The position numbers were made by a program, and so were the translations under genes. From positions 1 through 64,000 of the forward strand of contig NZ_VICC01000005.1 of assembly GCF_006546825.1 (NCBI RefSeq): a stretch of 64,000 nt of DNA, written 5' to 3'. Under the pieces are notes generated by a model that searched no databases, was not told the DNA's origin, and worked only from the letters and a program-made list of their open reading frames with translations. Source of the DNA: Actinomyces oris (GTDB taxonomy: Bacteria; Actinomycetota; Actinomycetes; Actinomycetales; Actinomycetaceae). Positions within the stretch are counted from its first letter, which is position 1. Every line of letters starts with the position of its first letter. Shown piece after piece: positions 1 to 64,000 of this stretch.

Positions 1-2411
1 CTGCCCGCTGTCTGGTAGGCGGTGGCGAGGTTGTTGCGTGAGAGCAAAGTGTCGGGGTGGTGGGGTCCCAGGACGTGGGTGCGGTCGTCGAGTGTCTGCT
101 CGTGCATGGGGATGGCTTCGTCGAGCCTGCCCGCTGTCTGGTAGGCGGTGGCGAGGTTGTCGCGTGAGGCGAGGGTGCCGGGGTGGTGGGGTCCCAGGAC
201 GTGGGTGCGGTCGTCGAGTGTCTGCCCGTGCATGGGGATGGCTTCGTCGAGCCTGCCCGCTTCCCGGTAGGAGGTGGCGAGGTTGTTGCGTGCGGCCAGG
301 GCGTCGGGGTGGCGGGGGCCCAGGATGCGGGTGCGGTCGTCGAGGGTCTGCTCGTACAGGGTGATGGCCTCGTGGAGCCTGCCCGCGTCCTGGTAGGCGC
401 TGGCGAGGTTGTTGCGTGAGGCCAGGGCGTCGGGGTGGCCAGGGCCCAAAGCTTCGCCTGCCTGCGTGACAGACTCGCTGAGAGTGAGAGCCAGTTGTGG
501 CATCCCAAGGTCGGTCGCATTCCACAGAGTCGTTGCTAGTAGTGCAGCAAAATCTGGATTGGAAAATAGTGGGCGAGAGTAGTCTTGAGATGTGGCGGCA
601 CTTATTTGTTCGACGAGATTGCGTGTTTCCTGTCGCTGCTGTTCAAAATATTCTATCCGGTCTACGTCGACCTCGTTGAGAAGGGTCGTTGTGTGCGCAC
701 GTACCTCGTTGAGCTTCTCTTGGTTGCTCAGGTAAGTTTCGCGGTAAACTTGCCCCTGGAGGCGGTGAATGATGGTCTTGTTGCCGTCAATGGATTCTTG
801 GAGAATTGATGCACTCTTCAGGAATGACAGAGTGTCTCGAACTGCGTCGGAGTCGTCGTCAATCTCCAGAAGCCAGTGAGTCGGCACTCCGGAAGCGGCG
901 AGAAGGGACAGTATGCCAAGGAGTAAGGTGGCGATGCTCTCCTGCTGAGGGTGCTTGGTTCTGAGTTGTTCCAAGACCTGCTCGTACGCCATGAACAGTG
1001 CGACCCCGACGGCATCCGGGTAGTCATCTCCCTCGAGGCGGCTGATGCTTGACTCGAGAGGGTGATTGCTCAGCCTCTCAAGATAGCTGGACAGAGAGTA
1101 TCGCCCTGACTTGGCTGTTGCGGCCGCTTGGGCCACGGCGACAGGGAGGTCGCCGAGCGCCTCTGCGATCTGGTTGGCCGCATCTCGGTGAGCGTCACCG
1201 GTGCGTTCGCAGAGGAGAGTGATCGACTGCTCCCGTTCAAAGATGCCAACCGTCAACGGAAGCCACCCCAAACTGTCCCAATCGAGGTGGCGTGTGGTGG
1301 TGGCGATGACCCGAACTCCGCTGCCCTCAGGGGTAAGATCTCTCAGGTCGTCGAGATTCTCCACGTTGTCGAAGACGAGGAGACGGTCCGCCGCATCTGC
1401 TGAGCGTAACTGATCCAGGAAGCGCCGAATAATATTCTCCGGAGGGACATCCTGTGGTGCGTTGATGCCTGCCCGAAGTGCGAACTCATAGAGATCGGCG
1501 ACAAGATCCTTGCGGGAGGCTGCATTGATCCATGCGACCAGGGGCCAGCCCTCCTCTTCAGACTTGGCGGCAACCGCGGCTGCCAGCTGAGTCTTACCGC
1601 TTCCTCTCATACCCGTCAGAACTGTCTTCGGTTCCGCGTTGGTGAAGACGGCATCGAAGAACTCGTCTTGCCCTTCTCGCTTGACGAAGCCTGTAGTGAC
1701 CTTGGGGCGACTACCGAAGCGAATCCGCGTGGGCAAGGCAGATTGGTTTCGAGTGACCGCTCTATGGATCTCCTGGATATCCGTAGCCATCGCCTTGGTG
1801 TCGGAAGCCACTTCCCTCACGCGGTCGTTAGTCTCTGCCTGCCCTTCCAGCAGTCGCTCCTGTCCGGCACGTAGCTGCTCCTGGCCTGCGAGCAGTTGCT
1901 TGAGTGCGGCGAGGTCGAAGGCCCGTGAGCCTGGTGCGTGATAGATTAATTCCGAGGCAACGATGCGAATCAGATCGTTGAAGAAGGACTCGGCTGCCGT
2001 CTCGACGTTCTGGCGGCGGCCAGCCGCTCGCCGTCGGAGGTAGGTCTCGAAGTTGTCCGGGAATCGTACGGCCTCAAGGACTGCGGCGTCGTCCCCACTG
2101 AGCTCCTTGAGCGCCACCTCCATCTCGGTGACGGCTCCGGCCAGGGCGGATTGAGTGGCTCCGGTCCGCTTGTACCGCTCGCTGGCGTCCTCCACCTGCT
2201 TCTGAAGTCGGGCCTTGATGGACGCCTCCAGCGGATTCTCCTGTCCACCTCGCCCCTGCTGCAGACGTCTCAGGCTGCGCCACGCGTTGAGGACATCGTT
2301 AGGCAGCGATGCCGCGCTGCTCCATGAAGGATCCACGGCCACAGCGGCTCCGCGCATGAGCAGCCCGGTGATGCTGGCAGACAGGACAGCGAAGGAGAGG
2401 GGATCGGCCAT
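1..2411 (-). CDS. NB-ARC/TPR STAND-type ATPase, paralogue 1 (3' end beyond window)
   Basis: Reading leftward from the ATG at 2411, the frame stays open to the window edge (803 codons), so the C-terminus is missing. Seen: an alpha-helical N-terminal region of about 180 residues beginning MADPLSFAVLS; a QLLAG/GQ-rich linker; a Walker A motif GMRGSGKT near residue 267; a Walker B-like LLVFDNVEN; a GDLPVA motif (the GLPL motif of NB-ARC proteins); an IHRLQG motif in the MHD position; then kinesin-light-chain-like TPR units of 42 residues (LGPxHPxTLxSRNNLA...), four of them begun inside the window. Known: such STAND proteins sense a ligand through their repeats and oligomerise on ATP exchange. The ligand is not evident. 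The N-terminal domain is shared with paralogue 2 and the post-NB-ARC region with paralogue 3, so the gene is mosaic. No strong Shine-Dalgarno; a small hairpin lies directly upstream of the ATG. Confidence 0.85.
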   Translation of the reverse strand, partial: MADPLSFAVLSASITGLLMRGAAVAVDPSWSSAASLPNDVLNAWRSLRRLQQGRGGQENPLEASIKARLQKQVEDASERYKRTGATQSALAGAVTEMEVALKELSGDDAAVLEAVRFPDNFETYLRRRAAGRRQNVETAAESFFNDLIRIVASELIYHAPGSRAFDLAALKQLLAGQEQLRAGQERLLEGQAETNDRVREVASDTKAMATDIQEIHRAVTRNQSALPTRIRFGSRPKVTTGFVKREGQDEFFDAVFTNAEPKTVLTGMRGSGKTQLAAAVAAKSEEEGWPLVAWINAASRKDLVADLYEFALRAGINAPQDVPPENIIRRFLDQLRSADAADRLLVFDNVENLDDLRDLTPEGSGVRVIATTTRHLDWDSLGWLPLTVGIFEREQSITLLCERTGDAHRDAANQIAEALGDLPVAVAQAAATAKSGRYSLSSYLERLSNHPLESSISRLEGDDYPDAVGVALFMAYEQVLEQLRTKHPQQESIATLLLGILSLLAASGVPTHWLLEIDDDSDAVRDTLSFLKSASILQESIDGNKTIIHRLQGQVYRETYLSNQEKLNEVRAHTTTLLNEVDVDRIEYFEQQRQETRNLVEQISAATSQDYSRPLFSNPDFAALLATTLWNATDLGMPQLALTLSESVTQAGEALGPGHPDALASRNNLASAYQDAGRLHEAITLYEQTLDDRTRILGPRHPDALAARNNLATSYREAGRLDEAIPMHGQTLDDRTHVLGPHHPGTLASRDNLATAYQTAGRLDEAIPMHEQTLDDRTHVLGPHHPDTLLSRNNLATAYQTAG

Positions 2412-2412
2412 G

Positions 2413-2430
2413 CCGCTATCGTACAAGCGG
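2413..2430 (-). promoter_or_regulatory. Hairpin immediately upstream of paralogue 1 start codon
   Basis: On the minus strand CCGCT and AGCGG arms enclose 8 bases and end one base before the ATG. The same element sits at 5627-5644 before paralogue 2, within a block of about 45 bases conserved between the two upstream regions. This suggests a shared 5' untranslated control element, but function is inference; the arms are only 5 bp. Confidence 0.35.
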
Positions 2431-2583
2431 TCAGCGGCGCCGAAATAGAATTTTCACGACATTGACTGACTCGGCGGCGACGAGCTCGACGAGGTGGTGG
2501 GTGAAGGCGGTGTGCGCGTCATCGAGCACGCGCCCGTGGAAGGTGCGCCCCAGGTGCCAGTCGGAGGTGTGGAGGATCCGCAT
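2431..2583 (-). pseudogene. sbcD: sbcD 5' fragment (exonuclease SbcCD subunit D, first about 41 codons)
   Basis: From ATG 2583 the minus strand encodes MRILHTSDWHLGRTFHG followed by RVLDDAHTAF and HLVELVAAESVN. This is the characteristic SbcD/Mre11 N-terminus including phosphodiesterase motif I (D8, H10). After residue 41-43 the similarity stops and the frame ends at 2431 in sequence belonging to the upstream region of the NB-ARC gene. The rest of sbcD (about 350 codons) and sbcC are absent nearby. The start codon and upstream flank look intact, so the 50-residue peptide could still be made. It is a recombination scar: the NB-ARC cassette begins where sbcD breaks off. A decayed second copy lies at 8209-8348. 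Confidence 0.8.
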
Positions 2584-2634
2584 GCGGACACTGTCTCACA
2601 GCCCACCGACATCAATGACGGCGCCCTGTGGCGG

Positions 2635-5625
2635 TCAGTCGCCGGCTTCCTGATCCGGGTCCTCCTCGGTGCCGTCCTGGTCGTCCTCTGAATCCGACGG
2701 CGTCTCAAAGAGTGCCTCCGCCTCTTCAATTCGACCTGCGGTACGATAAGCATCGGCGAGTCTATGGCGTGTGTTGAGGGTGTGGGGGTGGTGGGGTCCC
2801 AGGATGCGGGTGCATCCTTTGAGGTTCCGCTCGAGCAGGGTGATGGCCTCGTTGAGTCTGCCTGTGGCTTGGTAGGCGCAGGCGAAGTTGTCGCGCGTGA
2901 AAAGTGTATCGGGATTGTCTGGGCCCAGGATGTGGATGCAGTCTTTGAGGTTCTGCTCGAGCAGGGGAATGGCCTCGTCAAGCCTGCCAGCTGTCTGGTA
3001 GGCGTTGGCGAGGTTGTTGCGTGAGAGCAGAGTGTGGGGGTGATATGGGCCCAGGATGTGGATGCAGTCTTTGAGGTTCTGCTCGAGCAGGGGAATGGCC
3101 TCTTCGATTTTGCCTGCGTCCCGGTAGGCGTTGGCGAGGTTGTTGCGTGTGGCGAGAGTGTCGGGGTGGTTGGGGCCGACGAGACGTGTACGATCCTGAA
3201 GGTTCTGTCGGTAGAGGGTGATGGCGTCTTCGAGTCTGCCCGCCTCCTGGTACGCGTTGGCGAGGTTGTTGCGAGACGCCAGAGTATAAGGGTGGTCGGG
3301 GCCCAGGAAGTAATCGGTATCAACGAAGTTCTGCTGGTAGAGGGTGATGGCTTCGTCGAGCCTGCCCGCCTCCCGATAGGCGCCGGCGAGATTATTACGA
3401 GAGGCAAAGATCTCGGTGTGATCGGGCCCTAGGGTGTGGGGATGATCTTTCTGAATCTGCTGGTGATGTGTGGTGACCTTATTAATCCCGCCACCTGCTC
3501 GGAGAGTGCTCATGAAGCTATTTCTCAGTTTCTGGGTATTGTGATGAGTGGTGTCAGGAATTGTCTTGGAATGCTTGAGATTCTGTTCAAGTAAGGCGAT
3601 GGCCTTCTCGACCTGGCCTTCTAGTAGGTAGGCGTCAGCCAGGCTTTTTCGCGAGCTGAGGATGTCGGGATGACCTGCTCCTAAAGTGTCACTAGCCTTC
3701 GCGACCGAATTAACGAGGGTCAGTGCGGCCTGGTACATTCCGAGTTCCAAGGCTGTCCGTAGTGTTCTTTCGAGTATTGTCGCCATGGCGGGTTTAGTGA
3801 ATAAAGACTGTGAATATTCCTGTGATGCAATGGCGCTTAGCTGTTCAATGAGGTCGTACATCTCCTCTCGTTCTCTGGGTGGGTTATACGAGGTGTGTGC
3901 GACAACGTTTTCCAGAGTCTGGATTATCGAAGTCAGGATATATTCCTTTTCTGCCTCGTTGATTAGATAATTTTCCCTGAAGGCGCGTCCTTGAAGTCGG
4001 TGAATTAAGGCCTTTCTATTGTCTGTTGAGGTCTGACATAACGAAGAATTGAATAGCGCACTGAGTGACTTCTTGGCATTCTCTCGATCAGCATCTTCTT
4101 CCAGCCAACGGATTGGCACTCCTGGAGCGGCGAGTAGCGACAGCATGCTTATCTGTTGAATCGCCAATCTTCCCTGCTTAGGGTTCTTTCTCTTGATAAT
4201 GTTTACTGTCGTCTTGCAGGCTAGCCACAATGCGGTGCTGACGGTTTCGGGGTAGTTGCCACCTTCTCGCTTTTCGATGGTGGTAGCCAGAGGAAAGCTG
4301 TTTAGTCTGTCCAGGTATTCGGAGAGGGTGTATCTTTCGTTGCGGGCTGTTGTGGCCGCCTGGGTTACGGCAACGGGAAGGTCGCCGAGCACCTCTGCAA
4401 TCTGGTCGGCTGCGTCGCGGTTGGTGTCGTCAGTGCGCTCACAGAGGATACTAATCGATTGGTCTCGTTGGAAAGTGCCTACCCTGATAGGTGACCAACC
4501 CAGACTATTCCAGTCAAGGTGACGCGTGGTTGTAAGGATGACTCGAATTCCATTTCCGCGAGGGATGAGTCCCTTGAGGTCGTCAAAGTTGTCCACGTTG
4601 TCGAAGATAAAGAGGCGGTTCGTAGTGTCGGCCGAACTCATCGCGTCCAGGCAGCGCTGTATGGCGATGTCCGGACGGGTGCTTTTCGGTGTGTCGGTGC
4701 TGATTCGTGTGGCGAGTTCGTAGAGATCGGCAACAAGCTCCTTGCGTGAGGCCGCATTGATCCATGCAACTAGGGGCCAGTCCTCTTTCTCGCATTTGGT
4801 GGCGATTGCGGCAGCCAGTTGAGTCTTGCCAGTACCTCGCATTCCGGTCAGGACTGTTTTCGGTTCAGCGCGAGTGATGATAGCATTGAAGAGTTGGCTC
4901 TCGACCGCCCGTGAAACGAAATTGGCGGTGACTGTAGGGCGGCTTCCGAAGTGAATCCGTTTGGGGGTGGTTTGTGATTGAGGGGGCGTGTTCCGAGTGT
5001 TGTTGATGCTGTCGACTATTTTATCCAGACGCTCGCGAGTCTCTGCTTGCCCCTTCAGCAGTTGATTCTGCCCGGCAACAAGCTGATCCCGGCCTGCGAG
5101 TAGCTGGTTGAACGCGGCGATGTCGAAGCCCCGGGATCCTGGCGTGAGGCGGATGAACTCGTCGGCGACGATGCGGGTTAGGTCGTCGAAGAAGGGCTCG
5201 GCTGTTGTCTCGACGTACCGACGGCGCCCGGCCGTCCTCCGTCGGAGGTACATCTCGAAGCGATCCGGGAACCGCACTGCCTCCAGGACTGTGGCGTCGT
5301 CCCCGCTGAGTTCCTTGAGCGCTACCTCGATCTCGGTGACGGTGCCAGCAAGGGCGGATCGAGTGACTCCGGTCCGCTCGTATCTTTCGCTGGCGGCGTC
5401 CACCTGTTTCTGAAGTCGGGCCTTGATAGACGCCTCCAGCGGATTCTCCTCGCCACCTCGACCCCGCATCAGGGTCCATATGCTGCGCCATGTGTTGACG
5501 GCCTCTCCAGGTAGTGATGCCGCGCTGCACCACGAAGGATCAACGGCCACAGCGGCTCCACGCATGACCAGTCCGGCAAGGCTGGTGGTCATGGACAGGA
5601 CAGCGAAGGAGAGGGGGTCGGCCAT
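2635..5625 (-). CDS. NB-ARC/TPR STAND-type ATPase, paralogue 2 (full length, 996 aa)
   Basis: Start ATG at 5625 (MADPLSF...), matching paralogue 1; a TTG five codons upstream is possible but less likely. Domains: helical N-terminus about 1-180; linker of repeated QLLxGQ units about 165-205; NB-ARC with Walker A GMRGTGKT (261-268), Walker B LFIFDNVD (338-345), TTTRH sensor-like motif and GDLPVA (414-419); winged-helix/linker ending at IHRLQG; then about eight 42-residue TPR units, one irregular, and an acidic tail (EDDQDGTEEDPDQE). The N-terminal third is close to paralogue 1, but the region after the NB-ARC is diverged and visibly AT-richer (roughly 3480-4300), pointing to replacement by recombination. 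It follows paralogue 3 after 42 bases, so the two are probably co-transcribed. Likely a sensor or defence-type NTPase; the effector activity is unknown. Confidence 0.88.
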   Translation of the reverse strand: MADPLSFAVLSMTTSLAGLVMRGAAVAVDPSWCSAASLPGEAVNTWRSIWTLMRGRGGEENPLEASIKARLQKQVDAASERYERTGVTRSALAGTVTEIEVALKELSGDDATVLEAVRFPDRFEMYLRRRTAGRRRYVETTAEPFFDDLTRIVADEFIRLTPGSRGFDIAAFNQLLAGRDQLVAGQNQLLKGQAETRERLDKIVDSINNTRNTPPQSQTTPKRIHFGSRPTVTANFVSRAVESQLFNAIITRAEPKTVLTGMRGTGKTQLAAAIATKCEKEDWPLVAWINAASRKELVADLYELATRISTDTPKSTRPDIAIQRCLDAMSSADTTNRLFIFDNVDNFDDLKGLIPRGNGIRVILTTTRHLDWNSLGWSPIRVGTFQRDQSISILCERTDDTNRDAADQIAEVLGDLPVAVTQAATTARNERYTLSEYLDRLNSFPLATTIEKREGGNYPETVSTALWLACKTTVNIIKRKNPKQGRLAIQQISMLSLLAAPGVPIRWLEEDADRENAKKSLSALFNSSLCQTSTDNRKALIHRLQGRAFRENYLINEAEKEYILTSIIQTLENVVAHTSYNPPREREEMYDLIEQLSAIASQEYSQSLFTKPAMATILERTLRTALELGMYQAALTLVNSVAKASDTLGAGHPDILSSRKSLADAYLLEGQVEKAIALLEQNLKHSKTIPDTTHHNTQKLRNSFMSTLRAGGGINKVTTHHQQIQKDHPHTLGPDHTEIFASRNNLAGAYREAGRLDEAITLYQQNFVDTDYFLGPDHPYTLASRNNLANAYQEAGRLEDAITLYRQNLQDRTRLVGPNHPDTLATRNNLANAYRDAGKIEEAIPLLEQNLKDCIHILGPYHPHTLLSRNNLANAYQTAGRLDEAIPLLEQNLKDCIHILGPDNPDTLFTRDNFACAYQATGRLNEAITLLERNLKGCTRILGPHHPHTLNTRHRLADAYRTAGRIEEAEALFETPSDSEDDQDGTEEDPDQEAGD

Positions 5626-5667
5626 GCCGCTATCGTACAAGCGGTCAGCGGTGCCGAAACAGAATTC

Positions 5668-8094
5668 TCACGGCGTCCCGAAGAGCTTCTTCGCTTCCTC
5701 GGTTCTCCCTGCGGCAAGGTAGGCATTGGCGAGGTTGTTGCGCGAGGTGAGAGTGACAGGGTGAGCAGGTCCCAGGGTGCGGGTGCGGTCCTCGAGGTTC
5801 TGCTCGAACAGGGGAATGGCGTCGTCGATCCTGCCGGCTGCCTGGTAGGCGCTGGCGAGCGTGCTGCGTGAGGTGAAGGTGTCGGGGCGGTCGGGACCCA
5901 GAATGCGAATGAAGTCGGTGAGGTTCTGCTCGAACAGGGGAATCGCCTCGTCGAGCCGGCCCGTATCCCGGTAGGCGCCGGCGAGGCTGTGGCGTGAGGC
6001 CAAGGTTTCAGGATGGTCGAGGCCCAGGGCGCGGCTAACCTCGGCGAGGTTCTGCTCGAACAGACGGATGGCCTCGTCGAGCCTGCCGGCGTCCCGGTAG
6101 GCGCCGGCGAGCGTGCCGCGCGAGGCCAAGGTTTCGGGATGGTCGGGCCCAGCGAGGCGGGTGAAGTCGGTGAGGTTCTGCTCGAACAGGGGGATGGCCT
6201 CGTCGAGCCTGCCCGTATCCCGGTAGGCGCCGGCGAGGCGGTACCGTGAGGCCAAGGTTTCAGGATGGTCGAGGCCCAGGGCGCGGCTAACCTCGTCGAG
6301 GTTCTCCTTGTACAGGGTGATGGCTTCGTCGAGCCTGCCCGCATTCCGGTAGATGGCGGCGAGGTTGAGACGTACGGCCGAGGCGCCGGAGCTGTCGGGA
6401 CCCATGATGCGCAAGGCGTCTGCGAGGATCTGCTTCTTCAGGGTGATGGCCTCGTCGAATCTGCCCGCCTCCCGGTAGGCTCCGGCCAGTTCGTCGCGTG
6501 ACATGAGGGTGCTGCGGTGGTCGGGGCCCAAGACGCGGCTGCGGCCGCTGAAAACCTGCTCGTACAGGGGGATGGCCTCACTGAGCCTGCCGGCTGTCTG
6601 GTAGGCGCCGGCGAGGTTGAGACGTGAGGTCAGGGTGCTGGGATGGTCGGTGCCCAAGACGCGGCTGCGGCCGCTGAAAACCTGCTCGTACAGGGCGATG
6701 GCCTTATCGAGCCTGCCGCTCGCCCGGTAGGTGCCGGCGAGGTTGTTGCGTGAAGCCAGGGTGTTGGGGTGGTGGGGGCCCAAAGCGTCGCAGACCTGGG
6801 TCACCGAGTCAGTGAGGCCAAGGGCTAGCTGCGACATCCCAAGGCTGGTCGCGTCGTGCAGTGTCTCGGCGAGCTTTGAAGACACCCGTGGCTCAGAAAA
6901 CAATGACTGAGAGTAGTCCTGTGATGTGACTGAGAGAAACTGCTCGATGAGATGGTGGGTCTCGTCTCGCCGCTGTTCACCATTGTCTAGGCGGTCAACG
7001 TCAATCCCGCTGAGAACTGATGTGGCGCACGTACGCGCCTCGCCGAGCTTCTTTTGGTCATTCAGGTAGGTTTCCCGGTACACGTGTCCCTGGAGCCAGT
7101 GAATAATGGTCTTGGTGCCGTCACTGGACTCTTGGAGGATGGCAGCGCTCTTCAGGAAAGACAAGGTGTCGCGTACTGCGTCGGAGTCGCCGTCGAGCCT
7201 CAAGAGCCAGTGAGTTGGCACTCCGGAAGCAGCCAGGAGGGACAGTGTGCCGAGGAGCGATACGGCGATTCTCTCCTGCTGAGGATGCTCGGTTCTGAGC
7301 TGCTCCAAGACCTGCTCATAGGCCATGAGCAGTGCGATACCGACGGCGTCGGGGTAGTTGGCACCCTCGAGGCGACTCATGCGTGACTCGAGCGGGTGAT
7401 GACTGAGCCTGTCGAGGTAGCCGGATAAGGCGTATCCACCCTGTTGTGCTGTCGTGGCGGCTTGGGTGATGGCGACGGGCACGTCGCCCAGCGCATCCGC
7501 GATCCGGTCAGCAGCTTCGCGGTGAGTGTCGCCAGTGTGCTCGCACAGGAGGGAGATCGACTGCTCCCGATCGAAGGAACCCACCGTCACCCGCAGCCAC
7601 CCCAGGCGGTCCCAGCCGAGGTGGTGCGGAGTGGTAATGAGGGTCCGAACTCCCGCTCCCTCGGGGATGAGATCTCTCAGGTCGTCCGGATTCTCCACGT
7701 TGTCGAAAACGAAGAGACGGTCCGCTGCCTCTGCTGAGCGCAGCCGATCCAGGAGGCCCCGAACAATGACCTCCAGAGGAATGTTCTTCGGTGCGTCGAT
7801 ACCGATCCGCAGCGCGAGCTTGTAGAGACCGGCAAGGATCTCCTTGCGTGAGGCCGCATGAATCGACGCCACCAGGGGCCAGCCGTCCTCCTCGCACCTG
7901 GCCGCAACCGCAGCGGCCAGCTGCGTCTTGCCGCTTCCCCGCATCCCCGTCAGAACCGTGCGAGGCTCGGCGCGAGTGAAGACGGCCTTGAAAAGCTCAT
8001 CCTGCTCCTGCCGCTTGACGAAACCTGGGGCGATTGCGGGACGACTTCCGAATCGAATGTGCGTGGGAGAAGCGGGTGGGTGGCGAGTGGTCAT
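5668..8094 (-). CDS. NB-ARC/TPR STAND-type ATPase, paralogue 3, lacking the N-terminal domain (808 aa)
   Basis: ATG 8094 is preceded by a plausible ribosome site (GGGGAG, nine bases away). The protein starts just before the conserved IRFGSRP segment, so it lacks the roughly 200-residue helical N-terminus of its neighbours. Seen: Walker A GMRGSGKT (50-57), Walker B LFVFDNVEN (127-135), GDVPVA, IHWLQG in the MHD position, then nine TPR units of 42 residues. Units 5 and 7 are nearly identical at DNA level, as are parts of units 1 and 2, which indicates recent internal duplication. Upstream codons remain in frame with paralogue 1 but contain two stops (see 8095-8208). It could be a truncated but translated sensor that lacks its effector or oligomerisation domain, or a gene in decay. 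Confidence 0.82.
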   Translation of the reverse strand: MTTRHPPASPTHIRFGSRPAIAPGFVKRQEQDELFKAVFTRAEPRTVLTGMRGSGKTQLAAAVAARCEEDGWPLVASIHAASRKEILAGLYKLALRIGIDAPKNIPLEVIVRGLLDRLRSAEAADRLFVFDNVENPDDLRDLIPEGAGVRTLITTPHHLGWDRLGWLRVTVGSFDREQSISLLCEHTGDTHREAADRIADALGDVPVAITQAATTAQQGGYALSGYLDRLSHHPLESRMSRLEGANYPDAVGIALLMAYEQVLEQLRTEHPQQERIAVSLLGTLSLLAASGVPTHWLLRLDGDSDAVRDTLSFLKSAAILQESSDGTKTIIHWLQGHVYRETYLNDQKKLGEARTCATSVLSGIDVDRLDNGEQRRDETHHLIEQFLSVTSQDYSQSLFSEPRVSSKLAETLHDATSLGMSQLALGLTDSVTQVCDALGPHHPNTLASRNNLAGTYRASGRLDKAIALYEQVFSGRSRVLGTDHPSTLTSRLNLAGAYQTAGRLSEAIPLYEQVFSGRSRVLGPDHRSTLMSRDELAGAYREAGRFDEAITLKKQILADALRIMGPDSSGASAVRLNLAAIYRNAGRLDEAITLYKENLDEVSRALGLDHPETLASRYRLAGAYRDTGRLDEAIPLFEQNLTDFTRLAGPDHPETLASRGTLAGAYRDAGRLDEAIRLFEQNLAEVSRALGLDHPETLASRHSLAGAYRDTGRLDEAIPLFEQNLTDFIRILGPDRPDTFTSRSTLASAYQAAGRIDDAIPLFEQNLEDRTRTLGPAHPVTLTSRNNLANAYLAAGRTEEAKKLFGTP

Positions 8095-8208
8095 GCTGCG
8101 GATCTCCCCGATGTCCTTCGTCGTCGTCCTCAGTGGCTCGCGAGTCTACGCTGACCTCAGGGGCAACTGGTCCTACTCGGCCATGAGCTGCTTGAGTGGC
8201 GTGATGTC
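8095..8208 (-). pseudogene. Decayed N-terminal linker of paralogue 3
   Basis: Read in the same frame as paralogue 3, this stretch encodes FDITPLKQLMAE, a TAG stop, DQLPLRSA, another TAG stop, then TREPLRTTTKDIGEIRS leading into the ATG at 8094. It aligns with the linker of paralogue 1 (AFDLAALKQLLAGQEQL ... DIQEIH). The gene therefore once had a longer 5' part and lost it through nonsense mutations plus replacement by the sbcD fragment. Confidence 0.7.
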
Positions 8209-8348
8209 GAAGGCGGCGTGCGCGTCATTGAGCACGCCGCCCGTGGAAGGTACGCCCCAGGTGCCGGTCGGAGGTGTGGGGGAGACCCGCCTGCGGGCAC
8301 TGTTTCACAGCCAACTGACATCCATGACAGCGCCTTGCGGCGTCAGTC
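8209..8348 (-). pseudogene. sbcD: Second, degenerate sbcD 5' fragment with upstream flank
   Basis: This block matches 2503-2640 over about 140 bases, including the sequence upstream of the sbcD start. The former ATG is mutated, the conserved Trp of HTSDWHLG reads Arg, and an extra G shifts the frame after TFHGR. The similarity passes directly into the paralogue 3 linker at AHAAFD, where sbcD and the NB-ARC gene share a few bases. It marks a second sbcD/NB-ARC junction. Confidence 0.75.
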
Positions 8349-8395
8349 GTCAGCATCCTGGAAGCTGGCGGAAAGTGGGCGCCTCACAAGAAGTG

Positions 8396-8677
8396 CTAGA
8401 TAAGAGCCGTGCTGGCTGCAATCAACCCGAAGATGACTCCCGGAAAGTTAGCCGCGGCCAGAGGTAGGTCGCGCTTCTCTTTGCACAGTCCATAAATGAC
8501 CCACAACGTGCAGTTCACTGCCGCTACGGATGGCTGGATGAAGTCTCCCTTGTTACCGTGCAAGTTGCCGATAATCTGTGGAATGTACGACACGTACATC
8601 ATCACTGACATCGCAGTTGCGACCCATCCGAGAGTCTGCATGCGCTTCTCTTTAGTTTGTGCGCGTTCCTCTGCCAT
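8396..8677 (-). CDS. SemiSWEET-type small sugar transporter
   Basis: A 93-residue protein with three predicted membrane helices (about 14-34, 45-64 and 70-91) and the PQ-loop signature MMYVSYIPQI in helix 1, as in bacterial SemiSWEET half-transporters, which dimerise to move sugars down their gradient. The length is right for the family (85-100). Start ATG 8677 has an AAGGGA site nine bases upstream. It stands alone, with the decayed sbcD segment downstream and a 321-base gap upstream. Substrate cannot be told from sequence. Confidence 0.8.
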   Translation of the reverse strand: MAEERAQTKEKRMQTLGWVATAMSVMMYVSYIPQIIGNLHGNKGDFIQPSVAAVNCTLWVIYGLCKEKRDLPLAAANFPGVIFGLIAASTALI

Positions 8678-8998
8678 TGTGCGTCCCTTCTTGCGCGGCT
8701 GGTTTGTGGGAATGAGGGGGCCGATCGCAGGACGAAATAAGGGGCTGAGGATGCTTGGCTTGGGTGGCCGTCGCGCCTGTGAGTGACTCTCTTGTTTTAT
8801 CCTATCGCGAGGATAGTGTGTGGGGAATGCGGCGAATATGTGATGTGCATTGGGGGGGAGTCGCCCCTCGAATCCGGGTTGTGCGTGTCACTCTCGGGTT
8901 TCACAATGTGCCACTCATGTCCTGACATAGAACCTATATCTAGTGTCAGAGACATCATGCCCACGCGAGGAACACCGACGTCGGCAAAATGAACACCG
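8678..8998. other. Intergenic region between SemiSWEET and uppP
   Basis: No supported gene. It contains an inverted repeat TATCCT-ATCGCG-AGGATA at 8798-8815, about 120 bases upstream of the SemiSWEET start, which could be an operator. Otherwise nothing recognised. Confidence 0.4.
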
Positions 8999-9835
8999 TC
9001 AGGCGGCGATGGTGCCGGCGGCTACCAGGGCGATGATGATGAGGCCCAGCAGCACGCGGTAGACGAGGAAGGACGTGAACTTGTTGGAGGACACGAAGCG
9101 CAGCAGCCAGGCGATGGTCGCGTAGGCGACAACGCCGGAGACGACGGTCGCGACAATGGTGGGCGTCCAGCCCACGGTGTTGCTGATGGTGCTGGCCTCC
9201 GTTGCGGCCTCCAGCAGTCCGGCCGCGACCAGGGATGGAATACCCATGTAGAAGGACAGGCGCGTGGCCGTCACCCGGTCGAACTTGAGGAACAGGCCGG
9301 CGGAGATCGTCGCCCCGGAGCGGGAGATACCGGGGAACACCGGGGCCAGGGCCTGGAATGCGCCGATGATGAGGGCGTCCTTGACGGTTACGTCCTTCAT
9401 GCCCTTGGTGAGGTTCTGCTGGTGGTCGGCCAGCCACATGGCCCCCGACCAGATGATGAGGGCTCCGGCGATCACCCACAGGGAGCGGACCGGCCCCTCG
9501 ATGAAGTCCTTGAACAGCAGTCCGACGGCGGCCACCGGGATCGATCCCAGGATAATGCCCCAGCCGAGCGTGTAGTCGGGGTCCTGGCGGGCCTGCTGGT
9601 TGCTCAGTCCCCTGAACCAGGCGGTGACGATGCGGACGATGTCGGCCCAGAAGTAGATGATGGCGGCGATGATCGCACCGACCTGGATGACGGCGGTGAA
9701 GGCGGTCATGCCGGCGGAGTTGATCTCGTAGCCGAGCAGCTTCTCGACGATGTTGAGGTGACCGGTGGAGGACACCGGGAGGAACTCGGTGATGCCCTCG
9801 ACGATGCCGAGGAGGATGGCGTGCAGCCAGTTCAA
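8999..9835 (-). CDS. uppP: Undecaprenyl-diphosphatase UppP/BacA
   Basis: A 278-residue polytopic membrane protein that recycles undecaprenyl diphosphate to the monophosphate carrier used for peptidoglycan and surface glycans; the family confers bacitracin tolerance. Both signatures are present: EGITEFLPVSSTGH near the N-terminus (Glu-rich motif) and FPGISRSGATI in the second half. The start is a TTG at 9833-9835, supported by AGGAG six bases upstream; no ATG fits. Length matches E. coli BacA (273). Monocistronic as far as can be seen. Confidence 0.95.
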   Translation of the reverse strand: MNWLHAILLGIVEGITEFLPVSSTGHLNIVEKLLGYEINSAGMTAFTAVIQVGAIIAAIIYFWADIVRIVTAWFRGLSNQQARQDPDYTLGWGIILGSIPVAAVGLLFKDFIEGPVRSLWVIAGALIIWSGAMWLADHQQNLTKGMKDVTVKDALIIGAFQALAPVFPGISRSGATISAGLFLKFDRVTATRLSFYMGIPSLVAAGLLEAATEASTISNTVGWTPTIVATVVSGVVAYATIAWLLRFVSSNKFTSFLVYRVLLGLIIIALVAAGTIAA

Positions 9836-10000
9836 AGGGACTCCTGGGGTGGATGGATAGTGGACTCACGGCAGGTTACCGGCGCACGGGGTGGGGAAAC
9901 GGCCGGGTCACTGTGGTACCCGCCGCAGCGGTGGCGGTTCAGCCGCGCGGCGACACCGGGGCAAAGGCCCGATTCTGCGGCCGCATATCGGTTTGTATCC

Positions 10001-10015
10001 CTTTTATAACGTCGG
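10001..10015. repeat. Short direct repeat, left flank of ATPase gene
   Basis: CTTTTATAACgTCGG here and CTTTTATAACtTCGG at 11238-11252 flank the ATPase gene (14 of 15 bases identical, same orientation). This could be the duplication left by insertion of a 1.2-kb segment, or a paired regulatory site; chance is not excluded. Confidence 0.4.
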
Positions 10016-10082
10016 ATGCGGGACAAGTCCAGCCCGTGCGGCCTCGGCGTGTGGCCGAGGGGTGGCCGTTGGCGGTTGCGAC

Positions 10083-11195
10083 TCACTCCATGACGAGGTG
10101 TGCTGCGTGCTCGCGCAGGTACTCGCGCAGATAGGGAGCGGCGAAGTCGACTTTGCCGTAGCCGGCGGTCTTGATGATTCCGGCGGCGAGCAGCCGGTTG
10201 CGGTAGACCGACACGTAGTTGACGGGGCGGTCCATGCGTTCGGCGATGTCGGCGATCTGTGACGGGCCGTCGTCCTTGGCCATGCACACGAGCATCGTGC
10301 GGTCGACGTCGGACAGGTCGCGCAGCGCTGGAGCGTGCACCAGGTTGCCGAGGCGCAGTCGGGCGGCGGTCGTTCCTGCGGCGACTGCTGGTTGGGTCAC
10401 TGGGCCATCGCCGCTGTGTTTCCACACCTGGTACCCCACGAGTTGGATCATGAATGGGTAGCCGCCGGTCGCGTTCGCGCACTCCTGAGCCAGGTCGTTG
10501 CTCAGCGCCTTCTCGCCCGCGTCGAAGGTCGACTTCAAGGCGTCACAGACGTCGTCGATGGCCACCTCGCCGAGCTCGATCCGCTCGGCCCGGCGCAGGA
10601 AGGTGGTGATGTCGTCATTGAGGAGCTCCTCAACGGCCTTGGGGAGGCCCGCCATGAGCAGGCCGATAGGAGCCCCCTCGCGAATGAGGTGCTGTACCTC
10701 TGCGGACAGGGCTCGCAGCTCCTCGCGCGGAATGGCATGTACTTCGTCGATCGTGAGCAGCAGACCGGTGCCGTGTTCCGCGAGCCACTGGGTCAGTGCT
10801 CGCGCTTTCTGCCGCCAGGAGGGCTCAGGAGTAGGTGCGTGCTCGAGTGTCGCGCTACCGCCACCAAGCGGTGTGCTCAGGCTCAAGGAGGTCAGCCGTG
10901 AGCGCTCCTTGCCGGCGAGCTGCGACAGCTGGCGAGTGAACTCGGCGGCGAGTCGGTCCATGAGCCCCTCGCGTGCGGTCTCATCAACGACCACCCAGCC
11001 GCGCTCTCGTGCCGAGTCTCCCAGAGCGGTGAGCATGACGGTCTTCCCGACGCCCCTGGCGCCAGTGATGAGCTCCAGGAGCCCAGGCGCTCCGGGGCCG
11101 TCGTCGAGGCTTTCCAGAAACTCCTCAATGACGCGGTTGCGGCCAACAAGCAACGGAGGCGTTGCTCCCGCTGTCGGTTTGAAGGGGTTGGCCAT
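10083..11195 (-). CDS. AAA-type ATPase with C-terminal winged helix (ORC/Cdc6-like ATP-binding protein)
   Basis: A 370-residue soluble ATPase. Walker A GARGVGKT (45-52), Walker B LLLTIDEVH (145-153), an arginine-bearing FLRRAERI segment, a lid region with GGYPFMIQLVGY typical of archaeal-type ATPases, and a C-terminal winged-helix domain with IADIAERMDRPVNYVSVYRNRLL. Proteins of this build act in stress response, toxin control or as STAND-like regulators, and no specific role can be assigned. Start ATG 11195 has GGAG nine bases upstream. The gene stands alone between uppP and hisN and is flanked by short direct repeats (10001, 11238), so recent insertion is possible. Confidence 0.75.
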   Translation of the reverse strand: MANPFKPTAGATPPLLVGRNRVIEEFLESLDDGPGAPGLLELITGARGVGKTVMLTALGDSARERGWVVVDETAREGLMDRLAAEFTRQLSQLAGKERSRLTSLSLSTPLGGGSATLEHAPTPEPSWRQKARALTQWLAEHGTGLLLTIDEVHAIPREELRALSAEVQHLIREGAPIGLLMAGLPKAVEELLNDDITTFLRRAERIELGEVAIDDVCDALKSTFDAGEKALSNDLAQECANATGGYPFMIQLVGYQVWKHSGDGPVTQPAVAAGTTAARLRLGNLVHAPALRDLSDVDRTMLVCMAKDDGPSQIADIAERMDRPVNYVSVYRNRLLAAGIIKTAGYGKVDFAAPYLREYLREHAAHLVME

Positions 11196-11220
11196 GTGTG
11201 ATCGTCTCCACTTTTGCGCG

Positions 11221-11252
11221 TTTTAGATCTTTTAGATCTTTTATAACTTCGG
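11221..11252. repeat. AT-rich TTTTAGATC repeats and right flanking repeat
   Basis: TTTTAGATC occurs twice in tandem, followed by CTTTTATAAC (11238-11247) and TCGG. The tract is 26-57 bases upstream of the ATPase start codon and is much more AT-rich than its surroundings, so it may hold the promoter of the ATPase gene as well as the right copy of the flanking repeat. Confidence 0.4.
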
Positions 11253-11302
11253 GGTGCACTGATGTCCAGCAGAAGGGAACGTCGGCTCAACCCGGGCCCG
11301 GC

Positions 11303-12196
11303 TCAGTCCGTCTCGGCGCTCAGGTGGTGCAGGGCGACGTCGTGCAGCAGTGAGTTCGTGGCCACCGCGTTGCCCCCGAAGGGGCCGGGCTCGCCGTCCA
11401 GGGAGGTGAAGCGCCCGCCCGCCTCGGTGACCACGGGCACGAGCGCCGCCATGTCGTAAAGCTCGAGCTCGGGCTCGGCGGCCAGGTCCACGGCGCCCTC
11501 GGCCACGAGCATGTAGGACCAGAAGTCCCCGTAGGCACGGGTGCGCCAGCACGACTGCATGAGCCCCAGCATCCCGCGCAGCCGCTTGGTCTGAGCCCAC
11601 CCCGACAGCGAGGAGTAGGACATCGAGGCCCGGGTGAGGTCGTCGACGCCGGACACCGACAGCCGCCGCGCCGAGCTCAGGGAGCGCCCGGTCCAGGCCC
11701 CGCCGCCGGACACGGCCCACCAGCGCCTCCCCAGCGCGGGGGCCGAGACCAGCCCGACGACGCACTGGCCGTCCTCGATGAGGCCGATGAGCGTGGCCCA
11801 CACCGGCACGCCCCGCACGAAGTTCTTGGTCCCGTCGATCGGGTCGATGACCCACTGGCGCGAGGAGTGCCCGGTGGTGGGCAGCTCCTCACCCAGGACG
11901 GAGTCGCGCCCGCGCGCCCGCCCCAGCTGCTCGCGGATGACGCGCTCGGCCTCCTTGTCGGCCTCGGTGACCGGTGTGAGGTCCGACTTGGTCTCCACGG
12001 TGAAGTTACCGGCGTCGAAGCGGGCCAGGGTGAGGCTGTCCACCTTGTTGGCGATCGTGTGCGCCAGGTGCAGGTCATCGCGCCAGCGCCGTTGCTTGGC
12101 CGGGGGAGCCGTCAGCGCGGGCTGCGCCGCTGCCGGTGAGGGCGCCGCGGGCGGTTCCGGAAAGACGGGGCGCTGTGGGCGGGGAGTCTCGCTCAT
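11303..12196 (-). CDS. hisN: Histidinol-phosphatase, inositol monophosphatase family
   Basis: A 297-residue Mg-dependent phosphatase. The metal-site motifs are present: LGEELP (Glu), WVIDPIDGTKNFVRG (DPxDGTxNF) and, towards the C-terminus, AYGDFWSYMLVAEG and ELYDMAALVPVVTEAGG. The GDFW form is typical of actinobacterial HisN, which removes phosphate from L-histidinol phosphate; an inositol monophosphatase role cannot be excluded. The first 35 residues are a Pro/Ala-rich extension of low complexity. Single gene, not beside other his genes. Confidence 0.85.
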   Translation of the reverse strand: MSETPRPQRPVFPEPPAAPSPAAAQPALTAPPAKQRRWRDDLHLAHTIANKVDSLTLARFDAGNFTVETKSDLTPVTEADKEAERVIREQLGRARGRDSVLGEELPTTGHSSRQWVIDPIDGTKNFVRGVPVWATLIGLIEDGQCVVGLVSAPALGRRWWAVSGGGAWTGRSLSSARRLSVSGVDDLTRASMSYSSLSGWAQTKRLRGMLGLMQSCWRTRAYGDFWSYMLVAEGAVDLAAEPELELYDMAALVPVVTEAGGRFTSLDGEPGPFGGNAVATNSLLHDVALHHLSAETD

Positions 12197-12467
12197 GGCA
12201 CCACGGTAACGGGGGAGCGGGCTCGGCGAGACCCCACCGTCGTCGGGCGCGCCACCCGGCAGGCCGCCCGGCGTGTGCCGAGTCGTTATCTCGCCGTGAG
12301 ATTCCTGGCGGCGTCAGAGGTGTGCGGGAGGCGTAGGGGAGGGATGGTTAATTTCCCGTTATATTGCGGAAGAACGGCGTCGGTCATCGCGCGGATAGGT
12401 GCCTTCGATTTGGCGGGCTGTTATTGGTTCGTTACGCTGACGAGTATGACCCAACCCGGGAGGCTCA

Positions 12468-13790
12468 ATGCAGCATAATGCCGGTTTTACCAGGGATGAC
12501 GTCGTCACAGCGGCCCTCGAGATCGGTGTGGACCGGTTCACGATGGGCAAGGTGGCGCGTCGGCTCGGGGTGAGTGCGGCTGATCTGGGACGCACCGTCA
12601 GCTCTCGCGACGACCTGCTCGTGGCTTGCCTGGAGCGCGTGTCCGCCGACGTCACACTGCCCCCCACCGGCCTGAGCTGGCAGGACTACCTGCGCCGGCT
12701 CTCCGACTCGCTGTGGGACGTGCTCGACGCCCATCCCGGCCTGGACCACACCCTCATCAACCTGGCCTGGGCCTACGTGCCCTTCATGTCCGTGGCCAAG
12801 CGCGCCCACAACGCCCTCGTCTCCGGGGGCCTGCGCAGCGAGGACGCCTACCTGGCGCTCAACTACACCCTCTCAACGGTTCTGACCGCCCACCAGCAAG
12901 CGGTCGCCATGGCCGAGACCGTCGAGTCCGACCGTCAGCCGGGCCGGAGCGAGCGCGGCATCGACGTCGCCACCCGCATGTGGGACGAGCGCTTCGGCGA
13001 CTCGAACGCCGCCCTGGGTATGCGTGGGCCCCATGAGCTGCACAGTGGCGACGACGCCGACCGCGTCCCCTTCCGCCCCAAGGAGTCCTGGCTGGACCGC
13101 GGTGCGATGGCTCCCAAGCTGGAGGTCATCATCGGCGGCTTCTCCGGCCTGAGCGACGTCCTGTCCGGCGCCGGGAGCCCCGGCGCCTCACGGGGGCCAT
13201 CCCCCGCTTCACAGTCCAACGACACCAGGGAGTCCTCCGTGAACACTCTCGTTCTCGTCTTCCACCCCAACATCTCCGAGTCCCGGGTCAACAAGGCCCT
13301 CGGGGCCGCGGCGGAGTCGCTCGGCGGCAACATCACCGTGCGCTACATGTACGACCTCTACCCCGACTTCAACATCGATGTGGCCACCGAGCAGGCGGCT
13401 CTGCTGGGCGCCGACCGCATCGTGCTGCAGTACCCCATGTACTGGCTCTCCTGCCCGCCCCTGCTCAAGAAGTGGCTCGACGACGTCCTCACCTTCGGCT
13501 GGGCCTACGGATCGACCGGCACGGCCCTGCACGGCAAGGAGCTGCTCCTGGCCGTCAGCGTCGGCGGCGCCGGCAGCGCCTACGGCCGCGAGGGCGCGCA
13601 CATCTACACGATCCACGAGTTCCTGCGGCCCATGCAGGGAACCTCGCGAGTCATCGGCACCAAGTACGCGGTGCCCTTCCTGTCGGTGGGCGCCCTGGAG
13701 ATCACCGATGAGGCCATCGCCCGCCGGGCGCAGGACTACGCCGCGGTCCTCCAGACCCCCGAGCTCCCGCTGCTCGACATCTTCGGCTGA
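12468..13790 (+). CDS. TetR-type regulator fused to flavodoxin-fold NAD(P)H:quinone oxidoreductase
   Basis: A 440-residue continuous frame. Residues 1-60 are a TetR-like helix-turn-helix (FTMGKVARRLGVSAADLG, then SSRDDLLVACL) followed by a helical ligand-binding region to about 225, then a Ser/Pro/Gly linker. Residues 258-440 are a complete KefF/MdaB-like quinone oxidoreductase (NTLVLVFHP, QYPMYWLSCPPLLKKWLDDV, FGWAYGSTG, LLAVSVGGAG). The oxidoreductase half is close to the stand-alone protein at 14461-15012. At 13239 a GTG in frame is preceded by AGGGAG at good distance and begins exactly at the domain start, so the enzyme may also be made separately. Start ATG 12468 has GGGAGG four to five bases upstream. 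Probably a redox- or quinone-sensing regulator; inference. Confidence 0.85.
   Translation: MQHNAGFTRDDVVTAALEIGVDRFTMGKVARRLGVSAADLGRTVSSRDDLLVACLERVSADVTLPPTGLSWQDYLRRLSDSLWDVLDAHPGLDHTLINLAWAYVPFMSVAKRAHNALVSGGLRSEDAYLALNYTLSTVLTAHQQAVAMAETVESDRQPGRSERGIDVATRMWDERFGDSNAALGMRGPHELHSGDDADRVPFRPKESWLDRGAMAPKLEVIIGGFSGLSDVLSGAGSPGASRGPSPASQSNDTRESSVNTLVLVFHPNISESRVNKALGAAAESLGGNITVRYMYDLYPDFNIDVATEQAALLGADRIVLQYPMYWLSCPPLLKKWLDDVLTFGWAYGSTGTALHGKELLLAVSVGGAGSAYGREGAHIYTIHEFLRPMQGTSRVIGTKYAVPFLSVGALEITDEAIARRAQDYAAVLQTPELPLLDIFG
13239..13241 (+). promoter_or_regulatory. Possible internal GTG start for the oxidoreductase domain
   Basis: AGGGAG-TCCTCC-GTG at codon 258 of the fusion gene. The GTG aligns with the ATG of the paralogue at 15012 (VNTLVLVFHP versus MKTLILVFHP). 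It would allow two products from one gene, or may be the trace of a former separate gene. Confidence 0.5.
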
Positions 13791-13815
13791 GGTCCTTCAG
13801 CGGTCCTGAGCTACT

Positions 13816-13849
13816 GGGTCCCCGTCGGCGCGATGGCCGGCGGGGACCC
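13816..13849 (+). terminator. Stem-loop after the TetR-oxidoreductase gene
   Basis: GGGTCCCCG-T-CGGC pairs with GCCG-G-CGGGGACCC: 14-base arms with one mismatch and a 6-base loop, 26 bases beyond the stop codon. No clear T-run follows. Confidence 0.55.
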
Positions 13850-13883
13850 GGTGTAACTATGGGGAGCGCCGTAGGATTTCGGC

Positions 13884-14378
13884 ATGGTTGAGATCGTTGC
13901 GTACCGGCCGGAGCAGCGTCAGGCGCTGCTGGACCTGTCCCTGCGCGCCTGGGCTCCAGTCTTCCCACTCATGGAGCAGGACGTGCCCGCCTTCGTCTAC
14001 CGCTCCTTCTACCCCGAGGGCTGGCGGCAGCGACAGTTCTCCGATCTTGCCGAGGTCCTCGATGGCGAGCCCGACGGCGTCGACGTCGCCGTTGTCGACG
14101 GTCGCCCGGTGGGCTGGGTGTGCACCCGTCTGCATCCCGAGGACAGGATGGGGGAGGTCTATATCGTCGTCGTCGACCCCGACTACCAGCGTCACGGCAT
14201 TGGCCGTGCCCTCATGAACCACTCCATGGAGCGGGCCCGGGCCGCCGGGATGGCCATGGTGATGGTGGAGACCGGCGGGGACCTGGGGCACGCCCCGGCC
14301 CGCGCCACCTACGAGGGGCTCGGCTTCCAGCGCTGGCCGGTGGCGCGCTACTTCAAGGACCTGGCCGACGGCGACTGA
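13884..14378 (+). CDS. GNAT-family N-acetyltransferase
   Basis: A 164-residue GNAT fold. Motif A, which binds acetyl-CoA pyrophosphate, is YQRHGIGRALM (Q/RxxGxG/A) after strand VYIVVVDPDY; motif B is seen at ATYEGLGFQRWPVARYFKDL. The substrate cannot be predicted. It lies between two related quinone oxidoreductase genes and ends before a shared terminator. Confidence 0.85.
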   Translation: MVEIVAYRPEQRQALLDLSLRAWAPVFPLMEQDVPAFVYRSFYPEGWRQRQFSDLAEVLDGEPDGVDVAVVDGRPVGWVCTRLHPEDRMGEVYIVVVDPDYQRHGIGRALMNHSMERARAAGMAMVMVETGGDLGHAPARATYEGLGFQRWPVARYFKDLADGD

Positions 14379-14394
14379 GACACCCGTGAGACGC

Positions 14395-14434
14395 CCCGAG
14401 GGCCCAGACCGGCGAACCGGCCTGGGCCCTCGGG
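14395..14434. terminator. Bidirectional terminator between convergent genes
   Basis: CCCGAGGGCCCAG and CTGGGCCCTCGGG arms (with inner CCGG/CCGG pairing) form a long GC stem between the stop codons of the GNAT gene (+) and the quinone oxidoreductase gene (-). Confidence 0.7.
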
Positions 14435-14460
14435 CATGTGGACGCTGCCTGCTGGCGGAC

Positions 14461-15012
14461 TCAGCCGCGGAGGTCCAGAACCGGCAGGCTCGTGGACTGC
14501 AGGGTGGCGGCGTAGTCCTCGGCCCGCTGGGCCAGGGCCTCGTCGGTGATGGTGAGGGTCCCGGTGGTGGTGAAAGGTGCCAGGTAGGTCATCTGGACCA
14601 TGTTGGCCGTCGCCTGGAGGGGCCGCAGCAGCTCGGTGAGCGTGTAGCCGTAGGAGGACTCGTGGCTGTAGGCCTCGCCGGGGCCACCGGTGCTCACGGC
14701 CACCAGCAGCTCCTTGCCGGCCAGGGCCTTACCGGTTGAGCCGTAGGCCCAGCCGTAGAGGAGCACGTCGTCGAGCCACTGCTTGAGCAGTGCGGGGGTG
14801 GAGTACCAGTACATGGGGAACTGGAGGACGACCCGGTCGGCGGCCTCCAGGGCGGCCTGCTCGGCGGCGACGTCGACCTTCTGGTCGGGGTAGAGGTCGT
14901 ACATGTAGCGCACGGTGACGTCGTTACCGAGGGCCTCGGCCTTGGCCGCCAGGGACCGGTTGGCGCGCGAGGCGGACATGTCGGGGTGGAAGACGAGAAT
15001 GAGAGTCTTCAT
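14461..15012 (-). CDS. NAD(P)H-dependent quinone oxidoreductase, flavodoxin fold
   Basis: A 183-residue FMN enzyme of the KefF/MdaB/NQO family: TLILVFHPD at the first strand, FPMYWYSTPALLKQWLDDV for the flavin loop, YGWAYGSTG, then LLVAVSTGGPG. Expected to reduce quinones with two electrons from NAD(P)H. The whole protein parallels the C-terminal half of the fusion at 12468-13790. The zinc alcohol dehydrogenase gene ends 46 bases upstream on the same strand, so the two are probably co-transcribed. The fused regulator nearby is a natural candidate to control both; inference. Confidence 0.9.
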   Translation of the reverse strand: MKTLILVFHPDMSASRANRSLAAKAEALGNDVTVRYMYDLYPDQKVDVAAEQAALEAADRVVLQFPMYWYSTPALLKQWLDDVLLYGWAYGSTGKALAGKELLVAVSTGGPGEAYSHESSYGYTLTELLRPLQATANMVQMTYLAPFTTTGTLTITDEALAQRAEDYAATLQSTSLPVLDLRG

Positions 15013-15058
15013 GAATGCTCCTGTTAGCAGACGGTGATGGTGGGTCGTGCAGCTCGGA

Positions 15059-16114
15059 TCAGGGCTCTAGGAGCACCTTGATGGCGCGGCGCTCGTCCAT
15101 GGCCTTGTATGCCTCGGGGGCCTCCTCCAGGGGCAGGCGCAGGGTGAAGACCTTGCCGGGGTTGATCTCGCGCTTGAGGATGCGGTCGATGAGGTCGGGC
15201 AGGAAGCGGCGCACGGGGGCAGGGCCGCCCAGCATGTGGATCTCGGCGAAGAAGAGCTGGTCTCCGGGCAGGGAGACACCGTGGGCGACGCCCACGTAGC
15301 CGAGGTGCCCGCCGGGGCGGCAGGAGGCGATGGCCTGCATCATCGAGGTCTGGTTGCCCACGGCCTCGACGACACCGTGCGCGCCGTAGCCGCCGGTGAG
15401 CTCCTTGACCTTCGCGGCGCCCTCGTCGCCACGCTCGGCGATGACGACGTCGGCGCCGAACTCGCGGGCGAGCGCCGCCCGGTCCTCGTGGCGGGAGAAG
15501 GCGATGACCTTCTCAGCCCCCAGGGCCTTGGCGGCCAGGACGGCGGACAGACCCACGGCGCCGTCGCCGACCACCGCGATGGTCTTGCCGGGGCCGGCCT
15601 GGGCGGCCACCGCCCCGAACCACCCCGTTCCCAGCACGTCGGAGGCTGCGAGCAGTGAGGCGATGATCTCGGGGTCCTCGGGCTTGCCGCCGGGAACGAC
15701 GACGAGGGTCCCGTCGGCCAGGGCCACGCGCGTGTACTCGGCCTGGGTGTCTCTGATGAAGCCGCCGTTGGCGCAGCGCGACTGGAAGCCGTCCTCGCAG
15801 ATCTCGCAGGTGTTGTCGCTCAGGCAGAAGGAGCCGACGACGAAGTCGCCGACCTTGACGCTTGTGACCTCGTCGCCGACCTCGACAACGGTGCCCACGT
15901 ACTCGTGGCCCATCGGGCGGGCCTCCTCCACGGGGGAGATTCCCCGGTAGGGCCACAGATCCGAGCCACACACGCAGGCGGCCTCGAGCTTGACGACGGC
16001 GTCGGTGGGCTCGATGACGTGGGGGACCTCGCGGTCCTCGACACGGACGTCGCCAGCAGCGTGCATGACGACGCCACGCATGGTGGTGGGCAGGGCGGGA
16101 GCAGAAGCAGTCAC
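15059..16114 (-). CDS. Zinc-dependent alcohol dehydrogenase, MDR family
   Basis: A 351-residue medium-chain dehydrogenase. Catalytic zinc residues: C in ACVCGSD and H/E in MGHEYVG. Structural-zinc cysteines are in the DNTCEICEDGFQSRC region, with the usual four-Cys pattern reduced. NAD(P) Rossmann motif VVGDGAVGLSAV. The C-terminal half keeps the GGHLGYVG and LPDLIDRI features of the family. Often annotated threonine dehydrogenase-like or quinone-type; the substrate is unknown. First gene of an apparent two-gene operon with the quinone oxidoreductase downstream. Confidence 0.88.
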   Translation of the reverse strand: MTASAPALPTTMRGVVMHAAGDVRVEDREVPHVIEPTDAVVKLEAACVCGSDLWPYRGISPVEEARPMGHEYVGTVVEVGDEVTSVKVGDFVVGSFCLSDNTCEICEDGFQSRCANGGFIRDTQAEYTRVALADGTLVVVPGGKPEDPEIIASLLAASDVLGTGWFGAVAAQAGPGKTIAVVGDGAVGLSAVLAAKALGAEKVIAFSRHEDRAALAREFGADVVIAERGDEGAAKVKELTGGYGAHGVVEAVGNQTSMMQAIASCRPGGHLGYVGVAHGVSLPGDQLFFAEIHMLGGPAPVRRFLPDLIDRILKREINPGKVFTLRLPLEEAPEAYKAMDERRAIKVLLEP

Positions 16115-16363
16115 AGGTATGTCCTCACATCAGTTCTGGTTGATACGTGAAGACTAAGCGCGGGCCTCGGTGCAGGTCCACCACCTGGCAGGTTCTGCCA
16201 GGGGCGGCCGGTGGGGGAGTGGGGGACCTATTTGGCGTGTGAGGCAGGTGTGTTTCGGCCCGAGCGCGGGCGACGACCGGTGCCGGTGAGTGGTCCGTGA
16301 GGCCCACAGGCGGTCGCGGGTGATCGCGCTCGGCCGAAGTCGGGGCGCGGGCGGCGCCGTTCC
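16115..16363. other. Non-coding stretch upstream of alcohol dehydrogenase
   Basis: No supported gene. It must hold the promoter of the 16114 gene. The remainder looks like decayed sequence continuous with the ABC-ATPase remnant to the right. Confidence 0.4.
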
Positions 16364-16517
16364 CTACCCCGCCTTGCCGCCCGACGCCGTGTCCCGGGTC
16401 GTGCGCGGAAGCGGCAGAACCAGCGGGGTCCCGGTGAGCGGATCGGAGATGACCTGGACCGCCAGGCCGAAGACCTCCTCGACCATCTCGGCGGTGACGA
16501 CCCACCGGGAGTCAACG
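16364..16517 (-). pseudogene. C-terminal remnant of iron-siderophore ABC transporter ATPase
   Basis: The minus strand encodes VTAEMVEEVFGLAVQVISDP followed by LTGTPLVLPLP and a stop at 16364. This is the usual C-terminal tail of FecE/FepC-type ATPases (VVTAELVEEVFGL...VIxDPxTGTPLVxP). No Walker motifs, no start codon and a stop in frame upstream, so only the last 50 or so codons remain. It indicates deletion of a siderophore-uptake locus. Confidence 0.6.
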
Positions 16518-16671
16518 TGTCCGGTGGTTGCCGGACGGGGGCTTCACCTGGGTGGCCCGTTCCGCCCTGAAGCGGCGTGTGAGTCTGGAACCGCCCCGTG
16601 GTTCGCTGACCGGAGCCGGTCCTCGGGGTCTCGCCTGGGACGCCCAGGCCGCCCCCGCGGGTGCCTCGTTG

Positions 16672-16742
16672 TGGCTGCGTGATGGTTGGTGGAGTCCTGC
16701 GAGGTCAGGTGACACCAATCCACTGCAGGTCACGCAGCCACG
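16672..16742. repeat. Imperfect 71-base inverted repeat
   Basis: Outer arms GTGGCTGCGTG and CACGCAGCCAC pair perfectly over 11 bases; inner TTGGTGGA pairs partly with CACCAATCCA. It could be an insertion-element end, a small structured RNA or a terminator. No neighbouring open frame explains it. Confidence 0.45.
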
Positions 16743-16971
16743 ATGACTCTCCTTGGCCTCGGTCGAGGTCGACGGTTATGGGCTGGGTGACGCGAGAGGT
16801 GCCGACTCCCCAGGGGAGTGCGGGGAGTCCTGTTTCGGGGTTTTCCACAGGGTGTGTTCGGGGTCTGGTGCGGGGGTGTTGGGGCAGGTAGTGTCAATGC
16901 ACCGTCTGGACGGGCAGTGTCGCCCGGCCGGGCGGGGTGTGAGTTGTTTAGGTGGCGAGGAGGCTTCCGTG

Positions 16972-17736
16972 ATGAGTACGTCCCTACGATCCCCCAAGCC
17001 CACAGGTGCCCGGCGGCCAGTACCCGGCCCCGGCCAGGTCGCCGTGGCGAGGCCGCACCGTGGCGCGCACCGTCGTCGAAAGGGTGTGGCTGGCGTGGTG
17101 GCGGTGTGTGTGCTGGCGCTGGGGGTGGCGGCCTGCTCGGTCAAGGACGCCAAGGCCGAGGCCAGTGCGAGCGCTAGTGCCAGCGCGTCTGCGGCTGTTG
17201 CTCGGGCTGAGAAGGGCATCGCTGACGCCAACGCGAGTGCGACCGCCTCCCGGGAAGCCGCCTTGACTCCTGAGCTGCGCGCCAAGCGCGACGCCGCCCT
17301 GGCCGAACCCGCCCCAGCCAAGCCCCCACAGATGAACGAGGAGACCGCCGAAGGCGCAGCAGCCAGCGTCGGCTACTTCCTCGACCTCTACCGCTACGCC
17401 TTCATGACCGGCAACACCACCGAACTAGCAAAGATGAGCGAAGATCGGTGCGTATTTTGCCAATCGGTCATCGATCGAGCAAATGATCTACACAAGGATG
17501 GGGGGTGGTCAAATAAGTGGGAGCAAGACATCACAAACATCAAGTACTACGATAAACTCGAAGGATACAACTACAACCTTGTCCATGTATACATCAACTA
17601 TGGCCAAATGACGTGGTGTCATCCAGGGAAGACCCCTGAGACCGCCGACCCGATCGAGGGGCAAGAGCTCAAGTTCGGTGTTCGATACGTCAACGGTCGA
17701 TGGATGATCGGCGAAGGGGAGGTGATTTCAAAATGA
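16972..17736 (+). CDS. Lipoprotein, DUF6318-like
   Basis: Start ATG 16972 follows GGCGAGGAGG; a GTG one codon earlier overlaps. Signal region about 37-58 with lipobox LGVAAC predicts export and lipidation. Next comes a low-complexity Ala/Ser tract (SASASASASA) and a folded domain with GYFLDLYRYAFMTGNTTEL and CVFCQSVID, resembling the actinobacterial DUF6318 lipoproteins of unknown function (family resemblance from memory). The DNA changes sharply from GC-rich to AT-rich near 17430, inside the gene, so the C-terminal domain may have been swapped. Its stop overlaps the next start (ATGA), implying coupled translation. Confidence 0.75.
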   Translation: MSTSLRSPKPTGARRPVPGPGQVAVARPHRGAHRRRKGVAGVVAVCVLALGVAACSVKDAKAEASASASASASAAVARAEKGIADANASATASREAALTPELRAKRDAALAEPAPAKPPQMNEETAEGAAASVGYFLDLYRYAFMTGNTTELAKMSEDRCVFCQSVIDRANDLHKDGGWSNKWEQDITNIKYYDKLEGYNYNLVHVYINYGQMTWCHPGKTPETADPIEGQELKFGVRYVNGRWMIGEGEVISK

Positions 17737-18560
17737 GGAACATTTTCATGATGGCGGCCATTACGTCAGTGGTGCTACTTCCAACGACTTCAGCCCAAAG
17801 TGACCCAATATCATCTGATCCGACTGTCACTGGAAACTCCTCTGGAAGTCGGACACAGATTACCGGAGAAGCTAGCGAGACGATAGAATTACCTGATTCG
17901 CCTCCTGGTGAGCCTCCGTCTCAGGAGCGTCCGGCTGTGACGGCTTCGGATCCGTCGATGTGGGAGGAGCAGTCTCATCGGGAGTGCTCACCGGAGAAGG
18001 ACGAGTACGGGCTGGACAAGTACAAGTGCAACCTGGCTACCCTCCACCGTCCCACCCAACCCGACCAACCCACCACCACCAGCGGCGGTGGTGCCCGGAC
18101 GGTCACGATCACCACCCGCCAGGCCGCGACATTGATTGCTCAGGGTTCTGGGATTACGCGTCAGCCCCCGGGCCCCAAGGTCATCATCTCCAAGGCCTTC
18201 ATCGTCTACACCAACCCCGCCGTGCGCTACCAGACCACCACCATCCTGGGCACTCCCATCGAGGTCGAGTTCACCCCCACCACCTACACCTGGAACTGGG
18301 AAGACGGCACCACCACAACCACCACCGACCCCGGAGCCCCCTACCCCCACCAGACCGTCACCCACCACTACCAGCACACCGCCACCGGCGTGACCACGAC
18401 CCTGACCACCACCTGGACCACCCGATACCGCCCCGCCGGTGAGAGCCAGTGGCGGCCCATCGAGGGCACCATCACCACCACCGAGACCTCCACCCCCTAC
18501 GACCTGGTCCGCGTCGTCACCTACCTCACCGACGACGCCGAAGAAGCCCAAGGCCACTAA
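17733..18560 (+). CDS. Secreted protein with PKD-like domain
   Basis: ATG 17733 overlaps the previous stop by four bases and has GGGGAGGTG upstream. Residues 1-22 form a signal peptide (MRNIFMMAAITSVVLLPTTS then AQS). The middle is Ser/Pro/Thr rich. Residues about 185-250 contain TYTWNWEDGTTTTTT, GAPYPHQTVTHHYQHT and a Thr-rich strand, the pattern of PKD-type beta sandwiches (WxWGDGT...HxY). A surface role together with the lipoprotein is likely but unproven. The first 80 codons are AT-rich, the rest GC-rich, the mirror of the upstream gene. Confidence 0.7.
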   Translation: MRNIFMMAAITSVVLLPTTSAQSDPISSDPTVTGNSSGSRTQITGEASETIELPDSPPGEPPSQERPAVTASDPSMWEEQSHRECSPEKDEYGLDKYKCNLATLHRPTQPDQPTTTSGGGARTVTITTRQAATLIAQGSGITRQPPGPKVIISKAFIVYTNPAVRYQTTTILGTPIEVEFTPTTYTWNWEDGTTTTTTDPGAPYPHQTVTHHYQHTATGVTTTLTTTWTTRYRPAGESQWRPIEGTITTTETSTPYDLVRVVTYLTDDAEEAQGH

Positions 18561-18616
18561 CCCTCCACACCCAGCACCCGCCCACGCCTCAGACCACCAG
18601 GCTCACTCCGCGAGTG

Positions 18617-18755
18617 TGGTGTCACAACTGGCGACTTTTACGAGCATCTCTGGCCGACGAGGCTTCGCGCCCAGACACATACGCGCAGGTCAGAGCCTTA
18701 CAGGCTCGGGCACGTCAGCCGACGGACGGCTTAAAAGTCGCCAATCGTGACACCA
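18617..18755. mobile_element. MITE-like 139-bp element, copy 1
   Basis: Begins TGGTGTCACAACTGGCGACT and ends with its near-complement: terminal inverted repeats of 24 bases with two mismatches. The same 139-base unit recurs at 18857-18995 with only scattered differences. No coding capacity, so a non-autonomous element mobilised by a transposase elsewhere, or a REP-like hairpin, is likely. Confidence 0.7.
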
Positions 18756-18856
18756 AGGGCGCACGGCGCACCGCTGAGACCCCCACTCAACCCACAGCAC
18801 CTAAGTCCCAGATGCTGGCGCACACAGTTGCGCCTTAGACCGTCGAGCTCGCCGAG

Positions 18857-18995
18857 TGGTGTCACAACTGGCGACTTTTACGAGCATCTCTGGCCGACGA
18901 GGCTTCGCGCCCAGACACATACGCGCAGATCAGAACCGCACAGGCCCAGGCACGTCAGCCGACGGACGGCTTAAAAGTCGCCAAACGTGACACCA
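18857..18995. mobile_element. MITE-like 139-bp element, copy 2
   Basis: Direct copy of 18617-18755, same length and orientation, terminal inverted repeats with three mismatches. The two copies are 101 bases apart. Immediately right, TGCCGCGGTCAAGG occurs twice (near 19007 and 19042), before the end of the moeZ-like gene. Confidence 0.7.
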
Positions 18996-19051
18996 CGGCC
19001 CGCTGATGCCGCGGTCAAGGTCGGACAGAGCTCCAGGACCCAGTGCCGCGG

Positions 19052-20380
19052 TCAAGGCCGGCTGGACGCCCATGCCCTTATGCCGCCCTCAAGGCTGAGA
19101 AGTCGGCCGGGATAGCCCGCAGCCTTCAGCGACTCGATGGCCCGGACCGACCGCACCCCGGCAGCGCACACCACCACCGTGAGCCGACCCGGGTCGAGCT
19201 CGTCCATGTGTGCCGTCACCTCACGCAGCGGAATGTGCAGCGCCCCCTCCATCGGTTCGAGCGCCACCTCGACGTCCTCACGCACATCCAGCAGCGCCGG
19301 CGGCTTGGCGCCATTCAGGAGCCGCCTCAGCTCGGCCGCGGAGACGACACCCACTCCCGCCCCTGAATCCAGGACCTCGCCACCTTCCTGAATTCGGCTG
19401 GCAGCAGCGGGACCGGACGCGGAACTCCCTGGCCGCAGGCAGGAGTCAACCCCGGAGCGGGGTTCCTTCGGCTGCGCGTCGGCCTCACAGGCTCGGGGGA
19501 GTGCGCAGGCATCAGCCTCAGCGACCAGAGCGGTGATCGTCGGGTTCTCCCCGCACACCGGGCAGGCTGGGTTCTTCGCCACCGGAATCTCCCGCAGGCG
19601 CGCCCCCCAGACGTCCAGCATCGCCAGCCTCCCCAGCAGTGGTTGCCCGCCGCCGATCACCAGCTTGAGTGCCTCGGCGGCTTGCATCGTCCCGATGATG
19701 CCGGGCAGCACCCCCAGCACCCCGGCCTCCGCGCAGGAGGGTACCGAGCCTGCGGGCGGCGGGGCGGGGTGCAGGCACCGGTAGCACGGGCCCCGGAGCG
19801 CGTCGAAGACCCCCACCTGCCCGTTGAACCCCAGCACCGCCCCGTGCACCAGCGGCAGCCCCAGCATGACAGCGGCGTCATTGACTAGGTACCGCGTGGG
19901 GAAGTTGTCCGTGCCGTCGATGACCACGTCCCAGCCGCCCAGCAGCTCCCGGGCATTGTCCGCCGTCAACCGAGTCCGGTGGGCAACGACCTCAATATCG
20001 GGATTGAGTGCCCTGATCGCCTCGGCCGCCGAGTCCACCTTAGAGCGCCCCACGGCCGCCGTGGCATGGATGACCTGGCGTTGCAGGTTGGAGACGTCGA
20101 CGTCGTCGTCGTCAATGAGCCCGATCGTCCCCACCCCGGCGGCCGCCAGGTACAGGGCCGCCGGTGCCCCGAGCCCGCCGGCACCGATGAGCAGGATCCG
20201 GGAGGCGCGGATGCGCTGCTGCCCCACGAGCCCCACCTGCGGCACGAGGGCATTGCGGTGGTAGCGCTCCAGCTCATCGCGGCTCAGCGGCCGCAGACGC
20301 TCCTCAGCGATTACCGATCCGCAGACGCCAACGCGATCGTTTCGGTCAACGGTGCTCACAAGGCCCTCCCTCATTCTCAT
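19052..20380 (-). CDS. moeZ: MoeZ-type adenylyltransferase/sulfurtransferase (ThiF-rhodanese fusion)
   Basis: A 442-residue two-domain protein. Residues about 30-285 are a ThiF/MoeB E1-like domain: ATP motif LLIGAGGLGAPAALYLAAAG, DDDDVDVSNLQRQVIH, the DGTDNFPTRYLVND segment, and a CxxC zinc pair in CPVCG and CYRC. Residues about 340-442 are a rhodanese domain with active-site Cys in VVCAAGVRS. It adenylates the C-terminal Gly of MoaD-like carriers and passes sulfur to them. A poorly conserved Ala/Pro-rich linker lies between the domains. It sits 3' of modABC on the same strand, fitting molybdopterin synthesis. Start may be ATG 20380 or an ATG two codons later. Confidence 0.9.
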   Translation of the reverse strand: MRMREGLVSTVDRNDRVGVCGSVIAEERLRPLSRDELERYHRNALVPQVGLVGQQRIRASRILLIGAGGLGAPAALYLAAAGVGTIGLIDDDDVDVSNLQRQVIHATAAVGRSKVDSAAEAIRALNPDIEVVAHRTRLTADNARELLGGWDVVIDGTDNFPTRYLVNDAAVMLGLPLVHGAVLGFNGQVGVFDALRGPCYRCLHPAPPPAGSVPSCAEAGVLGVLPGIIGTMQAAEALKLVIGGGQPLLGRLAMLDVWGARLREIPVAKNPACPVCGENPTITALVAEADACALPRACEADAQPKEPRSGVDSCLRPGSSASGPAAASRIQEGGEVLDSGAGVGVVSAAELRRLLNGAKPPALLDVREDVEVALEPMEGALHIPLREVTAHMDELDPGRLTVVVCAAGVRSVRAIESLKAAGYPGRLLSLEGGIRAWASSRP

Positions 20381-20415
20381 CCGGTCCTTCTCTCAACGCC
20401 CCGGTATTGCAGTTC

Positions 20416-22554
20416 TCAACCCCGGCGAGCCAGGATACGAACCTGCACCGCCTTGATGACGCAGCAGACCTCCCGGCCCTCGGTGATGCCGAGCTCGGCG
20501 ACGGCTCCGGCGGTGACCGCCGCCGACAGCCGCTGTCCCTCCTCCAGCTCCAGGCGCACGCTCACCAGCGCCCCCGAGCGCTCCAGCCCCGTCACCCGGC
20601 CGGTCAGGACGTTGCGGGGGCTGCCGTGCGGCGCCTGACGGTAGAGGGCGACGGCGTCGGGTGGCACCAGCGCGATCCCCGGAGCTCCGGGGTGCAGCAC
20701 CTCGTCGTGGCCTTTCCGGTGCCCCTGCTCGCCGACCTGCCCGCCAGTGGCATCCCCCTGGGGCCGGCCATGGATAACCTGCCCTGACGGCAGCCGCAGC
20801 CCGGGAGCCTCGGCGTCGCCGTCGATGACCCCGGTGAGCACGGCTGTCCCCGTCAGGTGGGCGACGAAGTCCGAACGCGGCGCCGACAGGACCTTCGCCG
20901 TCGGCCCCTGCTCCACGACGCGGCCCCGGTCCAGGACGACGACGTCCTCGGCCAGCGCCGTCAGGTCCAGGACGTCGTGGGTCACCAGCAGCAGCGTCAG
21001 CCCCTCCTCGGCGCATCGACGCGCCACCAGGCGGCGCATCTCCTGGCGGGCGGTGACGTCCAGGGCGGCCATCGGCTCATCCAGGACCAGCAGGCGGGGC
21101 CCCGTCGCCAGCGCCCGGGCCAGCGCCACGCGGGCCGCCTGCCCGCCTGAGAGCGCACCTCCCGGGCGGGAGGCCAGGTGTTCGGCCCCGACGGCGGCCA
21201 GCTCGGCGCGGGCCCGACGCGTCGCCTCCGCTCGGCTCACCCCCTGGCAGCGCAGCGCGAACACCACGTTGCCCAGCACCGACATGTGGGTGAAGACGCC
21301 CGGCTCCTGGCTGAGCAGCGCGACCTGGCGCCGCCCCGCCCGCACGAAGCGCCCAGGGTCGTCCAGGACCCGCCCGCCGAGCACGACCCGGCCGTTCTCG
21401 GCGTCCAGCAGGCCGGCCACCACGGAGCAGACCGTTGACTTGCCCGATCCGTTGGGGCCGATGAGCGCCGTCGTGCGACCCGCCTCCACCTCCAGGTCGA
21501 CGACGACGTCGCGCTGCGGCAGCTCGAAGGCGACCTGCAGGTCCTGGCCGCGCCCGATGCCCTCCTGGGGTGCCTTGGCGGACGCGATACGCGCGGAAGA
21601 GGGCACGTCACCGTTGGACTCCTCATTCGAGGAGAGCTCGGACGTCGGGACGACCTCCTGCCCGTCCCGCTCCTGGCGAGCAGTCAGCAGTGCACCGACC
21701 AGACCGGACCAGTCCACGGTCGTGGCCCCGACGATGATGAACGACAACCCGATGAGCACCACTGCGAGAGCCAGGGCCGTGGCAGTGTCGCTCTCCTTCT
21801 CCAAGTAGATGGCCAGCGGCATCGTGCGGGTGACGCCCTCCCGGGAACCCGCGAAGGCGATGGTCGCCCCGAACTCACCCAGGCTCCGGCCCAGAGCCAG
21901 GGCGGTGCCCCGAGCCAACGCAGGAGCCGCCAGCGGCAGCGTGACCTGTGTCAGCACCCGCCAGGGCCCCGCCCCCAGCGTTCGAGCCGTGGTCTCGGCA
22001 AGAGTGTCGCGGCTGCGCAACGCCGCCTCCAGAGTGACCACCAGGTAAGGCATGGCGACGAAGACCTGAGCGAGTACGACGGCGGTCGTCGTGAAGGCGA
22101 TCGGAATATCCCACGCCTCCAGGTAGGCACCGAACACGCCCCGACGTCCGAAGGTCGCCAGCAGTGCGATACCGGCCACCACCGGCGGCATCGTCATCGG
22201 TAGAATCGCGAGAACTCGTGCGAACCTCACTCCCGGCCAGCTGCGGGACAGGAGCAGTGCCAGCGGTATACCCAGTACCACGCAGACCAGCGTGGCGATC
22301 AGGCAGGTGCGGATCGAGAGCCACAGGGCGGCTTGCGCCGATGGCGTCCCCAGCAGCTGGGGGAGCTGCCCCCAGGACACGCGCGTCCCCATGCCCACCA
22401 GGGGCAGGATGATCGCGCTGCCCCCCAGGATCGCCAGGACAGTGACGAGCACCGGCAGGGGGGAACGAGCGGCCCGCCCACGCCCCGGAAGGGCGCGGAC
22501 GGGCCGCTGTACTGACTGCTGCGCGGAGCGCGCAGTGGGGGATGTCTGGTTCAC
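20416..22554 (-). CDS. modBC: Molybdate ABC transporter permease-ATPase fusion ModBC
   Basis: One 712-residue frame. Residues about 35-285: permease with six membrane spans and the EAA-type loop (ARTLGAGPWRVLTQVTLPLA) plus LGRSLGEFGATIAFAG typical of ModB. A hydrophilic linker follows. Residues about 340-545: ATPase with Walker A GPNGSGKST, signature LSGGQAARVALARALA, Walker B LLVLDEPMAALD and the switch His in LLVTHD. Residues about 555-712: molybdate-binding Mop/TOBE-like domain. ModB and ModC are usually separate; fusion gives a homodimeric transporter core. Lies 42 bases after modA. Confidence 0.93.
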   Translation of the reverse strand: MNQTSPTARSAQQSVQRPVRALPGRGRAARSPLPVLVTVLAILGGSAIILPLVGMGTRVSWGQLPQLLGTPSAQAALWLSIRTCLIATLVCVVLGIPLALLLSRSWPGVRFARVLAILPMTMPPVVAGIALLATFGRRGVFGAYLEAWDIPIAFTTTAVVLAQVFVAMPYLVVTLEAALRSRDTLAETTARTLGAGPWRVLTQVTLPLAAPALARGTALALGRSLGEFGATIAFAGSREGVTRTMPLAIYLEKESDTATALALAVVLIGLSFIIVGATTVDWSGLVGALLTARQERDGQEVVPTSELSSNEESNGDVPSSARIASAKAPQEGIGRGQDLQVAFELPQRDVVVDLEVEAGRTTALIGPNGSGKSTVCSVVAGLLDAENGRVVLGGRVLDDPGRFVRAGRRQVALLSQEPGVFTHMSVLGNVVFALRCQGVSRAEATRRARAELAAVGAEHLASRPGGALSGGQAARVALARALATGPRLLVLDEPMAALDVTARQEMRRLVARRCAEEGLTLLLVTHDVLDLTALAEDVVVLDRGRVVEQGPTAKVLSAPRSDFVAHLTGTAVLTGVIDGDAEAPGLRLPSGQVIHGRPQGDATGGQVGEQGHRKGHDEVLHPGAPGIALVPPDAVALYRQAPHGSPRNVLTGRVTGLERSGALVSVRLELEEGQRLSAAVTAGAVAELGITEGREVCCVIKAVQVRILARRG

Positions 22555-22596
22555 AGAATCATGTGTACCAGGTCAGCGAGGCTGGCCTGCTCTCCG

Positions 22597-23568
22597 TCAC
22601 GGAGCAGTCGTCTCCACCGTGGGCTTGTCCGCCTCCGGGGTGGAGGAGCCCCCAGCGGTCGCGGCCTGGGACGGGGTGGCGCTGGCCGCGGTACTGGCCG
22701 TAGCGGCGCCCCCGGCGCTGGGGCTCGCCCCGGCACTCGCACTAGTGGTGTCGCCGGGCTTCCCGAAACCGTACTTGGCCAGGATCTCCTGACCGGACTT
22801 GCTGGTGATGGCGTTGATGAAAACCTGAGCGGCCTCGGGGTTGGAGGGCTTGGCCGTCTGGGCGATCGGGTAGTGGTTCACGACGCCCTTATTGTCGATG
22901 GTGATCTCATCGACCTTGTCCTTGGCGGCCACTGCATCAGTCTTGTAGACCACGCCCGCGTCGGCCTCGCCGGACTCGACCTTGGTGCGCACATCCGTCA
23001 CCTTCTGCTCCTCGGAGACCGGGTTGAGAGTGACGTTGTAGGCCTTGGCCAGCTCCTTGGCGGCATTGCCGCACGGAGCGGTCTCCACACAGATCACGAG
23101 TTTGGCGTTGTCGAGTGAGGAGTCAATGCCCTTGACGTTGGCGGGATTGCCCTTGGGGACGATGAGGGTCGGGACGTTGGTGGCGAACTCGGTGCGCTCA
23201 CCGACCAGCTTCTGCTCCACGGCCTTGTTCATGGTGGGCTCGTCGGCCGTGGCCAGGACGTCGGCGCTGTCGCCGCCCGCCAGGGAGGCCACCAGGTCCT
23301 GGGAGCCCTGGAAGTCGAAGGTGACGTCCAGGCCGGGGTTGTCCTTCTCCACGGTCTTCTCGATCTCCTCGAAGGCCTTCTGGAGGGAGGCCGCGGCCAG
23401 GACCGTTACCTTGCCGGTGGCTTTCTGCGCGCCGCCCGAGGCGCTCGCGGAGGCGGCTCCGGTGGCCCCACCCGTGGAGCTGTTGGAGGCGGAGCCTCCG
23501 CAGGCGGCCAAGGAGACGGCGGAGAGCAGGCTGACGGCGGCGATCGCCGCACGACGTGAGATACCCAT
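22597..23568 (-). CDS. modA: Molybdate-binding lipoprotein ModA
   Basis: Start ATG 23568 (MGISRRAAIAA) with AAAGGA upstream. Lipobox SLAAC gives lipidation at residue about 22. The mature protein matches ModA: VTVLAAASLQKAFEEIEK, TFDFQGSQDLVASLAGG and a C-terminal AQVFINAITSKSGQEILAKY followed by GFGKPG. It ends in a Ser/Ala/Thr-rich tail of about 45 residues not needed for binding. First gene of modA-modBC-moeZ on the minus strand, feeding molybdenum to the Nar cofactor pathway. Confidence 0.93.
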   Translation of the reverse strand: MGISRRAAIAAVSLLSAVSLAACGGSASNSSTGGATGAASASASGGAQKATGKVTVLAAASLQKAFEEIEKTVEKDNPGLDVTFDFQGSQDLVASLAGGDSADVLATADEPTMNKAVEQKLVGERTEFATNVPTLIVPKGNPANVKGIDSSLDNAKLVICVETAPCGNAAKELAKAYNVTLNPVSEEQKVTDVRTKVESGEADAGVVYKTDAVAAKDKVDEITIDNKGVVNHYPIAQTAKPSNPEAAQVFINAITSKSGQEILAKYGFGKPGDTTSASAGASPSAGGAATASTAASATPSQAATAGGSSTPEADKPTVETTAP

Positions 23569-23599
23569 TGCGTGTCCTTTCGGGCTGAGGCAGCCGAGA

Positions 23600-24388
23600 T
23601 CAGGCGCCTTGGGAAGGGGTGACGTCGTTGGCCCCCTGGTTGCCGGTGCCCTGGGTCCGCACCGGGGTCCAGCCTCGTGAGGTCTGAGCGGTGGAGGTGG
23701 CGCCCTCGCGGGAACGGTAGACCACATAGGGGCGGGTCACGTAGCCCACGGGCGCGGAGACCACGTGGACCAGGCGGGTGAAGGGCCAGATCGCCAGGAG
23801 CAGGAAGCCCGCGATGACATGGAGCTTGAAGGAGACCGGGACGTCGGCCATGAGCTCGGGGCGCGGCTGGAGAACCAGCACCGAGCGCAGCCAGGGGCTG
23901 ATCGTCTCGCGGTAGTCGTAGCCGTGGGCGTCGGCGAGCTGGTTGAGGACCGTGGCCGCCGAGCCCAGCAGGATCGGCACGATGAGGAAGCAGTACATGA
24001 CCAGGTCGTTGCGGGTGGTGGCCAGGCGCACGCTCTTGACGACGATGCGCCGGTAGATGAGCCCGACCAGGCCCACGATCGTCAGGATGGCCGCGAAGGT
24101 TCCCAGGTAGGTGGCGCCCAGGTGGTACATGTGCTGGGAGACGCCCAGCATCTCGGTGACGTCCTTGGGCACCAGCAGCCCGACGACGTGACCGCCCATC
24201 ACCATGAGGAAGCCCAGGTGGAACAGGGGGGAGGCCAGGCGCAGGATGCGGGACTCGTTCCACTGCGAGGATCGGGAGGTCCAGCCGAACTGGTCGGTGC
24301 GCCACCGCCAGATCATGCCTGCCACCAGCAGCACCAGGCTGGCGTAGGGCAGGGCCACCCACATGAGGTTCTGCTGAATCGGGCTCAT
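23600..24388 (-). CDS. narI: Respiratory nitrate reductase gamma subunit (cytochrome b)
   Basis: A 262-residue membrane protein with five predicted helices that oxidises the quinol pool and passes electrons through two b hemes to NarH. Typical NarI features: an early LPYASLVLLVAGMIWRWRTD helix, PLFHLGFLMVMGGHVVGLLV and the late HVIAGFLLLAIWPFTRLVH segment with heme-ligand histidines. Start ATG overlaps the narJ stop by four bases. Last gene of narGHJI; modA begins 31 bases further downstream in the same direction. Confidence 0.95.
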   Translation of the reverse strand: MSPIQQNLMWVALPYASLVLLVAGMIWRWRTDQFGWTSRSSQWNESRILRLASPLFHLGFLMVMGGHVVGLLVPKDVTEMLGVSQHMYHLGATYLGTFAAILTIVGLVGLIYRRIVVKSVRLATTRNDLVMYCFLIVPILLGSAATVLNQLADAHGYDYRETISPWLRSVLVLQPRPELMADVPVSFKLHVIAGFLLLAIWPFTRLVHVVSAPVGYVTRPYVVYRSREGATSTAQTSRGWTPVRTQGTGNQGANDVTPSQGA

Positions 24389-25152
24389 GTCATGCTCTCC
24401 TGGCTGCTCGTGAAGGGGGAAGGATCGGCGACTGGTGCCGAGCCCGGCACGGCGGGTGCACCGGACAGGCTCGGGTTGCGCACGGGAATGGTCGGGAAGG
24501 GCAGGGTATTGGTGACACCGACGGTCTCGGTGGGCGGACCGGCCGCCACGAGGGCGCGCACGCGCTCGGCGGTGGCCTCGTCGATCTGCGGCAGAGTCAT
24601 CGAGACGGCCTCCACCAGCCCCGCGTAGGGGGAGGCGGCGTCGGCCAGGGCGCTGCGCAGCACCTCGATGCCCTCCCGGTGGGAGGACAGGAGCGCGCTG
24701 GCCACCTCGTCGCCGCTGCGTGCAGACAGCTCGAGGACCACCGGCAGGTAGTCGGGCAGCTCGTCGGCGGCCATCTCGTAGCCGGCGGCCGCCAGCGCCT
24801 GCTTGAAGGCCAGCAGCGCGGCGCCCCGGTGCCGGGTGTCTCCCACCGTGTAGTACGTCAGGTACAGGCAGCAGCGCCGACGTCGGTCGAAGACCTCCAC
24901 GTAGTGCTCGGCCATGGCCCGCTCGCCGCGGCGCCGCGCCTGAGCGATGAAGTCCTCCAGGAGGACGGCCACCTCCGCCGGTAGCGTGGCCAGCTCGGCC
25001 TCGACGGCGTTCAGGCGCGTCTCCAGAGTCCCCTCGGCCGGGTAGTCCAGCAGCAGCGAGGCCGCCATGTGCACGGTGGCTCGCTGGGAGGGCGTCAGGT
25101 GCACCTCGGCGGGTTTCTCAAGAACCCGGGGGGCGCGGACGAAGGAGACCAT
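24385..25152 (-). CDS. narJ: Nitrate reductase assembly chaperone NarJ
   Basis: ATG 25152 lies one base after the narH stop; longer versions would run into narH. 255 residues of the TorD/NarJ helical chaperone family that holds NarGH until the Mo cofactor is inserted: AASLLLDYP near the N-terminus and EHYVEVFDRRRRCCLYLTYY, then DELPDYLPVVLELSA, the core NarJ signature. The C-terminal 40 residues are Pro/Ser/Gly rich. Confidence 0.93.
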   Translation of the reverse strand: MVSFVRAPRVLEKPAEVHLTPSQRATVHMAASLLLDYPAEGTLETRLNAVEAELATLPAEVAVLLEDFIAQARRRGERAMAEHYVEVFDRRRRCCLYLTYYTVGDTRHRGAALLAFKQALAAAGYEMAADELPDYLPVVLELSARSGDEVASALLSSHREGIEVLRSALADAASPYAGLVEAVSMTLPQIDEATAERVRALVAAGPPTETVGVTNTLPFPTIPVRNPSLSGAPAVPGSAPVADPSPFTSSQESMT

Positions 25153-25153
25153 C

Positions 25154-26833
25154 TCAGAGGTCCCTGGGGGCTGCGACCGCCGGGCCGGTCGAGGAGTCGG
25201 ACGCCGGGGCCTGCCCCACCGGCTCAGGCACACCGACCTGCGGCATGCCCGGGCCGGCGGCCGGCACCGGCTCGCGGCGCACGGTCGGCAGCGGCAGGCT
25301 CACCGGGCCGCCGTTCATGGCGCCGCCGCCCTGGCCGTGGAAGGAGGCGACGTCGGGGTGGCACCCGGCCGGGGCCCCCTCACCCAGAAGGGTCATGACG
25401 TCGTTGCCTATGGACTCCATTCCGCGGGGGACCTCGGGCTTGGCGGTGGGGATGACGTAGCGGTCGTCGTACTTGGCGATGGCCAGCAGGCGGTACATGG
25501 CCTCCAGCTTCTTGCCGTCCAGGCCCACGGCGGCGGCGATGGCCGGGTCGGGCTCGCGGCCCAGGCGCACGTCGCGCATGTGGGAGCGCATCGCGGCCAG
25601 GCGCCGCAGCACGAGCTCGACCGTGTTGGTCTCGCCGGCCGTGAACAGGCCCGCCAGGTACTCCAGCGGAATGCGCATGTCGGAGACGGCCGTCAGCAGC
25701 ACCTTGTAGTTCTCGCCGTCCAGGCCTGCGGCCGCGACCTCGTCAACGACCGGGGAGAGCGGCGGGATGTACCAGACCATCGGCATGGTGCGGTACTCGG
25801 GGTGCAGGGGCAGGGCCACCTCATAGGTGTCGATGAGGTCCCAGATGGGGGAGGCCTGAGCCGCCTCGATCCAGTTGTCCGGCACGCCCTCGGCGCGCGC
25901 GCCCGCCACGACCTCGGGGTCGTGGGGGTTGAGGAGGATCTCGCGCTGGGCCATGTACAGGTCCTGCGGGTCCTTGACGGCGGCGGCCTGCGAGACGCGA
26001 TCGGCGTCGTAGAGGAGGACGCCCAGGTAGCGCAGGCGGCCCACGCAGGTCTCCGAGCACACGGTGGGCTGGCCGATCTCCAGGCGCGGGTAGCACAGGG
26101 TGCACTTCTCGGCCTTGCCGGTGGCGTGGTTGAAGTAGACCTTCTTGTAAGGGCAGGAGGACACGCACATGCGCCAGCCGCGGCAGGCGTCCTGGTCCAC
26201 CAGGACGATGCCGTCCTCAGTGCGCTTGTACATGGCGCCCGACGGGCAGGCGGACACGCAGGTGGGGTTGAGGCAGTGCTCGCAGATGCGCGGCAGGTAG
26301 AACATGAAGGCCGACTCGATGTCGGTGCGCACCTTCGTGCTCATCGCCTCGATGATCGGGTCCTGCTGGAGGGTCTCCATGGAGCCGCCCAGGTCGTCAT
26401 CCCAGTTGGGACCCCACTTGATGGTGGGCATGTACTCGCCGGTCAGCTGGCTCTTGGCGCGCGCCACCGGAATCGCCGGGGAGTCCTTGGGGGCCGAGAG
26501 CAGCTTGTCGTACTCGTAGGTCCACGGCTCGTAGTAGTCCTCGACCGTTGGCATCTCCGGGTTGGCGAAGATGTTGACCAATCGGCGCAGGCGCCCGCCC
26601 GAGCGGGGCCGCAGGCGGCCCGAGGCCGTGCGCTCCCAGCCGCCGCGCCAGGTGTCCTGGTCCTCCCAACCCTTGGGGTAGCCGACACCCGGGCGGGTCT
26701 CGACGTTGTTGAACCACATGTACTCGGTGCCCTCGCGGTTGGTCCAGGCCTGCTTGCAGGTCACTGAACAGGTGTGGCAGCCGATGCACTTGTCGAGGTT
26801 CATCACCATTGCGATCTGAGCCATGACCTTCAT
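25154..26833 (-). CDS. narH: Respiratory nitrate reductase beta subunit (iron-sulfur)
   Basis: 559 residues; ATG 26833 overlaps the narG stop (ATGA). It carries four ferredoxin-type clusters: CIGCHTCSVTCKQAW; CEHCLNPTCVSACPSG; CRGWRMCVSSCPYKKVYF, where Trp replaces one Cys as in the 3Fe-4S cluster of NarH; and KCTLCYPR. Electrons run from NarI to NarG through these. The last 70 residues are a Gly/Pro-rich tail longer than in E. coli (512 aa). Second gene in narGHJI. Confidence 0.96.
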   Translation of the reverse strand: MKVMAQIAMVMNLDKCIGCHTCSVTCKQAWTNREGTEYMWFNNVETRPGVGYPKGWEDQDTWRGGWERTASGRLRPRSGGRLRRLVNIFANPEMPTVEDYYEPWTYEYDKLLSAPKDSPAIPVARAKSQLTGEYMPTIKWGPNWDDDLGGSMETLQQDPIIEAMSTKVRTDIESAFMFYLPRICEHCLNPTCVSACPSGAMYKRTEDGIVLVDQDACRGWRMCVSSCPYKKVYFNHATGKAEKCTLCYPRLEIGQPTVCSETCVGRLRYLGVLLYDADRVSQAAAVKDPQDLYMAQREILLNPHDPEVVAGARAEGVPDNWIEAAQASPIWDLIDTYEVALPLHPEYRTMPMVWYIPPLSPVVDEVAAAGLDGENYKVLLTAVSDMRIPLEYLAGLFTAGETNTVELVLRRLAAMRSHMRDVRLGREPDPAIAAAVGLDGKKLEAMYRLLAIAKYDDRYVIPTAKPEVPRGMESIGNDVMTLLGEGAPAGCHPDVASFHGQGGGAMNGGPVSLPLPTVRREPVPAAGPGMPQVGVPEPVGQAPASDSSTGPAVAAPRDL

Positions 26834-29800
26834 CAGAACGTCACCTCCTGGTTGCTGCGGCGACGGATGAGCGTGACCTCGTCGCGGTTGTTGCCCGTGG
26901 GGCCGATGTAGTTGAAGGCGTAGGACAGCTGCCCGTAGCCGCCGGCGAAGTGGCTGGGCTTGAGCACGATCCGGGTCAGGGAGTTGTGCGTCCCGCCTCG
27001 CCTGCCGCTGGTCTCGGTCAGCGGGGTGTTCATGGTGCGCTCCTGGGCGTGGTGCATGAAGACCATGCCCTCGGGGATGCGGTGGGAGACGATGGCGCGA
27101 GCCGCCACGATGCCGTTGCGGTTGTAGGCCTCGACCCACTCGTTGTCCTTGACACCGATCTTATCGGCGTCCTGGGGACTCATCCAGATGGTCTGGCCCC
27201 CGCGTCCCAGTGTGAGCATGTGCAGGTTGTCGAAGTACTGCGAGTGGATCGCCCACTTGTTGTGCGCGGTGATGTAGCGCACCGCGACCTCCGCCGTGCC
27301 CGCCTGGCTCGTGGATACCGAGCCCGGCGCGGCCTCCCCGTACAGGGCGTGGAAGTCCAGCGGTGGCCGGAAGATAGGCAGGGACTCGCCCATGTCTCGC
27401 ATCCAGTCGTGGTCGAGGTAGTAGTGCATGCGCCCGGTCAGGGTGTGCCAGGGCTTGGCGTGCTCCACGTTGACCACGAAGGCCGAGTAGCGCCGGCCGC
27501 CGTGCTCGGAACCGGACCACTCCGGGGAGGTGATGACTCCCTGGGGCTTGATCTGGGTGTCGGCGAAGGAGATGTGCTTGCCTGCCTCCTCCTCGCTGAG
27601 CTCGACCAGCGGGGTGCCGGTGCGCTTGGACAGCGTGTCCCAGCCTTCGGTGGCGATACGCCCGTTGGTGGTGCCCGACAGTGTGAAGATGGCGTCGGCG
27701 GCGCGGATGTCGGTGTCGAGCAGCGGCCGGCCGGCGGCCACGCCGTCGGAGGAGACCCCGTGGTTGCGGGCCAGACGCTCCACCTCCGGGCCGGGCTTGA
27801 GCATGATGCCCTTGCAGGGCATCCCGAGCTTCTCGGCCAGGGGGCCCAGGGCGTCGAACTTGGCCCGGATCTGGGTGTAGTCGCGCTCGGTGGGCACCAG
27901 CTTGGGCATCGTCACTCCCGGCACCCACTCCTGGGGGAGGGAGGACACGTCACCGTGCGCCATCGTCAGGGCGTCGGGGGTGTCGTGGGTGAGGGGCGCG
28001 GCGACGACGTCGGTCTGGGTGCCCAGGTAGCGCGGCGCCCAGGCGGAGATGAGCCCGGCCAGGGTCTGGAAGACCTGGAAGTCGGTGCGCGCCTCCCAGG
28101 GCGGGTCGATGGCCGCGTTGAAGGAGTGCACGAAGGGGTGCATGTCGGTCGAGGAGATGTCGTGCTTCTCGTACCAGGTGGCCGCCGGCAGGACGACGTC
28201 GGAGTGCAGGGTGGTGGAGGTGTTGCGGAAGTCCGCGGTCCACATGAGGTCGAGCTTGCCGGTGGGAGCCTCGTCGCGCCAGGTCACCGAGGCGGGACGC
28301 TGTTCGGGCGGGTTCTCGACGGCGTTGACGTCGTTGTCCGCACCCACCATGTGGCGCAGGAAGAACTCCGTGCCCTTGGCCGAGCTGCCCAGCAGGTTCG
28401 TGCGCCACGAGCACAGGATGCGCGGGAAGTTCTCCGGGGCATCGGGGTCCTCGCAGGCGAAGCGCAGCTCACCGGAGCGCAGCTGCTCGACGACGTAGTC
28501 CTTGGGGTCCATGCCCGCCTCGGCGGCCTGCTGGCCCAGGAGCAGCGGGCTGCGGTTGAAGGTCGGGTAGGACGGCGTCCACCCGCGCTTCATGGCCTCG
28601 ACCATGGCGTCGGTCGTGGTCTTACCCGCCAGGGTGCCCGGTCCCAGCGGGGAGGCCAGGCGCTCGGCGGAGGTGGTGTCGTAGCGCCACTGGTCGGTGG
28701 TGAGGTACCAGAAGCCCGTGGCGATCATCTGCCGGGCCGGGCGGTGCCAGTCCAGGGCGAAGGAGTACTGCTGGAAGCCGCTGAGCGGGCGGACCTTCTC
28801 CTGACCCACGTAGTGGGCCCAGCCGCCGCCGTTGACGCCCTGGGTGGCGCACATAGAGGTCAGCGCCAGGATCGTCCGGTAGATCTGGTCGGCGTGGTAG
28901 TAGTGGTTGATGCCCGCGCCCATGACGATCTGGGAGCGGCCGCCGGACTCCACGGCGTTGAGGGCGAAGTCGCGCGCCACCTGGATGATGGCGGGGCCGG
29001 GAACACCGGTGATCTCACTGGCCCAGGCGGGTGTGCCCGGGACGGTGGCGTCCTGGTAGTCCGTGGGCCACTCGCCGGGCATGGAGGGGCGCTCGACGGC
29101 GTACTGGGCCAGGAGCAGGTCGTAGACGGTGGTGACCAGGCGGTCCCCGATGCGGGTGACCGGCACGCCGCGGCGCACGACGCCGCCGCCCACGGAGCCC
29201 TCGGGGGTGGAGGAGCCAGGCAGGTCGAAGCGGGGCAGGAGGACCTCGGCGGCCTGGACCTGGGGGCCCTGGCCGTGCAGGTCCATGATGCTCATGACCG
29301 GGTCGACGCCGTCCATGAGCAGGTTCCACCTGCCCTCGCCCTCGGGGGTGAAGCGATCGGCCAGGGTGCCGCCGGGGTCGGCCGGGCCGCGCTCACGGTC
29401 CCACACGAGGGGGCGGAACTCGTTCTTCGGGGCGCCAGTGGCGACGCCGTTGACGTCGGAGGCCGTCACGAAGCGGCCGGGCACGTAGCTGGTGCCGTCG
29501 GGGGAGGGCTCCAGGCCGATGAGGAAGGGGGAGTCGGTGTGGCGGCGCATGTAGTCCAGGAAGAAGGACTCCTCGCGCTTGACGTGGAACTCGGAGAGGA
29601 TGACGTGCCCCATCGCCTGGGCCAGGGCGCCGTCGGTGCCCGGGGCCACGCGCAGCCACTGGTCGGCGAACTTGGTGTTGTCGGCGTAGTCGGGGGAGAC
29701 GGCCACGACCTTCTGCCCGTGGTAGCGGGCCTCGGTCATGAAGTGGGCGTCCGGGGTGCGGGTCAGCGGGAGGTTGGAGCCCCACATCATGAGGTACTGG

Positions 29801-30609
29801 GCGTTGTACCAGTCGCCGGCCTCGGGGACGTCGGTCTGGTCACCGAAGACCTGCGGTGAGGCCGGCGGCAGGTCGGCGTACCAGTCGTAGAAGGAGAGCA
29901 TCGTGCCGCCGATGAGCTCGTGGAGGCGGCCGCCGGCTCCGTAGGAGACCTGGGACATGGCCGGGATGACGCTGAAGCCGGCGATCCGGTCCGGGCCCCA
30001 GGCGCGGATGGTGTGGACGTAGGCGGCCGCGACGATCTCCATGGCCTCGTCCCAGCCCACGCGGACCATGCCGCCCTTGCCTCGGGCGGACTTGTATGCC
30101 TTGGCGGTGGCGGGGTCACCGGTGACCTGCGCCCAGGCGGCGACCGGGTCGCCGTCGTTGTCGGCCTTCGCGGCGCGGAAGGCGTCCAGGAGGACCGAGC
30201 GCACGTAGGGGTAGCGGATGCGCGTGGGGGAGTAGGTGTACCAGGAGAAGGCCGCGCCACGCGGGCAGCCGCGGGGCTCGTACTCGGGCATGTCCGGCCC
30301 CGTGGTGGGGTAGTCGGTGATCTGCTTCTCCCAGGTGATGATGCCATCGGAGACGTAGACCTCCCAGGCGCACGACCCGGTGCAGTTGACCCCGTGGGTG
30401 GAGTGGACCATCTTGTCGTGGCTCCACCGGTGGCGGTAGAAGGTGTCGGCCTCGCGCCCTCCGGTGAGGAACAGGCGGCGGGCGTCGGCAGAGGCTTGTC
30501 CTCGACGCAGGTACGAGCCCAGCGTGAGCAGTCCGGGGGCGTTCTCGACCTGCTGGTCGGGCCCAGGGACGATCCCGGGGCCGGTGGTCTGGGAGCCGGT
30601 GGTGCTCAT
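26833..30609 (-). CDS. narG: Respiratory nitrate reductase alpha subunit (molybdopterin)
   Basis: 1258 residues. Start ATG 30609 has AAAGGA at good spacing; a TTG one codon earlier is possible. N-terminal 4Fe-4S (FS0) ligands: HGVNCTGSC (His, Cys, Cys) and Cys in PRGCPRGAAFSWY. The Mo-bis-MGD region includes MWGSNLPLTRTPDAHFMTEA, the segment holding the Mo-ligand Asp in E. coli NarG. Reduces nitrate to nitrite on the cytoplasmic face of the membrane complex. First gene of narGHJI; narK is 200 bases upstream in the same direction. Confidence 0.97.
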   Translation of the reverse strand: MSTTGSQTTGPGIVPGPDQQVENAPGLLTLGSYLRRGQASADARRLFLTGGREADTFYRHRWSHDKMVHSTHGVNCTGSCAWEVYVSDGIITWEKQITDYPTTGPDMPEYEPRGCPRGAAFSWYTYSPTRIRYPYVRSVLLDAFRAAKADNDGDPVAAWAQVTGDPATAKAYKSARGKGGMVRVGWDEAMEIVAAAYVHTIRAWGPDRIAGFSVIPAMSQVSYGAGGRLHELIGGTMLSFYDWYADLPPASPQVFGDQTDVPEAGDWYNAQYLMMWGSNLPLTRTPDAHFMTEARYHGQKVVAVSPDYADNTKFADQWLRVAPGTDGALAQAMGHVILSEFHVKREESFFLDYMRRHTDSPFLIGLEPSPDGTSYVPGRFVTASDVNGVATGAPKNEFRPLVWDRERGPADPGGTLADRFTPEGEGRWNLLMDGVDPVMSIMDLHGQGPQVQAAEVLLPRFDLPGSSTPEGSVGGGVVRRGVPVTRIGDRLVTTVYDLLLAQYAVERPSMPGEWPTDYQDATVPGTPAWASEITGVPGPAIIQVARDFALNAVESGGRSQIVMGAGINHYYHADQIYRTILALTSMCATQGVNGGGWAHYVGQEKVRPLSGFQQYSFALDWHRPARQMIATGFWYLTTDQWRYDTTSAERLASPLGPGTLAGKTTTDAMVEAMKRGWTPSYPTFNRSPLLLGQQAAEAGMDPKDYVVEQLRSGELRFACEDPDAPENFPRILCSWRTNLLGSSAKGTEFFLRHMVGADNDVNAVENPPEQRPASVTWRDEAPTGKLDLMWTADFRNTSTTLHSDVVLPAATWYEKHDISSTDMHPFVHSFNAAIDPPWEARTDFQVFQTLAGLISAWAPRYLGTQTDVVAAPLTHDTPDALTMAHGDVSSLPQEWVPGVTMPKLVPTERDYTQIRAKFDALGPLAEKLGMPCKGIMLKPGPEVERLARNHGVSSDGVAAGRPLLDTDIRAADAIFTLSGTTNGRIATEGWDTLSKRTGTPLVELSEEEAGKHISFADTQIKPQGVITSPEWSGSEHGGRRYSAFVVNVEHAKPWHTLTGRMHYYLDHDWMRDMGESLPIFRPPLDFHALYGEAAPGSVSTSQAGTAEVAVRYITAHNKWAIHSQYFDNLHMLTLGRGGQTIWMSPQDADKIGVKDNEWVEAYNRNGIVAARAIVSHRIPEGMVFMHHAQERTMNTPLTETSGRRGGTHNSLTRIVLKPSHFAGGYGQLSYAFNYIGPTGNNRDEVTLIRRRSNQEVTF

Positions 30610-30812
30610 CAATGGTCCTTTGGTCCGTGAAGTTGATGGGTGTGGTGGTTGGTGACGAATGGTGGCCCGGAGCTCGAGGGGTGGGCCCTGAGTGGTTCCG
30701 GCTGCTCCCGGCGGACGCGGCCATGATGCTGGCCGCGTCCGCCGTCGAGCTGGTCAGTCGGTGATTGGCGGTGGCCCCGACGGGCTGGTTCCGACCGGGG
30801 CCGGAGGGGGGA

Positions 30813-32141
30813 TCAGCCCGGACGCTTGGCGCCCGGTTTGGCGTAGCGGATCCAGCAGATGACGGCGCACACGACGCAGAAGACGGCGCAGCTGTAGAAG
30901 AAGACGTGCGTCGGCATGAGGGTCAGGGCGATACCGACCAGGAAGGGGCCGAGGGAGGCCACGGCGGCGGTGAAGCCGATGGCGCCGCCGGCCTGGCGCT
31001 TGGGCATGATCATCGGCATCTGCTTGAAGGTCGAGGCGTTGCCGACGCCGGCGAAGAAGAACATGGCCAGCAGCGCCACCATGAAGATGGTGAAGTCGGC
31101 CGGGTCGTCCGCGGCGGCCACCAGGTAGCCGCACCAGGCCATCGTGACGGCCATGCCGATGGCGGAGACGAAGGTCCAGATGGCTCCGCCGAAGCGGTCG
31201 CACAGGGGCCCCCAGGCGAAGCGCAGGAAGGAGCCGATGAGGGTACCGATGAAGGCGTAGGAGGCCCCCTGGGGCAGGTCGCCCTTGGTGAAGTGCTCGG
31301 CCAGGTCGGAGGTGGCGCCGTAGTTGTTGTTGATGATGTTGGCGGTCTGGGCGGCGAAGCCGGAGAAGACGCCGAAGGTCATGATGTACAGGACCGTCAT
31401 GAGCCAGGTGTCCAGGTTGCCGAAGATGTCCATCTGCTCCTTGATGTTGGCCTTGAGCGGGACGTCCTTGATGTAGCGGAAGGTCAGGAAGGCCGCGACG
31501 AGGGACCAGGGCAGGAAGAAGACGGTGGCGTTGACGACCATGGGGGCGCCCTCGTGGTGGGGGGCGACCCAGGTCAGCCCGAACAGGCTGATGCTCATGA
31601 GGAAGGGGGCGGCGAGCTGGATGACGCTCATACCCATGTTGCCCAGGCCTCCCTGCAGGCCCAGGGCGGTGCCGGCCAGGCGCTTGGGGAAGTAGAAGCC
31701 GGTCGAGGGCATGTAGCCGGAGAAGGTGGCGGCCCCGATACCGCAGGCGAAGGACAGGGCGAGCAGGACACCGAAGGAGGTGTTGTGGTTCTGCACCGCG
31801 AAGAACCAGCCGAGCATCGGCAGGATGTACAGCAGGGAGGACCAGCCGATCATCTTGCGGGCGCCGATGGTGGCGGGCAGGAACATGTAGATCAGGCGCA
31901 GGGCGGCGCAGGACAGACCCGGCATCGAGGTGATCCAGTAGATCTGGTTCTTGGTCAGGTGGAAGCCGATGTCGTTGAGCCTGGGTGCCACCGCGCTGGG
32001 CAGGAACCAGACGGTGAAGCCGAGCATGAGGGAGAAGGTGGTGATGGCCAGAGTGGTCCAGGCGATCTTTGCGGACCAGTTCTCCGGCTCCTCGGGATTC
32101 CAGCCTGTGAGGACGCGACCGGAGGTGTCGAGCGTGGACAT
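30813..32141 (-). CDS. narK: Nitrate/nitrite transporter NarK, MFS
   Basis: Start ATG 32141 (MSTLDTSGRVLTGWNPEEPE) with AGGAG five bases before. 442 residues, about 12 membrane helices. The region RLIYMFLPATIGARKMIG, the Gly-rich FACGIGAATFSGYMPSTGFY and the later LGLQGGLGNMGMS stretch match the nitrate-signature helices of NarK/NasA proteins. Imports nitrate and/or exports nitrite for NarGHI. Transcribed towards narG; the divergent region to mog carries two inverted repeats. Confidence 0.93.
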   Translation of the reverse strand: MSTLDTSGRVLTGWNPEEPENWSAKIAWTTLAITTFSLMLGFTVWFLPSAVAPRLNDIGFHLTKNQIYWITSMPGLSCAALRLIYMFLPATIGARKMIGWSSLLYILPMLGWFFAVQNHNTSFGVLLALSFACGIGAATFSGYMPSTGFYFPKRLAGTALGLQGGLGNMGMSVIQLAAPFLMSISLFGLTWVAPHHEGAPMVVNATVFFLPWSLVAAFLTFRYIKDVPLKANIKEQMDIFGNLDTWLMTVLYIMTFGVFSGFAAQTANIINNNYGATSDLAEHFTKGDLPQGASYAFIGTLIGSFLRFAWGPLCDRFGGAIWTFVSAIGMAVTMAWCGYLVAAADDPADFTIFMVALLAMFFFAGVGNASTFKQMPMIMPKRQAGGAIGFTAAVASLGPFLVGIALTLMPTHVFFYSCAVFCVVCAVICWIRYAKPGAKRPG

Positions 32142-32460
32142 AGGGCTCCTGCTGTTGTGGGGCTCGGTCCGCTGGGCGACAGCGCCCTGGACCAGAGACT
32201 GTTTGGAGAAAGTCGGTGAAAGCCTACGGACTCGCACCGCGCTCAATGATGCATTGAGTTGGTCAGATCTTCATGCAAGGGACGAATGTCTGAGCAATAC
32301 GAGGCGAAACCGACATCTCGGAGGTGACTAAGGGCGGTGAATTAGGTTCAATATTAGTTGCCTAATTGAGGTTGCCGGTTGGATCGGGACGTGTTGCCCT
32401 TGAAATACCGGGCGGGAGACGGAGGAGCCGCGCGGGGTGTATGCGGACTACGGTGGGCCC
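32142..32460. promoter_or_regulatory. Divergent narK-mog control region with two inverted repeats
   Basis: 319 bases without a gene, AT-richer than the flanks. CTCAATG-ATG-CATTGAG at 32242-32258 and AATTAGG-N14-CCTAATT at 32340-32367 are dyads placed where operators for narK and mog would be expected. They do not match the Fnr consensus (TTGAT-N4-ATCAA), so the regulator is not evident. Confidence 0.5.
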
Positions 32461-32994
32461 ATGAGTGAGACCCCCATCGTCCAGAAGGGCCTGGCGGCCC
32501 TGTCCGAGCCCGTCAAGGGCGCCGTCATCACCGTCTCCGACCGCTGCGTCAGCGGTGAGAGAGAGGACCTCTCCGGTCCGCTGGCCCAGCGCCTCCTGGC
32601 TGAGCACGACGTCGTCGTGGAGAAGGTGGACCTCGTGCCCGACGGCGTTGAGCCGGTGCGTGAGGCGATCAGGCGGGCGGTATCCGGCGGCGCCCGGGTG
32701 GTCCTGACCACCGGCGGTACCGGGGTGACCCCCCGAGACCTCACCCCGGAGGCCACGGCGCCACTACTGGAGACCCGCATCGAGGGCATCGAGGCGCAAA
32801 TCCGCGCCCACGGGCTGACCAAGACACCGCTGGCGGGACTGTCCCGCGGGCTGGTAGGCGTGACCTCCCGCGGCGACGACGGCGCCCTGGTCGTCAACGC
32901 CCCCGGCTCACGCGGCGGGGTCAAGGACACCGTCGCCGTCGTCGGCCCCCTGGTGCCCCATGTCCTGGAGCAGCTCGGCGGCGGCGACCACTGA
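32461..32994 (+). CDS. mog: Molybdopterin adenylyltransferase-type protein MogA/MoaB
   Basis: 177 residues. Start ATG 32461; upstream in-frame codons lack a ribosome site. Contains the MPT-binding signature VVLTTGGTGVTPRDLTPEAT and the entry strand GAVITVSDRCVSGER, and ends with PGSRGGVKDTVAVVGPLVPH. Activates molybdopterin by AMP transfer before Mo insertion by MoeA. Convergent with mobA. Confidence 0.9.
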   Translation: MSETPIVQKGLAALSEPVKGAVITVSDRCVSGEREDLSGPLAQRLLAEHDVVVEKVDLVPDGVEPVREAIRRAVSGGARVVLTTGGTGVTPRDLTPEATAPLLETRIEGIEAQIRAHGLTKTPLAGLSRGLVGVTSRGDDGALVVNAPGSRGGVKDTVAVVGPLVPHVLEQLGGGDH

Positions 32995-33037
32995 GCACAC
33001 TCGAGCACTACTGAGCGATTCGGATTGAGCCGGGCTG

Positions 33038-33688
33038 CTACTCGGAGCGGCCCGAGTCCCAGGAATGGACCTCGGCCCAGGTGTCCAGATCCCGCACGAC
33101 ATCGCGAGCCGTGGGGATGGCCTTGACGCCGAGCGACCCGAGTGCCCGGCGCACAGCCGTGTCTCGCAGAGGCGCGCCGTCCGGGGCGACGGCCGCGGCC
33201 AGTGCTCGGCGGCGGTAGAGGCCCAGCAGGTACTGGGTGTGCTCGCCATCGCGGGCGCAGGCGCCGTCCAGCTCCGGCCCGGCCTGCGCCAGCGCCCGGT
33301 GCAGGGCCGGCAGCGCCCTCCAGGACAAGGGCGCGTCGCAGGTGAGAATCCCGGTGAGTTCCGCAACCGGGCCACTCCGTCCCAGGACATCCAGCCCGGC
33401 CGCGATCCCGGCGACGGGTCCTCCCAGAGGAGGGTCCTCCAGCGCTCGCAGGACGCCTCCGGGCAGAGCGACCTCCGCCGGGGCGACAACGCACACGCGT
33501 CCGAGCGGAAGGCCCTGTTCGCGAAGCTGCTCCAGTCCGGCCAGCACGTGGTCGAGCAGGCGCAGCCCCCGGGCGACGACATCGGGCTTGGAGGCTCCGT
33601 CCAACCGAGTGCCGGTCCCGCCGGCCAGCACGACGACGTCGGCGGTCTCGGCGACCTCGGCGACATCGGCTGCATCCGCGGTGCTCAT
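33038..33688 (-). CDS. mobA: Molybdenum cofactor guanylyltransferase-like protein
   Basis: 216 residues from ATG 33688. Nucleotidyltransferase fold with VVVLAGGTGTRLDGASKPDV (the LAGGxSxRMGxxK signature, slightly altered), TGILTCDAPLSWRALP (metal-binding Asp) and GEHTQYLLGLYRR. Expected to attach GMP to Mo-molybdopterin, making the bis-MGD form NarG needs. Alternative: a MobA-like NTP transferase with another cofactor substrate. 19 bases after moaC. Confidence 0.8.
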   Translation of the reverse strand: MSTADAADVAEVAETADVVVLAGGTGTRLDGASKPDVVARGLRLLDHVLAGLEQLREQGLPLGRVCVVAPAEVALPGGVLRALEDPPLGGPVAGIAAGLDVLGRSGPVAELTGILTCDAPLSWRALPALHRALAQAGPELDGACARDGEHTQYLLGLYRRRALAAAVAPDGAPLRDTAVRRALGSLGVKAIPTARDVVRDLDTWAEVHSWDSGRSE

Positions 33689-33707
33689 GATGGCGCCGAC
33701 CGTCTGC

Positions 33708-34220
33708 TCAGGCAGCGTCACCGCGGTCACCGCGGTCACCGCGCACCCAGTCCCCTGAGCGTCCCCCGGACTTGGCGACCACCTTGGCCTCTCGCAGCTC
33801 GACGCCCCGGTCCACTCCCTTGACCATGTCGACGATCGCCAGTCCCGCCACGGTGGCGGCGGTGAGGGCCTCCATCTCCACGCCCGTGCGGTCGGCCGTG
33901 CGCACCGTGGTCTCGATGCGCACGCCGCCGTCGACGATCTCCAGGTCCACGCGCGCCCCATGCACGCCGATGACATGCGCCAGGGGGAGGAGCTCGGGGA
34001 CCTTTTTTGTCGCCGCGATCCCGGCCACGCGGGCCACGGCGAGCACGTCTCCCTTGGGGACAGAACCGCTGCGCAGGGCGTCGACGATCGCCTCCGAGCA
34101 GGCCACGAAGGCGGTGGCGCGGGCCTCGCGCACGGTCGGGGTCTTGGCGGTGACATCCACCATGTAGGCGGCGCCCGCCTCGTCCAGGTGGGTGAGGGTG
34201 ATCTCGGGGCGGGTAGTCAC
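33708..34220 (-). CDS. moaC: Cyclic pyranopterin monophosphate synthase MoaC
   Basis: 170 residues. Signature stretches LTHLDEAGAAYMVDVTAK, AATKKVPELLPLAHVIG and GVEMEALTAATVAGLAIVDM carry the conserved Lys, His, Glu and Asp active-site residues. Acts after MoaA to form cPMP. The C-terminus is an odd short Gly-Asp-Arg repeat (DWVRGDRGDRGDAA), from a local ACCGCGGTC-type DNA repeat at 33718-33745. Between mobA and moeA on the same strand. Confidence 0.95.
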   Translation of the reverse strand: MTTRPEITLTHLDEAGAAYMVDVTAKTPTVREARATAFVACSEAIVDALRSGSVPKGDVLAVARVAGIAATKKVPELLPLAHVIGVHGARVDLEIVDGGVRIETTVRTADRTGVEMEALTAATVAGLAIVDMVKGVDRGVELREAKVVAKSGGRSGDWVRGDRGDRGDAA

Positions 34221-34300
34221 AGGGGCTCCTTCACTGGGGGTGGGATCGTGCGTCGTGGACGTGGCTCGCCGCGGCGGCCTTCAGGGGCGGCCGGCGGGCG

Positions 34301-35638
34301 CTACGAGGCGGACAGCGGGATGAGGGGCAGCTCGTCGCCGACCTCGACCGCCTCGACCTCGGCGGCCACCACCGCCAGTGCCTGCGCGGCGGGCAGCGAT
34401 GCCACCAGGTGCGAGCCGGAGCCCAGCCGGTGGGTGGGCGTGACCCAGGGGAGGCCCGCGCCGTCACCGAGGTCGGAACGGACTCCGGAGCCGGTGGGGG
34501 CCTCGGTGAAGCGCACCGGAACGTGCTGGCGCCGCCCCGGCGGGGTCCGCCAGCCCACCGCCGCGCGCGCCGTCAGGACAGGCCGCCCCGGAAGCGGCTC
34601 TGCGCCGCCATCCTCTGCGTCCTGCCCGGCCAGGCGGGCCAGCGCCGGGGCCACGATTGTGGTGAAGGAGACCAGGACACTCACCGGGTTGCCCGGCAGG
34701 CAGATGATCGGCACCCGCCGGCCGTCGTCGGTCAGGACCCAGCCGTGCCCCTGGGGCTTGCCCGGCTGCATGGCCACCTTGACGAAGTCCAGGTGCACTG
34801 GGGCCTCCTTGCCCCGCTGCGCCTGCGCCAGCATCGTCAGAGGATCGAAGGCTCCCGCGGACACGCCCCCGGAGGTGACGATGAGGTCGGCGCCGGCCGC
34901 GGCCTGCCGCAGCACCTCGGCCAGGGCCTCGGCCGTGTCGCCGCTGCGGGCCACGCTCGTGCACACGGCCCCGTGCTCGGCGACCAGCCCGGCCAGCAGC
35001 AGGGAGTTGGAGTCGGGAATCGTCCCGGGCTCCAGCGCCTGGCCGGCGTCACGCAGCTCGGCCCCGGTGGAGACCACCGCCACGCGCACCTGCGGCCGCA
35101 CCAGCACCGAGCCGAGCCCCACGGAGGCCAGGGCGGAGATGGCCGCCGCTGACAGCCTCGTCCCCGCCGCCATGACCGGATCGCCCGCGGCCACGTCCTC
35201 CCCGGCGCGGCGCACGCTGAGGCCCGGGGTCGCTGCCGCGCGGATCTCGACGCGCTCGGGAATCGGGTGTGGGCCGGGAGCCTGGTCGGTGTCCTCCACC
35301 TTGACCACGGCGTCCGCGCCCTCGGGCAGCATCGCCCCGGTCATGATCCGCTGGGCGGTTCCCTCCGCGAGGGGCTGCGGTGCGGCGCCGGCCGGAACGT
35401 CCCCGCTCACCGGCAGCACCACGGGCGTCTGTGGGCGGGCGTCGGTTGTGTCCTTCGCGCGCACCGCGTAGCCGTCCATCGCCGAGTTCGTCCACGGTGG
35501 CACCGGCACGGTGGCGGTCACGTCCTCGGCCAGCACCCGGCCGTGCGCTCGCCCCAGTGGCACACGGCCGCCCTCAAGGGGCGAGAGGGCCTCCAGCACC
35601 TGGGAGACGTAGTCCTCCAGCGGAATCATCTGCGCCAT
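34301..35638 (-). CDS. moeA: Molybdopterin molybdenumtransferase MoeA
   Basis: 445 residues. Domain signatures in order: PLGRAHGRVLAEDV, PPWTNSAMDGYAVRA, QRIMTGAMLPEGADAVVKVED, then the MPT-binding SGGVSAGAFDPL and LPGNPVSVLVSF, and a final beta domain. Inserts Mo into adenylylated molybdopterin. First gene of moeA-moaC-mobA on the minus strand, divergent from moaE across 177 bases that must hold both promoters. Confidence 0.95.
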   Translation of the reverse strand: MAQMIPLEDYVSQVLEALSPLEGGRVPLGRAHGRVLAEDVTATVPVPPWTNSAMDGYAVRAKDTTDARPQTPVVLPVSGDVPAGAAPQPLAEGTAQRIMTGAMLPEGADAVVKVEDTDQAPGPHPIPERVEIRAAATPGLSVRRAGEDVAAGDPVMAAGTRLSAAAISALASVGLGSVLVRPQVRVAVVSTGAELRDAGQALEPGTIPDSNSLLLAGLVAEHGAVCTSVARSGDTAEALAEVLRQAAAGADLIVTSGGVSAGAFDPLTMLAQAQRGKEAPVHLDFVKVAMQPGKPQGHGWVLTDDGRRVPIICLPGNPVSVLVSFTTIVAPALARLAGQDAEDGGAEPLPGRPVLTARAAVGWRTPPGRRQHVPVRFTEAPTGSGVRSDLGDGAGLPWVTPTHRLGSGSHLVASLPAAQALAVVAAEVEAVEVGDELPLIPLSAS

Positions 35639-35815
35639 AGCGGTCCTTCCTTCGGCGAGCGCCCCGTGGGCTGCGACTCGGGGCGGGCGGTCGCGGGGCC
35701 GGTGCCCGAACGTCCGGGGCCTATCATGCCCGTTCAGCCGGGGAAGCCCACATGGGTATGCTCGCGGCCGACCATCCGATCATTCCCAGCCCGCCGCCCC
35801 GATCGAGGAGACCCC

Positions 35816-36283
35816 GTGACGCCCAGTCCCGACCAGCCCAGCCGGCCGCTCCCGGCTCCCACGGCCCGCGTGGTCCGCGCCGAGGTCACCGAGGCCCCCA
35901 TCAGCGTCACCGAGCTCGCCGATGCCGTCCAGGACGCCGCCGCCGGCGCCGTCGTCACCTTCGAGGGCGTGGTCCGCAACCACGACGCCGAGCGCGCCGT
36001 CACCGGCATCGGCTACTCCTGTCACCCCACGGCCGGCCAGGTCGTCGAGCAGATCGCCCGGGACGTGGCCCAGCAGGGGCGGGTGCGGGCCCTGGGTGTC
36101 GTTCACCGCGTCGGCGACCTGAGCGTCGGGGAGGTGGCGCTCGCGGTCGCCGTCAGCTCCGACCACCGCGCCGAGGCCTTCGCCGTGTGCAGCCAGATCG
36201 TCGAGGAGGTCAAGGAGCGCCTGCCCGTGTGGAAGCGCCAGACCTTCACCGACGGCTCGAGCCAGTGGAGCAACATCGCCTGA
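35816..36283 (+). CDS. moaE: Molybdopterin synthase catalytic subunit MoaE
   Basis: GTG 35816 start chosen because GAGGAG precedes it by five bases. 155 residues. AGAVVTFEGVVRNHD, ALGVVHRVGDLSVGEVALAV and VKERLPVWKRQTF are the MoaE core, with the Lys/Arg residues that bind precursor Z. Converts cPMP to molybdopterin with sulfur from MoaD, which is the next gene but convergent. Confidence 0.93.
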   Translation: MTPSPDQPSRPLPAPTARVVRAEVTEAPISVTELADAVQDAAAGAVVTFEGVVRNHDAERAVTGIGYSCHPTAGQVVEQIARDVAQQGRVRALGVVHRVGDLSVGEVALAVAVSSDHRAEAFAVCSQIVEEVKERLPVWKRQTFTDGSSQWSNIA

Positions 36284-36346
36284 CGTCGTGTCGCCGGGCC
36301 GGGAACGTCTCGGGCTGCGCGACGACCGCCCGGCTCGATGCGGTGG

Positions 36347-36655
36347 TCACCCGCCGGCGAAGGGCGGGAGCACGTCGACGGCGTCGCCGTCGGCCAGGGG
36401 CGTGAGCGAGTCCGCCGGGGTGGAGACCGAGTTGACGAGGAAGCTGCAGATCGGGATGACCCGCGCCATCTCCAGGCCTCGACCGGAGAGCTGCTCGCGC
36501 AGAGCCGCCAGTGTCGTGCCGGCGGGCAGGTCCAGGCGCTCCTCGGGACGCCCGGCGGCCTCAGTGGCCGCGGCGAAGTAGCGCAGGGTCACGGAGATCT
36601 GCGCCCGACCCGCAGGCGCGCCAGCCTGGGGGGACATCTCGGGGGAGGGACTCAT
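36347..36655 (-). CDS. moaD: Molybdopterin synthase sulfur carrier MoaD
   Basis: 102 residues of ubiquitin-like fold: VTLRYFAAATEAAGRPEE, TTLAALREQL, and the C-terminal LPPFAGG with the Gly-Gly tail that MoeZ adenylates and thiocarboxylates. The first 18 residues are a Pro/Ser/Ala extension. Follows moaA by 22 bases in the same direction. Confidence 0.92.
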   Translation of the reverse strand: MSPSPEMSPQAGAPAGRAQISVTLRYFAAATEAAGRPEERLDLPAGTTLAALREQLSGRGLEMARVIPICSFLVNSVSTPADSLTPLADGDAVDVLPPFAGG

Positions 36656-36677
36656 CGTGGGCTCCTTGGTGTTCGGG

Positions 36678-37868
36678 TCAGCCGCCGATGGCCGACATGG
36701 TGCGCTGCGGGCGGGCGAAGCCGTCGCTCTCGGTGTGGGGACTGTCCGAGCCGTGCGCGCGGGGCTTGCCCCAGGTGGCGCCGGCCCAGATGCGGATGAG
36801 CTCGTCGTCGTCGGCCCCGGTGCGCATGGGGCCGCGCAGGTCGGTCTCGGTGCTGGAGAACAGGCAGGTCATGAGGCGCCCGTCGGCCGTGATACGGGTA
36901 CGGTCGCAGTCCGAGCAGAAGGGTGAGGTGACCGAAGCGATGACTCCCACCGTCCCGGCCGGATGGTCCTGGCCCGCCGCGCTTCCGGCGGCGACGCGCC
37001 ACAGCGCAGCCGGACGACGGTCCGGGCGGCCCACCTCGGTGAGGGTGAATCCGGCCTCCCGCAGCACCTCCAGGATCTGATCGACGCCGACGACGTCCTG
37101 GCTGCTCCAGGTCTCGCGCGGTCCCAGCGGCATGTGCTCGATGAACCGCAGCTGCCAGCCACGGCGCAGGCACTCGGCCAGGAGGCGCGGCGCCCGCTCC
37201 TCCACGGTGGCGGGCACGGCCACGGCATTGACCTTGATGGGGTCCAGGCCGGCCTCCTGGGCGCCAGCGATCCCGGTCAGGACGTCGGCGAGCCGGTCAC
37301 GGCGAGTGATGGCGGCGTAGTCCTGCGGGTCCAGGGAGTCGATGGAGATGTTGACGCGGTCCAGGCCCGCCGCCCGCAGCCCGGCGGCCCGCTTCTCCAG
37401 GCCCAGGCCGTTCGTGGTCAGGGCGATATCCGGTTTGACCCCGGCCGAGGTCCGCAACGCGGACAGTGCTTCGACGATCTCCTCCAGGTCGCGCCGCATG
37501 AGCGGCTCGCCACCGGTCAGGCGGATGCGCTCGACTCCCAGGCGCTCGACGGCGATACGCCCCAGGCGGGTGAGCTCGGTGGTGGTCAGCAGATCCGGGG
37601 TGGGCAGCCACTGGAGACCCTGCGCGGGCATGCAGTAGGTGCAACGCAGGTTGCAGCGGTCCGTGATGGACAGGCGCAGGTCGCGCACGGTGCGCCCGTA
37701 GCGGTCGACCAGCTGCTGGGGGACGCCGTCGGCGGCCGGGGCCGGCGAGCCGGGACCTTCTGGCAGCTCGGGTAGCACCGGCCGGGTCGTCGGCATGGGC
37801 AGGTCCGCGGAGGTCCCACGGCTCCTGCTCGGGCCGACGACCGCGGCATCGAGCGGTGCAGGCGTCAT
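36678..37868 (-). CDS. moaA: GTP 3',8-cyclase MoaA (radical SAM)
   Basis: 396 residues from ATG 37868. Radical-SAM cluster motif CNLRCTYC, SAM-binding LTGGEPLMRRDLE, and a C-terminal second cluster with CSDCDRTRITADGRLMTCLF. Ends with the Gly-Gly tail needed by MoaA. The first 60 residues are a Pro-rich extension; a later start is possible. Catalyses the first step of molybdopterin synthesis from GTP. Followed by moaD. Confidence 0.95.
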   Translation of the reverse strand: MTPAPLDAAVVGPSRSRGTSADLPMPTTRPVLPELPEGPGSPAPAADGVPQQLVDRYGRTVRDLRLSITDRCNLRCTYCMPAQGLQWLPTPDLLTTTELTRLGRIAVERLGVERIRLTGGEPLMRRDLEEIVEALSALRTSAGVKPDIALTTNGLGLEKRAAGLRAAGLDRVNISIDSLDPQDYAAITRRDRLADVLTGIAGAQEAGLDPIKVNAVAVPATVEERAPRLLAECLRRGWQLRFIEHMPLGPRETWSSQDVVGVDQILEVLREAGFTLTEVGRPDRRPAALWRVAAGSAAGQDHPAGTVGVIASVTSPFCSDCDRTRITADGRLMTCLFSSTETDLRGPMRTGADDDELIRIWAGATWGKPRAHGSDSPHTESDGFARPQRTMSAIGG

Positions 37869-37995
37869 GCGTTGAGCATATCGGGAGCGCGCCGGCGGCA
37901 CGGAGTCAGGCCCGCTGAGGCCCCGAGCCCGTGGCCGGAGCCGAGTGCTCGGGGCCGCGGGTGTCTCCCGTCGACCGGTCGCGCTCTGGCGCGGA

Positions 37996-38292
37996 TCAGG
38001 CGGTGCGCAGGATCTCGACGCGTGCGAAGCCCTCGGACTGCTCCAGCAGCGTGTGCTGGAAGGTGAAGGGCAGCTGGTCGATCTGGGCCAGCAGCGGGGT
38101 GGGCACGTGCGGGGCCACCAGGTCGAAGCCCTCACCGGGGTTGAGGGAGGAGGCGGCGCCGATGACCGCGGCGTGGCGCAGACGGTGCGGGATGGCGCGC
38201 GCGTCCAGGGTGAGGCGCTCGTCGCTGTGCTCGTGGCAGCCGCAGCTGGACTTCTTCTCAGTGACGGGCAGCAGCTCGGGGCTCTCGCTCAT
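37996..38292 (-). CDS. DUF2249-domain small protein
   Basis: 98 residues from ATG 38292, with SCGCHEHSD near residue 17 and the DUF2249 core LDARAIPHRLRHAAVIGAA, GEGFDLVAPHVPTPLL. Such proteins accompany nitrate, nitrite and NO metabolism genes in many bacteria (family association, function unknown). The Cys-Gly-Cys-His cluster could bind metal or heme. Lies between moaA and the nirK operon, divergent from the latter. Confidence 0.85.
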   Translation of the reverse strand: MSESPELLPVTEKKSSCGCHEHSDERLTLDARAIPHRLRHAAVIGAASSLNPGEGFDLVAPHVPTPLLAQIDQLPFTFQHTLLEQSEGFARVEILRTA

Positions 38293-38359
38293 AGGGCTCT
38301 CCTTCGGAGTGTTTCGTACTGGTGTGCGTGACCTTACTACCACCGCGGGGCCGGCTGTC

Positions 38360-38471
38360 ACGGCCGTCCACCTTCAGCGTTACGGCCGTCCACCTCCGTC
38401 GGCGCGGCCGGCGCCACTCAAGCTTACCGAAACTTCATAAGTGACGCGGAGCCGTGTCGTTTGTGAAGTTT
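38360..38471. promoter_or_regulatory. Divergent control region of the nirK operon: direct repeats and dyad
   Basis: ACGGCCGTCCACCT occurs at 38360-38373 and again at 38382-38395, 22 bases apart (two helical turns), a pattern typical of tandem operators. An inverted repeat AAACTTCA/TGAAGTTT spans 38430-38471. Both lie between the DUF2249 start and the first membrane gene of the nirK operon. No match to a known NO- or Fnr-type consensus was recognised. Confidence 0.5.
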
Positions 38472-38521
38472 TTGTCGATGTGAGTGCGGGGGTTTGCGGT
38501 GCGGTTGGATACGGTTGGGCC

Positions 38522-39703
38522 GTGGAGACGGACCGACTCAGCCAGGCGCTGACCAGCCGGGTGGCGCCGCGCCTGGTGGCCCTTGCCCTGGGCGCCGCCT
38601 GCATCCTCATGGGACTCAACGCCGCCCTCCTGCGCCTCAACCTTCCGGCCCCCGTCGACGGGGCCGAGCTGGCGGCGCTCCACGGCCCCCTCATGCTGGT
38701 CGGCTTCCTGGGGACCGTCATCGCCCTGGAGCGGGCGGTCGCCGCCCGCGCCCCCTGGGCCTTCCTCGCCCCACTGGGAAGTGCCGCGGGCTGCCTGGCC
38801 CTCATGGCCGGCGTGCCCGACGTCGTCGGCCGGGGCCTCCTCACCGGCGCCGCCGGCATCCTGTGCGCCATCTACCTGCGGGTTCACCGGCGCGCCCCCA
38901 GCGCCGCCGTCGACGTCGAGGCCATGGGCGGGGCCGCCCTCCTGCTGGGAGACGTCCTGTGGCTGGGTGGGCGCGGCATGGAGGACGTCGTCCCGCTGTG
39001 GCTGCTCTTCCCCACGCTCACCATCATCGGTGAGCGCCTGGAGCTGGCCCGTATCGCCTTCCTCGACGAGATGGTGGAGACCGTCGTCGAGGCGCTGTCC
39101 GGCGCGGCGGTCCTGGGCGCCTGCCTGCTGCTCATCGCACCGGGCTCCCACCTCATGGTCGGCCCGGCCCTGCTGGGGCTGGCCATCGTCATGGCCTACT
39201 ACGACGTCGCCCGGCGCACGGTGCGCCTGCACGGCGGGGTGCGCTTCATGGCGGCCTCCATGCTCGCCGGCTACGTGTGGCTCGCCGTCGCCGGGGCGGT
39301 CTGGTCACTGTGGGGCCTGCAGGGCCTGAACGGGGCCGCCTACGAGATCGTCATCCACTGCATCACGGTGGGCTTCGCCTTCTCCATGATCCTGGCCCAC
39401 GCGCCGGTCATCATCCCCGCGATCGTCCATCGCTCCCTGCCCTACCACCGGCTCATGTGGCTGCCCTACGTTCTGCTGCACGCCGGCCTGGCGGTGCGCG
39501 TCGCCGGCCTGCTGGCGGAGGCCTCCTCGATCTGGAAGGTCGGCGGCGCCGTCGGGGTGGCGGCGATTCTTGCTTTCATGGTCCTCACCCTGGGGCGCGT
39601 CCTGACCTCCGGCAGCATCCGCAAGCCGGTTCGGGCGAGACAACCGGCCGCGACCACGGCATCCGGATCGGCGTCGTCGCAGGCGGGAGGGGACCCCGCA
39701 TGA
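38522..39703 (+). CDS. Polytopic membrane protein of the nirK operon (NnrS-like?)
   Basis: About 393 residues from GTG 38522; the start is uncertain because no clear ribosome site is seen. About 11-12 membrane helices, with histidines in LHGPLMLVGFLG, VIHCITVGFAFSMILAHAPV and VHRSLPYHRLMW, reminiscent of heme/copper membrane proteins of the NnrS group (His in HG and HAP motifs). The stop overlaps the next start (ATGA). Because it is locked to nirK, it may act in NO or nitrite handling, quinol-to-copper electron transfer or copper supply; this is inference. Confidence 0.7.
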   Translation: METDRLSQALTSRVAPRLVALALGAACILMGLNAALLRLNLPAPVDGAELAALHGPLMLVGFLGTVIALERAVAARAPWAFLAPLGSAAGCLALMAGVPDVVGRGLLTGAAGILCAIYLRVHRRAPSAAVDVEAMGGAALLLGDVLWLGGRGMEDVVPLWLLFPTLTIIGERLELARIAFLDEMVETVVEALSGAAVLGACLLLIAPGSHLMVGPALLGLAIVMAYYDVARRTVRLHGGVRFMAASMLAGYVWLAVAGAVWSLWGLQGLNGAAYEIVIHCITVGFAFSMILAHAPVIIPAIVHRSLPYHRLMWLPYVLLHAGLAVRVAGLLAEASSIWKVGGAVGVAAILAFMVLTLGRVLTSGSIRKPVRARQPAATTASGSASSQAGGDPA

Positions 39704-41103
39704 GCCTGTCCATCGGTTCTCCCGGTACCGGGTCCGCCCCCCGGCCCGGCTCACTTCCCGGCCCCGGACGAGCGAGTGGTCCGGGCCGCCCCGCCAAGAA
39801 GTCCTCCCGGCGCACCACCCAGGTGCGTCGCAACGCCCTCGTCATGGCCTGGCTGCTCATCGCCGCGGTCCTGGCGGCCCTGACCATCGTGGGCCCCCTG
39901 GCCTCCTGGGGCACGTGGCTGCCCCTGCACGCCCTGCTCCTGGGCGGGATCGGTAGCGCCATCACCATCTGGTCGGCCCACTTCGCCGACACCCTCCTGC
40001 ACCGCCCGGCCCTGGGCGGCGCCGCCCTCCTGGACGCGCGCCTCTACGCCCACAGCCTCGGCACGGCCGTCGTGCTCACCGGCATCACCATGGGACAGCA
40101 GGCTGTCGCGCTCATCGGGGCGGTCATCGTCATGGCCCAGGCCGTCGCCGGCGTCGTGGCCATCACCGTGCAGTACCGCAGGGCCATCGCCCCGCGCCTG
40201 GCATCCCTGGCCCTCCACTACGCCGTCGCCCTGGTCCTGCTGGCCACCGGTGCGCTCCTGGGCTTCCTCATCTCCTGGTCCAACGCCCACGGGCGCTCGG
40301 CCCTGGCCGACGGCTTCTACCTGGCCCACACGACCACCATGCTGCTGGGCTTCGTGGGCACCACGGTCCTGGGCACGCTCACCGTCCTGTGGCCCACGAT
40401 GCTGCGCACCCCCATGGAGCCGGTCGCACCGCGCTGGACCACCCGCGGCCTGCCCTACCTCGTGGGCGGCACCGCGCTCGTGGCCGCCTGCGGGCTGTGG
40501 CCGCCCCTGGCGGGTCTGGGCACCCTGGTCTACCTCGGCGGCACCTGCGCAGTCCTCGTGCCCGCCTACCGCACCGCCCGCCGGGTCCCGCCAACCTCCT
40601 TCGCCACGGCCTCCGCCACGGCCTCGGTGGCCTGGTTCGTCGGCTGCGTCGCCGTCCTGGGAGCCCGCATGGCGCTGGCCGACGACGCCGCCGCTGCCCG
40701 TGAGGTCATCCACTCCCTGCGCCTGCCCCTGGCGGCGGGCTTCGCCCTGCAGATCCTCGTAGCGGCCCTGAGCTACCTCACCCCGGTGATGCTCGGCGGC
40801 GGCCCCGCGGCCACCCGGGCCACCAACGCGATCATGGACCGCTTCGCCGCCTACCGGGTCACCGCCGCCAACGCCTGCCTCCTGCTGGCGCTCTACCCGG
40901 GGGCGCCCTGGCAGGTGCGCGTCGTCGCCGGAGCCCTGGCCGCGCTGGTGACCTCCTACCTCCTGGCGGGCATGATCCTCAGCCTGCGCAAGCTCTCCCA
41001 GCGCAAGCGCCCGCCGCGTACCCCACACACCCCGGCCGACGCCGACCCCACCTCCGACCCCGCGGGCCACCGACCCGCCCAGCCCCGAAGGGGAACCCGA
41101 TGA
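39700..41103 (+). CDS. Second polytopic membrane protein of the nirK operon
   Basis: 467 residues from ATG 39700, which overlaps the previous stop. A basic Pro/Gly-rich N-terminus of about 45 residues is followed by about 12 helices with His-bearing segments WLPLHALLLGG, IWSAHFADTLLH, LHYAVALVLL and LAHTTTMLLGFVG, similar in layout to its neighbour and to NnrS-like or heme-copper subunit I-like proteins. The stop overlaps the nirK start (ATGA), so all three are translated together. Probably forms a complex or electron path with NirK; not proven. Confidence 0.7.
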   Translation: MSLSIGSPGTGSAPRPGSLPGPGRASGPGRPAKKSSRRTTQVRRNALVMAWLLIAAVLAALTIVGPLASWGTWLPLHALLLGGIGSAITIWSAHFADTLLHRPALGGAALLDARLYAHSLGTAVVLTGITMGQQAVALIGAVIVMAQAVAGVVAITVQYRRAIAPRLASLALHYAVALVLLATGALLGFLISWSNAHGRSALADGFYLAHTTTMLLGFVGTTVLGTLTVLWPTMLRTPMEPVAPRWTTRGLPYLVGGTALVAACGLWPPLAGLGTLVYLGGTCAVLVPAYRTARRVPPTSFATASATASVAWFVGCVAVLGARMALADDAAAAREVIHSLRLPLAAGFALQILVAALSYLTPVMLGGGPAATRATNAIMDRFAAYRVTAANACLLLALYPGAPWQVRVVAGALAALVTSYLLAGMILSLRKLSQRKRPPRTPHTPADADPTSDPAGHRPAQPRRGTR

Positions 41104-42797
41104 CGAAGACGCCCGACGCACAGGCACCATCCCCTGATGAGGCCGCCGCTCCTGAGACTGCTGGCTCCGAGAACGCCCCTTCTCAGGACGCTGCCTCCCA
41201 GGAGACCGAGCGCAGCGGCGCCGACAGTGCGGCTCAGGCCCCCGACGACACTGATGGGCGCGCGGCGACGGGCGCCGACAAGCCCGAGGGCGCCCACCGC
41301 CGAGCGGTGACCGCCGGTACCGCCCCCGCCATCGACCGCAACCGCCGCCCCCTGACCGGCAGGGTCGGCCCGACGGCGGGAGACAGGACCGCCGCCTCGT
41401 CCTCGGGCGGCCTGCTCCAGTCCGCCGACCGCCGCGGCGTCCTCATGGGACTGCTCACCGCCGGAGCGGCCGTCGTCGTCGGCAGCGTCATCGGCAACCG
41501 GGGTCAGGGCGGAACCACCCAGGACGTCACGCCCACCGGCAACACCGTCAACGCCACCATCACGGTGGAGGGCCTGCGGTTCGTACCGGACACGGTCGAT
41601 GTCACCCCCGGCGACCGGCTCGTCATCACCCTGGACAACACCGCCGACCAGGTCCACGACCTCGTCCTGGCCACCGGCCAGACCACCGGGCGCATCGCCG
41701 CCAGAGCCAAGGGCACCCTCGACGCCGGCATCGTCGCGGGTCCGATCGAGGGCTGGTGCTCCATCGCCGGCCACCGCGCCCAGGGCATGGTCTTCCACGT
41801 CACCGCGGGCGGGGCGGCCGCCGGCGCCCACCAGCACGGCGATCACCAGCACGGTGGTGGCCAGAGCAATCAGACCGGCTCCGGCAAGGACGCGGTTCCC
41901 GACTACTCGGCCCAGCTGCCCGCAGGCTTCAAGGCCTTCGACGCCGCCCTGCCACCGGCGCCCACCAGTCCCGACGGCGGCCCCATGACCCACCGGCACA
42001 CCTTCACCGTCAAGGAGCAGGTCATGCCGGTCGGCGCCGGCGTCACCCAGCGGCGCCTGACCTTCAACGGGCAGGTCCCCGGCCCCGTCCTGCGCGGCAA
42101 GGTGGGGGACACCTTCGAGATCACCCTGGTCAACGACGGCACGATGAGCCACTCCCTGGACTTCCACGCGGGGATCACCCCGCCCGATCAGGCGATGCGC
42201 TCGATCAACCCCGGGGAGTCCCTCGTCTACACCTTCAAGGCCCAGCACTCGGGGATCTGGCTCTACCACTGCTCCACCTCGCCGATGAGCCTGCACCTGG
42301 CCGCCGGCATGCACGGGGCCGTCATCATCGACCCACCGGGGCTGACGGCCGTGGACCGCGAGTACGTCATCGTCGCCTCCGAGGTCTACCTCGGCCCCGA
42401 GGGCGGCGAGCCCAACACGGAGAAGATCGCCGCCAAGACCCCCGACCTCATGACCTTCAACGGGGTGGCCTTCCAATACCACCAGCAGCCGCTCAAGGCC
42501 AAGGTCGGGGAGCGCGTGCGCTTCTGGGTCATGGCCGCCGGCCCCTCTCTTCCGACGTCGTTCCACGCCGTCGGCCTGCAGTTCGATCAGGTCTTCTTCG
42601 AGGGGGCCTGGACCCTGGGCGGCCCGAACCGGATCGGGGCCGCCTGGTCCGGCGGCTCCCAGGCCCTCGGCCTGCAGCCGGCCCAGGGCGGATTCGTCGA
42701 GTGCGTCGCATCCGAGCCGGGACACTACGTGTTCGTGACGCACTCCTTCGCCGACATGGAGAAGGGCGCTCACGGCGTCCTGGAGGTCACGGCCTGA
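41100..42797 (+). CDS. nirK: Copper nitrite reductase NirK with extra N-terminal cupredoxin
   Basis: 565 residues. Order: hydrophilic N-terminal extension (1-108); a hydrophobic segment after a twin Arg (RRGVLMGLLTAG, from 111), Tat-like or an anchor; cupredoxin domain 150-236 with type 1 copper ligands H186, C220, H225 and M230; His/Gly-rich linker (HQHGDHQHGGG); then two NirK domains. Type 1 ligands H351, C391, H399, M404; type 2 ligands H356, H390, H489; catalytic D354 and H461 all line up with classical NirK. Reduces nitrite to NO outside the membrane; the extra domain is likely a built-in electron donor. Last gene of a three-gene overlapping operon. Confidence 0.9.
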   Translation: MTKTPDAQAPSPDEAAAPETAGSENAPSQDAASQETERSGADSAAQAPDDTDGRAATGADKPEGAHRRAVTAGTAPAIDRNRRPLTGRVGPTAGDRTAASSSGGLLQSADRRGVLMGLLTAGAAVVVGSVIGNRGQGGTTQDVTPTGNTVNATITVEGLRFVPDTVDVTPGDRLVITLDNTADQVHDLVLATGQTTGRIAARAKGTLDAGIVAGPIEGWCSIAGHRAQGMVFHVTAGGAAAGAHQHGDHQHGGGQSNQTGSGKDAVPDYSAQLPAGFKAFDAALPPAPTSPDGGPMTHRHTFTVKEQVMPVGAGVTQRRLTFNGQVPGPVLRGKVGDTFEITLVNDGTMSHSLDFHAGITPPDQAMRSINPGESLVYTFKAQHSGIWLYHCSTSPMSLHLAAGMHGAVIIDPPGLTAVDREYVIVASEVYLGPEGGEPNTEKIAAKTPDLMTFNGVAFQYHQQPLKAKVGERVRFWVMAAGPSLPTSFHAVGLQFDQVFFEGAWTLGGPNRIGAAWSGGSQALGLQPAQGGFVECVASEPGHYVFVTHSFADMEKGAHGVLEVTA

Positions 42798-42841
42798 AAA
42801 GCGGGCGCCTCAGACCAGGGCTCGCAGCACCACCGAATGCC

Positions 42842-42877
42842 GCTTCGGCCCCGGGCGACTGTGCCCGGGGCCGAAGC
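42842..42877. terminator. Terminator between nirK and the winged-helix regulator
   Basis: GCTTCGGCCCCGGGC and GCCCGGGGCCGAAGC are perfect 15-base arms with a 6-base loop, between the convergent nirK and regulator genes; it would serve both. Confidence 0.75.
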
Positions 42878-42925
42878 CTTGCGATCTAGAAGTGGTGGAC
42901 GGGTGATGCTGTTGGAGCCGCGTGC

Positions 42926-43657
42926 TCAGGCGACGTCGGCGTGGACGATCTTGAGATCCGGCTCCGTGTCGACGGGCTGAGCCGAGCTGATCTGGCAGCC
43001 GTCAGGACCATTGGGCAGGAACTTGAGACGCTCGTAGGCGGCCGGGTCGGGGCCGACGACGGCCCGGAGGAAACCCTCGTGCATGGTGCACACCAGGTCG
43101 CGCGGCTGGTGGTTGCGGGTGATGAGCGGGCAGGAGCGCAGGACGACGCTGTCTCCGGAGACCTCTGGGGCGAAGCCCATGACCGCCAGGTAGGGGATGA
43201 GGGCGGTGACCCGGTCCACCTGCTCGCCGTCGACCGTGGGCTCAGCGATGGTGCCCGGGGTCAGCTCGGCCCACCGGCGACCGATCTCCAGAGCGGTGGC
43301 ACGGGCGTCCTCGCCCTCACCCAGGGTGTCGGCGATCGCGTCGAGCAGCAGCAGGTAGGCGTCGACCATCTGCTGGGGGTCGGGTGCCGTTGAGGCGTAG
43401 CGCAGGGCCGGGCGGCCCCGCTTGCCCGTCGGCTTGGTGGACACCGTGACGAACCCGGCGTCAACCAGGGCGTCGAGGTGCTCACGGACGGTGTTGTGGT
43501 GCAGGTTGAGTGCGCTGGCGACCTGAACGGCCGTCATCGCGTCGTGAGAAGCCTCCACGACCTCCAGGACGCGCCGGCGCGCCGCAGAGAGGTTGGCGCG
43601 TGCGGACAGGTCGCCCAGGGCGGGACGTGGAAGCGAAGGGGTCGGACGGTTGTGCAT
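42926..43657 (-). CDS. Winged-helix regulator with C-terminal cysteines
   Basis: 243 residues. N-terminal helix-turn-helix (ARRRVLEVVE, TAVQVASALNLHHNTVREHL, DAGFVTVSTKPTGKRGRPAL), then a helical region and a C-terminal domain with RSCPLI, LVCTMHEGFL and DGCQIS. The Cys-x13-Cys-x30-Cys pattern resembles SufR-like ArsR/DeoR-type repressors that bind an Fe-S cluster. Next to nirK it could sense NO or oxygen and control the nir operon; inference. A CRP-like dyad lies 78-93 bases upstream. Confidence 0.8.
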   Translation of the reverse strand: MHNRPTPSLPRPALGDLSARANLSAARRRVLEVVEASHDAMTAVQVASALNLHHNTVREHLDALVDAGFVTVSTKPTGKRGRPALRYASTAPDPQQMVDAYLLLLDAIADTLGEGEDARATALEIGRRWAELTPGTIAEPTVDGEQVDRVTALIPYLAVMGFAPEVSGDSVVLRSCPLITRNHQPRDLVCTMHEGFLRAVVGPDPAAYERLKFLPNGPDGCQISSAQPVDTEPDLKIVHADVA

Positions 43658-43734
43658 GTCCTGAGACTAACGCGCTTTCGCTTGTGGGAACCGTCAAAAT
43701 CGGTGTGTAGTTGAATCCTGCAACGGCTACGTGA

Positions 43735-43750
43735 TGTGACTTTTAGCACA
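43735..43750. promoter_or_regulatory. CRP/GlxR-like dyad upstream of the regulator
   Basis: TGTGA-CTTTTA-GCACA matches TGTGA-N6-TCACA in 9 of 10 positions. It is in the 261-base gap between rsgA (stop at 43919) and the regulator start. A cAMP/CRP-family regulator is expected in actinobacteria, but the assignment is by consensus only. Confidence 0.45.
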
Positions 43751-43918
43751 CCGTGTCCAATAATGGCTCTGGCGGAACGTGAAAAAAGTCAGTATTGACG
43801 CCGTTTTTGCTGGGTCGTTGCCCTGTTCCAGGGCAAACGGCTCTCAGGGTTATAGGGCCTACTGTCGACGAAACTGTGACGTGCCCTGAGGGGCTCGCGC
43901 GGCGCCGCCGGGAGTGTT

Positions 43919-45037
43919 TCAGGGCCGGGTGGGGTCCTCGGCCTCCAGTGAGGGGGCCAGCAGCCGGCGGAAGGACTCCACTCTCGCGTGCCGCTCCTCG
44001 GGAGCGGCCAAGGTTTCCGGGGCGTCCGGCCCGTCCGCCGTGCTCGCCCACTCATCCAGGGCGCAGTCGACGACGCCCACCTCATGGGTGCAGCCCCGCG
44101 GACAGTCCTCGGCCACGCGGGCCAGGTCCGGAAAGCCCCTCAGAACGTCGGCGCTGCCGACGTGGGAAACCCCGAAAGAACGCACGCCGGGGGTGTCGAT
44201 GACCCAGCCGCCCCCGGGCAGCTCGAGGGCCTGAAGACTGGTGGAGGTGTGGCGGCCCCGGCCGGTGACCTCGTTGACGTGCCCGGTGGCGCGGTCGGCC
44301 CCGGGCACGAGCGCGTTGATGAGCGTGGACTTACCGACCCCGGAGTGGCCCACGAGGACCGAGACGGCACCGTCAAGCGCTTGGCGGACCGCTTCGACAC
44401 CGTCGTCGGGCCGCTCGCCGCAGACCTGTGAGGGCCCGGTCTCGGGGCCGTGGGGGCGCAGTCGCGTGGCCAGGCAGCGCACACCCAGGGGGCTGTAGAG
44501 GCCCGTCAGCGGGGCGGCGTCGGCCAGGTCGGTCTTGGTGAGCACGATGAGCGGCTCCATGCCGGCGTCGTAGGCGGCCACGAGGTAGCGGTCGATCATG
44601 CGTGGGCGCGGCTCGGGGTCGGCCACGGCGGTGACGATGACGAGCTTGCCGGCGTTGGCGACGATCGCCCTTTCGGTGCCGGCTCCGTCCCCGTCCTCGG
44701 CGCTGCGGCGCAGCAGGGTGGTGCGCTCCTCGATGCGAACCATGCGCGCCAGGGTGCCTTTGCGGCCGCTGGTGTCCCCGACGACGGCGACCCGGTCGCC
44801 GACGACGACCTTGCCCCGCCCCAGCTCGCGGGCCTTCATGGCGGTGATGTTGCCGCTGGAGTCCTCAGTGAGGCTCGGGTCGTCCAGGCGGATCCGGTAG
44901 TGGCCGCGGTCGATGCGGGTGACCATGCCCAGGGCCGCGTCGGCGTGGCTGGGGCGCTGCTTGGTGCGGGGGCGCGAGCCCCGGCCGGGGCGGACCCTCA
45001 CGCGCGGATCGTCGGTACCGATGTCGCGGCGGGCCAT
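43919..45037 (-). CDS. rsgA: Ribosome small-subunit assembly GTPase RsgA
   Basis: 372 residues: N-terminal OB fold (about 35-110), circularly permuted GTPase with G4-type TKTDLA before G1 GHSGVGKST and G3 DTPG, and a C-terminal zinc finger (CPRGCTHEVGVVDC). Assists late 30S maturation. Its ATG overlaps the aroA stop (ATGA), the usual aroA-rsgA pair of actinobacteria. The N-terminal 35 residues are Arg-rich. Confidence 0.95.
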   Translation of the reverse strand: MARRDIGTDDPRVRVRPGRGSRPRTKQRPSHADAALGMVTRIDRGHYRIRLDDPSLTEDSSGNITAMKARELGRGKVVVGDRVAVVGDTSGRKGTLARMVRIEERTTLLRRSAEDGDGAGTERAIVANAGKLVIVTAVADPEPRPRMIDRYLVAAYDAGMEPLIVLTKTDLADAAPLTGLYSPLGVRCLATRLRPHGPETGPSQVCGERPDDGVEAVRQALDGAVSVLVGHSGVGKSTLINALVPGADRATGHVNEVTGRGRHTSTSLQALELPGGGWVIDTPGVRSFGVSHVGSADVLRGFPDLARVAEDCPRGCTHEVGVVDCALDEWASTADGPDAPETLAAPEERHARVESFRRLLAPSLEAEDPTRP

Positions 45038-46461
45038 CAGGCACCGTCTCCCGGGGTCTCCAGCTCACGGTGCGATGCGCCGTCCGGTCCGGTGCCGCCC
45101 TCACCGGCGGTGGCCAGCATGGCGGCCCACAGGTCCGTGAAACCGGGCAGCGTCTTGGAGGTGCACTCGACGTCGTCCAGGCTGACCCCGTCCACGCCCA
45201 GGCCGATGATGGCGGCGAAGGTCGCCATCCGGTGGTCGGCGTAGGAGCGCAGGGCGGCGCCGTGCAGCGGTGCGGGGCGGATGATGAGCCCGTCAGGGAT
45301 TTCCTCGGCGTCCCCGCCCAGGAGGCGGATCTGGGTGGCCAGGGCTGCCAGGCGGTCGGTCTCGTGCCCGCGCAGGTGCGCGATGCCGGTGAGGGCGCTG
45401 GTGTGGCCCTGTGTTCCGGCGAGGGTGGCCAGGGCCGCCACGGTGGGGGCCAGTTCGCCGACGTCGGACAGGTCCGCGTGGATCCCGGTCAGCCGCCCGG
45501 TGCCGTGGGCCGTGAGCAGCCCGTCGGTGAGCGTCACCTCGCCGCCCAGGCGGGGGAGGAGCTCGCGCCAGGCGTCCCCAGCCTGGGTCGTGGACGTAGG
45601 CCAGTGAGGGACGCTCACCCGGCCCCCGGCCACGAGGGCAGCCGCCAGGAAGGGGCCGGCGTTGGATAGGTCCGGTTCGATCATCACCTGCCCGCCGCGT
45701 GGGCGGCCGGGGTAGACCCGCCAGGTGCGCTCGCCGTCGCCGGCCCCGGGGGCGGGCTCCTCGACGGCGATGCCCCGCTCGCGCAGCGTCGCCACTGTCA
45801 TGCCCACGTGCGTCAGCGAGGGCACCGGCCCGGTGGGGGTGAGCTCCAGGCCACCGGGCAGGAGAGCACCCAGAAGCAGGAGGGCGGAGACGAACTGGGA
45901 AGAGGCCGAGCCATCGACCGCCACGCGGGCGCCCTCGGCTCGCAGGAGGGCGCCGTCGCCGGGGCCGACACGGAAGGGCAGGAAGCCGGGCTTACCGAGG
46001 TGGCTGATCTCAGCTCCCAGGTCGGCCAGCGCGTCGAGCAGCGGCGCCATGGGGCGGCACCGGGCGGCCTCGTCCCCGTCGAAGAGGACCGGGGCGTCGG
46101 CCAGGGCGGCCAGGGCGGGCACGAAGCGCATGACGGTCCCGGCCAGGCCGACGTCGATGCGTCCGACGCCGTCGGATCCGGTCTGCACGTGCAGCGGCAG
46201 GGGAGCCGGCGTGACGCGCAGCCGGGTGCCGGAGCCGTCCAGGTCCTCGAAGCGTGAACCGAGCACGCTCAGGGCGGCGAGCATGAGCTCGGTGTCGCGC
46301 GAGCGCAGCAGCCCGGTAAGCGTGGTCGGCGCGTCAGCGACGGCGGCCAGCAGCAGGGCCCGCGCACTCAGCGACTTCGACCCCGGCAGCTCCACGACGG
46401 CGTCCAGCGCCCCCGCCGCCACCGGGGCCCGCCAGGGTGCGGACTTGGAGAATGAATCCAT
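45037..46461 (-). CDS. aroA: 3-phosphoshikimate 1-carboxyvinyltransferase (EPSP synthase)
   Basis: 474 residues from ATG 46461. Conserved shikimate/PEP-binding stretches: LPGSKSLSARALLLAA, GLAGTVMRFVPALAAL, DGSASSQFVSALLL, EPDLSNAGPFLAAALVAGG and SYADHRMATFAAIIGL. Sixth step of the shikimate pathway. Upstream DNA becomes abruptly AT-rich at about 46470, the edge of an island. Confidence 0.96.
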   Translation of the reverse strand: MDSFSKSAPWRAPVAAGALDAVVELPGSKSLSARALLLAAVADAPTTLTGLLRSRDTELMLAALSVLGSRFEDLDGSGTRLRVTPAPLPLHVQTGSDGVGRIDVGLAGTVMRFVPALAALADAPVLFDGDEAARCRPMAPLLDALADLGAEISHLGKPGFLPFRVGPGDGALLRAEGARVAVDGSASSQFVSALLLLGALLPGGLELTPTGPVPSLTHVGMTVATLRERGIAVEEPAPGAGDGERTWRVYPGRPRGGQVMIEPDLSNAGPFLAAALVAGGRVSVPHWPTSTTQAGDAWRELLPRLGGEVTLTDGLLTAHGTGRLTGIHADLSDVGELAPTVAALATLAGTQGHTSALTGIAHLRGHETDRLAALATQIRLLGGDAEEIPDGLIIRPAPLHGAALRSYADHRMATFAAIIGLGVDGVSLDDVECTSKTLPGFTDLWAAMLATAGEGGTGPDGASHRELETPGDGA

Positions 46462-46853
46462 GTCCGTAGTATGCCAGAAGGGTGTAATATGTTGATGTTT
46501 CGATAAAAAGGCTCGAAGGAGTGTCTTACGTATCGTTCGAAGATGAATTCGCCAGCAAGCGATGAAGCCGATCATCACAGGAATGTGGTTGAAGCCATGA
46601 AGAAGCTGTCGTTGAATGGTCTGCAGCGAGATAGTCTACTACATAAATGGGATTAAGTCTTTTGTGCTGTCTAACTTGATGGATGCAGAGAGCATTCGTC
46701 GCCATGCCGTATGTTACTAGTGTATTGTTGTTCAGTTTGATGCCTTAGTCGTGGAGGTGTGGCAGCGAATCAACAGCTTCTTGTACTCCCTTGTGCTGAG
46801 AGTCAGTAGTTTGTTCTGCATAATTTACTAATCGATCCTGCAAGGACAGTTTG
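46462..46853. other. AT-rich intergenic region, left edge of island
   Basis: About 390 bases, visibly lower in GC than aroA. A 67-codon minus-strand frame (46745-46948) overlaps the next gene and has no support. Nothing else recognised; it likely holds promoters for aroA (left) and the orphan membrane gene (right). Confidence 0.4.
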
Positions 46854-48164
46854 ATGTCGATAACGCAACTTAAAACACCACTATCTCCCCCAAGCCCCCG
46901 GGAGTCGTTCTGGAAAAGTATATTTGTTGCCGCAATAATAGGCTTCACGATACTCCAGTTTTTCTATGTTGTGACAGGAGTGCGGAAGGGTTTAACTCCG
47001 GAAACATATGATTTCTTCAAGGATTACCTAAGTCGATGTCTTGAGAACATCTCTCAAGGCAGCATTAAGGAGTACCTCATTCCAGTAGAAACATGGATTT
47101 CAGCAGCAACAATTTCTTTGACTACAATTAAGCAGAAGCAATGGAGTGATATCCGAAACTACACAACAGGCCGGCTGGAGTGGGAAATTAAGAAGAAAAA
47201 ATCACTATTCTATGCGTTTGCATCGCTGGCCTCTGTTTCGGCCGTTATTGCGGCAATTGGAACCGTGTGCTTGTATAAGGATCCTTCGGTTGAGACCTGG
47301 TTTCTCTCGTTCGTGCTCTGGTTCGCGTTCTACATCATTTCACGCATACCGTCATTCATGGAGGGAGAAAATATCGAATTGTCACTTATCTACGCCGAAG
47401 CAATCAAGGCTTTAGGGAGGTCCTATTTGTTGTCAGACGGCCTCAAAAGTATTGGGAGAAGGGGTGTGGGGGGAGGGGTGTATCAGCATGAAGAGTCGAG
47501 GAAGTTCAGGGTGGGGGAGTGGTTTAAACAGTTCTACACTGCTCCGGCTATTGTAACCATTTCATTAACAATACTCACCGTTTTTCTGTTGGGTTTTAAT
47601 AACCATTTTTCTTTTCCGGTGGCTATGATAGCCATTGCGCCGTCCGTCTTGATTCTGCTCTTTAAGATATTTGTCGCACCGGCGATAGTTAGGAGGTTTG
47701 TTGTAGGGGTTGACATAGAGACGACTCTTCAAGTGATGGCGTATGTCGAAATCTTTGTATTTGTGTTCGTTTCGGCTTGTTTTGATGAGCTTAGTCGCCA
47801 TAAAGTGGCACACCCGAATCAGTGGTACATAGACGTGTTCAATGTGTATGGAATTCCGGCTGCGGTGTTACTCTGGGTGTGTGTCGCACTGTCCTTGTCT
47901 CTTGTCGCCCTCGCGATATTTCTCCTATCTGTGCCCAAGTGTTTAGGGTGGTCGATGACTCAAAAGATAGTCTGGTCTCGCTCCTTCGATTTATGTCACA
48001 CTAAACTACTCAAATCTAATGATAAATTCTGCAGGGAAACTCGTGTCAAACTACAGGGGTTGAATGTCGATGGACTTCTAAATTCTATAGAATCCGAACA
48101 TCTCTCGGAGGGTCATAGAACGAGGTACCTCATAAGGTTCGCGGCCGGCGACTCCCTAGGGTGA
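46854..48164 (+). CDS. Orphan multi-span membrane protein in AT-rich island
   Basis: 436 residues from ATG 46854 (AAGGA nine bases upstream; the adjacent TTG is less likely). About seven hydrophobic segments, including SIFVAAIIGFTILQFFYVV, FYAFASLASVSAVIAAIG, TWFLSFVLWFAFYIISRI, IVTISLTILTVFLLGF, FPVAMIAIAPSVLILLFKIF, VEIFVFVFVSACF and AAVLLWVCVALSLSLVALAI, with cytosolic-looking charged loops and a soluble C-terminal tail. Not recognised. Codon use is far more A/T-rich than its neighbours, so it was probably acquired horizontally. Possible membrane component of a defence or competition module, but there is no partner gene beside it. Confidence 0.75.
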   Translation: MSITQLKTPLSPPSPRESFWKSIFVAAIIGFTILQFFYVVTGVRKGLTPETYDFFKDYLSRCLENISQGSIKEYLIPVETWISAATISLTTIKQKQWSDIRNYTTGRLEWEIKKKKSLFYAFASLASVSAVIAAIGTVCLYKDPSVETWFLSFVLWFAFYIISRIPSFMEGENIELSLIYAEAIKALGRSYLLSDGLKSIGRRGVGGGVYQHEESRKFRVGEWFKQFYTAPAIVTISLTILTVFLLGFNNHFSFPVAMIAIAPSVLILLFKIFVAPAIVRRFVVGVDIETTLQVMAYVEIFVFVFVSACFDELSRHKVAHPNQWYIDVFNVYGIPAAVLLWVCVALSLSLVALAIFLLSVPKCLGWSMTQKIVWSRSFDLCHTKLLKSNDKFCRETRVKLQGLNVDGLLNSIESEHLSEGHRTRYLIRFAAGDSLG

Positions 48165-48409
48165 AGATGTCTAGCCATCCCTTTGCCCGGGGAAGTGGAG
48201 GTGATGTCCGACTCTACCGCGAGTGCTCTGCTGAGCCAGTCCCTGGCCTGGGTTCTCAAGAACGTCACCACCAGTCCGCGACAGCGGAGGAGTGTGCCAC
48301 AGGCTGTTCACGGTCTTGTCTGTCGTTGCGGAAGGGGTGATCACAGGCTGTCGCAGTCTGACGACGATATGGGAGCGTACCACCGGCCCGGACCTGAATC
48401 ATGATACTG
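48165..48409. other. Region between orphan gene and hairpin
   Basis: Base composition returns to GC-rich. Short frames on both strands (for example 48183-48404) resemble nothing known; they may be the remains of an insertion or of a gene truncated when the island entered. No feature claimed. Confidence 0.35.
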
Positions 48410-48480
48410 AATCGCGTCGGGTTTGATGGAGGGAGTGATCGTTCCGTGTTATCACTGCCTCTATCAAACCCGACGCGATT
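48410..48480. repeat. Long inverted repeat: 30-bp stem, 11-base loop
   Basis: AATCGCGTCGGGTTTGAT pairs perfectly with the sequence ending at 48480, and pairing continues through GAGG and AGTGAT/ATCACT with one mismatch and one G-U. It lies 3 bases beyond the idh stop. No T-run, so it is not a standard terminator; it could be an insertion-element end, an RNA-stabilising 3' structure or an island boundary. Confidence 0.7.
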
Positions 48481-48483
48481 TAC

Positions 48484-50760
48484 TCATTGCAGCGCCTCGA
48501 TGACGGTGTTGAGGGTGGTCGAGGGTCGCATGGCGGCGTCGGTCAGGGCCGCATCGGGGCGGTAGTAGCCGCCGATGTCCACCGGGGAGCCCTGGACGGT
48601 CAGGAGCTCGGCCTGGATCGTGTCATTGAAGGCCTCGAGCTGCTGGGCGATCGGGGAGAAGACGGCGGCGAGTTCGGGGCTGGTCTCCTGCGCGGCCAGC
48701 TCGCGGGCCCAGTACAGGGCCAGCCAGGCGTGCGAGCCGCGGTTGTCGATCTGCCCCAGGCGGCGTGCCGGGGAGCGGTTCTCCTCCAGCAGCCGGGCCG
48801 TGGCGGCCTCCAGGGCGTCGGCCAGGATCTCGGCGCGCTCGTTGCCGCTGACCTGGGCCACGTGGTGGAAGGCCTCCGCCAGGGCCAGGAACTCACCCAG
48901 GGAGTCCCAGCGAAGGTAGTCCTCCTCGAGGAGCTGGCGCACGTGCTTGGGGGCCGAGCCCCCGGCGCCGGTCTCATAGAGGCCGCCGCCATTCATCAGC
49001 GGCACCACCGAGAGCATCTTGGCGCTCGTGCCCAGCTCGAGGATGGGGAAGAGGTCCGTGTTGTAGTCGCGCAGCACGTTGCCGGTCACCGAGATCGTGT
49101 CCTCGCCGCGGCGGGCGCGCTCCAGGGACAGGCGCGTGGCCGCCACCGGGTCCAGCACGCGGATGTCCAGGCCCTCGGTGTCCTCATCTGCCAAGTAACG
49201 ATTCACCAGGTCGATGAGGACGGCGTCGTGCCCGCGCTCGGGGTCCAGCCAGAAGACGGCCGGGGCGCCGGTGGCCCGGGCCCGCGTGACCGCCAGGTGC
49301 ACCCAGTCGCGCACGGGGGCGTCCTGCGTGGTGCAGGCCCGCCAGATGTCGCCGGTGGCCACCTCGTGGGACAGCAGCACCGCACCGGGCTCGGCGCCCG
49401 CCCCCTCGACCACGACGACCTCCACGGTGCCGTCGGCCGGGATGAGGAAGGTCTTGTCGTGGCTGCCGTACTCCTCGGCCTTGCGAGCCATGAGACCCAC
49501 ATTGGGCACCGAGCCCATGGTGGCCGGGTCCAGAGCCCCGTGGGCGCGGCAGTCATCGATGACGGCCTGGTAGACCCCGGCGTAGGAGGAGTCCGGGATG
49601 ACGGCGAGCGTGTCCGCGGTCTGGCCGTCCGGCCCCCACAGGTGGCCGCCGGCCCGGATCATGGCGGGCATGGAGGCGTCGATGATGACGTCACTGGGCA
49701 CGTGCAGGTTCGTGATGCCGCGATCGGAGTCCACCATGGACAGGCGCGGTCCGGCGGCCAGCTCGGCCTCGATGGCGGCGCGGATCTCCTCGCCCTGGGG
49801 CAGCGAGTCCAGCCCCGCCAGGATCGAGGCCAGCCCGTCCTCGGCCCGCAGACCCGCCTCGGCCAGGACCCTCCCGTAGGTGGAGAAGACCCCCGGCAGG
49901 GCGGCGCGCACCGCGTGACCGAAGATGATCGGGTCGGAGACCTTCATCATCGTGGCCTTGAGGTGCACCGACAGCAGCAGGTCCTCATCCTTGGCGGCGG
50001 ACACCTGCTGGGCGAGGAACTCATCCAGGGCGGCGGCACTCATGAAGGTGGCGTCCACGACCTCCCCGGCCGTCACCGGCAGTGACTCCCGCAGAACGAT
50101 CGGCTCGCCGCCGTCGGCCGGGCGCAACCGGATCTGCAGGGTGCCGGCCTCGGGCACGACGACGCTGCGCTCATTGCGTCGGAAGTCCCCGGCCCCCATC
50201 GTGGCCACGCGGGTGCGCGACTCGGGCGACCAGGCCCCCATCGAGTGCGGGTGGGAGCGGGCGTAGGCCTTGACGGCCGCCGGGGCACGCCGGTCCGAGT
50301 TGCCCTCACGCAGGACGGGGTTGACAGCGCTGCCCTTGACGGCGTCGTAGGCGGCGCGCGCCTCGTGCTCGGCGGGCGTGGCCGGGGAATCGGGGTAGTC
50401 GGGGATCTCGTGGCCCAGGGCCTGAAGCTCGGCGATGGCGGCCTTGAGCTGCGGCAGGGAGGCCGAGATATTGGGCAGCTTGATGATCGTGGCCGCCGGG
50501 GACTGGGTGAGCTCACCCAGGCGAGCCAGGTCGTCGTCGGCCAGGGAGAATGCCGCCAGGATGCGTCCCGCCAGCGAGATGTCCGCCGTGCCCACGCTCA
50601 CGCCCGCCCGCTGGGCGAAGCCGCGCACGATCGGCAGGAAGGAATGGGTCGCCAACATCGGGGCCTCATCGGTCCAGGTGTAGATGATGTCGGGCTGGGC
50701 AGCCTGCTCCGACTGGGATGACTGGCTTGCCTGAGCCGGCTGGGCGGACTGGACGGTCAT
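48484..50760 (-). CDS. icd: Isocitrate dehydrogenase, NADP-dependent, monomeric
   Basis: 758 residues, the size of the single-chain IDH-II type (about 740). Typical segments: [20 protein letters not shown] at the N-terminus, [38 protein letters not shown] and [14 protein letters not shown]. Oxidatively decarboxylates isocitrate to 2-oxoglutarate, which supplies the decarboxylase encoded at 54940-58767. The first 24 residues are a Gln/Ser-rich extension. ATG has GGGAG five bases upstream. Confidence 0.96.
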
Positions 50761-50982
50761 GAGTGCTCCCTAGCGTGTCGATGACGTGTCTGCGCGTGGT
50801 GGTCAGTGGTGCGGGGTGTCAGGGCACCGCGACCGGTCGGAAGTGGACCGGGGCGAGAGTAGCCGCCGCCTGTGACGCCCAGGTGACAGGTGCCGGGGCG
50901 CTCCGGAAGGTGACGGTGACGAGCCGACGTCGGACCCGTGCCCGGAGCCAACGGGTGACGATCCGGGGTCGACCAGAGTGAC

Positions 50983-51483
50983 TCAGGCAGTCACGTAGCG
51001 CTGCTGAACGGCCTGCTGAGCGGCCTGTATCGCCTCACGCTGCTGGCGGGCGTTGCGCACCTGCCAGGCCAGGGACGGCCTGCCCTGACGGTCGACGGCG
51101 GCCAGCGCGAGCCCGGCCCCCAGGGCGGCCCCGCGCAGCAGCCCGGAGAGGGCCTCCTTGCGGGCCTGCGTCCCCTTGACCGCCCAGACGGGGTTGTTGA
51201 CCACGGTGAGGGGCACATTGAGGGCCGCCAGGATGGTGGCGTTCGTACGGGGTGCCCGCCCGGCGGCCAGCCCCAGCCCGGCCACGAGGCTCACGGCACC
51301 CGAGGCGCGGGTGAGCAGCCGGGCGTCGGAGGCCAGCACGGGCGGCAGACCGACCCGCTCCAGCGTCGGGGCGACCTTCTCGAACTTCTCCACGTGGCGC
51401 GAGGGGCGCACCAGGGCGTCGAGTCCATCGACGATGAAGGGCGCGGCGAGCATGGGGCGGGCGAAGGAGCGCAGAATGTTCAT
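50983..51483 (-). CDS. DoxX-family membrane protein
   Basis: 166 residues from ATG 51483 (GGATGGGGG upstream). Four weak hydrophobic segments in the DoxX layout: [43 protein letters not shown] and [17 protein letters not shown]. DoxX proteins join oxidoreductase and thiol-stress complexes in actinobacteria. It is divergent from sigR, the thiol-stress sigma factor, which fits such a role. Confidence 0.8.
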
Positions 51484-51565
51484 GCCCCCATCCTGACCTA
51501 CGCGGGCGGCTCGGGCCAGCGATATCGCTGCTCGAACGTGGTGCGTGCCTCGCTCAGGGCGGACG

Positions 51566-51593
51566 GGGAATGAAATCGGGGCGCCATCGTGTT
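51566..51593 (+). promoter_or_regulatory. Candidate SigR-type autoregulatory promoter
   Basis: GGGAAT at 51566-51571 and GTT at 51591-51593 separated by 19 bases match the SigR/SigH consensus (GGGAAT-N18/19-GTT). It lies 235 bases before the chosen sigR start and just before an in-frame ATG at 51603. Confidence 0.55.
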
Positions 51594-51827
51594 GGCCGGG
51601 GCATGAGCATCCAGCAGTCGATCGTGTCGCCGTCGAGCCGGACCGCCCGCCGGCGGGGCGCACCGCCGAGCGGGCCGCGAGGCCGCCGTGAGCGGCCCGG
51701 CCGGCAGGGAATGCGCCGCCTGCACGCCGTCCCGCTGGGACGGCCCGTCGCGATGACCGAGACGATGACCAAGGCTCGTGGCGTCGGTTGGGCCGAAGAC
51801 TCCCCGGGCACGTTAGGCTCGTGGCTG

Positions 51828-52496
51828 ATGACGGACATCGACGACCACACTGATGAGATCACCCTGGATGAGGTGATCGATCCTGACGATGGCGCGCGCG
51901 ATCTGGACCGGGCGCCGGCCGATGAGGACGAGGCCGCCCGGGCCGCCCGCTTCGAGGCCGAGGCCCTGCCCTACCTCGACCAGCTCTACGGCGCCGCCCT
52001 GCGTATGACCCGCAACCGGGCCGATGCCGAGGACCTCGTGCAGGACGCCTATGCCAAGGCCTTCGGCTCCTTCCACCAGTACCGGCCCGGCACCAACCTC
52101 AAGGCCTGGCTCTACCGGATCCTGACCAACACCTTCATCAACTCCTACCGCAAGAAGCAGCGTGAGCCGCTCCAGTCCGACGCGGAGACGGTCGAGGACT
52201 GGCAGCTGCACCGGGCCGCCTCCCACGACTCGGTGGGGCTGCCCAGCGCGGAGAACCTCGCCCTGGACGCTCTGCCGGACTCCGACATCAAGGACGCCTT
52301 GGGCCAGCTCACCGAGGACCGGCGCCTGGCCGTCTACCTGGCGGACGTGGAGGGCTTCTCCTACAAGGAGATCGCCGAGATCATGGACACGCCCATCGGG
52401 ACCGTCATGTCCCGGCTGCACCGAGGTCGCCGCCAGCTGCGCGAGCTGCTGGCCGACTACGCCCGAGAGTACGGATATGGGGAGGAGGAGAAATGA
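51828..52496 (+). CDS. sigR: Thiol-oxidative-stress ECF sigma factor SigR/SigH
   Basis: 222 residues from ATG 51828. Region 2: [57 protein letters not shown]; region 4: [51 protein letters not shown]. The ORF remains open upstream past ATGs at 51603 and 51753, so a longer form like Streptomyces SigR' is possible. Stop overlaps rsrA (ATGA). Confidence 0.93.
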
Positions 52497-52930
52497 CAGA
52501 CCGCATGGAATCGGGAACCCCCGGTGACAACAGCGCCGATCCCACCAAGGGCCCCAAGACGGCGGACGGCTCCCAGGACTGCTCCTGCGCCGAGGCCCGC
52601 GCCCACCTGGAGGCCTTCCTCGATCGCGAGTGCACCGCCGACCTGGCCGAGCGCCTCGCCCAGCACGTGGCCACCTGCTCGCACTGCTCCCGCCTCGCTG
52701 ACGCCGAGACCCACTTGCGGGAGATCCTGCGCTCACGGTGCGCCGAGCAGGCCCCTCCCGAGCTGCGCGCCCGGGTCCTGGGGCGCCTGTCGGCCCTGCG
52801 CGCCACTGCGGTGAGCGTGACGACGACGTCGACCACGACCCGGACCCAGGCCTCCGCCTCCGGGCGGGTCGTGCGCGTCGTGGAGTCCCGGGTCGAGTCC
52901 TCCCAGACCGTCCGCTTCGAGCACGACTGA
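52493..52930 (+). CDS. rsrA: Zinc anti-sigma factor RsrA/RshA
   Basis: 145 residues; start ATG overlaps the sigR stop. ZAS motif HVATCSHC (H-x3-C-x2-C) with an upstream Cys in DCSCAEAR completes the redox zinc site: oxidation to a disulfide releases SigR. The C-terminal 60 residues are a Ser/Thr/Val-rich tail not seen in Streptomyces RsrA. Confidence 0.93.
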
Positions 52931-53087
52931 GGGAGCAGCCGGGCCCCGGCTGCGACGTGCGCCGACGTGTGGTCGCCTTCACCGGCTGGTCAGCGGCGCC
53001 AGACTGGCCCAGGCGCGCCGCCGTGTGCGAGAATCAGCGGCGTTCCGTGCCCCCTCGTGGGGCGAGTCAAGACACGAGGAGGCAGTG

Positions 53088-53162
53088 ATGAGCAAGCGCG
53101 GTCGTAAGCGTCGTGCACGCGCCAAGTCCAGCGCCAACCACGGCAAGCGTCCCAACGCCTGA
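53088..53162 (+). CDS. Ribosomal protein bL37 (24 aa)
   Basis: ATG 53088 with GAGGAGG eight bases before. The product MSKRGRKRRARAKSSANHGK plus RPNA is the short basic actinobacterial 50S protein bL37 (AURKAIP1/COX24-type sequence), found in the same place beside sigH/rshA in other actinobacteria. Too short for routine gene calling. A terminator follows. Confidence 0.92.
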   Translation: MSKRGRKRRARAKSSANHGKRPNA

Positions 53163-53203
53163 GCCGGGTAGCGCACTGAGCGCAACGCCCTGAGACATAC
53201 AGC

Positions 53204-53239
53204 CGTCGGCCGGTCACCACTCATGGTGACCGGCCGACG
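53204..53239 (+). terminator. Terminator after bL37
   Basis: CGTCGGCCGGTCACCA and TGGTGACCGGCCGACG form a perfect 16-bp stem with a 4-base loop, followed by TCGTTCTT. It ends the sigR-rsrA-bL37 transcript. Confidence 0.8.
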
Positions 53240-53456
53240 TCGTTCTTAAGCCGTCCCGGAACTGTCCTGGTCAGGCACCGATTCGCACTCACAGCCTGGG
53301 TCCTTCGGCCTTGACGGTCATGAGACGGTGAGGTGTGAGCCGCGGAACATGGCCTGATTCGTGGTGAGGGGACACTGTCCAGCCTCTCACCGAGAAACCC
53401 GGTGGTGTCTCGTGGGTATGGCCTTGCCGGCTCCTCCTCAACGACGGCGGTGTGAC

Positions 53457-54188
53457 ATGAACCTGAAGAACCTGACAGCACCAGACCAGTGGACACTCTC
53501 TGACAACTCGCTCCTGCGGCGCATCCTCGTGTGCTTCCTGGGGGAGGTGATCACGGCGGTCGGGATCGCGATCTGCCTGGAGGGCAAGAGCGGCGTCGAC
53601 CCGTTCACCGCCTTCCTCCAAGGCATCTCCCACGTCTCTGGGATCTCCTTCGCGGCGATCGTCCCGATCGTCAACATCATTATGCTGATCCTCGTCTTCC
53701 CCTTCGACCGGTCCATCTTCGGCCTGGGGACAGTCATCAACTTCACCGTCGTGGGTGTCCTCGTGGACTACTTCCGCCCGATCTACCGCAGCTTCTTCCA
53801 TGTCGAGTACTCCTTCGGCAGCATGCTGCTCCACCTGGCGATCGGGCTGCCGCTGTTCTGCCTGGGAGTCTCCATGTACATCACCTGCGACCTGGGCCAG
53901 TGCCCTTATGACGGGATCGCGCCCTCGCTCAGGCGGCACTTCCCGCGCTACAGCTACCGCGTCTACCGGCTGGTTCAGGACATCGTCACAATCTTCCTGG
54001 CCCTGCTCCTGATCAGGTTCGACCTCTCGCTGGGCATCGTCGCCCTGGGTACGGTCATCATGGGCTTCTTCATCGGCCCCATCGTCGGTTTCTTCAACAA
54101 CCACGTCTCCAACCGCCTGGTGGGGATCAGCGGCGACATCTTCGCCGTCGCCGAGTCGTCTGACGGGGGCTCCCCGGTGCCGGCCTGA
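53457..54188 (+). CDS. YczE/YitT-like membrane protein
   Basis: 243 residues from ATG 53457; an earlier in-frame ATG (53418) is possible because no strong ribosome site is seen. Five to six hydrophobic segments, with the YczE-type features VITAVGIAICLEGKSGVDPF, LFCLGVSMYITCDLGQCPYD and LGTVIMGFFIGPIVGFF. Related proteins are of unknown or small-molecule transport function. Convergent with the SGNH gene. Confidence 0.7.
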   Translation: MNLKNLTAPDQWTLSDNSLLRRILVCFLGEVITAVGIAICLEGKSGVDPFTAFLQGISHVSGISFAAIVPIVNIIMLILVFPFDRSIFGLGTVINFTVVGVLVDYFRPIYRSFFHVEYSFGSMLLHLAIGLPLFCLGVSMYITCDLGQCPYDGIAPSLRRHFPRYSYRVYRLVQDIVTIFLALLLIRFDLSLGIVALGTVIMGFFIGPIVGFFNNHVSNRLVGISGDIFAVAESSDGGSPVPA

Positions 54189-54215
54189 ATCGCGGGTGTT
54201 GCGGGTATCGAGGCC

Positions 54216-54809
54216 TCAGGACTCGGGGCGCTCGACGCCGAGCCACTCGTACCAGCCGCGGTGCAGCACCAGCCAGGCCAGCAGACCATAGCCGGCCTGG
54301 CCCGGGTGCGTGCCTCCGGCGGCGGCGACGTCGGCCGTCCACTGCTCGTGGTTGCGCAGCGGCTCGAAGGTGTCCACGTAGGGCACGTTGCGCCGCAGGC
54401 ACACCTCCTCGGCGGCCTGGGACAGCTGGGCGGTGGCGTCGGGGTCGGCCTCCGGTAGGGGAGGAGGCCCGACGACGAAGCACTCGCGGTGGTCGGAGGC
54501 GGCAGTGTCGAGGATATTGGCCAGGGCCAGGCGGGAGCGGGCGTAGGAGATGCCGGCGAGCACGTCGGCCACACCCAGCCCCACCACGAGCCGGTTGATG
54601 CCGGTGTGCGTGGAGCGGCGGGCCACCTCGGGCCCCCAACGGTCGGACATCTGCGCCGTCGTCTCACCGGGAACCGCCAGAGAAGTCCACAGGATGTCGG
54701 CGTCCCGGGGCGTGCGGGCCATGACCCGGCCCGTCCATCCCAGGGCGCGCCCGTCACCATGACCGGCCACCAGCTCGTCACCGATGAAGCTCAGCCTCGT
54801 CTCACGCAT
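54216..54809 (-). CDS. SGNH/GDSL-fold hydrolase-like protein with altered active site
   Basis: 197 residues. Block I reads SFIGDELVAGHGD: the nucleophile Ser of GDS is Glu12. Block III reads GLGVADVL instead of GxND, lacking the Asn. Block V keeps THPGQAGYG with His168. The fold is therefore SGNH, but the classic serine chemistry cannot operate. This may be a natural subfamily with another function (binding or another nucleophile). Start ATG 54809. Confidence 0.7.
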   Translation of the reverse strand: MRETRLSFIGDELVAGHGDGRALGWTGRVMARTPRDADILWTSLAVPGETTAQMSDRWGPEVARRSTHTGINRLVVGLGVADVLAGISYARSRLALANILDTAASDHRECFVVGPPPLPEADPDATAQLSQAAEEVCLRRNVPYVDTFEPLRNHEQWTADVAAAGGTHPGQAGYGLLAWLVLHRGWYEWLGVERPES

Positions 54810-54918
54810 GACAGCGCCTCCTCATGCCTCATGATCCCTCATGCTGTCTTGACATTATCGTGACCTTGCGCTGTAACGGTGGAGGCTGACGGCATTTCGG
54901 CGGGGCTGACACGGGACG

Positions 54919-54934
54919 GGCCGGTGAACCGGCC
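54919..54934 (-). terminator. Short stem-loop after odhA
   Basis: GGCCGGT and ACCGGCC arms with a 2-base loop, 5 bases beyond the odhA stop on the minus strand. Short and without a T-run, so a weak call. Confidence 0.4.
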
Positions 54935-54939
54935 TCGTC

Positions 54940-57900
54940 TCAGTGGCGGGCGAAGGCCTGGCGGAGGATCTCCTCCTGCTGGGCGCGGTGGACGCCGGCG
55001 GTGCCCACCGCTGGGGCGGCGGCCTCCGGCCGGGAGACCAGCGTGGGCAGGACGCCACCGGTCAGATCCGTCGGCAGGTTGAGCGCCAGGTAGGGCCACA
55101 TGCCCTGGTTGGCGGGCTCGTCCTGGACCCACACGAGCTCGGCTCCGCTGAAGGGAGCCAGCGCCTCGGCGATGGCCGAGCTCTCCAGCGGGTAGAGCTG
55201 CTCGAGGCGGACGATGGCCGTGCTCGTGTCCCCGGTCTTGGTCCGGTGGGCCAGCAGGTCGTAGTAGACGCGCCCCGAGCACAGCAGCACCCGGTCCACA
55301 CCCTGCTTGCGGGCAGCGGCCAGGACGGCGTCGTCGGTCTCCCCGATGACCGGCTGGAAGGTGCCGGAGGTGAAGTCCTCCACCGGGGAGCAGGCGGCCT
55401 TCAGACGCAGCAGCTGCTTGGGGGTGAAGACGATGAGTGGGCGGCGCGGGCGGGTGTAGGTGTGCTCGCGCAGCAGGTGGAAGTAGCTGGCGGGCGTGGA
55501 GGGCTGGGCCACCAGCATGTTGTCCTGGGCGCACATCTGCAGGTAGCGCTCGATGCGGGCTGAGGAGTGGTCGGGTCCCTGCCCCTCCTGGCCGTGGGGG
55601 AGCAGCATGACCAGGCCGGAGCGCTGCCCCCACTTCTGGGCGGCGGAGGTGACGTACTCGTCGATGACGGACTGGGCGCCGTTGGCGAAGTCGCCGAACT
55701 GGGCCTCCCACATGGTCAGTCCCTCGGGGCGCTCCACGGAGTAGCCGTACTCGAAGGCCAGGGCGGCGTACTCGCTGAGCAGGGAGTCGTAGATCTCCAG
55801 GGGCGCCTGGTCCGGGGTCAGGAAGCTCAGTGGCGTCCACTCCTGCCCGGAGGTGTGGTCGTGCAGGACGGCGTGGCGCTGGGCGAAGGTGGCGCGGCGG
55901 GCGTCCTCGCCGGCCAGGCGGATCGGCACGCCCTCCATGAGCAGGCTCCCCAGGGCGATGAGCTCCCCGAGCCCCCAGTCGATGCCGCCCTCGCGCGTGG
56001 CCTCGCGGCGCTTGGAGAGCATGGCCTGGAGCTTGGGGTGGACGGTGAAGGACTCGGGCCAGGCGACCTGGGCGTCGCCGATGCGCTCGACGACGTCGCG
56101 GGGCACGGCCGAGGTCCAGCCCAGCATCATGCCGGTGCCCGCCCGCTGGGAGTAGGGGATCTCCAGGGAGGACAGGGGCACGCCCACCTTCGTGGGGTCC
56201 GACAGGTCCTGCGTGGCGGTGTCGGCCGCCTCCCCGGCGCCGTCGGAGCCCGTGCCCCCGGTGACCTGGACGCGGGCCTCGGCGAAGACCCGCTCCAGCT
56301 CGTCCTGGTAGCTCTTGGCGATCTCCTGGGCCTCCTGCGGAGTGATGTCTCCGCGCCCCACGAGGGCGGCGGTGTAGACGCCGCGCGTGGAGTCCAGGGA
56401 GTCGATGAGCCGGTACATGAGCGGCTGGGTCATCGAGGGGTCGTCGCCTTCGTTGTGGCCGCGGCGCCGGTAGCAGATGAGGTCGATGATGACGTCCTTG
56501 TGGAAGGTGCGTCGGTACTCGTAGGCGTGGCGGGCGGTACGGGCCACGGTCTCGGGGTCGTCGGCGTTGACGTGGAAGATCGGCACCTGCAGGCCCTTGG
56601 CCAGGTCGGTGGCGTAGGTGGTGGAGCGGGCCGAGGCCGAGCCGGTGGTGAAGCCGATCTGGTTGTTGACGACGATGTGGACGGTACCGCCGGTGCGGTA
56701 GGCGGGCAGCTGGCTCATGTTGAGGGTCTCGTAGACCACGCCCTGGCCGGCGAAGGCGGCGTCGCCGTGGACGAGGACCGGCATGACCGTGTAACCCTTC
56801 TCGCCCAGACCGATGCGGTCCTGCTTGGCACGCACGATGCCCTCGACGACGCCGTCGACCGTCTCCAGGTGGGAGGGGTTGGCGGCCAGGGAGACGCGGG
56901 TGGAGACGCCGTCGGTCCCGGAGAAGACGCCCACGGTGCCCAGGTGGTACTTGACGTCGCCGGTGCCGGCGCCCTCGATGACGCCGTTGCCCTCGAACTC
57001 GTCGAAGACCTGACCGTAGGACTTGCCGGCGATGTTGGTGAGCACGTTGAGGCGGCCGCGGTGGGCCATGCCGATGACGACCTCGTCGAGGCCGTCGTGG
57101 GCGGCGGCGTCGAGCAGGCGGTCCAGGGCCACGATGAGGGACTCCCCGCCCTCGAGGCTGAAGCGCTTCTGGCCCACGTACTTGGTCTGCAGGAAGGTCT
57201 CGAAGGCCTCGGCCTGCTCCAGCTTGGTGAGGATCCGACGGCGCTCCTCGTCGGCGATGTCCTCCCAGTCGCGCTCGAGCCGCTCCTGCCACCAGGCGCG
57301 CTGGGCCGGGTCCTGGATGTGCATGTACTCCACGCCCACGGTGCGGCAGTAGGCGTCGCGCAGCATCCTGAGGATCTCGCGCAGGGTGGCCCGGTCGCGC
57401 CCGCCCAGGCCCCGGGTGGGGAAGGAGCGGTCCAGGTCCCACAGGCTCAGCCCGTAGGAGGTGATGTCCAGGTCCGGGTGGCGACGCAGTCGGTAGGTGA
57501 GCGGGTCGTTGTCGGCCGCCAGGTGGCCGCGCTGGCGGTAGGCGTGGATGAGCTCGGCCACGCGCGCCGGCTTGCCGGTCTCCAGCTCGGGGTCGTAGGT
57601 GGTGTCACGCACCCACTTGACCGGCTCGAGGGGAATGCGCAGGGACTCGAAGGCCCGGTTCCAGAAGCCGTCCAGTCCCAGGAGCTTGCGCTCCACCAGG
57701 CGCAGGAACTCGCCGGAGGCGGCGCCCTGGATGACGCGGTGGTCGTAGGTGGAGGTCAGGGTGACGACCTTGCCGATGGCCTGACGGGCCAGGGTATCGG
57801 GGCTGGCACCGGCGAAGGCGGCCGGGTAGTCCATGGCGCCGACCCCCACGATGAGCCCCTGGCCGGGCATGAGGCGCGGCACCGAGTGCAGGGTGCCGAT

Positions 57901-58767
57901 CATGCCGGGGTTGGTCAGCGTCACGGTGGTGCCGCGGAAGTCGTCAAGGTCCAGCTTGTTCTCGCGAGCCTTGGCCACGAGGGTCTCGTAGGCCTCCACG
58001 AACTGGGACAGGTCCATGAGGTCGGCCTGCTTGATGGAGGGCACCAGCAGGCGGCGCTGCCCGTCGGAGCCGGGCACGTCGATGGCCAGGCCGAAGGCCA
58101 CGTGGGCGGGCTCGTGCAGGACCGGCTTGCCGGCCTCGTCGACCCCGTAGGAGACGTTCATCGAGGGCATCTCGGTCAGGGACTCGACGACCGCCCAGCC
58201 GATGAGGTGGGTGAAGGAGACCTTGCCGCCGCGGGTGCGGGCCAGGTGGGTGTTGATGACGGAGCGGTTCTCAATGAGGACCTTGGCGGGCACGGCCCGG
58301 GCGGAGGTGGCCGTGGGCATGGACAGGGAGTCGTCCATGTTCTTGGCGGTGCGGGCCGCCGCACCTTTGAGCCTGGTAGTGCGGTCCTCGTAGGCGTCAC
58401 CGTCCTGGTCGTGAGCGGGGTGGCCGGCCTGGCGCTGGGCGTAGGGGGAGGTCGGGGGCGCGGTGTCCGACGGCGGGGCCGGCGGCAGGTCGGAGCGCGT
58501 GACGTCCTGGACGGCGGAGGAGCGGCGCAGGGTGGAGGCGGCCTGGGGCGTGATGGTGGCCCGGCGCGGCCCGCCGGCGGCCGACGACGCAGAGCCGTTG
58601 GAGGAGGCAGGGCCCGGTTGGTGAAGGCCGGCACTCGGATCGGTCTCGAAGAGCTCGCGCCACTGGGGACTCACGGAGGAGGGATCCGCCGACCAGGCGG
58701 CCCGCATCTCCTCCACCATCCACTCGTTGGCACCGAAGCCTGGGCTGATCTGGTCCTGCGTGGGCAC
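54940..58767 (-). CDS. kgd: Multifunctional 2-oxoglutarate dehydrogenase/decarboxylase (E1 with fused E2 domain)
   Basis: 1275 residues, the actinobacterial Kgd/OdhA architecture. Short N-terminal binding segment (FGANEWMVEEMRAAWSADP), linker, E2 acyltransferase-like domain about 110-345 ending near YDHRVIQGAASGEFL (no lipoyl domain), then E1: GMAHRGRLNVLTNIAGKSYG, TPP motif GDAAFAGQGVVYETLNM ... VNNQIGFTT, and YRRRGHNEGDDPSMTQP. Converts 2-oxoglutarate to succinyl-CoA or succinic semialdehyde. Works after the IDH at 48484-50760. Confidence 0.96.
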   Translation of the reverse strand: MPTQDQISPGFGANEWMVEEMRAAWSADPSSVSPQWRELFETDPSAGLHQPGPASSNGSASSAAGGPRRATITPQAASTLRRSSAVQDVTRSDLPPAPPSDTAPPTSPYAQRQAGHPAHDQDGDAYEDRTTRLKGAAARTAKNMDDSLSMPTATSARAVPAKVLIENRSVINTHLARTRGGKVSFTHLIGWAVVESLTEMPSMNVSYGVDEAGKPVLHEPAHVAFGLAIDVPGSDGQRRLLVPSIKQADLMDLSQFVEAYETLVAKARENKLDLDDFRGTTVTLTNPGMIGTLHSVPRLMPGQGLIVGVGAMDYPAAFAGASPDTLARQAIGKVVTLTSTYDHRVIQGAASGEFLRLVERKLLGLDGFWNRAFESLRIPLEPVKWVRDTTYDPELETGKPARVAELIHAYRQRGHLAADNDPLTYRLRRHPDLDITSYGLSLWDLDRSFPTRGLGGRDRATLREILRMLRDAYCRTVGVEYMHIQDPAQRAWWQERLERDWEDIADEERRRILTKLEQAEAFETFLQTKYVGQKRFSLEGGESLIVALDRLLDAAAHDGLDEVVIGMAHRGRLNVLTNIAGKSYGQVFDEFEGNGVIEGAGTGDVKYHLGTVGVFSGTDGVSTRVSLAANPSHLETVDGVVEGIVRAKQDRIGLGEKGYTVMPVLVHGDAAFAGQGVVYETLNMSQLPAYRTGGTVHIVVNNQIGFTTGSASARSTTYATDLAKGLQVPIFHVNADDPETVARTARHAYEYRRTFHKDVIIDLICYRRRGHNEGDDPSMTQPLMYRLIDSLDSTRGVYTAALVGRGDITPQEAQEIAKSYQDELERVFAEARVQVTGGTGSDGAGEAADTATQDLSDPTKVGVPLSSLEIPYSQRAGTGMMLGWTSAVPRDVVERIGDAQVAWPESFTVHPKLQAMLSKRREATREGGIDWGLGELIALGSLLMEGVPIRLAGEDARRATFAQRHAVLHDHTSGQEWTPLSFLTPDQAPLEIYDSLLSEYAALAFEYGYSVERPEGLTMWEAQFGDFANGAQSVIDEYVTSAAQKWGQRSGLVMLLPHGQEGQGPDHSSARIERYLQMCAQDNMLVAQPSTPASYFHLLREHTYTRPRRPLIVFTPKQLLRLKAACSPVEDFTSGTFQPVIGETDDAVLAAARKQGVDRVLLCSGRVYYDLLAHRTKTGDTSTAIVRLEQLYPLESSAIAEALAPFSGAELVWVQDEPANQGMWPYLALNLPTDLTGGVLPTLVSRPEAAAPAVGTAGVHRAQQEEILRQAFARH

Positions 58768-59391
58768 GTCGGGTCTCCTCGGAGCTCGTCAGTCTCCCGT
58801 TCCGACACTGGGAGCCTCAGCGGGACCCCGGGGGAGGAACGGCGGTGTTCACCAGACATCCTAGAAGGTGAAGGGCGTCTCATGCGAGCAAACACGGGAC
58901 CAAAGACACACGTGTGTCCCGACCGTGACGCGCTCGCAACCAGGCAGGGGAGCAATGCAAGGAGACCGGCCACGATCCGAAGTTGTGTCAACTGGAACAG
59001 TCGAAGAGCCCAAAATGACTCCTGTGTTGGGAAACCTGCGCGCCCGAACGATTCACTACGAATAAGTCTCCTAAAGTTGTGTTGACCTGACGCAGGTGCG
59101 GATTTACCTGCCAGGCCCTATTACTGGCTTAGATACCCATAACGACTGTCCTGTCGTCATCATTCCAGCAAATAGTCCCAGTTTAAAACACGAGCCATCC
59201 CAAACTGTGCAACTTAGGGCAAGAGACTCCCGGCAACATTCCCGATCGTCATCATGGAAGCCCTCGGAATCATACTTTACCTACACACTATCAGTAAGCC
59301 TCTAGGTGGGTTAGCTCCTTTGGGTGTTTCCGGTTTGATCGGAGGCATCGGAGAACTTAGCGTCACATAGTTAGCTTGGTGTAATCGAAAG
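58768..59391. promoter_or_regulatory. Intergenic region upstream of kgd, with a perfect palindrome
   Basis: About 620 bases without a supported gene; AT content rises to the right where the NTPase island begins. GACACACGTGTGTC at 58905-58918 is a perfect 14-base palindrome about 140 bases upstream of the kgd start, flanked by GGGAC/GTCCC, and is a candidate operator. Small frames here (for example 59096-59305) have no support. Confidence 0.45.
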
Positions 59392-61467
59392 TTATCGAGG
59401 CCAATCGTGATTAGATTCGTGATTAGATCGTATAATTTGTAGAAAGTCAATGCATCCTCGAGTTGCATGTTTGTAATATGGGTCGATCTGGACTGCTCGT
59501 TTGTAAAGGCGCTCTGTACGGAAGTAGTCTTTTTTTCTGTCGAAGGAAAACAATGCATAGTCGCAGATTATATGGATGTTTGTCGGGTCAATCTTGAGTG
59601 CCAGTTGATAAGTTGTATCGGCATTGTCAGTGTCGTGAAGCGCTGAGTCTAGGAATGCAGCATAATGCCCTAGTATGTCCGCGTTAGATGGATATAGTGA
59701 TAGAATATAGTCGTAAACGTCTTTGGTATGATGTCTACCGTAGAGATGTTCGTGCCAACTGTCGTCTTTGCTGAAAATGTGGGCGAGGCGGGTGTTGTCG
59801 TTGTGTCGATTTCGCATGGATTGACCAATGTAGGTTCGCGCAGAATTTTTTGCGCTGGTCCACTTTAGCTCTAGAAACTTGAGAAACGCTCCAACGGGAT
59901 TAATTGATAAACGATTCTGATTCTTCCTCGCGGACATGAGAGGGGTATCAATTTGTGTTGTATGTGTTTCAATTGATTCGACGTGGCACTCCAAAGACTC
60001 TTTCGACAAAGTGTAGTGGTTTACATGTTTTCCTGAGAGGGGGGCTGGGAGACTGTTCGGGAAATCTATTGATAGTTTATGTGAAGAGAGGGTGAGATTG
60101 CCTTGTATGCTCGAAATATCTAGATAGCTCGCTTTGCGTTGGATATTGTCTAGGAACTTCACATAGTTTCCAAGAACTTTGATGTTGTCTGGATTGGCTT
60201 CGACAGATCTGGCGTACATTTCTTCAATCTGCGAACTTAAGCCTCCGTTTATAAACATTCTGATCGCAGCCATGAGAGTTTGCGAGGCGTTGAGGTTGAA
60301 CGATGATATTGCGTGTAGGCAATCAGAGGAAACTGGCTGTCCAGCATTATTATTGTCGTCGATAATGAGGTCGAGAACCTCCCATTTGTCGTCGGCAACT
60401 CGATTAATGAAAGGAACTACGGAGTTGATAGGGGTTGTAGCTTTTATCCATGCTTCGTCCCAGTTTAAGTGGGAACTATCGTCGCAAAATGCTGCTTCTG
60501 CTAGTGACGTGAGCTGTGCTTTGGATGCGGCCCCCAGCCCTATTCGCTTCCAATCGGTGGCTGCCTTGATTAAGGCGCTACATTGTGATTTTGCGGCACA
60601 CTCTTCCTGTAGTGCGTCTCTTACGTCCTGGGCGCAACTTAGTGTTGGACCGAGCCCAAATCCTCTTATTTCTTTCGTGAATCTTGAGTAACTTGTAGTC
60701 GCTAAGTCGTTCAGCTCATTCTGACTGAGCAGATCTGAGAGATGTAATGTATGAAATCTATTTACACTATCCCATCCAGTCAATTGCTCGAACTCATTTG
60801 TGCGGTGTGTAAAATAGGCGGATCGTGTTATAGTTCCTACTATGGTGCAACCATTGTTGATCCATCTGTTAAGTCTCCCTAGAGTGAGCGACTGATTATT
60901 TAGAAAACGGTCTATGTCGTCAAGTATGATTATGGTCTTCGAAGTTGGCTCGAGGTGATTGTTCAAAAGCACCTCTATGTCGTTTTCGTCTCGTGGAAAC
61001 CAGGTGGGTGCGTTGGGCCATTCAGCGCGAATCACTTCAACCGCAAGACGAGTCTTCCCGGCCATGGGTGGACCCTCGATGAGAACGGGCGTTCCGTTAT
61101 TGAGGTGCTCGACCAGTTGGTCTTGAATGTCTCGGGGAACGAACTCGGTGATGTCTCGATATGCGCGGTGGACTCGCAGGGCCTCTAAAGGTTCCTCATT
61201 TATGTTGGTTGTGGCTCCTGCTATTTCGGCGATGTGTCGCCTTTCGGACTGTGTGGAGATCCATTCGCGAAACTGGGGTGTTGCGGTCGCCGTCCCTCCG
61301 ATAGTTGCTCCGATGAGGCCTCCGGCTGTAGCCCATGCTGTGCTGTGAGTCGCGAGGTAAGGGATCGAAGCGCCAGCGATGATGCCACCAACTGGCGGGA
61401 GGAGCCACCAGGCGGATTGGCCTGGGTTGGTTGAACGGACCGCCCTTTGTTGCTTCCGTGATGGCAT
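59392..61467 (-). CDS. Membrane-anchored P-loop NTPase with C-terminal TPRs, AT-rich island
   Basis: Start ATG 61467 chosen because GGAGG lies five bases before it; an ATG four codons earlier overlaps that site. 691 residues. Two short hydrophobic segments (about 19-37 and 44-62) form an N-terminal hairpin. NTPase: Walker A GPPMAGKT (132-139), Walker B IIILDDID (179-186), a TITRSAY sensor-like motif. The middle is helical; the C-terminal 120 residues hold TPR-like units (DILGHYAAFLDSALHD, ADTTYQLALKIDPTN, TERLYKRAVQIDPYY). DNA is much more AT-rich than either flank, so the gene is probably foreign. Membrane plus STAND-like NTPase plus repeats suggests a phage-defence or stress sensor; not recognised as a described system. 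Confidence 0.8.
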   Translation of the reverse strand: MPSRKQQRAVRSTNPGQSAWWLLPPVGGIIAGASIPYLATHSTAWATAGGLIGATIGGTATATPQFREWISTQSERRHIAEIAGATTNINEEPLEALRVHRAYRDITEFVPRDIQDQLVEHLNNGTPVLIEGPPMAGKTRLAVEVIRAEWPNAPTWFPRDENDIEVLLNNHLEPTSKTIIILDDIDRFLNNQSLTLGRLNRWINNGCTIVGTITRSAYFTHRTNEFEQLTGWDSVNRFHTLHLSDLLSQNELNDLATTSYSRFTKEIRGFGLGPTLSCAQDVRDALQEECAAKSQCSALIKAATDWKRIGLGAASKAQLTSLAEAAFCDDSSHLNWDEAWIKATTPINSVVPFINRVADDKWEVLDLIIDDNNNAGQPVSSDCLHAISSFNLNASQTLMAAIRMFINGGLSSQIEEMYARSVEANPDNIKVLGNYVKFLDNIQRKASYLDISSIQGNLTLSSHKLSIDFPNSLPAPLSGKHVNHYTLSKESLECHVESIETHTTQIDTPLMSARKNQNRLSINPVGAFLKFLELKWTSAKNSARTYIGQSMRNRHNDNTRLAHIFSKDDSWHEHLYGRHHTKDVYDYILSLYPSNADILGHYAAFLDSALHDTDNADTTYQLALKIDPTNIHIICDYALFSFDRKKDYFRTERLYKRAVQIDPYYKHATRGCIDFLQIIRSNHESNHDWPR

Positions 61468-61739
61468 CGTAACCTCCATGCTCGCTTGGTCTGTGGCGTA
61501 AGTTACCTCAATCGTGAGAAATCAGTGACTTCAGCGATGGCTACATGACGCCCGATGTCTGCCTCGGCCGCAGTACCGCTGCGGTGGTACCGTTCGGTCA
61601 CTATGCGATCGGCTTTCCGCCGGGCCTCGAGGCGCCGCACCCGCACGCACCGCGCCTCCTCGCCCGTCTCTGACCACCCCCACCCCGACTCGTCCGCCTC
61701 CAGCGTCCACACCTCATCCCACGTGGGGGAGGGGCCCGC

Positions 61740-63083
61740 ATGACCGACTGGCTCATGATCGCCGTCGGCGTGGTCCTCACCGTGGGCACCGCCCTGTTCG
61801 TGGCCGGTGAGTTCTCCCTGGTCGCCCTCGACCCATCGACCGTCGAGACCCGAGCAGCCACCGGCGACAAGCGCGCCACTACCGTCCGGCGCGCTCTGGG
61901 ACGTCTCTCCACCCTCCTGTCCGGCGCCCAGGTCGGCATCACCCTGACCACCGTGCTCCTGGGCTACACCATGCAGGCGGCCCTCGCGAACCTGCTCACC
62001 GGCCTCATGAGCCACTGGCTGGCCACCTCCGTGGCCACCGGCGCCGCAGTCGTCATCGCCCTCATCGTCGTCAACGCCTTCTCCATGGTCATCGGCGAGC
62101 TCATCCCCAAGAACGCCACCCTGGCCGACCCCATGCGCGCCGCAGGCCTCGTGGCCCCCTTCCTCATGGGCTTCACCACCCTCCTCAAGCCCCTCATCGT
62201 CCTGCTCAACGGCGCCGCCAACGCCGTCCTGCACGCCATGGGCATCGAGCCCGCCGAGGAGCTCAGCGGCGCCCGCAGCGCCGGCGAGCTCGCCTCCCTC
62301 GTGCGCCACAGCGCCGAGGAAGGCACCCTCGACGCCTCCACCGCCACCCTGCTCACCCGCTCCATCGGCCTGGGGGCCCTCACCGCCGTCGACGTCATGA
62401 CCGACCGCGGCCGCCTCCACACCCTCGATGCCGACGACTCCGCCGAGGACGTCGTGCACCTGGCCCGCGCCACCGGACACTCCCGCTTCCCCGTCATCGG
62501 CCGCGACGTCGACGACGTCATGGGCATCGTCCACCTGCGCCGCGCCATCGGCGTCCCCTATGAGCGGCGCGCCGACGTCCCCGTCGCCTCCACCTCCCTC
62601 ATGACGCCCGCGCCCCGCGTCCCCGAGACCATGCCGTTGGCCGACCTGCTCGTCGAGCTGCGCGCCCAGGGCTCCCAGATGGCGATCGTCGTCGACGAGT
62701 ACGGCGGCACCGCCGGCGTCGTCACCCTCGAGGACGCCGTCGAGGAGGTCGTCGGGGACGTCGCCGACGAGCACGACCGCCGCCGCGCCGGCGCCCACCT
62801 CGACCCCTCCGGGCACTGGGTCGTACCCGGCTGGATGCGCCCCGACGAGCTTGCCACCCGCGCCGCCATCCAGGTCCCCGACGACGGCCCCTACGAGACC
62901 CTCGGCGGCCTGGTCATGACCGAGCTCGGCCGCATCCCCGCCGTCGGTGACGTCGTCGAGCTGCCCCACGCCTCCCTGACCGTCGACGCCATGGACGGGC
63001 GCCGCGTCACCCGCCTCCACGTGCGCCCCAAGGACCCCGAGGCCGCCCCCGGAAGTCGAGGACCAGAGGGGGAGCGCCGATGA
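61740..63083 (+). CDS. CNNM/HlyC-type membrane protein with CBS domains
   Basis: 447 residues from ATG 61740 (GGGGGAGGGG upstream). N-terminal DUF21/CNNM domain with four helices and [17 protein letters not shown] and IGELIPKN, a pair of CBS domains ([39 protein letters not shown]) and a C-terminal CorC_HlyC domain. These proteins handle Mg2+/Co2+ efflux or resistance; the old label is hemolysin. The stop overlaps the next gene's start. Confidence 0.9.
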
Positions 63084-64000
63084 GCACTCCGCTCGCCCTC
63101 CTGCTCACCGTCATCCTCCTGGCAGGAAACGCCTTCTTCGTCGGTGCCGAGTTCGCCGTCACCTCCTCGCGCCGCAGCCAGCTCGAGCCACTGGCCGAGG
63201 CCGGCGACGCCCGCGCCGCCACCGCCCTGTGGGCCCTGCAGAACGTCTCGCGCATGCTGGCCACCGCCCAGCTCGGTGTCACCCTGTGCTCCACCGGGCT
63301 GGGCGTCGTCGCCGAGCCGGCCATCGCCCACGCCCTGGAGCCCCTGCTGGCGACCATCGGCGTCGGGCACGCCGGCTCCCACGCCGTCGCCGTCATCATC
63401 GCCCTGGTCATCGTCGTGGGCCTGCACGTGGTCGCCGGGGAGATGGTGCCCAAGAACATCTCCATCGCCTCCCCGGAGAAGGCTGTGCGCTGGCTCGCCC
63501 CGCCCCTGGTGTGGTGCTCGCGCGTCTTCAGCCCCGTGGTCAACGCTCTCAACGGCTTCGCCAACGGGGTCCTGAGGGTCCTGGGCATCGAGGCCAAGGA
63601 GGAGATCGCCGCCGCCTTCAACGCCGAGGAGGTCGCCTCCATCGTCGAGCGCTCCACCGCCGAGGGCGTCCTGGAGGACTCCACCGGTCTGCTCAGCGGC
63701 GCACTGGAGTTCTCCGAGGAGACCGCCGGCAGCGTCATGGTGCCCCTGCGTGAGCTCGTCACCCTGCCCCAGGACTGCACCCCGGAGGACGTGGAGCGGG
63801 CCGTGGCCTCCACCGGCTTCTCCCGCTTCCCGCTGGTCGCCGACCAGGCCGCAGCTGATCAGGGGGAGGAGCCCGTCATCACCGGCTACCTGCACCTCAA
63901 GGACATCCTTTACGCCGACGGCGCCGAGCGCACCGAGCCGGTACCCGCCTGGCGCGCTCGCGCACTCGTGCCCGTCGGCTACGACGACGAGGTCGAGGAG
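63080..64000 (+). CDS. Second CNNM/HlyC-type protein (3' end beyond window)
   Basis: ATG 63080 overlaps the previous stop (ATGA) and the frame is open to the window edge (307 codons). DUF21/CNNM helices begin with LLLTVILLAGNAFFVGAEFA; VVAGEMVPKNISIASPEKA is the family signature; the first CBS domain starts near SVMVPLRELVTLP. A paired heteromeric arrangement with the upstream paralogue is common in actinobacteria. Confidence 0.9.
   Translation, partial: MSTPLALLLTVILLAGNAFFVGAEFAVTSSRRSQLEPLAEAGDARAATALWALQNVSRMLATAQLGVTLCSTGLGVVAEPAIAHALEPLLATIGVGHAGSHAVAVIIALVIVVGLHVVAGEMVPKNISIASPEKAVRWLAPPLVWCSRVFSPVVNALNGFANGVLRVLGIEAKEEIAAAFNAEEVASIVERSTAEGVLEDSTGLLSGALEFSEETAGSVMVPLRELVTLPQDCTPEDVERAVASTGFSRFPLVADQAAADQGEEPVITGYLHLKDILYADGAERTEPVPAWRARALVPVGYDDEVEE

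Follow-up and report, generated by a model that had tools for sequence, protein, structure and literature searches.

A variable array of mosaic NB-ARC/TPR STAND genes in the uppP-sbcD region of Actinomyces oris

Three NB-ARC paralogues at a contig start

The window analyzed here comprises the first 64 kb of contig C5 from an Actinomyces oris genome of 3.17 Mb in 19 contigs, which carries the label G000 in our genus comparison. We identified three adjoining genes for NB-ARC paralogues on the minus strand, transcribed in the order gene 3, gene 2, gene 1. The array and its surroundings contain the following features.

<1-2411, minus strand: gene 1, cut by the contig start
<1-449, minus strand: TPR units of gene 1
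462-1016, minus strand: post-NB-ARC winged-helix/arm region of gene 1
1017-1721, minus strand: NB-ARC of gene 1
1722-2411, minus strand: NNH1-like helical domain of gene 1
2418-2423, minus strand: TACGAT before gene 1, six bases from ATG 2411; putative -10 box at leaderless spacing
2455-2583, minus strand: sbcD 5' fragment between genes 2 and 1, first 43 codons plus upstream region (TIGR00619 positions 1-43, E 2.7e-9)
2635-5625, minus strand: gene 2, with N-terminal domain, NB-ARC, post-NB-ARC region, TPR units and an acidic tail
3691-4245, minus strand: post-NB-ARC region of gene 2, divergent and AT-rich
4246-4950, minus strand: NB-ARC of gene 2
4951-5625, minus strand: N-terminal domain of gene 2
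5632-5637, minus strand: TACGAT before gene 2, six bases from ATG 5625; putative leaderless-type -10 box
5668-8094, minus strand: gene 3, with NB-ARC, post-NB-ARC region and eight full TPR units, without the N-terminal domain
8095-8214, minus strand: remnant of the N-terminal domain lost by gene 3, with two in-frame TAG codons
8208-8347, minus strand: degenerate sbcD upstream region and 5' end (85.8% over 141 nt; direct repeat D8)
8396-8677, minus strand: gene for a small MtN3_slv (SemiSWEET-like) transporter between uppP and the array (PF03083, 28.8 bits, cut-off 23.7)
8999-9835, minus strand: uppP (BacA), left border of the slot (PF02673 E 1.6e-83, and synteny)

ATG 2411 and ATG 5625, rather than a TTG upstream, are the most likely start codons of genes 1 and 2. 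At both positions TACGAT is separated from the ATG by six bases, a spacing that points to a probable leaderless start. The CTTGTACGATA motif of gene 1 recurs before gene 2 and in front of the gene on L207, one of the contig ends of G018, and as a remnant it also precedes six gene-3-type genes. Among the loci searched, the MtN3_slv transporter gene has a match besides the window in G001 only.

Genes 1 and 2 match the Pfam NB-ARC model with 27.4 and 28.5 bits (gathering threshold 23.5). Gene 3 is missing from the matches at E ≤ 0.001, but its NB region is 70% identical to that of gene 1. Walker A, Walker B, GLPL and MHD-type motifs are present in all three genes, as judged by the usual patterns for these motifs. 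The structural model of the gene-1 head (mean pLDDT 68.9) matches Apaf-1, NRC1, 6mfv and MalT and was classed as a NOD fold; L117, where a stop was encountered, was excluded from the structure alignments.

The N-terminal domain resembles NNH1 (PF22733, gathering threshold 27). The domain of gene 1 scores 23.0 bits, under the threshold, the relative in G023 scores 35.1 bits, above it, and all eight rows match NNH1 at E ≤ 0.1. The predicted structure (pLDDT 70.9, pTM 0.51) consists of helices, the C-terminal one being long. A structure search, which the first-pass annotation had proposed for this region, came back empty: Foldseek returned no PDB match at E ≤ 0.001 and no recognized catalytic fold for this model. 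Because residues 1–57 are poorly modeled, the lack of a fold match is no proof of a new fold. Sequence profiles likewise gave no solved relative at E ≤ 0.01, and the single match, to a coiled-coil chimera, has an E value of 0.27. The domain was detected in 31 of the family's 213 genomes, 20 belonging to the genus and 11 lying outside it, and in 5 of 36 genera. Among the best 80 loci of named genomes, seven match from before query residue 60 and cover most of the domain; the others match mainly the NB-ARC part. PADLOC gave one partial match per protein, to mad8 (E 0.001), IetA (0.0036) and a 'TPR repeats containing protein' (1.9e-5). These matches are weak and partial or generic for TPRs, and for the three proteins there was no match to a model of known Avs or bNACHT systems.

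The domains of the three genes are related in a mosaic fashion, much as the first-pass annotation had described from the open reading frames. Their frames lie on the minus strand, and NB-ARC identity is 62% between genes 1 and 2 and 56% between genes 2 and 3. The N-terminal helical domain common to genes 1 and 2 is 69% identical between them and is absent from gene 3. The post-NB-ARC region is instead shared by genes 1 and 3 (69%), compared with 39% between genes 1 and 2 and 37% between genes 2 and 3. The AT-richer replacement claimed for gene 2 is also borne out: the GC content at codons about 450–690 is 47–52%, versus 54–65% in the remainder. The units of the TPR sensor are indeed 42 residues long, with a single 84-residue gap in gene 2 where one unit scored too low, and at the DNA level repeat family D1 forms 15 copies in 126-nt steps inside the three genes.

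Similar patchworks are found in relatives. The G018 gene falls inside the gene-3 clade in trees of both the NB part (with G039_a, 100/99) and the post-NB-ARC part (99/98) and yet has an N-terminal domain; it is therefore a mosaic. Gene 2 pairs with G022_c in both trees (NB 96/96, post 100/99). In the post-NB-ARC tree the long branches of G001_b and G035_x are joined, a grouping that may be false. The G001 gene has a head 79–93% identical to that of G020 and an end that again matches G020; between the two lie some 450 codons of 41–50% GC with no real DNA match. In these comparisons post-NB-ARC and TPR blocks are exchanged, and AT-rich DNA has taken the place of sensor blocks.

The uppP-sbcD slot across the genus

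The end of contig C4 carries a 225-residue TPR tail of gene 1 type, followed by an intact sbcD and then sbcC. The tail stops 51 bp short of the sbcD start on the same strand, and it is the probable 3' end of gene 1. We infer that contigs C5 and C4 join here because the order uppP, array, sbcD, sbcC is unbroken in G020, G022 and other genomes.

We compared this slot in 49 genomes of the genus (our own included), one per species rather than strains. All 49 have sbcD, and for each of them we fetched the sequence on its upstream side within the limits set by contigs and stretch lengths. Relatives of the array, some of them broken, occupy the slot in 18 genomes (G000, G001, G005, G012, G014, G018, G020, G021, G022, G023, G027, G032, G035, G038, G039, G040, G045 and G047). 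It is empty, with a gap of 58–186 bp, in 17 others, including G030, whose sbcD is 93% identical. Ten genomes have 757–6,788 bp of other sequence with no STAND match. In the remaining four (G007, G013, G028, G034) uppP lies outside the fetched stretch and the content was left unclassed. Copy number, which the first-pass annotation had suggested comparing across Actinomyces, ranges from none to four genes, the largest array being that of G032. For G023 and G027 these assignments refer to the sbcD side, with uppP absent from the fetched upstream stretches, and adjacency in G000, G014, G018, G021 and G040 is deduced from both contig ends because the array is split over contigs. The G012 array is interrupted by a DDE transposase gene, and the G038 slot holds only an AAA frame and a TPR frame.

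The stretch upstream of sbcD also takes other cargo. The PADLOC-listed genes HEC-01A and HEC-01B lie 110 bp from sbcD in G023 and about 1.1 kb from it in G034; HEC denotes a candidate defense system. In G023 a STAND gene is found on this side of the slot besides HEC-01A/B. The rest of the cargo is of mixed kind, partly metabolic, and includes genes unrelated to defense: an OmpA family gene, an oxidoreductase with a rhodanese domain, a flavin reductase, an ABC transporter and a hydrolase. This survey was partial: among 82 frames upstream of sbcD at 22 loci (some beyond the gap proper), ten were scanned with Pfam. PADLOC, run on nine such frames and one L207 frame, assigned four of the ten to HEC-01 and one (L081) weakly to a ZorB/MotB type, and gave nothing for five.

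Relatives of the array also occur elsewhere. We found seven such places within the genus (G003, G006, G016, G029, two in G032, and contig 30 of G005) and ten in nine genomes of other genera, the latter survey leaving out G083 and G209. Neither uppP nor sbcD was found beside the relatives in the stretches fetched for the seven genus places or for the ten places outside the genus. A phage origin was considered and rejected: a scan of viral contigs gave one distant relative (28% identity) among 30 pattern matches. The slot is accessory, and on the simplest account uppP-sbcD is a chromosomal hotspot at which a STAND-type recognition switch has been gained, lost and recombined.

Window positions 2456–2688 are 89.7% identical to the sbcD region over 233 nt, and sbcD 5' fragments are found at 2455–2583 of the window, about 5980–6100 of L207, 7916–8014 of L059 and 2794–2892 of L091. 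These fragments fit the duplication of one gene plus the sbcD start, which we prefer to arrival of the array on a mobile element. L207 has the same fusion of an sbcD fragment to the STAND promoter as the window, so the junction is shared; it probably arose by an old tandem duplication of a gene together with the sbcD start. Another mechanism, insertion with long target duplication, is described for restriction-modification genes. We rejected it as the origin of the array, since plain tandem duplication suffices.

A divergent sensor and a conserved paralogue

The gene-1/2 position is hypervariable, with synonymous divergence about 2–5 times that of its flanks. In seven genomes (21 pairs) the median dS of the flanking genes is 0.166 for uppP, 0.136 for sbcD and 0.177 for the 5' part of sbcC (its first 395–400 codons, not the entire gene), and gene 3 is similar at 0.192. 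The gene-1/2 position has medians of 0.350 for the N-terminal domain, 0.598 for the NB part and 0.701 for the post-NB-ARC part. For the two genomes with two such genes we chose gene 1 in G000 and the first of two in G022; the other five have one gene-1/2 type each in the fetched sequence, and the contrast holds.

The number of TPR units varies across Actinomyces, another comparison put forward in the first-pass annotation, and within genes the units have changed most at predicted ligand-facing residues. Residues L15, A16, Y19 and A28 of the unit fit the TPR consensus and N14 falls at position 6, so an offset of 8 was adopted; tested unit residues 10, 13, 17, 20 and 21 are thus TPR positions 2, 5, 9, 12 and 13. 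PMC1261162 gives position 6 as often Asn, and lists 2, 5, 9, 12, 13, 33 and 34, on the concave face, as the most variable positions. The five tested positions come from this literature; the unit entropies were known before they were chosen.

In the closest pairs of units from the same gene, pN/pS at the ligand positions is 3.0 [1.5–10.2] (21 pairs, up to 12 differences); it is 1.9 [1.3–3.2] in 41 pairs with up to 20 differences and 1.2 [0.99–1.5] in 104 pairs with up to 30. The remaining unit positions give 0.55, 0.54 and 0.51 in the same three sets. The tightest ligand-position ratio comes from a small number of synonymous changes (S 4, N 40), and the pairs are not independent. When five positions were drawn at random 20,000 times, 10 and 29 draws gave a pN as high as that observed. 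A second set of 125 units at 21 loci, taken from the off-slot places and other genera with one locus (L208) being a contig end of G018, gave 3.0 [1.2–13.3] (23 pairs, 4 loci), 1.7 [1.2–2.9] (40 pairs, 8 loci) and 1.35 [0.98–1.9] (52 pairs, 13 loci). Thus in two sets there is an excess of replacement at ligand-facing TPR positions within genes. In a third set (L119–L191) the tightest class has three pairs and no ratio, and the other two (7 and 11 pairs) have ratios of 1.4 and 1.5, with 1 inside both intervals. Between genomes, the ratio at the ligand positions is not above 1 (0.44, 0.90 and 0.94), nor is it among all nearest pairs (0.70, 0.92 and 0.97). Unit positions 7 and 30, which are outside the ligand positions of the literature, vary equally. 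Two genes of the distant species pair G005/G032, one with 14 units and one NB-less with 12, keep a one-to-one match of their units between the species; sensor turnover is therefore not universal.

Gene 3 has relatives at L043, L044, L045, L046, L048, L050 and L054. All eight gene-3-type genes, our own included, are without the N-terminal domain. Six of the eight keep a promoter-like CTTGTACGAT upstream together with an apparent old start broken off by a stop, and in G000 and G001 the upstream region holds the transporter gene along with remnants of sbcD and of the N-terminal domain. Gene 3 is an N-terminally truncated form with traces of the lost domain upstream.

The gene-3-type unit number is eight in six of the eight genomes (G000, G020, G021, G022, G040 and G039), 13 in G001 and 16 in G014. 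The eight-unit gene of G039 has a different C-terminal end. In G000, G020, G021 and G022, seven of the eight units have a nearest foreign unit of equal rank; in G040, two of the eight do. The nearest relative of a unit lies inside the same gene for 3 of 77 gene-3-type units versus 27 of 47 gene-1/2-type units, a count that leaves out the five C4-tail units of gene 1 (one residue out of register) and G014_bn, G021_bn and G040_bn (fewer than three complete units each); G035 has no TPR unit over the threshold. The median dN/dS of gene 3 is 0.37 versus 0.15 for the NB part of the other genes, and gene 3 is therefore constrained, though less than that part.

The first-pass annotation had proposed a conserved core with a variable sensor, and had named fixed units in conserved orthologues as the pattern that would speak against it. 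Its proposal stands for the gene-1/2 position, but not for gene 3, a near-background orthologue that shows part of that pattern. The probable role of gene 3 is that of a constant partner or modulator.

Proposed function and related systems

NB-ARC/TPR STAND receptors are a known kind, and the array is a variant diversified by recombination and selection. With NB-ARC/AP-ATPase STAND proteins with TPRs (Apaf-1 fold, MalT, archaeal 6mfv, actinobacterial AP-ATPase-TPR proteins) it shares the NOD core fold, the motifs and C-terminal repeats. However, it differs from them in its NNH1-like helical N-terminus, clustering, mosaicism and truncated conserved paralogue. Apaf-1 itself bears WD repeats.

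Fungal and plant NLR clusters are tandem, vary at ligand-facing repeats of the sensor and include truncated paralogues. The array has these traits, but it is bacterial and its sensor consists of TPRs.

According to PMC10907252, Avs and bNACHT proteins have the tripartite effector-STAND-sensor plan that the array shares, but the array has NB-ARC rather than NACHT, and its PADLOC matches are weak or generic. The same paper describes DGR-diversified STAND sensors of multicellular bacteria. These have in common with the array a variable sensor on a constant core; however, their sensors are C-type lectins changed by a retroelement, whereas those of the array are TPR units changed by recombination and selection. 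The bacterial conflict systems described by Kaur et al. 2020 (PMC7159879) resemble the array in their AP-ATPase with C-terminal TPRs and in diversifying, and there the proteins are tied to vWA-MoxR or peptide-processing partners. No such partner was noticed in the slot, the dedicated search having covered FxsB. Searches aimed at this locus in an open-licence library, at the level of titles and abstract openings, gave no paper evidently devoted to it.

We favor, with some confidence, an NLR-like cluster of STAND switches with diversified TPR sensors, probably antiphage, in which gene 3 would be the constant partner or modulator. Genes 1 and 2 each combine an NNH1-like N-terminal domain, a putative adaptor or effector, with an NB-ARC ATPase and its winged-helix/arm and with a TPR sensor. 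As in Apaf-1, MalT and plant NLRs, a ligand on the concave TPR face would open the ADP-held switch and ATP would drive its oligomerization. The clustered N-terminal domains could then trigger a response such as abortive infection, and phage would be the likeliest target. Three processes would diversify the sensor: TPR units are lost and gained, whole post-NB-ARC/TPR blocks are replaced by recombination, and selection acts on ligand-facing residues.

More tentatively, the locus may represent renewal of a receptor repertoire free of a retroelement, in which TPR cassettes are swapped, units are duplicated and then diverge under positive selection at the concave face, and constant truncated partners provide a bacterial counterpart to sensor-helper NLR networks. 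In this scheme each cassette is set between an ATPase head and a tail that are both conserved, and the truncated partners are N-less here and NB-less in other species.

The hyperdiverse alleles at a fixed locus would also suit allorecognition, with the receptors, like fungal heterokaryon-incompatibility NLRs, sensing non-self proteins of neighboring strains for kin discrimination in biofilms, not phage defense; fungal incompatibility proteins share the repeat-sensor STAND layout (PMC10907252). We regard this as unlikely, given that a candidate defense pair lies upstream of sbcD in two species and that the slot is empty in 17 of 49 genomes, the near relative G030 among them, which fits an accessory weapon or defense better than a self-marker.

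It is rather less likely still that the genes are decaying tandem duplicates, currently functionless, with mosaicism due to drift and gene conversion. Some pieces are indeed broken: the transposase gene disrupts one in G012, and a frameshift apparently does so in G018. In G045 Walker A is changed, and the sbcD fragments and N-terminal remnants are scars. However, all three frames in the window are open (that of gene 1 up to the contig limit), median dN/dS in the heads is 0.15–0.37, and the ratio at ligand positions exceeds 1 within genes in two sets.

The placement of the C4 TPR tail directly before sbcD, on its strand, could suggest that the genes guard SbcCD, watching the nuclease and firing when phage inhibits it, and NB-ARC STAND relatives lie upstream of sbcD in 17 of 49 genomes, in some with intervening genes. 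We consider this very improbable and reject it because a hotspot explains the position better: the stretch upstream of sbcD also takes unrelated genes, and relatives at the seven genus and ten other-genus places lack a match to uppP or sbcD within the stretches fetched.

Least credible is a TPR partner of the FxSxx-COOH/FxsB peptide-modification system (NCBIfam NF040586, cut-off 300 bits), a model that genes 2 and 3 match with 378 and 420 bits and the contig-cut gene 1 with 263, as would fit a shared NB-ARC-TPR layout; FxsB itself was not found above cut-off in the own genome, where the best TIGR04269 score is 81.7 bits (cut-off 370) at 229 kb of contig C4, far from the array.

As an NLR-like cluster, the locus lets cassette exchange, repeat expansion, selection on binding residues and the formation of truncated paralogues be read across close relatives, and the array is tractable for tests by deletion and allele comparison. 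The uppP-sbcD interval gives a concrete accessory slot in which Actinomyces gain and lose such receptors.

Paralogues lacking the NB-ARC domain

Three paralogues of the STAND-TPR array genes, found in two species, are NB-less: the post-NB-ARC region comes directly after the N-terminal domain and is followed by 12 TPR units. These genes, at loci L056 and L057 of relatives, are:

L056:9702-12332, N-terminal domain, post-NB-ARC region and 12 TPR units
L056:12497-15127, N-terminal domain, post-NB-ARC region and 12 TPR units
L057:11128-13791, N-terminal domain, post-NB-ARC region and 12 TPR units

Walker A, Walker B, GLPL and MHD-type patterns were sought in these paralogues and none was found. The TPR units of two of the three correspond one to one across the two species.

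Relatives outside the slot

At five loci of another genus in the same family (L195, L196, L197, L200 and L202), frames of 318-468 aa adjoin STAND-TPR genes. The three examined (L196, L202 and L200) are pyridine nucleotide-disulphide oxidoreductase-like, with scores under the models' cut-offs, and aceE is close to the STAND-TPR gene in L202. This neighbourhood is perhaps a second slot for STAND-TPR genes.

Three off-slot loci (L099, L100 and L101) come from genomes G003, G006 and G016. A Bcr/CflA-type MFS gene lies near the STAND genes of G003 and G016. G006 has a frame of about its size.

Flanks of the slot and the start of sbcD

Upstream of uppP, which borders the slot, is an AAA ATPase gene with a counterpart 370-aa frame in several relatives; its BrxC/D similarity is weak and under the cut-off.

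window 10083-11195, AAA ATPase gene (AAA_16, 44.9 bits)

Acidic C-terminal tails are confined, among the near relatives, to genes adjoining sbcD or an sbcD fragment, and the C-termini of upstream array genes are ..LFGTP-like. This split is not seen in the distant species G005 and G032.

window 2635-2710, acidic tail at the end of gene 2, an example for the last gene of an array

The HEC-01A/HEC-01B pair, a candidate defence system listed by PADLOC, also occurs upstream of sbcD, and elsewhere a further 5' fragment of sbcD, 99 nt long, lies ahead of the intact gene, with a 124-aa frame between the two.

L058:9394-11201, HEC-01A/HEC-01B pair
L090:10202-12007, HEC-01A/HEC-01B pair
L059:7916-8014, sbcD 5' fragment
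L091:2794-2892, sbcD 5' fragment

The two 124-aa frames fall in one cluster, and that of L091 has HTH-type matches. The fragments suggest that the start of sbcD has been duplicated repeatedly, with genes inserted.
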